Shown: positions 1 to 21,342 of the stretch, piece after piece
How positions within the stretch are numbered: the stretch's first letter is position 1
Layout of the letters: each line of letters starts with the position of its first letter
IMG/VR virus record: IMGVR_UViG_3300014720_002145
Location: 1-21,342 of that record
From: a virus
Strand: one strand, 5' to 3'
Length of the DNA stretch: 21,342 nucleotides
Notes under the pieces: model-generated
What the model saw: only the letters and a program-made list of their open reading frames with translations
Told to the model about the DNA's origin: nothing
Databases searched by the model: none
Made by a program: the position numbers and the translations under genes

Positions 1-215
1 ATAAGCTGATATAGCATTTCAAATACCATTTCCACACCTTCATATGCAGTCTTAGGCTTATCTTCTTGCATATAATCTAGACTATCATAAATCTTTTTCT
101 GAGCATTAGTTCTAAGTTCCCATAATACTAATGCCATATCAAGAGCTTTAATCATTCTCTTATGATCCATCATATCTTCAGGATCATTCATATCAAATTT
201 AAATGTTGCTATCAT
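1..215 (-). CDS. Conserved phage protein, C-terminal part missing
   Basis: This open frame starts at the ATG at 215 and continues off the left edge, so only the first 71 residues are visible. It begins MIATFKFDMNDPEDMMDHKR and continues as a charged, probably helical segment. The opening, a short strand followed by a 'DPED..D.kR..KA.DMALVLWE' helix, resembles small proteins common in tailed phages that I cannot assign a function. It is the last visible gene of the left minus-strand run, 26 nt after the stop of the 56-residue gene. No terminator hairpin is obvious between the two. Confidence 0.75.
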   Translation of the reverse strand, partial: MIATFKFDMNDPEDMMDHKRMIKALDMALVLWELRTNAQKKIYDSLDYMQEDKPKTAYEGVEMVFEMLYQL

Positions 216-241
216 GCTAAACTTTTTTTAATTTAACAATA

Positions 242-412
242 TTATTTCTTTTGAATTTCTTCATTAGTAACCATATAATTACAATTACCTTCTCTTAAAT
301 TATATTCCTTTGCCAAGTCTGTGTCAAAGAAATCTTCTGCATCACTACATTCTTTAGGAAAATCAAATACATAAGGAATGCCTGATGCAAAATCTAATAC
401 TATTATTTTCAT
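242..412 (-). CDS. Small acidic protein of unknown function (56 aa)
   Basis: The 56-codon frame starts MKIIVLDFASGIPYVFDFP and ends in TAA. It begins with a strand-like hydrophobic stretch and continues with acidic sequence (residues about 20-40), so it is probably a small soluble protein. The 16 or so nucleotides before its ATG (AAAAAGAAATAGT and flanks) are the same as those before the next gene upstream (start 777). The two genes therefore share a leader, which supports both starts. The gap to the preceding stop is 11 nt, so the two are likely co-transcribed. I do not recognise the family. Confidence 0.65.
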   Translation of the reverse strand: MKIIVLDFASGIPYVFDFPKECSDAEDFFDTDLAKEYNLREGNCNYMVTNEEIQKK

Positions 413-423
413 ACTATTTCTTT

Positions 424-777
424 TTAAAGTGACCTAACTGCGCGAACGAAATTAGTATAGTACTTATGGTTGAAGTTGGCAAGCCCATAGTAGAAGTGGA
501 AGATCCAAGCGAGGTCATTATTGGTCTCTGAACTACTCCAATAGGCATCTTCAGTAATTACTTTATTGTTGTACATGATAAAACACTCTTCAATAGTTGG
601 TAATCTCCAATCATTTCCTAAACTTTTTGTATATGCTACTGCATCATCCCATTTTAATTTATCATTTGATATGATGGGATGCAATTCAAACTTATAATTT
701 TTTTCTATAATTATAGGTTCAACTTGTTTTTCTAATTTTTTTGGAACATAAACTATTCCATTTATTATTACTTCCAT
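424..777 (-). CDS. DUF1566/Lcl_C-like C-type-lectin-fold protein, probable DGR target
   Basis: I place the start at 777 (MEVIINGIVYVPKKLE), 118 aa. A longer frame reaches 846 but would overlap the upstream gene, and the shared AAAAAGAAATAGT leader sits right before 777. Residues about 35-118 carry the Lcl_C/DUF1566 signature: W-DDA-AY, WRLPT-EE (about 76-83), YWSSSE, AW and the terminal VRAVR. This is a C-type-lectin-like fold used by many phages and bacteria for ligand binding. The last 33 codons differ from the rest of the gene: the first part is very AT-rich, while here most codons end in C, with NNC/NNT codons at the surface positions. That is how variable regions of diversity-generating retroelements look. 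A role in receptor or surface binding is inferred; no reverse transcriptase lies in the window. Confidence 0.85.
   Translation of the reverse strand: MEVIINGIVYVPKKLEKQVEPIIIEKNYKFELHPIISNDKLKWDDAVAYTKSLGNDWRLPTIEECFIMYNNKVITEDAYWSSSETNNDLAWIFHFYYGLANFNHKYYTNFVRAVRSL
427..525 (-). other. Candidate DGR variable region (VR)
   Basis: The segment encodes the last 33 residues of the DUF1566-like protein. Between invariant anchors (GCT TGG, GGG, AAG, ACT AAT, GTT CGC GCA GTT AGG) the codons are GAC, CTC, ATC, CAC, TAC, TAT, CTT, TTC, CAT and similar. Each can come from AAC or AAT by changes at the two adenines only. Adenine-specific mutagenesis of a template repeat gives this pattern. The GC-richer 3' end (about 427-447) would correspond to the conserved end where copying starts. 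The template repeat itself was not found in the window. Confidence 0.6.
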
Positions 778-778
778 A

Positions 779-1045
779 CTATTTCTTTTTAAGTTTTTTG
801 TACTTGTTAGGGAATCTTTCATCTCCCCATAACACTGGTTTTTCAAAGGCTTTTGCCATTTGTTTCATAGTGATTTTTGTAGTTCTCAATGTTGAACCAT
901 TGATAGGATGACCATGTTCACCATAAGATATAGGTAAGCCATCTTCATAATATACAGTTCTTACTTCAAAGTATTTTCTGTCATCATCAATAAAAAAAGC
1001 CAGAACTCTGTAGTTCCAGCTTTTTGCAGGTGGTTTTTTACTCAT
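779..1045 (-). CDS. Conserved hypothetical phage protein (88 aa)
   Basis: The frame begins MSKKPPAKSWNYRVLAFFID and ends in a lysine-rich tail (KYKKLKKK). The middle reads like a small beta-rich domain (YRVLAFFIDDDRKYFEVRTVYY), with an aspartate-rich turn between two strands, followed by a helix. No catalytic motif is visible and I do not recognise a named family. Its ATG overlaps the stop of the upstream glucosaminidase gene (ATGAGTAA, 8-bp overlap), and its TAG is one base from the next ATG. Translational coupling with the lysis enzyme and the lectin-fold gene is therefore likely. Confidence 0.75.
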   Translation of the reverse strand: MSKKPPAKSWNYRVLAFFIDDDRKYFEVRTVYYEDGLPISYGEHGHPINGSTLRTTKITMKQMAKAFEKPVLWGDERFPNKYKKLKKK

Positions 1046-1562
1046 TTACAAATTCTTTTTTTATTTCATGATATTCATCAAAAAACTTTCTCAGATGTCT
1101 GGTGTAACCAGGATGTGCGTAAGATTGATCCAAGTAGCTTAAATATTCTTCTCTACTTTTTTTATGGCCATTAGTAAATTCCAAAAACAACTTGTAATCA
1201 TCTACGCTGTGATACCAGGTTTTAAAGGAAGCAAATCCTTTTTTTCTTCCTAAGCTTGTAGTAGGTCTTACACCTGGCTGCTTCATACCAAACAAATTAT
1301 TGTTTGACTTACACAAATTACTACATAAACCAGATTCTAAGCATGCAATGCTAAATGCAATTTCAGGGTGTTGTATATCCTGTTTAAGAATATACTCTAC
1401 TAACAGTTCTTTTGTTAGCACAGTGCTGTCCACCATTTCTTCTTTCTCTATAAGCTTTATATGCTTATCAACATGTGGAACATCTTTTGGAACATGTCTT
1501 ATGGTCTCACTAGACATAGTGAATACTGTTACCATAGACAATAAAACTACTTTTTTCTTCAT
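1038..1562 (-). CDS. GH73-type glucosaminidase (probable endolysin) with signal peptide
   Basis: This 174-residue protein starts with a signal-peptide-like segment (MKKKVVLLSMVTVFTMSS). Residues about 50-150 match the mannosyl-glycoprotein endo-beta-N-acetylglucosaminidase (FlgJ/GH73) domain: AFSIACLESGLCS with the probable catalytic Glu76, then NNNLFGMK, then G-ASFKTW and SVDDY. Such enzymes cut the glycan strands of peptidoglycan. Several cysteines (74, 80, 84) suggest an oxidising periplasmic location. In a phage this is most simply the lysis enzyme, exported through the host Sec pathway and so perhaps not needing a holin pore. A virion-associated role is possible. The start at 1562 follows an AT-rich leader (TTAATTTATTTAT). 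Confidence 0.88.
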   Translation of the reverse strand: MKKKVVLLSMVTVFTMSSETIRHVPKDVPHVDKHIKLIEKEEMVDSTVLTKELLVEYILKQDIQHPEIAFSIACLESGLCSNLCKSNNNLFGMKQPGVRPTTSLGRKKGFASFKTWYHSVDDYKLFLEFTNGHKKSREEYLSYLDQSYAHPGYTRHLRKFFDEYHEIKKEFVNE

Positions 1563-1814
1563 ATAAATAAATTAAGTCTAGTCTTTCCCAGTGTCTTCCA
1601 ACCTATTCTTGGTAGTCAACTTTTAGCACAGATTTTAGTTACACTCTCATTAGCACCCCTATTTCAGGGTCTTAGCTGAGCACTCATTCACACTGTAAAT
1701 GCTATCCTGCAACAGAATCGTACTTTCTTCTTCACACTCCTTGCTCAAGGGAGCAGTATGTCCAGCATTACTGCTAATATGTTATTTTAATTCCTCAATG
1801 TTTTGGAATTTTAT
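1563..1814 (-). other. Non-coding interval upstream of the glucosaminidase
   Basis: These 252 bp contain no convincing reading frame. Several short inverted repeats are visible: ACCC/GGGT around 1650-1675, CCAA/TTGG around 1600-1613, and CTTG/CAAG plus CTCC/GGAG around 1737-1755. They suggest a structured leader for the lysis gene or a small RNA. No T-run terminator is obvious. Confidence 0.35.
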
Positions 1815-2027
1815 CTAATTTTTGTTTCTCAGTTTATTAATTGAATTTATTACAGAGTCTGCAATTACAATCATAATTGCTATCATAAATAATGTTGCTG
1901 CTAATTGTAGAATACCTGGAAAATCTTTGCTGATAATGTATTCACAATAAAAATGTGCACACACTATAAAGACCATCATCTTCATAAGTGTTACAAGAAT
2001 GAAATGTCTAATCTCTTTCTTCATCAT
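1815..2027 (-). CDS. Small two-helix membrane protein
   Basis: I take the start at 2027 (MMKKEIRHFILVTLMKMMVF), 70 aa; an upstream ATG at 2066 would add 13 residues. Two hydrophobic segments lie at about residues 7-25 and 36-58 of the chosen form. They are separated by a short polar loop, with a basic N-terminus and a basic tail (NKLRNKN). The shape fits a small phage inner-membrane protein, and a holin-type role is possible given the lysis enzyme downstream, but nothing in the sequence proves that. The start overlaps the end of the 49-codon gene upstream by 20 bp. Confidence 0.65.
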   Translation of the reverse strand: MMKKEIRHFILVTLMKMMVFIVCAHFYCEYIISKDFPGILQLAATLFMIAIMIVIADSVINSINKLRNKN

Positions 2028-2157
2028 TAGTTTGTTTTTTGGGTTCTTTGTTCTGTTTAGTTTCATGCTTCTCTTTTACAGAAGGAAACTTAGGATTGAT
2101 AGGTTTGACTACAGTCACACCATTTATAATCCTTGTCTCATAATTTGTCTTTGACAT
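2008..2157 (-). CDS. Small charged protein of unknown function (49 aa)
   Basis: The frame runs from MSKTNYETRIINGVTVVKP to a highly charged, lysine/glutamate-rich tail ending in TAG. It has a short strand-like N-terminus (TRIINGVTVV) and a probably disordered C-terminus. The start lies 17 nt downstream of a promoter-like 18-mer (2174-2191), and its 3' end overlaps the start of the small membrane protein by 20 bp. This arrangement is repeated at 8079-8228 with another 49-residue protein and another small membrane protein. I do not recognise the family. Confidence 0.6.
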   Translation of the reverse strand: MSKTNYETRIINGVTVVKPINPKFPSVKEKHETKQNKEPKKQTNDEERD

Positions 2158-2173
2158 GTTAAATCTTTAAATG

Positions 2174-2191
2174 TTAAACTTTCCAAATTTA
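2174..2191 (-). promoter_or_regulatory. Promoter-like 18-mer with TAnnTTTG box
   Basis: On the minus strand this reads TAAATTTGGAAAGTTTAA. The first eight bases fit the Bacteroidota -7 box TAnnTTTG. The identical 18 bases occur on the plus strand at 15769-15786, also just upstream of a gene block. No clear -33 TTG at the usual distance is present here, so the promoter call is tentative. Confidence 0.45.
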
Positions 2192-2199
2192 ATACTTTT

Positions 2200-3075
2200 C
2201 TAGAATATGTACCTAATATGGTTCCAAGGTATTATTGCATCATGCAATTTAGTCCAGTCTTGTATGTAAAGATTCTTCAATCCTCTTTTGTATCTGATGT
2301 TTTTGCCACCTGTTTGAGAGAATTTATACTCTTGTACATCAGGTTGCCATAACATTTCTTCTCCAGAAATACCTTTTGCTAGATTGTCTACATGCTTTTT
2401 CTCATTGTGAGTCAAGAATATAACCTCAGCTTTGACTTTGTCTTTGTGTTTTATATCAACAAGTGCATCTAAACCTTCAAACAATAATCTATATTGATAC
2501 AACCAATCATCTTGAACAATGACAGGAGAAAAGTTAACATGTACATCATACCCTGCTTCTATGAATTTATTGATAGCTCTAATTCTATCAATAATCTTAG
2601 TGGTTCTAGGTTCTAATATATCTGCATACTTTTGAGGCATCAAGCTAAATCTTATTCTTATTTTACCATAAGGGTTGTAAGACAAAAGCTTTTCATTTAC
2701 ATACTTAGTAGCAAAACTACCCATTGCAAGAGGGTGATTTCTAAAAAAGTCAAACACAGTATCCCAATCCCACTGCTTTAAGTGCAGTGCCACGTCTGAA
2801 AAACAGCCTATGTCATACGTAACATACTCAGAGTGAGTTTGATTTGGCTTTGCTACATCTGCATAAAAGTGTACATGCGCATTGATCTTATCTAAAAGCT
2901 GACCTGTATTGGTAGCAATACTTATACCATCATTGACATGTCTTTTACAGTAACAATAAGCACATTCAAACCCACAACCAAATATAAAACTAGGTGATAT
3001 GTAATCAGTAGACCTGCCTGACTCTGTTATTTTAAGAGTCTTTCTTTCTACATATTTAGTTTGATTCAATTTCAT
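2200..3075 (-). CDS. Radical SAM protein, spore photoproduct lyase-like
   Basis: This 291-residue protein carries the radical SAM cluster motif CGFECAYC (Cys34, Cys38, Cys41), which binds a 4Fe-4S cluster and S-adenosylmethionine. Its overall plan matches the spore photoproduct lyase (SplB) family and its non-sporulation relatives: a YISPSFIFGCGF entry, a long TIM-barrel-like middle with VHVNFSPVIVQDDW, and a C-terminal IRYIF. In that family the enzyme reverses UV-induced thymine dimers. A DNA-repair role in the phage is a reasonable inference, though family members with other substrates may exist. Length is slightly below SplB of Bacillus. It follows the VWA gene after a hairpin. Confidence 0.82.
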   Translation of the reverse strand: MKLNQTKYVERKTLKITESGRSTDYISPSFIFGCGFECAYCYCKRHVNDGISIATNTGQLLDKINAHVHFYADVAKPNQTHSEYVTYDIGCFSDVALHLKQWDWDTVFDFFRNHPLAMGSFATKYVNEKLLSYNPYGKIRIRFSLMPQKYADILEPRTTKIIDRIRAINKFIEAGYDVHVNFSPVIVQDDWLYQYRLLFEGLDALVDIKHKDKVKAEVIFLTHNEKKHVDNLAKGISGEEMLWQPDVQEYKFSQTGGKNIRYKRGLKNLYIQDWTKLHDAIIPWNHIRYIF

Positions 3076-3092
3076 TAAATTTTTGAAGGTTA

Positions 3093-3119
3093 AACCCCAA
3101 AGATTTATTCCTTGGGGTT
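3093..3119 (-). terminator. Terminator-like hairpin between VWA and radical SAM genes
   Basis: The stem is AACCCCAAAG / CTTGGGGTT with an 8-nt loop. It starts 6 nt after the VWA stop codon and is followed on the minus strand by only a short T-run (TTTAACCTT), so termination may be weak. The next ATG (3075) is 17 nt away. Confidence 0.65.
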
Positions 3120-3125
3120 ACATTG

Positions 3126-5018
3126 TTAAATTACTACACGCTCTTTGATAAGCTTGTCTACTTTTCTAGACATATATCCTATCAAATCTTTTGGAAGATT
3201 CTTGATATTTGTCATTTTGATAAAGTAGTCAAACATTTGAGCACTTGGTACAGATTCTTCAATTGCTATCTGAATAATTTGAAATCCTAGATTTTGAGAC
3301 ATAGAAACCTTCTTACGCGTATCTTCAATTGCGTTACTACCTCCATAATCATGTGCAGATGGTTGACCATCAGATAAAACAAACATAAGACCATTGTTTT
3401 TAGTAAAGCCACGCACACGCTTAGCAGTTGCAAGAATGGCATCACCATCCCTGTTATTACTACGTGCATTAACATTACCTAAAGCAAATGGTGCTGCAAA
3501 TCCAGGTTCTCTGTATACTCTTATGTCAGTAGACATACCTCTTTGATCAGCTGTATGACCATAGATAAATAGCTCAACATTAGGAAGTCTTTTGAATACT
3601 TCATTAATAAAAATAGCAGCTTCTCTTGCTTTGTCTATTTTACTACCAGACATAGAACCTGACTCATCTATCAAAACAGTAACAGAAATTTTATCAGTTG
3701 TAACTTGACCATAGCGTTCATATACAGTAGGTACTTTTTGAACTGCTTCTGCAATCTTATTAGTATCCAATCTGCCTGAACGCATAGATTTCATAGAAAA
3801 CTGATAGTCTTTGTTTTTACGCATAAACAGCTTTTGTAGAACAGCAGCTTTAGTTACATCAATTTTCTTCAATACGCCTTGATATCTTTCTTTATCTTCA
3901 TCAGCTCTTTGAAAATAAACTGTACTACTACCTATATTGACACCATCTTTGTTTTTCTCAGGATCATATTTTGACAAAGAATCAGACTCTTCCATGTTTT
4001 CAACAAAGTCTTCAAGCATTTCTTTAGCTTCATCACTTTCACCATCAGTTTCGCTACCCATAGACATAGAAGGCATAAGCTTTTCCATGTTTTTCTTAGC
4101 ATGCTCATTGATTTCAGCTTTAGATTTTTTCTTGCTTGGTTTTGAATCTTCATCAGAATCACTTTCACTAGACATTCCATCAGGTGCTTCAGAATCATCT
4201 TCATCTTCATCATCTTCACCTCCTGGTTCTTTAGGTTCTTCTTCATCCTCTGGTGGTTCATATGTATAGACTACATTAGCAATACTGCTTGCCATTGATT
4301 TGACATCTTGAAAAGTTTCAGGAATACCATTAAACTTTTTGATTAACCTTTCTACTTTTTTCAAAGGTTCAGCAAATTCAGTAAGTTCTTCTTCTGTCAC
4401 AGTAGCAGGATACCTCAACATTCTTGTGACAAGATCCAGCAATCTAAATTGTTCTGGTTCTGATGCATCAAGAGGTGTGTAGTTTTCTTCATAAGTATGA
4501 TTTTTGTATTTCTGAACAAACTTATTGTAACCAGGAAGTCTCTGTGAAAGCTTTTTATCAACACGCTCAGTATTTAAGATACTTGTGAAATAATTAGCAG
4601 CATTAAAATTAGCTCTGTTAGTATCAGATGCAACTTGGGTTGCATTAAATTCATAAGCAGATTGATATGCCCTAAGAGCTGCATTTTGTATACAAGCACC
4701 ATAAAAAGCATCTAGTTTTTTACCATCTGGCTCAGACCATCTGCCTTCTTCATCTTTTAGCATATGTAAAGGAATGTTTACACTGCCTTTTTTGTTTGAG
4801 GAAGTAAACGTAGAATCTTTAGGAACACCAATTACTCTAAACATAGAACCTATCATATTAGCAGCATTCTGCATAGTATCAGTAGATTTTACAAAATAAT
4901 CAGAGAATGCACTTTTACCCTTTTCCCAATCAAACATCTTTCTGCTGTTGTCTACATAGGTATAAGCATCTTCTTTTCTCCTGTTAAACCAGTCTCTTCC
5001 AAAGCTTGTTTTAGCCAT
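3126..5018 (-). CDS. VWA-domain protein, CobT/MoxR-partner type
   Basis: This 630-residue protein ends in a von Willebrand factor A domain (about 445-630). It has a complete MIDAS site: DESGS at 451-455, the RDGD segment at about 524-526, and SDG with the Asp at about 550. Residues about 252-303 form a long acidic, low-complexity linker (runs of E/D, then S/D, then KKKSK), the layout of CobT-like partners of MoxR/CobS AAA+ ATPases. In known systems such pairs act as metal-inserting or protein-remodelling chaperones, the VWA protein binding the substrate. The N-terminal 250 residues are helical and unassigned. The partner ATPase is the next gene upstream, separated by a strong hairpin. Confidence 0.85.
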   Translation of the reverse strand: MAKTSFGRDWFNRRKEDAYTYVDNSRKMFDWEKGKSAFSDYFVKSTDTMQNAANMIGSMFRVIGVPKDSTFTSSNKKGSVNIPLHMLKDEEGRWSEPDGKKLDAFYGACIQNAALRAYQSAYEFNATQVASDTNRANFNAANYFTSILNTERVDKKLSQRLPGYNKFVQKYKNHTYEENYTPLDASEPEQFRLLDLVTRMLRYPATVTEEELTEFAEPLKKVERLIKKFNGIPETFQDVKSMASSIANVVYTYEPPEDEEEPKEPGGEDDEDEDDSEAPDGMSSESDSDEDSKPSKKKSKAEINEHAKKNMEKLMPSMSMGSETDGESDEAKEMLEDFVENMEESDSLSKYDPEKNKDGVNIGSSTVYFQRADEDKERYQGVLKKIDVTKAAVLQKLFMRKNKDYQFSMKSMRSGRLDTNKIAEAVQKVPTVYERYGQVTTDKISVTVLIDESGSMSGSKIDKAREAAIFINEVFKRLPNVELFIYGHTADQRGMSTDIRVYREPGFAAPFALGNVNARSNNRDGDAILATAKRVRGFTKNNGLMFVLSDGQPSAHDYGGSNAIEDTRKKVSMSQNLGFQIIQIAIEESVPSAQMFDYFIKMTNIKNLPKDLIGYMSRKVDKLIKERVVI

Positions 5019-5046
5019 TGTTATAATTTTTAGTAATTAATAAAAA

Positions 5047-5078
5047 AGCACAGAGTATCATAGTTGACGCTCTGTGCT
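5047..5078 (-). terminator. Strong intrinsic terminator before the VWA gene
   Basis: A perfect 9-bp stem (AGCACAGAG / CTCTGTGCT) is followed on the minus strand by TTTTTTATT. It lies between the end of the AAA+ gene and the start of the VWA gene, whose ATG is only about 29 nt past the stem. Confidence 0.85.
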
Positions 5079-5143
5079 ATATCTTAGCATAGGTAATCCT
5101 TTGATAAAGGTTTGGTCATATCATAAGGATCCCAGCTTTCTTT

Positions 5144-6427
5144 TCAGAATGCAGAAACAATAGATAAGACTTTAGATCTTTCAGACACACCAATACTATC
5201 TTCAAATAATGGCATGATAGTAGAAAGTAATGCTTTCTCTACTTCAAAACCATCACTTACCAAGCTTGCAGCTTGTAGAGTATGACGCACTGAGATAGCA
5301 GAAGATAATTCTTGCTCTTTGTATTGCTTACGAATTTCATTAGAAACTCTTACAATAGCTGTAGCAGCTCTTTCTTCAATACCTGTACGTAACATCAATA
5401 CTTGTACTTCATCCTCTAACTTAGGATAGTCAAGCTCAATGATAAAGAATCTGTCTAGCAATGCTCTATCTATAGATGTAGTACCTGAGTACTCAGAACC
5501 TAAGTTAGCAGTACCAAAGAATACTGTTTCATTATGTACAGGAACAGTTCTATCACCTTCATCACACGCAATATCTACTGGTAAATATCTACGCTTGTCA
5601 AGACATGGAAATAAAATATTGTTAGCAGCAAGTGGAGCACGGTTAATCTCATCAAGCAAAACAATGTTACCAGATTTAATATGGTTTACAAATGGTGCAT
5701 ACTCAAACTCTGAGTGACCATCTTTGCCAATTCTGTGAACACCTAATAATGCTGACTGAGCATCTTGAACAGTACCCATATCCTGAGTGCTAAGCTCTCT
5801 TTCCATAGCTTTTGCTAAGTGCATTAAGATTTCTGTTTTACCAGAACCTGTAGGACCTACAAGTAAAGTATTTTCACATCTCAATACATTACGCACCATC
5901 AAGAACCATAAGTCTGGGTCAATGTGGAAACCACAATCCTCACGCTTAGGAACTGGATAATGTGCGGCTATAGTACGTTTAAGATTGCTACCTCCAGGTG
6001 CACCAGCTTCAATTGGTTTTGGAGCAGTCATTTCTTCCCAGTCAAAATCATAACCAAATGTGTTGAACTCATTAGCAATATTCTTGATGTAATCCATCTC
6101 AAATTTACCAGAGTCAAGCATGTAGTTAATTGTATAATCACAAATTTCTTGTAATTTTTCAGAAGCTAGAGTAGATAAAGGAAAAACAGTGTTCTCAAAA
6201 TATAACGCTGTTGTATGTTCTTTCATAACATGTAAGTGATCTTCTTCAGGAAAATCATACTCATCAGCAACAAACACTGTTCCTACTGGAAATTTAGCAA
6301 ACTCTGCAATAGGACCTGTAACACGTAAGTCTTCAAGACTTCTTGTTAATCTTTTCTCAAAAGATTGTCCAGGTAATGTACTGATTTGGTAGCTTGTACC
6401 ATTGATAACTGATTGTAATAGGATCAT
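5144..6427 (-). CDS. MoxR/CobS-type AAA+ ATPase
   Basis: This 427-residue protein has the AAA+ core in its middle: Walker A GPTGSGKT (191-198), Walker B IVLLDE (255-260), sensor 1 FFGTANLG (303-310) and an arginine-finger-like DRALLDRF (320-327). The NRAP sequence just after Walker B and the AL-D-RF pattern are typical of MoxR-family (CobS-like) ATPases, which work with VWA partners. The first 150 residues are an extra N-terminal region without a recognisable motif. It sits directly upstream of the VWA gene, so the two probably form a remodelling or chelatase-like complex. Phage CobS-like ATPases are known, but their substrates are mostly unknown. The start at 6427 follows an A-rich leader. 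Confidence 0.9.
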   Translation of the reverse strand: MILLQSVINGTSYQISTLPGQSFEKRLTRSLEDLRVTGPIAEFAKFPVGTVFVADEYDFPEEDHLHVMKEHTTALYFENTVFPLSTLASEKLQEICDYTINYMLDSGKFEMDYIKNIANEFNTFGYDFDWEEMTAPKPIEAGAPGGSNLKRTIAAHYPVPKREDCGFHIDPDLWFLMVRNVLRCENTLLVGPTGSGKTEILMHLAKAMERELSTQDMGTVQDAQSALLGVHRIGKDGHSEFEYAPFVNHIKSGNIVLLDEINRAPLAANNILFPCLDKRRYLPVDIACDEGDRTVPVHNETVFFGTANLGSEYSGTTSIDRALLDRFFIIELDYPKLEDEVQVLMLRTGIEERAATAIVRVSNEIRKQYKEQELSSAISVRHTLQAASLVSDGFEVEKALLSTIMPLFEDSIGVSERSKVLSIVSAF

Positions 6428-6436
6428 TTTTTTGTG

Positions 6437-6459
6437 TTTTTAAAATATTAATAAATAAA
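6437..6459 (-). promoter_or_regulatory. AT-rich leader element (copy 1 of a 23-bp exact repeat)
   Basis: This 23-bp A/T-only sequence (minus strand TTTATTTATTAAT followed by ATTTTAAAAA) lies 9 nt upstream of the AAA+ ATPase start. The identical sequence occurs at 13475-13497 with no gene following it. Similar TTATTAAT-containing leaders precede several other minus-strand genes. It may be a promoter or translation enhancer. Confidence 0.45.
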
Positions 6460-6483
6460 CTTATGCATTTCTGCAATCTTGCC

Positions 6484-6504
6484 AAAAAAGCTAACTTATA
6501 GCTT
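6484..6504 (-). terminator. Intrinsic terminator overlapping the stop of the 6503 gene
   Basis: The stem AAGCTA / TAGCTT has a 5-nt loop and is followed on the minus strand by a run of six T residues. One arm contains the stop codon of the upstream gene. It separates the three-gene unknown cluster from the MoxR-type gene. Confidence 0.7.
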
Positions 6505-7030
6505 AAAATGTGTCTTTAAATTTGTCAAGTGGATTCTGATTGTCATTATCAGAACTATCATCATCACCTAATTGGTTAATGATTTGTGATATTTCTCTCA
6601 TTCTTGCCAGTATAGCAATCAATCTTTCAGGGTCAGTATCTTTAATTTTATCACCTTCTTCTTTCAAAGCTTTAAACTCTTTAACAAGTTCAAAAGCACT
6701 GATTACTTCATCTAATTTTTGTTTAGCTGTTTTTGGTGAAATGTTTTTAAGATTTTCTTTTAAACCTGTAGAACTGGTGCTTTCATGACGATCGCCTGTT
6801 TTATGCAAGAATGAAATTGCTCTCTCTCTTTCTTCTTCTAAAAGATTCATAAGAGCATCTATCATACCTAAAGTAAGAACAGGGTTTGCATTTTTTTGCA
6901 GTGTCATTCCTAATGGTTCACCATCATTTGCTGTTTCAATAGCAACCATCAACACTTTTGTGTTTGATTTTTCTGTGTAGTCATCAGCAATTGTTGCTAA
7001 TTTTAATAAAATACTGTCTTGTGCACTCAT
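6503..7030 (-). CDS. Hypothetical helical protein with acidic tail (175 aa)
   Basis: I choose the ATG at 7030 (MSAQDSILLKLATIADDYTE), which lies 7 nt after the preceding stop; an in-frame ATG at 7087 would overlap that gene by 50 bp. The protein is mostly helical, with a probable coiled-coil region at about residues 80-150. It ends in an acidic, asparagine-rich tail (DDDSSDNDNQN) followed by PLDKFKDTF, a layout often seen in phage proteins that bind a partner through the tail. No enzymatic motif is visible. Together with the two genes before it, it precedes the AAA+/VWA pair and may belong to the same system. Confidence 0.75.
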   Translation of the reverse strand: MSAQDSILLKLATIADDYTEKSNTKVLMVAIETANDGEPLGMTLQKNANPVLTLGMIDALMNLLEEERERAISFLHKTGDRHESTSSTGLKENLKNISPKTAKQKLDEVISAFELVKEFKALKEEGDKIKDTDPERLIAILARMREISQIINQLGDDDSSDNDNQNPLDKFKDTF

Positions 7031-7037
7031 TTTGTTT

Positions 7038-7340
7038 CTAATTAATGTTGTGAGAAAATTCTTGTAATTCTTCAGAGCAGCTTTCAATTAAATCAGCCAC
7101 TGGTTTCAGTTTATCTACTATACTTTTCATAGATAAAAAAAGCTCAGAGTTTAAAAAAGCTGCCTTTTCTTCTTCAGTTACATTTGATACTCCATTAGCA
7201 AAGCCCATAGGAGTGTTAATTTTTTTAACTACAATACCTTTTTCAAGGTTTGACTCCATTTCTTTGATATACTTATCAAATTTGTGAAACACAACAAGAA
7301 TCTCCTTGTTGTTTAAAGTTTTTAATTCAAAAGTTGTCAT
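7038..7340 (-). CDS. Hypothetical protein (100 aa)
   Basis: The frame starts MTTFELKTLNNKEILVVFHK and is predominantly helical, with amphipathic segments at about 15-35 and 58-95. There is a short glycine-containing turn (MGFANGVSN) between them. No motif is recognised. Its ATG overlaps the stop of the preceding gene by 4 bp (ATGA), a typical coupling arrangement, and the next gene starts 7 nt after its stop. It is therefore the middle member of a tightly packed three-gene cluster (7849-6503). Confidence 0.72.
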   Translation of the reverse strand: MTTFELKTLNNKEILVVFHKFDKYIKEMESNLEKGIVVKKINTPMGFANGVSNVTEEEKAAFLNSELFLSMKSIVDKLKPVADLIESCSEELQEFSHNIN

Positions 7341-7849
7341 GGTAATTGAATTTGTTGTTGGTTGATACTATAAAAATTCTTAGGTAAAAGCTTACGTGTA
7401 ATAAATTCATCACACACATCTTTTGTAGTGATTCCCAAGTTACGTAAAGTAATATACTTAGGCAAATCTAAATACCAATCATAGTCTTTTTTACCTATGT
7501 CACTGTTACATATAGCATTAATAACTCTTGTTTCACAATGAAAAAGCTTTTTTGCCTTCATAATTTGCAGATATTGCTTTGCTTTCTTAAAATCAGAAAC
7601 AATTCTGTTCAGGGTGCTAGGTGAAAAACTAGCAATTTGTTCAGGAGTATATTCTTTAAGACCATACATTAGTCTTCTGTACATACTACGCTGAATCAAA
7701 TTCAGATACAAACTTTCTTGTGTTTTCTGTACTCTCTTTTGAGTACTAATTTTGTTCTGCACAAGCTTGTCATACTTTACAAATTCAGATTTTCCATCTG
7801 TGTAAGTTACAATGCCTTGTGCTGTGGCTGTAATTGATGTGTAATTCAT
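7337..7849 (-). CDS. Hypothetical protein, basic and helical (170 aa)
   Basis: The protein starts MNYTSITATAQGIVTYTDGK, a strand-rich N-terminus, then becomes basic and helical (residues 35-150) with many lysine, arginine and tyrosine residues. The basic middle could bind nucleic acid, but no helix-turn-helix or other named motif is clear. It is the first gene of the three-gene group before the AAA+/VWA pair. The sequence upstream of its start (ACAAG before ATG) lies close to the end of the small membrane protein gene. Family unknown. Confidence 0.72.
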   Translation of the reverse strand: MNYTSITATAQGIVTYTDGKSEFVKYDKLVQNKISTQKRVQKTQESLYLNLIQRSMYRRLMYGLKEYTPEQIASFSPSTLNRIVSDFKKAKQYLQIMKAKKLFHCETRVINAICNSDIGKKDYDWYLDLPKYITLRNLGITTKDVCDEFITRKLLPKNFYSINQQQIQLP

Positions 7850-7894
7850 CTTGTCATTAAGATTTAATTAATAGCTCAACGCTGACGCGTTATT

Positions 7895-8125
7895 TTAGTC
7901 ATAAAACTTTATTACTTTGTCTACATTTACAAACATAGATGCAATTCTAAGTGCTAAGATTGGAAGTACCATGCAAGGTGATACTAGTAACATTACAATA
8001 TCACTAATCATAAGTCTACCATCTTTCCTTGCGTTACTTATTATTACTGTTGTACCAAAAAGATATAAAAGTATAATGCTAATTATCATCATTTTCTTCT
8101 TGATTTTCTTTTTGTGCAACTTCAT
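7895..8125 (-). CDS. Small two-helix membrane protein
   Basis: With the ATG at 8125 the product is 76 aa, with a very basic N-terminus (MKLHKKKIKKK). A start at 8092 (MMIISIILLYLFGTTVII) would give 65 aa and a shorter overlap with the upstream gene. Two hydrophobic segments follow, about residues 12-30 and 41-64 of the longer form, separated by a polar loop (SNARKDGR). The topology resembles the other small membrane protein at 1815-2027, and both overlap the end of a 49-residue gene. Function unknown; a membrane-acting host-takeover or holin-like role is possible. Confidence 0.6.
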   Translation of the reverse strand: MKLHKKKIKKKMMIISIILLYLFGTTVIISNARKDGRLMISDIVMLLVSPCMVLPILALRIASMFVNVDKVIKFYD

Positions 8126-8228
8126 TCCAATATTCCTGTTGTCTTAAATATTCATCATCATTGAATTGTTCAAGACTAGGATCACGCAGCTTTCCTTCTT
8201 CTAGAAGCTGCATGTACAGTTCTTTCAT
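8079..8228 (-). CDS. Small acidic protein of unknown function (49 aa)
   Basis: The frame reads MKELYMQLLEEGKLRDPSLE and ends in a strongly acidic, asparagine-rich tail (ENQEENDDN) before TAG. It looks like an amphipathic helix pair with a disordered tail. It overlaps the preceding gene by 47 bp and the small membrane protein by 14-47 bp depending on the start used there. Natural-looking composition and the parallel arrangement at 2008-2157 support it, but the double overlap lowers confidence. Family not recognised. Confidence 0.5.
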   Translation of the reverse strand: MKELYMQLLEEGKLRDPSLEQFNDDEYLRQQEYWNEVAQKENQEENDDN

Positions 8229-8388
8229 TTTTCCCATGTAACCTATATTTAGTTCTATCAGAACAGATATGAGAATACTTACTATAAGCTATTTCAATAG
8301 CATGCCAAAAAGAACAGGCGTACACTGGGTACACCTGCTCATGGCCACCATCTATAGCCACATAGAATATCTTTTTACTTTCTACCAT
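8182..8388 (-). CDS. Small phage protein (68 aa)
   Basis: The product starts MVESKKIFYVAIDGGHEQVY, giving two probable strands, then has a helix (SFWHAIEIAYSKYSHI) and a basic tail (SRRRKAA). This strand-strand-helix plan resembles several other very small proteins in the window (10512-10646, 11130-11342, 15012-15113). No catalytic motif is present. The ATG overlaps the end of the upstream gene by 14 bp, so it is probably translated by coupling. Function unknown. Confidence 0.65.
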   Translation of the reverse strand: MVESKKIFYVAIDGGHEQVYPVYACSFWHAIEIAYSKYSHICSDRTKYRLHGKNERTVHAASRRRKAA

Positions 8389-8722
8389 ATCTTTTATTGA
8401 TAATACGCTTGATTAGTCTCATATTGTAAACTACATCATCAAGAGTAATCTCTCCAAGGTCATCCATTGACATTACAAAACTATGCTCCATTCTTGTAAC
8501 AATTTTGTTTATATCATTTACAATCACTTGGTCATTGTTTTGACATGCAGTTAATTTCTCAGTCATACCTTTGATGTCTGCTAAAAGACCATCAATTTTT
8601 CTAGATTGGTTTACTATTATTTCACCACGTCTTTCAGCAAGTTGAGCAGCTTCATTATATGATTCAATATCAATGAATCCTTGCGCATTTTTTTCTTGTT
8701 GTGTTTTCTTAGGTCTTCCCAT
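8375..8722 (-). CDS. Coiled-coil protein with AT-hook-like N-terminus (115 aa)
   Basis: The N-terminus MGRPKKTQQEKN contains GRPKK, close to the core of an AT-hook, which contacts the minor groove of AT-rich DNA. Residues about 25-65 have heptad-like spacing typical of a coiled coil, and the C-terminus is a basic helix (IKRIINKRYGRK). A DNA-associated structural or regulatory role is plausible but unproven; one GRPKK sequence alone is weak evidence. The gene lies about 90 nt downstream of a strong terminator, with a T-rich leader. Confidence 0.7.
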   Translation of the reverse strand: MGRPKKTQQEKNAQGFIDIESYNEAAQLAERRGEIIVNQSRKIDGLLADIKGMTEKLTACQNNDQVIVNDINKIVTRMEHSFVMSMDDLGEITLDDVVYNMRLIKRIINKRYGRK

Positions 8723-8810
8723 GATCCTTTTAATTTTCCAGTTAATACTACTCTCACGCTTATAATTTTTTTTGTAATATATGGCTATATTAGCTTGTAG
8801 AGATAAAAAA

Positions 8811-8834
8811 TGAGCAGTCTTTTACAACTGCTCA
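8811..8834 (-). terminator. Strong intrinsic terminator after the 8873 gene
   Basis: A perfect 8-bp stem (TGAGCAGT / ACTGCTCA) with an 8-nt loop is followed on the minus strand by TTTTTTATC. Its 5' arm with flank (GTGAGCAGTTGTAA on the minus strand) is identical to the conserved end of the repeat elements at 10772-12116. Confidence 0.85.
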
Positions 8835-8872
8835 CTTGTCAAGTAAACACCACTCAGGCAGGTTGCTCTCCT

Positions 8873-9094
8873 CTATGCTACTCTTTGTTTCCAAAGGTGC
8901 TTAGCTACTTTGAGCTGATGTTTCTCAGACTCAGTTTTTTTTGAAAAACAAGCATAATCAATATCAACTTTATGTTTATTGATTGCATTGAACAGTTCAG
9001 TTCTTGCTTGTGCAGCACCAGCAAAAGCGTTAGTTTCTCTTGGTGCAATTTTTACTCGCACTCTTTGTGCAAAGTTCATTTTTAATTTGCTCAT
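8873..9094 (-). CDS. Small basic protein (73 aa)
   Basis: The product is MSKLKMNFAQRVRVKIAPRE followed by an alanine-rich stretch (NAFAGAAQARTELFNAINKH) and a lysine-rich helix ending WKQRVA. High content of K, R, A and H suggests a helical, possibly nucleic-acid-binding protein. It stands as a single-gene unit: a hairpin terminator lies about 40 nt upstream of its start and another about 40 nt after its stop. Family not recognised. Confidence 0.65.
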   Translation of the reverse strand: MSKLKMNFAQRVRVKIAPRETNAFAGAAQARTELFNAINKHKVDIDYACFSKKTESEKHQLKVAKHLWKQRVA

Positions 9095-9135
9095 CTTGCT
9101 ATATATTTGGTTAATAATTACTTACAAGAAAAAAG

Positions 9136-9161
9136 AGTGCAAGGTCGCGAAACCTCACACT
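9136..9161 (-). terminator. Bidirectional-looking terminator upstream of the 9094 gene
   Basis: The stem AGTG..AGGT / ACCT..CACT surrounds a CGCGA-containing loop, with T-runs on both sides: TTTTTTCTTG on the minus strand and GCTTTTTTA on the plus strand. It lies 37 nt after the stop of 9199-9468 and about 42 nt before the ATG at 9094. Confidence 0.75.
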
Positions 9162-9198
9162 GCTTTTTTATTCACTTGGATCCTACACCATGTTAAAT

Positions 9199-9468
9199 TT
9201 ATAATGACATCAATAAAAAATAGGTGATGAAAGCTGCTACTAAAAACACAAACAAATAGTTTGTATAAATAAAAGGCTTCATCATTTTTTCGTGTTCAAT
9301 TTCTCTTTCAAGTATTATTTCTAAATCACTAATTGATTTTTCTATGTTCCATCTCATCAGAGTGTAGTATTCTACACTTGGTGGAACTTTAGATTCTGCA
9401 AGATTGTATAATTGGTTTTGCAATCTTTTAATTTCTGCTTCTATTTTGGCAATTTCTTTCTTATTCAT
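9199..9468 (-). CDS. Coiled-coil protein with C-terminal membrane anchor (89 aa)
   Basis: Residues 1-65 form a charged coiled coil (MNKKEIAKIEAEIKRLQNQL and later EREIEHEKMMK). Residues about 68-88 are one hydrophobic segment (YLFVFLVAAFITYFLLM) ending at the C-terminus. This is a tail-anchored topology with the coil in the cytoplasm, or an i-spanin-like shape if the orientation is reversed. It overlaps the metallopeptidase-like gene by 8 bp (ATG within the stop region). A lysis or membrane-remodelling role is possible but unproven. Confidence 0.7.
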   Translation of the reverse strand: MNKKEIAKIEAEIKRLQNQLYNLAESKVPPSVEYYTLMRWNIEKSISDLEIILEREIEHEKMMKPFIYTNYLFVFLVAAFITYFLLMSL

Positions 9469-9874
9469 CTTCTGACAAAGTTAGTTTATATTCTTTAATA
9501 AGTTTTACTACTTTATAAGTTTCTTTTTCAGCAAAAGTTATCATTTCTTCTTCATGACTATCCCAGCAGCCATTGTAAATATGACCTGATAAATGCATCA
9601 TTTCGTGAAACACAGTAGCTGTTGTTTCAATATCATTGTTGCATCTTGACAGGTTGATATAAACAAAACCTTTGTCTTCTAGTGTATATTCATTAGAGGC
9701 TTTTGGGACATAATTACACCAACCAGCAATATATGCTTGTTCTTCATTGTTCTTGTGTGCTTGACAGTCTGCAAGATTTAACCCATGCATTTCTGTTACA
9801 TTGTAGTAATCAAAAACATCACATGGGTTAAAGCTCAAAATTAGAGTGTACAAGGTATATTCAATCACTACCAT
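9461..9874 (-). CDS. Putative zinc metallopeptidase (HEXXH)
   Basis: This 137-residue protein has the zincin motif FHEMMHLSGH (His90, Glu91, His94), followed by an acidic stretch (SHEEEMITFAE, about 106-116) that could supply the third zinc ligand. The metzincin spacing HExxHxxGxxH is not met, since Tyr100 occupies the last position, so it is closer to gluzincin or minigluzincin-type peptidases. The first 17 residues are hydrophobic and could be a signal or anchor, and five cysteines suggest disulfides. A role in cleaving a host or virion protein is inferred. It starts 7 nt after the stop of the preceding gene. Confidence 0.72.
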   Translation of the reverse strand: MVVIEYTLYTLILSFNPCDVFDYYNVTEMHGLNLADCQAHKNNEEQAYIAGWCNYVPKASNEYTLEDKGFVYINLSRCNNDIETTATVFHEMMHLSGHIYNGCWDSHEEEMITFAEKETYKVVKLIKEYKLTLSEDE

Positions 9875-9881
9875 ATGCTAC

Positions 9882-10118
9882 TTAATTTTTACCATAAAAA
9901 ACTTGTTCATCTATCTCTTCTTTCAGAGATTCAAACTCGTATTCTTCATTATACTCAAACTCTTTTGTTTCAATATAGTGAAGAATTTCTCCTTTGTACA
10001 CATAGTCTGCGACTTTACCATCAGCAAACCATACTGTATACATTTTGTGTCCTTCATGCTCACCAGCAGGTGTGATGGTTCCATTAAGAAGCCACCACAA
10101 AAAAACTATCTTACTCAT
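9882..10118 (-). CDS. Hypothetical protein with membrane-like N-terminus (78 aa)
   Basis: I start it at 10118 (MSKIVFLWWLLNGTITPAGE), 13 nt after the stop of the preceding gene; an upstream ATG at 10199 would overlap that gene by 68 bp. The first 14 residues are hydrophobic. A small beta-rich segment follows (HKMYTVWFADGKVADYVYKG) and an acidic tail (EYNEEYEFESLKEEIDEQ). No family is recognised. It lies directly before the metallopeptidase-like gene and may be co-expressed with it. Confidence 0.62.
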   Translation of the reverse strand: MSKIVFLWWLLNGTITPAGEHEGHKMYTVWFADGKVADYVYKGEILHYIETKEFEYNEEYEFESLKEEIDEQVFYGKN

Positions 10119-10131
10119 AACATTCAATTTA

Positions 10132-10413
10132 TTAAAAGTTTTGTACTTGTTCCATAAGCTCTGAAACTTCTTCTTCTGTAAGATGACCTCTAACGTCACC
10201 TTGTGCTACATGATTATCATAATGCAGCTGAGATTCTTTCATCTCAGGAGACATGTAGACTACAGCTAGTTCATACAGTCCATTTTTACCACCATGTGAG
10301 TAATCATTTCTGATTACAGACACACCAAAGTGGTTATCAAATATCATCCAAGCATAAATGCCATTTAGATAATCTTCTTCAATTTCAAATTCTAAGTCTT
10401 TAAAAGTCTTCAT
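10132..10413 (-). CDS. Hypothetical protein (93 aa)
   Basis: The start at 10413 (MKTFKDLEFEIEEDYLNGIY) is preferred over 10446 because the upstream part lies in the AT-rich leader next to a terminator stem. The sequence has an alternating strand pattern (GIYAWMIFDNHFGVSVI, then LYELAVVYM) and a C-terminal helix (LTEEEVSELMEQVQNF). It resembles small alpha/beta phage proteins without a name. It is the first gene after the hairpin at 10453-10475 and is followed closely by the 78-residue gene. Confidence 0.7.
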   Translation of the reverse strand: MKTFKDLEFEIEEDYLNGIYAWMIFDNHFGVSVIRNDYSHGGKNGLYELAVVYMSPEMKESQLHYDNHVAQGDVRGHLTEEEVSELMEQVQNF

Positions 10414-10452
10414 AGTTGTAGGTTTTTGGTTGATTAATAAATACATAAAAAA

Positions 10453-10475
10453 TGAGCAGTTTTTCTACATGCTCA
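10453..10475 (-). terminator. Intrinsic terminator between the 44-codon gene and the 10413 gene
   Basis: A 6-bp stem (TGAGCA / TGCTCA) with an 11-nt loop is followed on the minus strand by TTTTTTATG. Its 3' arm and T-run (ACTGCTCATTTTTTAT) are identical to those of the terminator at 8811-8834. Confidence 0.75.
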
Positions 10476-10511
10476 GGTATACGCAGAATATCACTGCCTT
10501 TCTATTGTATC

Positions 10512-10646
10512 TTAATCAAGTGAAACATCAATTACTTGATAACCCATAGCATATGCTTGAGTTCTTGCTTCTTCTCTTGAACTAGCTGTTATAGTTATTG
10601 TTCTCCTACCTTGAGGAGTATAATAACCTACAATATATTCATTCAT
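10512..10646 (-). CDS. Microprotein with strand-strand-helix plan (44 aa)
   Basis: The frame encodes MNEYIVGYYTPQGRRTITIT followed by ASSREEARTQAYAMGYQVID and a short acidic end. The pattern is two strands, a helix starting with S-REEA, and a third strand. It has a plausible AT-rich leader and its own downstream terminator. Similar mini-domains occur at 8182-8388 and 15012-15113. Function unknown. Confidence 0.65.
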   Translation of the reverse strand: MNEYIVGYYTPQGRRTITITASSREEARTQAYAMGYQVIDVSLD

Positions 10647-10680
10647 AGTTAAATTTTTTAAAAGTTAATGGTTTAATTAG

Positions 10681-10771
10681 TACTCTCACAAGGTTGCAAC
10701 CCTTGACATACATCCATTATGGCACATCATAAGTGCAAAGGGTAGTATGTTATCCTGCTTGGACAAGAGTA
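10681..10771. other. Inverted-repeat-bounded structured element next to R1
   Basis: TACTCT at 10681-10686 pairs with AGAGTA at 10766-10771, enclosing a hairpin at 10689-10705 (CAAGG / CCTTG around TTGCAA). It abuts the first of the three conserved-end repeats. No reading frame of note lies inside. Probably an RNA structure; strand of transcription unclear. Confidence 0.4.
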
Positions 10772-10876
10772 ATCCCTCTGCACTCAGTTGTAATAATGTA
10801 GTTATTTTGTTATATCCTACTATCCTCCTTCGTGACTATGACTTGGTTTAGGATATTACAACTGCTCACCCTTTGG
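10772..10876. repeat. Conserved-end repeat element R1
   Basis: One of three elements starting ATCCCTCTGCACTCAGTTGT and ending TTACAACTGCTCACCCTTTGG (last base here 10876). The inner parts of the ends form the inverted repeat CAGTTGTAATA / TATTACAACTG. The interior is unlike that of the other copies but has its own inverted repeat (TATCCTA / TAGGATA) that stacks on the 3' arm of the conserved stem. No coding frame is contained. It is most likely a structured RNA or a protein-binding or recombination site. Confidence 0.75.
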
Positions 10877-10976
10877 AGACTGATTAATCAGTGTGGTTTC
10901 ACATCTTACGCTTAATACCATTTCCACTCAGCTGTGGGGTTAGATTGTTATGGTGGTAAGAAGTCTTCATATCCAC

Positions 10977-10994
10977 GTGAGTTGTGGTGCATTA
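10977..10994. repeat. 18-bp direct repeat, copy 1
   Basis: GTGAGTTGTGGTGCATTA is identical to 12119-12136. Here it lies 100 bp past R1, while the second copy lies 2 bp past R3. It may be a protein-binding site or part of a shared RNA fold. Confidence 0.7.
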
Positions 10995-11005
10995 AAGTAA
11001 AGATT

Positions 11006-11035
11006 GGGGATTAGATCATTTGTTCACTAATCCCC
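11006..11035. other. Perfect 9-bp hairpin
   Basis: GGGGATTAG pairs with CTAATCCCC around a 12-nt loop. It lies in the 483-bp non-coding interval 10647-11129, which also holds R1, the element at 10681-10771, and a smaller hairpin at 11060-11079 (AAGGTA / TACCTT). Neither side has a clean T-run, so it is more likely an RNA fold than a simple terminator. Confidence 0.6.
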
Positions 11036-11106
11036 TTTAGAAACATCCCTTGTGTTTCAAAGGTATCTTTAGGTACCTTGACGTGTGGCTAATCACGACC
11101 ATATCT

Positions 11107-11129
11107 ACACTCTGTAGCCAATAGAGTGT
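11107..11129 (+). terminator. Hairpin with T-run on the plus strand
   Basis: A perfect 7-bp stem (ACACTCT / AGAGTGT) is followed on the plus strand by TTATTTTTTG. It touches the stop codon of the minus-strand gene 11130-11342, whose final lysine codons supply the T-run, so it may mark the 3' end of that gene on the minus strand instead. A plus-strand terminator for an RNA from the repeat region is also possible. Confidence 0.45.
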
Positions 11130-11342
11130 TTATTTTTTGTATCTGCCAAAGACAGTTACTTCCGTAGTTATGTGACCAGCAGAAGAATTTTTCTGGACAT
11201 AAACAACCCGCTTATTTCTAATTAAGGGATATGATTCACTATAACAGCAACCACATCCCTCACTATGATAATGCGTGGGAAGTTTACGCTTAACAAAGTT
11301 CTTTGCTTGTCCCAATGTAGAAAAGACTATAAACTTATTCAT
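11130..11342 (-). CDS. Small cysteine/histidine-containing protein (70 aa)
   Basis: The start at 11342 (MNKFIVFSTLGQAKNFVKRK) overlaps the preceding stop by 8 bp; an ATG at 11405 would give a 63-bp overlap. After a strand and a helix there is an HYHSEGCGCCYS segment with two histidines and three cysteines that could bind a metal, then a beta-rich end (KRVVYVQKNS, TTEVTVFGRYKK). No known family. It is paired with 11335-11541 in a two-gene unit flanked by repeat elements R1 and R2. Confidence 0.68.
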   Translation of the reverse strand: MNKFIVFSTLGQAKNFVKRKLPTHYHSEGCGCCYSESYPLIRNKRVVYVQKNSSAGHITTEVTVFGRYKK

Positions 11343-11541
11343 AGTATTCCAACATATAACACCCGATATCAGCCAATATTTGGGCTTCCTTGTTACCTTT
11401 ACCACACTTACTTACTAAAGTACTAATAGTACCATAGTAACCAAGATTAGCAACCATCAGCTTAAGAGCTGACTTAGTTTGGTCATCCATATACCCTAAT
11501 AAGGTATAGTGTCTCACAGTAGGTTCAAAAGTCTGTTCCAT
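11335..11541 (-). CDS. Hypothetical protein (68 aa)
   Basis: The product starts MEQTFEPTVRHYTLLGYMDD and is largely helical after the first 20 residues (QTKSALKLMVANLGYYGTIS). It has no recognised motif. Its leader contains TCTTTAAACTAATTAAAAC and lies directly after a long non-coding interval (11542-12534). Together with 11130-11342 it forms a small coupled gene pair embedded in an otherwise non-coding region. It could be a cassette carried between the repeats. Confidence 0.68.
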   Translation of the reverse strand: MEQTFEPTVRHYTLLGYMDDQTKSALKLMVANLGYYGTISTLVSKCGKGNKEAQILADIGCYMLEYYE

Positions 11542-11801
11542 TTCTATATCTGTTTTAATTAGTTTAAAGATAAAAACCCTAGTACTGATTTTCAGGACCG
11601 TTTAACTAGGATAAGCCACGGGCTGTCAGTGAGACAGCTTCTGTACGATACCAGTCACTAACTGGATAGCTTGAGTTTAAATAATGTTGGTCATCACCCT
11701 TTCATAGTTTAAAATAAAGCCAGTTTAAACACTTGGCTTAGTACTTAATCACAGCTGTTATCTTTCAACCTGATGTCAGCTAGTTTAGAGGTATGTGAAT
11801 A

Positions 11802-11916
11802 ATCCTTCTGCACTCAGTTGTAATACCAACCTGATATTTTTGCACTCCACATGGTATGGACTAACCCTCATTACTGAAGCTGCATATTTCCTGGTTTACA
11901 ACTGCTCACCCTAAGG
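11802..11916. repeat. Conserved-end repeat element R2
   Basis: It shares the ends of R1 and R3: CTTCTGCACTCAGTTGTAAT on the left (one C-to-T change) and TTTACAACTGCTCACCCTAAGG on the right. The interior is unrelated to the other two. The pairing CAGTTGTAAtACCA / TGGTTTACAACTG extends the stem beyond the conserved part, so this copy also closes a stem with compensating sequence. Confidence 0.75.
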
Positions 11917-11994
11917 TTAGTGCAAAGAGAATAATGTTGCATTTGTATAATGTTTCAACTCTTGTTCAAATGCTAATACTTTAAGTATATAAAT

Positions 11995-12116
11995 ATCCCT
12001 CTGCACTCAGTTGTAATATAGTTTTCACAAAACATGGCTTTACATAATCACTATGATTATGAAGGTCTGCACCTCATTGATGTTTGTCACTATTATTACA
12101 ACTGCTCACCCTTTGG
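11995..12116. repeat. Conserved-end repeat element R3
   Basis: The left end ATCCCTCTGCACTCAGTTGT and right end TTACAACTGCTCACCCTTTGG match R1. The terminal stem here is about 15 bp (CAGTTGTAATATAGT against ACTATTATTACAACTG). The interior has its own perfect hairpin CATAATCA / TGATTATG. It begins 78 bp after R2, in the same orientation. Confidence 0.75.
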
Positions 12117-12118
12117 AA

Positions 12119-12136
12119 GTGAGTTGTGGTGCATTA
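12119..12136. repeat. 18-bp direct repeat, copy 2
   Basis: Identical to 10977-10994 (GTGAGTTGTGGTGCATTA), located 2 bp beyond the right end of R3. Confidence 0.7.
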
Positions 12137-12139
12137 CAA

Positions 12140-12215
12140 ATCACAAGCCCTCTTCAAGTCCTGTAAAGGATACTGTTGAGATACTACTCTTGTGATAAAC
12201 CCTAGTAGTGTAGGG
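12140..12215. other. Nested stem element
   Basis: ATCACAAG (12140-12147) pairs with CTTGTGAT (12189-12196) around an inner AGTCCT..AGGATACT hairpin, and CCCTA / TAGGG (12200-12215) forms a second hairpin directly after it. No frame is present. It looks like part of a folded RNA; strand unknown. Confidence 0.45.
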
Positions 12216-12397
12216 CAGTCAGTCACTAAAACAAATGCAAATAAAAAGTGGCTGACTTAAAAGAACTGCACTTCTACTAAAAGCTAATAAAGAACAAATA
12301 CTACATAGAGATATAAAGAAAGAAACTAAGTCTTATATTCTATAGTATGTATGTAAACAGATAGTAATGTATAAACATATGCATAGTAGTAAGTACT

Positions 12398-12422
12398 ATC
12401 TTATGCTATTGTGTGTTTACAG
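12398..12422. repeat. Outlying copy of the TATGCTACTGGGTG repeat
   Basis: ATCTTATGCTATTGTGTGTT followed by TACAG matches the motif repeated at 13119, 13266 and 13354. It overlaps a palindromic structure: ATAGTA / TACTAT at 12383-12399, enclosed by GTAAACA (12353-12359) and TGTTTAC (12414-12420). Confidence 0.5.
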
Positions 12423-12468
12423 TCTGATTAGCTATATATTGCGCGCATTTTTTGTCAGATTACAGGTT

Positions 12469-12518
12469 TGATAAGAGGGGTATAATCCAATACTAATTGG
12501 GCTACCCCCTCATTATCA
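12469..12518 (-). terminator. Long hairpin after the first paralogue gene
   Basis: TGATAA-GAGGGG-TA pairs with TACCCCCTCATTATCA with one or two bulges, and CCAAT / ATTGG forms the top. It lies 17 nt after the stop of 12535-13035. There is no T-run on either side, so it could protect the 3' end of the mRNA or end transcription with a factor. Confidence 0.55.
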
Positions 12519-12534
12519 GTCACTTACAGGAAAA

Positions 12535-13035
12535 TTATTTCCCTGGAAATGCAGGTTTGTTGCTTGCAGATTGGCTGTCTTTGTGAGCCATAACCTCATC
12601 AAGGTTGTCGTGAGTCACAAACAAGTCAGTGCTCTGTGCAGACGGGTCATATTTGCTGAATCTTACAATCTTAACACCATTGTAAGTCAACGCAGGACCA
12701 TCAGCACCTGCACGTTTGATGAAACCATCAATGGCTTCAGCAAAAGGTACATCATCACGTAGAAATTCCTTCTGAACTTCAGCTGGAATACTGTCTGCTA
12801 AGTACTCCATGACAGTGATTTTGCCAGGTACTTCAAGTGTTTTGTGCATTGCAACAAAGCTTGTAAGTAACTTAGTTTGAGCGCGTAATAAGCAACTTCT
12901 TTTAGACTCTCTAATCCATCCTCCACTGATAGACATCTCGCTAGACTCAAGCTGAATATAGCCAAATTCAGCGTTGTTTTTGTACGTGGATACTAAATTC
13001 CCTGTCTTTGCAGGGACAATTTTTACTGTAGACAT
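12535..13035 (-). CDS. Conserved phage protein, paralogue A, possible ssDNA-binding protein
   Basis: This 166-residue protein is a clear paralogue of 14320-14829: both share KIVPA/S-G, a FGY strand, ES-M followed by GWI-E-KR-C-LRA, a KLL-F-AM helix, SIPA-VQKE--RDD-PFAEAI, FIK-AG-DGPALT and VRF--YDPS-QSTD. The strand-rich first half followed by an acidic, low-complexity tail fits phage ssDNA-binding proteins, and similar proteins occur in Bacteroidota phages, but I cannot prove this assignment. Its codons are more GC-rich than those of its neighbours, as expected for strong expression. Iteron-like repeats lie just upstream. Confidence 0.85.
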   Translation of the reverse strand: MSTVKIVPAKTGNLVSTYKNNAEFGYIQLESSEMSISGGWIRESKRSCLLRAQTKLLTSFVAMHKTLEVPGKITVMEYLADSIPAEVQKEFLRDDVPFAEAIDGFIKRAGADGPALTYNGVKIVRFSKYDPSAQSTDLFVTHDNLDEVMAHKDSQSASNKPAFPGK

Positions 13036-13069
13036 AACTCTAGATTTAAATAATTAATACTGTATTCTT

Positions 13070-13075
13070 GGGGGG
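13070..13075 (-). promoter_or_regulatory. C-run motif upstream of paralogue A
   Basis: Six C residues on the minus strand (GCAACCCCCCAAGAATAC), 35 nt before the ATG at 13035. Related C5-C6 motifs occur before paralogue B (14912-14916) and the 33-codon gene (15141-15146), with similar flanks. This may be a shared promoter or activator site of this gene class. Confidence 0.35.
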
Positions 13076-13095
13076 TTGCTGTATTGGACAAATCA

Positions 13096-13371
13096 TACTG
13101 TATGCCACAGGTATGCTTATCTTATGCTACTGGGTGAAAACAGGTAGATTTTGGTAAAATACTCTATTTTGTAACAGGTTGATTTTGAGGTAGTGAGTCT
13201 CAATGTTACACAGGTAAAACAAAACTAATTATTACTTGCAATAAGTTTACAATATTCTAGAAATTCTTACTGTATGCTACTGGGTGTTTACCTGTTGACT
13301 TTGGAAGGCTTATTTCTTCCTCTACTAGCTGCAGAAGGTAATACTACAAAAGTCTTACTGTATGCTACTGG
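13096..13371. repeat. Iteron-like repeat cluster upstream of paralogue A
   Basis: The core TATGCTACTGGGTG occurs at 13119-13136 (preceded by ATCT) and 13266-13286, and in shortened form at 13354-13371; the last two share CTTACTGTATGCTACTGG. A weaker match (TACTGTATGCCACAGG) lies at about 13097. A second repeat, AACAGGT-GATTTTG, occurs at 13139-13153 and 13173-13187. The 471-bp interval 13036-13506 contains no gene. Clustered repeats next to a possible ssDNA-binding gene fit a replication origin or operator array; this is inference. Confidence 0.6.
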
Positions 13372-13425
13372 TTGGCTGCAGTCTTTCTTTTGAAGTCACA
13401 CACCTAACAGAATGGTAATTAAAAC

Positions 13426-13460
13426 ACCAGTACGTAACGCATCACACGCTACATACTGGT
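13426..13460. other. Imperfect hairpin downstream of the orphan leader
   Basis: ACCAGTA pairs with TACTGGT, then one mismatch, then GTA / TAC. On the minus strand it is the first structure after the AT-rich leader at 13475-13497 and could be the 5' end of a non-coding transcript. Confidence 0.5.
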
Positions 13461-13474
13461 AATTTTAACACTAA

Positions 13475-13497
13475 TTTTTAAAATATTAATAAATAAA
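13475..13497 (-). promoter_or_regulatory. AT-rich leader element (copy 2), without a following gene
   Basis: Identical over 23 bp to 6437-6459, which precedes the AAA+ ATPase gene. Here no open frame follows on the minus strand: the first GTG frame stops after 9 codons and the next ATG is followed by TAG. The element therefore more likely acts in transcription than in translation. Confidence 0.45.
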
Positions 13498-13499
13498 TA

Positions 13500-13520
13500 A
13501 GGAGGACTACTTGCCCTCCT
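13500..13520 (-). terminator. Terminator-like hairpin at the end of the 13507 gene
   Basis: AGGAGG / CCTCCT with a 9-nt loop overlaps the stop codon of 13507-13710 and is followed on the minus strand by TTATTTATTTATTAAT, which is the start of the orphan leader. Confidence 0.65.
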
Positions 13521-13710
13521 CTAATTCTTTCCCTGCTATGTGCATAGACAGGGTTATTGTGAACACTACAGCAATTGCTTGGCACACCCAAGCAAATACA
13601 CCATAGTGTTCAAACTGGAAGACAGACCCTAAAGTCATTGCGCCTTCAATGAAAATCAAGCATATCATGCCTAATGCTATAGACATGATATAAAAGTTAA
13701 TTTTTTTCAT
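13507..13710 (-). CDS. Small two-helix membrane protein (67 aa)
   Basis: The product MKKINFYIMSIALGMICLIF continues with a second hydrophobic segment at about residues 36-58 (YGVFAWVCQAIAVVFTITLS) and a charged tail (GKELEEGK). The basic N-terminus places it inside by the positive-inside rule, giving an in-in topology. This is the third small two-helix membrane protein in the minus block. No family is recognised. It starts 20 nt after the stop of the preceding gene. Confidence 0.7.
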   Translation of the reverse strand: MKKINFYIMSIALGMICLIFIEGAMTLGSVFQFEHYGVFAWVCQAIAVVFTITLSMHIAGKELEEGK

Positions 13711-13730
13711 AATGTAGAAAATTTAAAAGT

Positions 13731-13982
13731 TTATAAAACGATGCCTTTGTCTTGCAATTCATCATCTAGATAGTAACAATCAGTGTAAGTGTAGACATCA
13801 CCATTTTTGTCTACAACACTGATAAATACATAGTCACCAGCAGAATTACCTATATAGGCATTTCTAGGTATGAAACCTAGTGTTGCATCTATATGCAACC
13901 TGATTCTATCAGATAGGAAAGCTGTGCACAGAGTAGAAGTATCATCTAGAAATCTGCGCTCTCTTTTGTCAAAACTAATCAT
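13731..13982 (-). CDS. Hypothetical protein (83 aa)
   Basis: The frame starts MISFDKRERRFLDDTSTLCT and contains an alternating strand pattern in its second half (DYVFISVVDKNGDVYTYTDC). It looks like a small alpha/beta protein with two cysteines. There are no catalytic or binding motifs that I recognise. The start lies 21 nt downstream of the hairpin at 14004-14027, with leader TTTATTTTAATATTTATTGTT. It is the first gene of a two-gene unit with the membrane protein. Confidence 0.68.
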   Translation of the reverse strand: MISFDKRERRFLDDTSTLCTAFLSDRIRLHIDATLGFIPRNAYIGNSAGDYVFISVVDKNGDVYTYTDCYYLDDELQDKGIVL

Positions 13983-14003
13983 AACAATAAATATTAAAAT
14001 AAA

Positions 14004-14027
14004 GAGGGAGATTGTAGGCTCTCCCTC
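14004..14027 (-). terminator. Strong intrinsic terminator
   Basis: A perfect 8-bp stem (GAGGGAGA / TCTCCCTC) with an 8-nt loop is followed on the minus strand by TTTATTTTAATATTT. It lies between the stop of 14043-14255 and the ATG at 13982. Confidence 0.82.
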
Positions 14028-14042
14028 ACATGCCTTTTTTAA

Positions 14043-14255
14043 TTATAACCCAGCAATAGAATTGTTTAGAGTTATAGCCATCAATTTAGTGGCTCTTTTT
14101 CTGATTTCTCTATCATAGAGAATCTCTAAATCAATTGATGCTTGTTTTTCAATTATACACGTCATCTCATTGCGACGTGCATTTTGATTTTGACTATAAG
14201 CAACATTTAATTGCTCATCAGTCATTTTTTCTATGATAATTTCAAAAGTATTCAT
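14043..14255 (-). CDS. Hypothetical helical protein (70 aa)
   Basis: MNTFEIIIEKMTDEQLNVAY opens a protein that is helical almost throughout, with many charged residues (NARRNEM, LYDREIRKRATKLM). It is a single-gene unit: hairpins flank it on both sides (14278-14301 upstream, 14004-14027 downstream). No named family is recognised. The leader (TTTATTTTAAATACTTATTATT) is nearly the same as that of the 13982 gene. Confidence 0.68.
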   Translation of the reverse strand: MNTFEIIIEKMTDEQLNVAYSQNQNARRNEMTCIIEKQASIDLEILYDREIRKRATKLMAITLNNSIAGL

Positions 14256-14277
14256 AATAATAAGTATTTAAAATAAA

Positions 14278-14301
14278 GAGAGGACTTTAAGGTGTCCTCT
14301 C
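14278..14301 (-). terminator. Strong intrinsic terminator after paralogue B
   Basis: A perfect 8-bp stem (GAGAGGAC / GTCCTCTC) with an 8-nt loop is followed on the minus strand by TTTATTTTAAATAC. It lies 18 nt after the stop of 14320-14829 and about 23 nt before the ATG at 14255. Confidence 0.82.
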
Positions 14302-14319
14302 ACTAACCTGTTTTGGTGG

Positions 14320-14829
14320 TTACTCACCACCTGGAAGAGACGCACTGACTTCACCATCAGCGTCATCAGCATTACGCTTCACCCACTCCATCACCTCATC
14401 AATATTGTCATACTGCAACATAGAATCAGTGCTTTGACCACTTGGGTCATAGTTGGTAAAACGCACAATAGGCACACCACCTATTGTTAATGCTGGGCCA
14501 TCCTTACCAGCCTTCTTGATGAAGTCTGCAATGGCCTCTGCAAATGGAATGTCATCTCTGACATGCTCCTTCTGCACATGCGCAGGTATTGAGTTTGCTA
14601 GAAACTCTTGGACACATATCCTTCCTGAAATGGAAGGCATTGCAGCAAATGCGCCTAGCAACTTAACCTCTGCACGCAAGATGCAGGTGCGCTTCTTTTC
14701 CTTTATCCAGCCATTGGCAAATACCATGTCTGTAGATTCAAGGACTACGTATCCAAACACTGGGTTATTTGCATACGTTCTAACTGCTGTACCATTCGCG
14801 CTTGGTACAATTTTAATTTTTGAGCTCAT
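14320..14829 (-). CDS. Conserved phage protein, paralogue B, possible ssDNA-binding protein
   Basis: This 169-residue protein is the second copy of the family described at 12535-13035, with the same block order: KIVPS-G, FGYVVLES, GWIKEKKRTCILRAE, SIPAHVQKEHVRDDIPFAEA, DGPALT-GGVPIVRFTNYDPS. It lacks a 4-residue stretch after the AAM helix and has a different, acidic tail (ADDADGEVSASLPGGE). Codon use is GC-richer than in neighbours. The two copies are about 1.3 kb apart with two small-gene units between, which suggests an old duplication followed by division of roles, or a heteromer. Confidence 0.85.
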   Translation of the reverse strand: MSSKIKIVPSANGTAVRTYANNPVFGYVVLESTDMVFANGWIKEKKRTCILRAEVKLLGAFAAMPSISGRICVQEFLANSIPAHVQKEHVRDDIPFAEAIADFIKKAGKDGPALTIGGVPIVRFTNYDPSGQSTDSMLQYDNIDEVMEWVKRNADDADGEVSASLPGGE

Positions 14830-14904
14830 AATGTAGGAATTTTATGAGTGAATAAACTGTGCAACATAATTCTCAAGGCCACATTGCAAAAGCCTATATC
14901 TTGA

Positions 14905-14932
14905 ATGTTTAGGGGGTTGAAGTCCTAAACAT
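14905..14932. other. Perfect 9-bp hairpin with G5 loop
   Basis: ATGTTTAGG pairs with CCTAAACAT; the loop side carries the G5 run shared by three upstream regions. It lies 76 bp upstream of paralogue B in the 182-bp interval 14830-15011 and may be part of its leader or an operator. Confidence 0.6.
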
Positions 14933-14952
14933 GGGTATATATCAATATCACA

Positions 14953-14997
14953 AGAGTGTGCTATACATTATATATAACACACTCTGCCTGCGCAGGC
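14953..14997 (-). terminator. Hairpin plus palindrome after the 33-codon gene
   Basis: AGAGTGTG / CACACTCT form a perfect 8-bp stem around a 17-nt AT-rich loop. Directly adjacent is the palindrome GCCTGCGCAGGC (14986-14997), which can itself form a hairpin. On the minus strand both lie just downstream of the stop at 15012, followed by TTGTGATATT. The T-run is weak. Confidence 0.6.
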
Positions 14998-15011
14998 ACC
15001 AGACATCCAGC

Positions 15012-15113
15012 CTAGCCTTTTGCATTGTTGCAGTAGTCCCTGAAGTAGGCGTATGCTTCCTCCAAGGTTTTAGCAACAATGCTTACTCCTGCTATGTAGT
15101 ACGTTTTGTACAT
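15012..15113 (-). CDS. Microprotein (33 aa)
   Basis: The frame encodes MYKTYYIAGVSIVAKTLEEA followed by YAYFRDYCNNAKG and TAG. Although very short, it has a natural pattern (two strands, then an amphipathic helix starting TLEEA) like 10512-10646, GC-richer codons as in the two paralogues, its own hairpin downstream, and a C-run motif 28 nt upstream shared with both paralogues. Other support is absent, so it remains a candidate. Confidence 0.5.
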   Translation of the reverse strand: MYKTYYIAGVSIVAKTLEEAYAYFRDYCNNAKG

Positions 15114-15275
15114 AATATAGGACATTGATCTGAATGCATAGGGGGGTGCAGTTGTTTTTGTTTTGGGTGGGGGCTTGTTACTTATGGAGTCCCACCTCTC
15201 TAAGACACATAGTTAATAACCACCCCTCTAACACACAGTATTTGTTACTCCAAAAAAATTTCCAAAAAATTTTTC

Positions 15276-15752
15276 TTATAGCCAGTGGTTATTGTGGCGT
15301 TCCCAGTAAAATTCTAGGTCTGAGTTGTAGTACATACCAACTGCGTTAGATTTGTATTGGCTGTTTGTATGTTCAAACAGGGTTGAGGTAATGTAGGGGA
15401 TGTTATGTTGATCAAGGATGTTTGTAATCCACGTGTAGTTTTTGCCAGAGATTACTCCTGCTTCTATTAGGATTACTTGTTTATAGGATTTGTATTTGGC
15501 AAGGCTGCCTGAGTTTAGGAATTTGTTTATGTATATGTTTACATCTTGGTCTGGGTATGGTACTTCTATAAAGTCTAAGTCTAGCATCTCGCCATCTTTA
15601 CTAAGGTGATGAGCCATGTGCATTCCTATGCTTGCACTATAATCTGGACTTACTATTATCATTAGGGTGTTAGATGGATGCGTGTTAAAACCATCTAATG
15701 CTTCTGCTAAAAGTTGAGTTGCCTCCCATTCAAGTTCTCTTGTTACATACAT
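15276..15752 (-). CDS. Putative phosphoribosyltransferase-like phage protein
   Basis: This 158-residue protein has an alpha/beta sequence with strands TLMIIVSPDYS (about 29-39), LDLDFIEVPYP (57-67) and QVILIEAGVISGKNYTWI (92-109). The last resembles the type I PRTase loop (hydrophobic strand, two acids, then a small-residue and threonine turn), but here the second acid is alanine (EA rather than DD), so PRPP binding is doubtful. No other named family fits. It is the first minus-strand gene next to the divergent promoter region, followed by a 162-bp interval rich in G and A runs. Calling it PRTase-fold is tentative; existence as a gene is secure. Confidence 0.7.
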   Translation of the reverse strand: MYVTRELEWEATQLLAEALDGFNTHPSNTLMIIVSPDYSASIGMHMAHHLSKDGEMLDLDFIEVPYPDQDVNIYINKFLNSGSLAKYKSYKQVILIEAGVISGKNYTWITNILDQHNIPYITSTLFEHTNSQYKSNAVGMYYNSDLEFYWERHNNHWL

Positions 15753-15768
15753 GCTGTAAATATAATAC

Positions 15769-15803
15769 TAAATTTGGAAAGTTTAAACTTTTGAGTATAT
15801 TTG
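15769..15803 (+). promoter_or_regulatory. Plus-strand promoter with palindromic operator
   Basis: TTG (15774-15776), a 19-bp spacer and TATATTTG (15796-15803) fit the Bacteroidota promoter consensus TTG-N19-TAnnTTTG. The spacer holds the 14-bp perfect palindrome AAAGTTTAAACTTT (15778-15791), well placed for a dimeric repressor. The region also contains the 18-mer TAAATTTGGAAAGTTTAA (15769-15786) found at 2174-2191, which itself includes a TAnnTTTG box. The first plus-strand ATG is 25 nt downstream. Confidence 0.7.
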
Positions 15804-15827
15804 TGTCAAATCCCAAAAACATAAAAA

Positions 15828-16046
15828 ATGGTAGAAGAAGAAAAAAAAGCTCCAAGCAAGGAAGAGGTTGTTGCTTGGTACAAAGAGCAGATTGAGTTGG
15901 CTACTCTACGTGCTGACTTGGCAGAGCAACAGGCGCGTGCTGTCAAGCATGAATCTGAGAGGTTGCAACATGCAGCAATGATTGCAAACATCACAGCTTC
16001 TATAGATGAGGCTATAAAAGAGAACCAGGACAAAGAAGAAGAATAA
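15828..16046 (+). CDS. Small charged coiled-coil protein (72 aa)
   Basis: MVEEEKKAPSKEEVVAWYKE continues as one long helix rich in A, E, Q and R with heptad-like spacing (ELATLRADLAEQQARAVKHE), ending in an acidic tail (NQDKEEE). It is the first gene after the plus-strand promoter, with an A-rich leader (ACATAAAAA) and no Shine-Dalgarno. Small coiled-coil proteins of this kind are frequent in phage structural modules, for example as scaffold or chaperone, but no function can be assigned. Confidence 0.75.
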   Translation: MVEEEKKAPSKEEVVAWYKEQIELATLRADLAEQQARAVKHESERLQHAAMIANITASIDEAIKENQDKEEE

Positions 16047-16064
16047 ATCTTAAAAGTTTAAATT

Positions 16065-16340
16065 ATGAAATTATTAGGAAAGCGCATATTGATTAATGTA
16101 CCTAAAAGACCAGAGTCAATAATTGAGTTGACTCCAGAAGTTGAAAAACAATTGGAAACAGAGATGATCAAACAGTGGACAAGTTTAGAGGTTGCACTTG
16201 TTGGTTCAGATGTAGAGAAAATCAAAGAAGGAGATCGCGTGTATATTCCTGCAGGTGTATTGACAAATGCAGAAAGAATCCCTGTGGGTGAAGAAACAAA
16301 GATGTTGGTTAATGAATATGATATTTCTATTGTATGGTAG
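16065..16340 (+). CDS. GroES-like co-chaperonin (Cpn10 fold)
   Basis: This 91-residue protein has the Cpn10 layout: KRILINVPKRP at the N-terminus (the GroES 'DRV-V' strand), a central helix-containing loop, then VALVGSDVEKIKEGDRVYIP matching the A-VG ... -K-GD-V family core, and a final strand EYDISIVW like GroES 'E-DILAV'. Known phage examples (T4 gp31) replace host GroES to fold the major capsid protein, so the same role is inferred. The mobile-loop region (residues about 16-40) is longer and more acidic than usual. It is the second gene of the plus-strand operon. Confidence 0.75.
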   Translation: MKLLGKRILINVPKRPESIIELTPEVEKQLETEMIKQWTSLEVALVGSDVEKIKEGDRVYIPAGVLTNAERIPVGEETKMLVNEYDISIVW

Positions 16341-16354
16341 TAAAAAAAAATAAA

Positions 16355-16618
16355 ATGGAAGAAGGAATTAAAGAAGTAATGGAGGTTAAGATACCTGAAT
16401 TTACTAGAGGTGAAAAGTTAGTAGGATTAACATTTAATCCAAGTGGTGATGATGAGGTTGCAACCGCAAAACGCGCTTGTGCATATTTAATAGACCTTAT
16501 GGACAAACACTTATTAGATAATCCTAGTTCTGACAAGAAACTTATCATAGAGCATGCAATTACTGAGGTTATAAATGCTCAGATGAATATAGTCAAAGCA
16601 ATTACTTATAAGGATTAG
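16355..16618 (+). CDS. Small helical protein, Acb2-like cyclic-nucleotide sponge candidate
   Basis: I start at 16355 (MEEGIKEVMEVKIPEFTRGE), 87 aa, because it has the A-rich leader seen at other starts; an ATG at 16334 overlapping the upstream stop would add 7 residues. The pattern GLTFNPSGDDEVATAKR, AYLIDLMDKH, and a final helix with AITEVINAQMNIVKAIT resembles the family of small phage helical hairpin proteins related to Acb2, which bind cyclic oligonucleotides and block CBASS or Thoeris-type immunity. This similarity is recalled from pattern, not computed. Placement among early-operon small genes would suit an anti-defence role. Confidence 0.6.
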   Translation: MEEGIKEVMEVKIPEFTRGEKLVGLTFNPSGDDEVATAKRACAYLIDLMDKHLLDNPSSDKKLIIEHAITEVINAQMNIVKAITYKD

Positions 16619-16622
16619 TCTT

Positions 16623-17267
16623 ATGGGTAAGTTTGTAAAAAAACCAGTTATTATTGAGGCTATCCAATGGACAGGTAATAATTCATTAGATGTTGTAGAA
16701 TTTTGTGAAGGTCCTGAAAGAAAATACACGTTTAAAGGTGATGCTTTATTTATTCACACTTTAGAAGGATCTATGCGTGCTAGCGTAAATGATTATATTA
16801 TCAAAGGTGTAGATAATGAGTTTTATCCTTGCAAACCACAAATCTTTGAGAAGACCTACTCTGATGAAGCAGCTATTAATGAGTTGTCTAATAGATATCA
16901 TACTTACAATGAATTGTATGAATTTAAAAAAATGTACAATGCAGCATTGTTTAATGAGTGGGCTCAAATCAAAACATTAAACCCAAACTGGAAAATTACT
17001 GGACAAGAATATCATTTAGTAAAATATGATGTGCATAAGTCTAGAAGACACCATGATGGTGAATTGTGTTTAGGTGGCGGATGGTTTGTTGTTGTGGCAA
17101 TGTTGCCTGATGGACAAATTACCAATCATTATGAAATGAAAGACTGGGACTTATTCCAAATCCCTGAAGTGGAAAAAGCAAAGTATGAGTTTGATCATCA
17201 TACTGGAAAAGATGTATTAACCAGGTTGAAAAACCTAAACCCTATAAATCATGAGCAAATCAGGTAA
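16623..17267 (+). CDS. Two-domain conserved phage protein (214 aa)
   Basis: Residues 1-80 form one unit (MGKFVKKPVIIEAIQWTGNN ... DYIIKGVDNEFYPCKPQIFE), a very widespread small phage domain of unknown function. Residues about 90-214 form a second (YNELYEFKKMYNAALFNEWA ... KSRRHHDGELCLGGGWFVVV ... NHYEMKDWDLFQIPE ... FDHHTGKDVLTRL) that also occurs on its own in phages. The histidines and aspartates in RRHHDGE and DHHTGKD could bind a ligand or metal. The fusion of both is notable. It starts 4 nt after the previous stop. Confidence 0.78.
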   Translation: MGKFVKKPVIIEAIQWTGNNSLDVVEFCEGPERKYTFKGDALFIHTLEGSMRASVNDYIIKGVDNEFYPCKPQIFEKTYSDEAAINELSNRYHTYNELYEFKKMYNAALFNEWAQIKTLNPNWKITGQEYHLVKYDVHKSRRHHDGELCLGGGWFVVVAMLPDGQITNHYEMKDWDLFQIPEVEKAKYEFDHHTGKDVLTRLKNLNPINHEQIR

Positions 17268-17343
17268 CAAAAGCAAGATGGAAGCATTGAAGTCTTGGAT
17301 TAATCACATATTAATTGTAAAAACAAAACAGTATGGAAAGTAA
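17251..17343 (+). CDS. Possible microprotein (30 aa)
   Basis: A frame MSKSGNKSKMEALKSWINHI followed by LIVKTKQYGK overlaps the end of the two-domain gene by 17 bp and the start of the next gene by 11 bp, thereby filling an otherwise empty gap. It is basic with one amphipathic helix. Coupled-translation spacing is the only support, so confidence is low. Confidence 0.35.
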   Translation: MSKSGNKSKMEALKSWINHILIVKTKQYGK

Positions 17344-17707
17344 ATCATTACACAACACCACAGCAAATGGTGCTAGAAAAAATGTAAAAGACATTCAGTT
17401 TTGGGGCAATGGAGATACTTTTAAATTAATATCAAAAGCATCTTCTGAGGCTGAGGGATGGATGAAATCTACAAAAGCTATGCCATGTGGTAATGACGTG
17501 GTTATTCAAGTAACCACACAACAAAGGAATCCAGATGGTTCGTATGCAATAGCTGAAGCATTAACCACAGTAGAAGATGTTATCATCACACAACATATTG
17601 ATGAGACAGGTGCTGTTGTAGGTAGAAGCATTGAAAAGCGATACCCAAAAGATTCTGGATTAACATTCAGAAATATTCTTAATTCAAATGGAAGTAGCGA
17701 AAATTGA
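17333..17707 (+). CDS. Conserved hypothetical phage protein (124 aa)
   Basis: MESKSLHNTTANGARKNVKD starts a mainly beta protein (DTFKLISKASS, DVVIQVTTQQRNPDGSYAIA, DVIITQHIDETGAVVGRSIE), probably a small beta sandwich or barrel. No named family is recognised. The A-rich leader (AAAACAAAACAGT) and the TGA stop 20 bp inside the next gene place it in the same operon. A virion or DNA-associated function is possible. Confidence 0.75.
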   Translation: MESKSLHNTTANGARKNVKDIQFWGNGDTFKLISKASSEAEGWMKSTKAMPCGNDVVIQVTTQQRNPDGSYAIAEALTTVEDVIITQHIDETGAVVGRSIEKRYPKDSGLTFRNILNSNGSSEN

Positions 17708-18077
17708 GAAAAAGTACAGATTGTCACGTTATGATTTGATCAAGTATCAGATCATAACTGACCTTGTATTTTTCAAGAAAGAACAAATAGCAGATAATGA
17801 TTTGGAATTGCTTACGTGGTTAGGCGTGCATGGGTCAGTGGATTTAACTAAGTTCTGTAATTTTATTGTAAAACAAACTTACCAAAACATAGAACCAGAA
17901 GACTTTGCTGTCAAATCTCAAAATGTAAGAAACAAGTTAACAAAGCTAGAAAAGCGTGGTCTAGTTGTAAAGTCTGATACATATAAAAAGATGATACAAC
18001 TTTCATCAAAGATTGATGTACACACTGCAGGTAACGTATTGTTGGACTATAAATTTTTATCAGTTGAGAGCAATTAA
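17688..18077 (+). CDS. Winged-helix-like DNA-binding protein candidate (129 aa)
   Basis: The product begins MEVAKIEKKYRLSRYDLIKY and has helices up to about residue 85, then a helix-turn-strand with VRNKLTKLEKRGLVVKSDTY. The 'L-KLEKRGLVVK' stretch is typical of the recognition helix and wing start of winged-helix domains. It could regulate the phage's late genes or bind DNA during packaging. It overlaps the upstream gene by 20 bp and the next by 14 bp. Close relatives may be present in other Bacteroidota phages, but no name is known to me. Confidence 0.72.
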   Translation: MEVAKIEKKYRLSRYDLIKYQIITDLVFFKKEQIADNDLELLTWLGVHGSVDLTKFCNFIVKQTYQNIEPEDFAVKSQNVRNKLTKLEKRGLVVKSDTYKKMIQLSSKIDVHTAGNVLLDYKFLSVESN

Positions 18078-18462
18078 GCGTAAACAAGTATCAGCAATTG
18101 TAGCAGATAGACTTAACATCTCAGCTGATACTGTTGATGAAATTGTTTCTTGTTACTACAAGCATGTTTATCACAAACTTAGAAATCTTGAATTTTACAG
18201 GATAGGAGTAGATAAACTAGGCACATTTGTGGTCAACAAAAAAAGGCTTATAGAAAAACATAAAATGTACCAACAAGCCTTAGAGAAATTAGAGAAGATA
18301 GAAGAACCTAATTTTCAAGAGTATAGAAGCATCAGCAATTTAAAAAGCGAAATGCAACTATATGAGAAAATACTTCTTAACTTTAAGGAAGAAAATGATA
18401 AGAAATTATTAAAAGAAGAAGAAAAAAACAACTACAAAAACAACAAAAATGAGCTTGATTAA
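18064..18462 (+). CDS. HU/IHF-like DNA-binding protein with C-terminal coiled coil
   Basis: I place the start at the TTG at 18064 (132 aa), because the next in-frame ATG upstream (18013) adds a non-natural-looking stretch and a 65-bp overlap. Residues about 1-65 match the HU/IHF layout: two helices (AIVADRLNISADTVDEIVSC), a strand with L-NLE-YRIGVDKLGTF, and a basic V-KKR arm. The long DNA-binding arm is short or missing, so DNA bending may be altered. The remaining residues are a lysine/glutamate coiled coil. Phages of the crAss type also carry IHF-like genes near packaging genes. Confidence 0.7.
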   Translation: MRAIKRKQVSAIVADRLNISADTVDEIVSCYYKHVYHKLRNLEFYRIGVDKLGTFVVNKKRLIEKHKMYQQALEKLEKIEEPNFQEYRSISNLKSEMQLYEKILLNFKEENDKKLLKEEEKNNYKNNKNELD

Positions 18463-18754
18463 ACTTTGGAAAGATAAAGGTAAGATTTTTGAGGGTATCA
18501 AAAATAGTGTCTTTAAACAGGAACATGTTGAGGAGATTGCTGATATGCGCATGCAGATTTGTAACATCTGTCCTGAGATTGATAATGCTGGTGACAAGTG
18601 TTATATAAAGGGAACCCAACCTTGTTGTGGTCAATGTGGTTGCAAACTTGCATTTAAAACACGTTCATTGTCTTCTGGATGTCCTGTTGGACATTGGTCT
18701 GCAATAACCACACAAGAAGAAGAAGACGCATTATTAAATAGTTTATCCAAATAA
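18449..18754 (+). CDS. Cysteine-rich zinc-ribbon-like protein (101 aa)
   Basis: Eight cysteines are arranged as C38-x2-C41, C51, C59-C60-x2-C63-x-C65 and C78, which could bind one or two zinc ions. The block QPCCGQCGCKLAFKTRSLSS followed by GCPVGHW is highly patterned, and I associate it with conserved small proteins of Bacteroidota phages. The N-terminus (MSLIKLWKDKGKIFEGIKNS) is a basic helix. It overlaps the HU/IHF-like gene by 14 bp and ends 4 nt before the nuclease gene. A role in packaging or transcription is inferred from position only. Confidence 0.75.
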   Translation: MSLIKLWKDKGKIFEGIKNSVFKQEHVEEIADMRMQICNICPEIDNAGDKCYIKGTQPCCGQCGCKLAFKTRSLSSGCPVGHWSAITTQEEEDALLNSLSK

Positions 18755-18758
18755 TATT

Positions 18759-19610
18759 ATGTTAGTATTTCATCCAGACAATCATTCTTATGAATCTATT
18801 AATCCAGAAGAAAAAATAGATTGGATAAGTGTTACTACTTTAGTTTCTTATTTTAAACAACCTTTTGATTCAAAAAAAATTGCTGAGAAAGTATCCAAAA
18901 GCAAAAAATCAAAATGGTTTGGAATGAAACCTGAAGACATTATTGCCACATGGAATAATGAATCAAAACGTGCTACTGATTTAGGTACTTGGTATCATAA
19001 CCAAAGAGAAGCAGATTTATTAGCATGTGATAGTTTAAACAGACATGGAGTTAACTTAGGTGTATTTGCTCCTGATGTTGATGAAAAAGGTGTTAAAACT
19101 GCTACCTCTCAGAAGCTTGATGAAGGTATTTATCCTGAACATTTAGTATATTTAAAATCAGCTGGCATCTGTGGTCAATCAGATTTAGTTGAGATTGCTA
19201 ATGGATGTGTGCATATCCTTGATTATAAGACAAATAAAGAAATAAAGACATCCTCATTTGTAAACTGGGAAGGTCTTCCACAAAAGATGACTCAGCCATT
19301 GCATCACCTAGATGATTGTAACTATTTCCATTATGCCTTGCAGTTAAGTATATACATGTACATGATTATTAAGCATAATCCAAAATTAAAACCTGGAAGT
19401 CTTACATTACAGCATGTGTTGTTTGAGACAGAAGGAGAAGATGAATTTGGATATCCTATTGCAAAAAGAACAGAAGAAGGTGATCCAATTGTAAAAGAAG
19501 TTATTCAATATCAATTGCCTTATTTAAGAGAAGAAGTAAATTCACTATTTAGCTGGTTGAAGTTTAACAAACATGAAATAGTTAAATACAAAAGCAAAAA
19601 AAATGATTAA
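18759..19610 (+). CDS. PD-(D/E)XK-type nuclease
   Basis: This 283-residue protein contains the core GICGQSDLVEI (Asp142) and HILDYKTNK (Asp155-Tyr-Lys157), the metal-binding aspartates and catalytic lysine of the Cas4/RecB-like PD-(D/E)XK branch. QLSIYMYMI about 45 residues further is the usual conserved Q-L--Y helix. The first 100 residues include a helical region with ATDLGTWYHNQREADLLACD, the 'G...H' motif before the core. Such phage nucleases process DNA during replication or packaging, and the position just before the terminase genes favours the second. It overlaps the next gene by 8 bp. Confidence 0.82.
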   Translation: MLVFHPDNHSYESINPEEKIDWISVTTLVSYFKQPFDSKKIAEKVSKSKKSKWFGMKPEDIIATWNNESKRATDLGTWYHNQREADLLACDSLNRHGVNLGVFAPDVDEKGVKTATSQKLDEGIYPEHLVYLKSAGICGQSDLVEIANGCVHILDYKTNKEIKTSSFVNWEGLPQKMTQPLHHLDDCNYFHYALQLSIYMYMIIKHNPKLKPGSLTLQHVLFETEGEDEFGYPIAKRTEEGDPIVKEVIQYQLPYLREEVNSLFSWLKFNKHEIVKYKSKKND

Positions 19611-20118
19611 GCTATTTGATATACAAAACAATATTATTGTTCCTACAGAGCACTGTCATAACCTGATAGTGCTCAAAAGAATTATGGATGAATATCCTGA
19701 AGATTTCATGAAAATATACAGCTACTTGTTTTATATGACATGTCCAAATCCAGATTTAAATCCTTTCTTTGATGTACGCGAACATGAAAAAGAAGAATTA
19801 ATAATTGCTCAGCTAGAAGCTGAATTTTCTACAGAAGATGATGAGATAGTAGATGCTCTTAATTTTTGCAGAAAAATGTATGAAACACCTACATACAGAG
19901 CATACATGGGTTTAAAATCAATGTTAGATAGATTAGGTGATTACATGGATACTACTCCAATAACACATGGTAGAGATGGGAATATTACAGCTTTGGTCAA
20001 TGCAGCAGCAAAATTTGAAGCAATCCGCAGTTCCTTTAAAGGAGCGTATAAAGACCTTATGGAAGAGCAAAAAAGTCAAGTCAGAGGTGGACAAAACCTT
20101 GCCTACGACCAATTCTAA
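19603..20118 (+). CDS. Conserved terminase-neighbour protein (171 aa)
   Basis: MIKLFDIQNNIIVPTEHCHN is followed by LKRIMDEYPEDFMKIYSYLF and a conserved-looking NPFFDVREHEKEELI segment, then mostly helix to the end. Its place immediately before the large terminase, with coupling overlaps on both sides, and its size and helical character would fit a small terminase subunit or a packaging accessory protein, but no helix-turn-helix is clear. I leave the function open. Confidence 0.75.
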   Translation: MIKLFDIQNNIIVPTEHCHNLIVLKRIMDEYPEDFMKIYSYLFYMTCPNPDLNPFFDVREHEKEELIIAQLEAEFSTEDDEIVDALNFCRKMYETPTYRAYMGLKSMLDRLGDYMDTTPITHGRDGNITALVNAAAKFEAIRSSFKGAYKDLMEEQKSQVRGGQNLAYDQF

Positions 20119-20296
20119 TGTCTATGTCATTATAGTAAAACATGTAAGTGGAGACCACTTAATTACAAGACAAATGACTCAGGTTCCACATAGACAAGAT
20201 TGTATTAAAATTGGTCAAGAACGCTATATAGTTACAGCAGTATTGTGGAATTATAATGATGCAAGAACTGTAATGCTTAGTGTAAGAAATTTATAA
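20099..20296 (+). CDS. Small hypothetical protein with TTG start (65 aa)
   Basis: The segment after 20119 is clearly protein-like (VYVIIVKHVSGDHLITRQMT ... DCIKIGQERYIVTAVLWNYN), a small beta-rich domain ending next to the terminase start. No ATG lies in frame near its beginning. The best candidate is TTG at 20099, preceded by a purine-rich AGAGGTGG that could act as a Shine-Dalgarno. The ATG at 19967 in the same frame would overlap the previous gene by 152 bp. A translational frameshift from the upstream gene is another option. Confidence 0.6.
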   Translation: MPTTNSNVYVIIVKHVSGDHLITRQMTQVPHRQDCIKIGQERYIVTAVLWNYNDARTVMLSVRNL

Positions 20297-20298
20297 TT

Positions 20299-21342
20299 AT
20301 GTATAGAGAAATACCTACATACACGTATGAGACTAAAACATGGTCCACAACATCTTTTGAGACAAAGCAAGAGTTGTTAGATTATTTGCTGCCTCTGTTT
20401 AAAGAGCCAGGTCAATATAATTTTGATGAGAGTTCTGAGATGTTTAATGAGCAAGCTAGAATTTTTAATAAAACAAGAGTATATTGTATAGCTCCTGAAA
20501 GGTCAAAAGATTTTACTGAGTATTGGAATACTCAAAAAGATAGATGCAGAAATGGTATCTTAATCAAACACAAAAAGAATACATGGTATCTTCCAAGAGA
20601 TTACTACATGTGGCTTAACTTTCTACCAATCTATAACAAAGAAGTAAACAAATTTACGTTTGCTGATGTGCGTGATGCTCAGTATCACATGGCTCTATAT
20701 GAAGAACTTGCACAATTATCCAATAAGCATGCAGCAATTTTGAAGAAACGTCAGATTGCATCTTCTTATTATCATGCTGGAAAAATTATAAATCTATTTT
20801 GGTTTGAAGAAGGTTCTGTATCCAAAATGGCTGGTTCCCTAAAAGATTATATCAATGAAAAAGGAACCTGGCGTTTTATGGAAGAATACAGAAACTTCCT
20901 AAACAAACATACTGCATGGTACAGACCATGTAACCCAGACAAAGTATTAAACTGGGAACAAAAAGCAGAAGTTACCCAAGGAGGTAGAAAAGTAGATATT
21001 GGTTTAAAATCTGCACTTATGGGTGTGGTTTTAGATAAAGATCCTACAAATGGTGTTGGGGGTCCTTGTACATTATTCTTTCATGAAGAAGCAGGGATTG
21101 CACCAAAAATGAATACAACCATAGAGTACCTTTTACCAGCTATGAAATCAGGTATGATATATACTGGTATGTTTGTGGTAGCAGGTTCTGTGGGTGACTT
21201 AGATCAGTGTGAACCATTAAAAGAAATGGTAATGAACCCTGATTCAAAAGATGTATATGCTGTTGAAACAACCTTGTTAGATGAGCATGATACAAAAGGA
21301 ATGTGTGGTTTATTTATACCTGAACAATGGTCAATGCTACCA
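20299..21342 (+). CDS. terL: Terminase large subunit, N-terminal part
   Basis: The open frame starts MYREIPTYTYETKTWSTTSF and is still open at the window end (348 residues visible). It has the ATPase half of a DNA-packaging motor: a degenerate Walker A (KKRQIASSYYHAG, about 149-161), a Walker B with catalytic Glu in TLFFHEEAG (258-266), and the coupling motif FVVAGSVGD (292-300). The N-terminal region with NGILIKHKKNTWYLPRDYYM is like terminases of large Bacteroidota phages. The nuclease half is outside the window. The ATG lies 2 nt after the previous stop, without Shine-Dalgarno. Confidence 0.9.
   Translation, partial: MYREIPTYTYETKTWSTTSFETKQELLDYLLPLFKEPGQYNFDESSEMFNEQARIFNKTRVYCIAPERSKDFTEYWNTQKDRCRNGILIKHKKNTWYLPRDYYMWLNFLPIYNKEVNKFTFADVRDAQYHMALYEELAQLSNKHAAILKKRQIASSYYHAGKIINLFWFEEGSVSKMAGSLKDYINEKGTWRFMEEYRNFLNKHTAWYRPCNPDKVLNWEQKAEVTQGGRKVDIGLKSALMGVVLDKDPTNGVGGPCTLFFHEEAGIAPKMNTTIEYLLPAMKSGMIYTGMFVVAGSVGDLDQCEPLKEMVMNPDSKDVYAVETTLLDEHDTKGMCGLFIPEQWSMLP

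Follow-up and report, generated by a model that had tools for sequence, protein, structure and literature searches.

Three stretches of a viral genome, R1, R2 and R3, share their ends and differ in what lies between them. Are they a family of small RNAs in which a constant stem closes a variable payload, or recombination sites for cassettes, as an initial annotation of this DNA had proposed side by side? The window, that is, the whole stretch of DNA analysed here, is an entire virus record of 21.3 kb (IMG/VR IMGVR_UViG_3300014720_002145). Its genes lie on the minus strand up to about 15.75 kb and on the plus strand beyond, the last one being a truncated TerL at 20299.

The end repeats proved to be real: CTGCACTCAGTTGTAAT occurs three times in the window (0.14 expected even at three mismatches) and TTACAACTGCTCACC four times with at most one mismatch, well beyond chance. 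As annotated, the three interiors are mutually unrelated and each copy extends the stem with a different sequence. The reading direction and the extents needed correction. R1, R2 and R3 are copies of a single structured element, here called element I, which is read on the minus strand and comes in three architectures (Table 1). The annotated coordinates are right for one arm, P3, plus the constant 3′ tail, but the true 5′ boundaries lie further out, at ~12136 instead of 12116 in R3, ~11931 instead of 11916 in R2 and ~10994 instead of 10876 in R1, which thereby gains three additional helices. On the minus strand, the constant parts read CC-N-AAGGGTGAG-CAGTTGTAAT on the 5′ side and ATTACAACTG-AGTGCAGAGGG on the 3′ side. 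A covariance model (CM) built without sequences from the window returned R3, R1 and R2 as its three top matches there; each lies on the minus strand, and the model gave no further strong match. The annotated match of one element end to a terminator arm at 8811-8834 holds for 14 of 15 bases, but this arm belongs to an ordinary terminator hairpin without CM match as an element, and we treated the likeness as incidental.

Table 1. Coordinates and parts of element I copies and adjoining features in the window.
Feature	Position	Strand	Details
R3, form A	11995..12136	-	CM 82.1 bits, E=2.2e-21
R3 P1	12133-12129 with 12006-12002	-	TGCAC with GTGCA
R3 P2	12123-12119 with 12109-12105	-	CTCAC with GTGAG; loop TTCCAAAGG
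R3 P3, exchanged arm, variable interior, 97 nt	12104-12008	-	93.8% identity to L154 (form A, P2 = CCTGA/TCAGG); 3′ tail GAGGG
R2, form C	11804..11931	-	CM 36.8 bits, E=1.4e-8; form C relatives with covarying P1
R2 P1, extended	3′ strand 11814-11804	-	CTCTTTGCACT with AGTGCAGAAGG
R2 P2		-	simple hairpin AACCTTAGGGT
R2 P3, exchanged arm, 90 nt	11904-11815	-	95.6% identity to L036 (form A)
R1, form B, full length	10774..10994	-	CM 43.7 bits, E=1.6e-10; form B alignment and consensus fold
R1 P1	near 10991	-	TGCAC
R1 P2	10981-10977 with 10869-10865	-	CTCAC with GTGAG
R1 P4	10976-10973 with 10896-10893	-	GTGG with CCAC
R1 P5 arm	10905..10960	-	interior CATAACAATCTAACCCCACAGCTGAGTGG resembles sequences of L104, L176 and L127 in other contexts
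R1 P6		-	CTGATTAATCAG; arm empty
R1 P3, exchanged arm, 80 nt	10864-10785	-	93.8% identity to L105, flanks different there
RNA-like module II	10681..10771	-	TACTCTTGTCCAAGCAGG ... CAAGGGTTGCAACCTTGTGAGAGTA; closing stem TACTCT/AGAGTA
Pair of small ORFs, overlapping, located between R1 and R2	11130..11541	-	no family match; outside element I

Form A, represented by R3, has three helices in the order TAATGCACC-spacer-P2-TTCCCAAGG-P2′-P3-A-GTGCA-GAGGG, with P1 formed by TGCAC/GTGCA. P1 variants in this form are TGTAC/GTACA, TGCGT/ACGCA, TGTAT/ATACA and TGCAT/ATGCA, while P2 occurs as CTCAC/GTGAG, CCTGA/TCAGG, TCTAC/GTAGA, CCTGT/ACAGG, TCAGC/GCTGA, CTATC/GATAG, CTAGC/GCTAG, CTAGT/ACTAG and more. 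Form B (R1) has six helices: P1 and P2 of form A, with P2 enclosing P4 (GTGG...CCAC, also GTAG...CTAC), the P5 arm (CTTA...TAAG) and the P6 arm (CTGATTA...TAATCAG, also AATGATT/AATCATT and ATTATTGAC/GTCAATAGT), followed by CTCCCAAGG. We rejected form B as a separate family, its 5′ half being that of form A plus an extra domain inside P2. In form C (R2), P1 is extended to up to 11 bp (CCCTTTGCACT/AGTGCAGAGGG) and covaries (for example CCCCAGTGCACT/AGTGCATTGGGG), and P2 is a simple hairpin. Forms A and B have an invariant CCC in the P2 loop and an invariant GAGGG in the tail; this loop is missing from form C, whose tail is paired within P1. The constant part is a junction of three to six helices and not the one closing stem of the initial annotation, whose noted ends close arm P3.

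The initial annotation had listed a lack of covariation in homologues and a lack of copies in other genomes among the outcomes that would refute it. Neither applies, and the base pairs covary strongly. Among 36 form A sequences, none of them from the window, 95.9% of the cells were paired, and sliding the partner by one column reduced this to 23-27%. Two-sided changes occurred at 15 of the 21 pairs (6.5 in shuffles) and in 81 cells (21.8 in shuffles, with none of 500 shuffles reaching this level); in P2, all five pairs covaried. For form B, 24 sequences were aligned with their interiors trimmed. RNAalifold recovered P1-P6 with 17 of 38 pairs covarying, and because it was run without a given structure, the support for the fold goes beyond hand-made pairing. 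With the structure given, 97.8% of the cells were paired and 18 of 34 pairs carried two-sided changes (9.4 in shuffles), including all seven pairs of P6. Although the controls for both forms remove relatedness incompletely, one or two events would not account for the many kinds of pairs seen in P2 and P6. Compensatory base changes support one secondary structure and maintain the junction core, which comprises P1, P2 and the base of P3, together with P4-P6 in the long form. By itself, covariation does not distinguish an RNA fold from a fold of single-stranded DNA.

Copies also exist in many other genomes. Scanning IMG/VR for CAACTGAGTGCARNRGG yielded at least 120 stretches, nearly all of them element I, with the partner CAGTTG upstream and with differing interiors and flanks. 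At least 120 stretches were likewise found with the 5′ motif, and a 20-mer of the long form (form B) matched 35. Relatives are thus abundant in IMG/VR and their total is large. Pattern scans favour the motif searched, so that the conservation of the tail is partly ascertainment; the tail was, however, recovered independently by the 5′-motif scan. Among 84,980 GTDB genomes, the 5′ motif matched six times. One match, the 5′ half of form A at the end of a 4.6-kb contig in an alphaproteobacterium bin from Lake Lanier, is probably a misplaced phage contig, and the others came without the matching 3′ end; the idea of hosts among these sequenced bacteria was accordingly rejected. Neither the region nor the whole window nor a 44-nt consensus had a blastn match in annotated phages, a CM search of eight named phage records that are relatives gave no convincing match (best E=0.08), and peptide patterns detected no related proteins. 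No Rfam 15 family matched element I at gathering score, whether in the window or in 26 loci, nor at a relaxed threshold in the window region or eight further loci. The element is apparently uncatalogued and undescribed, as far as a partial literature search reaches that took in few subscription papers and no supplementary tables.

Among known structured phage RNAs, GOLLD and ROOL are close in kind: large, ornate phage and prophage RNAs of unknown function that were found by covariation, frequently lie close to tRNAs and contain an internal linker that varies (Nature 2025, PMC12286853). Element I shares with them that it is a structured phage RNA with a variable part recognized by covariation, but it is much smaller (~70-350 nt), has three separate variable arms and exchanges these between genomes; the Rfam models of GOLLD and ROOL do not match it (gathering score, window and 26 loci). 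Elsewhere in the loci Rfam matched hatchet, tRNA and tmRNA only. Hatchet ribozymes (RF02678) lie at L001:5635-5767, L005:2975-3112, L111:3088-3239 and L131:191-325, that is, in no fewer than four phages, L081 being a repeat of L001, and since they are on the same strand as element I and ~1-1.4 kb upstream of it, the same transcripts probably carry both. The hatchet is a distinct RNA; element I has no match to its model, and no cleavage is implied. Transfer RNAs are also present in element I loci, a tmRNA gene is found in a phage contig of the group (L131:8424-8820), and a hammerhead-like CTGATGAGTCCTAGTGGGACGAAAC lies directly downstream of the element at L089:2740-2800, though Rfam did not call it at gathering score. 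Module II, which is likewise conserved and has the consensus TACTCT(C/T)(A/G)TCCAAGCAGG ... AAGGGTTGCAACCTTGTGAGAGTA, accompanies element I at about 40 loci; it stands immediately 5′ of the element in L054 and L112 but 3′ of R1 in the window. A transcript combining element I with hatchet, tRNAs, the hammerhead-like sequence and module II is plausible.

If the core is conserved, what happens to the arms? With our own scripts and ad hoc thresholds (for GTDB and element extraction, form A lengths, interior-exchange pairs and downstream-gene clusters), 209 extracted elements fell into 152 interior clusters, a count in which a few neighbouring copies are wrongly joined, such as the R3 5′ end with the R2 3′ end. 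There were 74 pairs with similar interiors, 46 of them with neither flank similar and 28 across forms; conversely, interiors differed in 138 of the 163 pairs with similar downstream sequence. All three P3 interiors of the window recur at 90-96% identity in phages with different surroundings, those of R2 and R3 on other scaffolds. The R2 arm is 90% identical in L202, a form B element whose closing stem there is CAATTG/CAATTG, altered on both strands; the partner of the R1 arm, L105, has an aberrant 5′ side. P3 interiors are hence swapped as whole units between elements with differing flanks and architectures. The small-RNA proposal comes close, with exchangeable arm interiors as the payload. 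The cassette proposal is borne out only insofar as interiors are swapped at the conserved ends; the copies bound no gene cassette. P3 arms are always present and their interiors are free in sequence: no empty P3 was found among the loci searched, form A interiors measure at least 36 nt, and the sole empty arm is P6 of R1, which is why arms seem to be wanted despite their free sequence. We rejected the interiors as strongly structured RNAs, their folding stability being only slightly above the control (mean z -0.89 versus -0.57); with so weak a shift, most arms may carry no function.

The exchange extends beyond element I. A 127-nt interior sits on differing stems in L173, L186 and L005, as does an 86-nt interior in L162 and L092. 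A module of the form CTCC-var-GGAG-TTAAATAGGGGATTTAACGYAGAACCA, whose inner stem is CCTG/CAGG in L214, occurs in element I, on other stems and at L216:4790-4870, where it caps what appears to be the stem of an intrinsic terminator, GATGCGGG/CCCGCATC. At L005:6460-6640 the 127-nt module lies between two genes and is flanked by an imperfect 9-base direct repeat (AGTAAACTT / AGTAACTTT). About ten relatives have these flanks directly adjacent, so it was inserted in L005, unless all these relatives have lost it. Modules are, in other words, occasionally placed onto unrelated stems or into new intergenic sites.

We then looked at the genomic setting. The CM matched once or twice in 24 of the 26 records that measure 95-128 kb. 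Element I lies on the strand opposite to TerL and 6-31 kb upstream of it in 14 of the 16 records with a recognised TerL, and in the other two if these are circular; in the window the distance is 8-10 kb. Since the TerLs of two of the records (G018 and G019) share only 21-25% identity with that of the window, the association is old. The window TerL is closest to crAss-like phages (at most 28% identity) and has a weaker likeness to Flavobacterium phages, from which we infer a Bacteroidota host; TerL similarity likewise points to an environmental clade related to crAss-like phages as the carriers. Most elements lie between genes (an ORF of at least 60 codons is overlapped by 16 of 138) and on the same strand as their nearest genes (121 of 133 and 121 of 135 for the two neighbours), which is weak evidence because the gene block has a single direction of transcription. 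Within 1-2 kb there can be two or three copies of differing architecture. The downstream genes are highly diverse (108 clusters among 180 ORFs) and do not form the consistent class expected of a riboswitch or leader for one pathway. An RNP partner of the Ro60/Y RNA type was considered in the DUF2828/DUF7788 protein, which may be Ro60-like. Its gene lies near the element in 10 loci but occurs in only one of the 26 large records; the candidate was rejected, and no protein partner was found.

Several neighbours in the window deserve mention in their own right. Direct repeats around CTTACTGTATGCTACTGGGTG at 12397-12429, 13111-13157, 13261-13307 and 13349-13395, in the next gene-poor stretch, are possibly promoters or iterons. 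Two minus-strand genes at 12535-13035 and 14320-14829 form a clearly similar pair (MS..KIVP...G) without Pfam or PHROG match, and L088 has a homologue of them upstream of its element I. At 3126-6427 (minus strand), a CobT-like VWA protein stands beside a MoxR/CobS-like AAA ATPase, a pair whose nearest relatives are in Bacteroides phage BS162P1 and a human gut phage. A phage protein matching spore photoproduct lyase (radical SAM; 2200-3075, minus strand) is kept in about 18 of the fetched loci.

Could mobility between genes, rather than an RNA, be what these elements are about? Mobile regulatory cassettes of T4-type phages, consisting of a promoter and a stem-loop, were reportedly proposed by Arbiol et al. 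in 2010. As such a cassette, element I would give each newly acquired gene an expression signal and its RNA fold would be incidental. Like those cassettes it comprises intergenic stem-loops shuffled between small genes of large phages: it is intergenic with diverse downstream genes and is shuffled independently of its neighbours, homologous genes are accompanied, depending on the relative, by element I, by a different module with a stem of its own or just by a terminator, and terminator-like hairpins stand just upstream in 16 of 101 cases (19 of 505 at random). A six-helix covarying fold, however, far exceeds the needs of a promoter with a hairpin, a genome usually has one or two copies and not one per gene, sigma-70-like matches in the region do not outnumber those in shuffles (for the sigma-70 consensus, from which Bacteroidota or phage promoters may differ), and what is exchanged is an RNA arm, whereas in T4-type cassettes it is the gene. 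This makes a cassette with an incidental fold rather unlikely. The reading of the initial annotation as recombination sites would amount to a folded single-stranded DNA site resembling integron attC, at which a phage recombinase exchanges cassettes. Complementary conserved ends around unrelated, exchanged middles and a strand-specific, covarying fold, with structure outweighing sequence, are indeed common to both. But the core sites R′/R″ of attC are GTTRRRY / RYYYAAC, and in the constant ends CAGTTGTAAT / ATTACAACTG this motif was not seen, GTTGTAA by inspection not fitting GTTRRRY. In addition, the exchanged units are hairpin interiors and not genes, there is usually one copy per genome with no gene cassettes between successive sites, and P2 and P6 covary though they lie outside the exchanged unit. 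A phage-encoded tyrosine recombinase (PF00589) occurs in one of 14 genomes and is absent from 13, a count that leaves room for a host enzyme. We regard attC-like sites as very improbable.

Other DNA-level roles fare no better. A replication origin, a packaging signal or a similar DNA site with a fold on one strand would account for the low copy number, the conserved position relative to TerL and the structure conserved on one strand, but hardly for two or three copies of different architecture within 1-2 kb or for lengths and arms that vary freely, and no replication or packaging gene consistently adjoins; we consider it very improbable. A miniature transposable element with CAGTTGTAAT/ATTACAACTG as inverted terminal repeats has those repeats in its favour, as well as the L005 module with its one filled against ~10 empty sites and possible 9-base duplication, which concerns a related module and not element I itself. 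Conservation nevertheless extends beyond the repeats on both sides (P1, P2 and tail), and modules jump without them. Outside element I, TTGTAAT/ATTACAA pairs rank 5 of 105 permuted motifs, not clearly above the rest, and were also rejected as a universal module joint. Such a transposon is extremely improbable.

We think it likely that element I is a structured RNA element with a selected core and recombined arms, sharing its reading direction with the genes around it. Its core would act as a folded RNA within the transcript of an early or non-structural gene block, where the element would occupy space between small genes. In forms A and B the CCC of the P2 loop probably contacts the GAGGG of the 3′ tail, a contact suggested by form C, which lacks that loop and places the tail into a longer P1. 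Phage recombination may replace the arms, using the conserved stem strands if these match and some low-homology route otherwise. Selection would then act on the core, and the arms would be peripheral domains, some of them RNA modules in their own right. Our best guess for its job is that of a stable structured RNA domain, either trans-acting or protecting or insulating the transcript; a single-gene switch is disfavoured because downstream genes differ almost from copy to copy.

A further possibility, which we put forward tentatively and with more doubt than belief, is that the scaffold slots P3, P5 and P6 take up circulating RNA modules and so diversify functional RNAs by combinatorial shuffling of domains. 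If true, modules would sit on many stems, terminators included, and RNAs would diversify like the protein domains of mosaic phages. Mosaicism of phage proteins and genes is textbook knowledge; to our knowledge, this does not hold for a structured RNA whose domains are mosaic and whose modules recur on several unrelated stems. Our results suggest that RNA domains are themselves shuffled like cassettes.

Given the strong covariation, the fold is directly testable, and the division into a fixed core and interchangeable arms shows which part to mutate. Element I adds an apparently undescribed class of structured RNA to a widespread group of crAss-related phages, in which RNA hairpin arms pass between genomes while the scaffold remains under selection.
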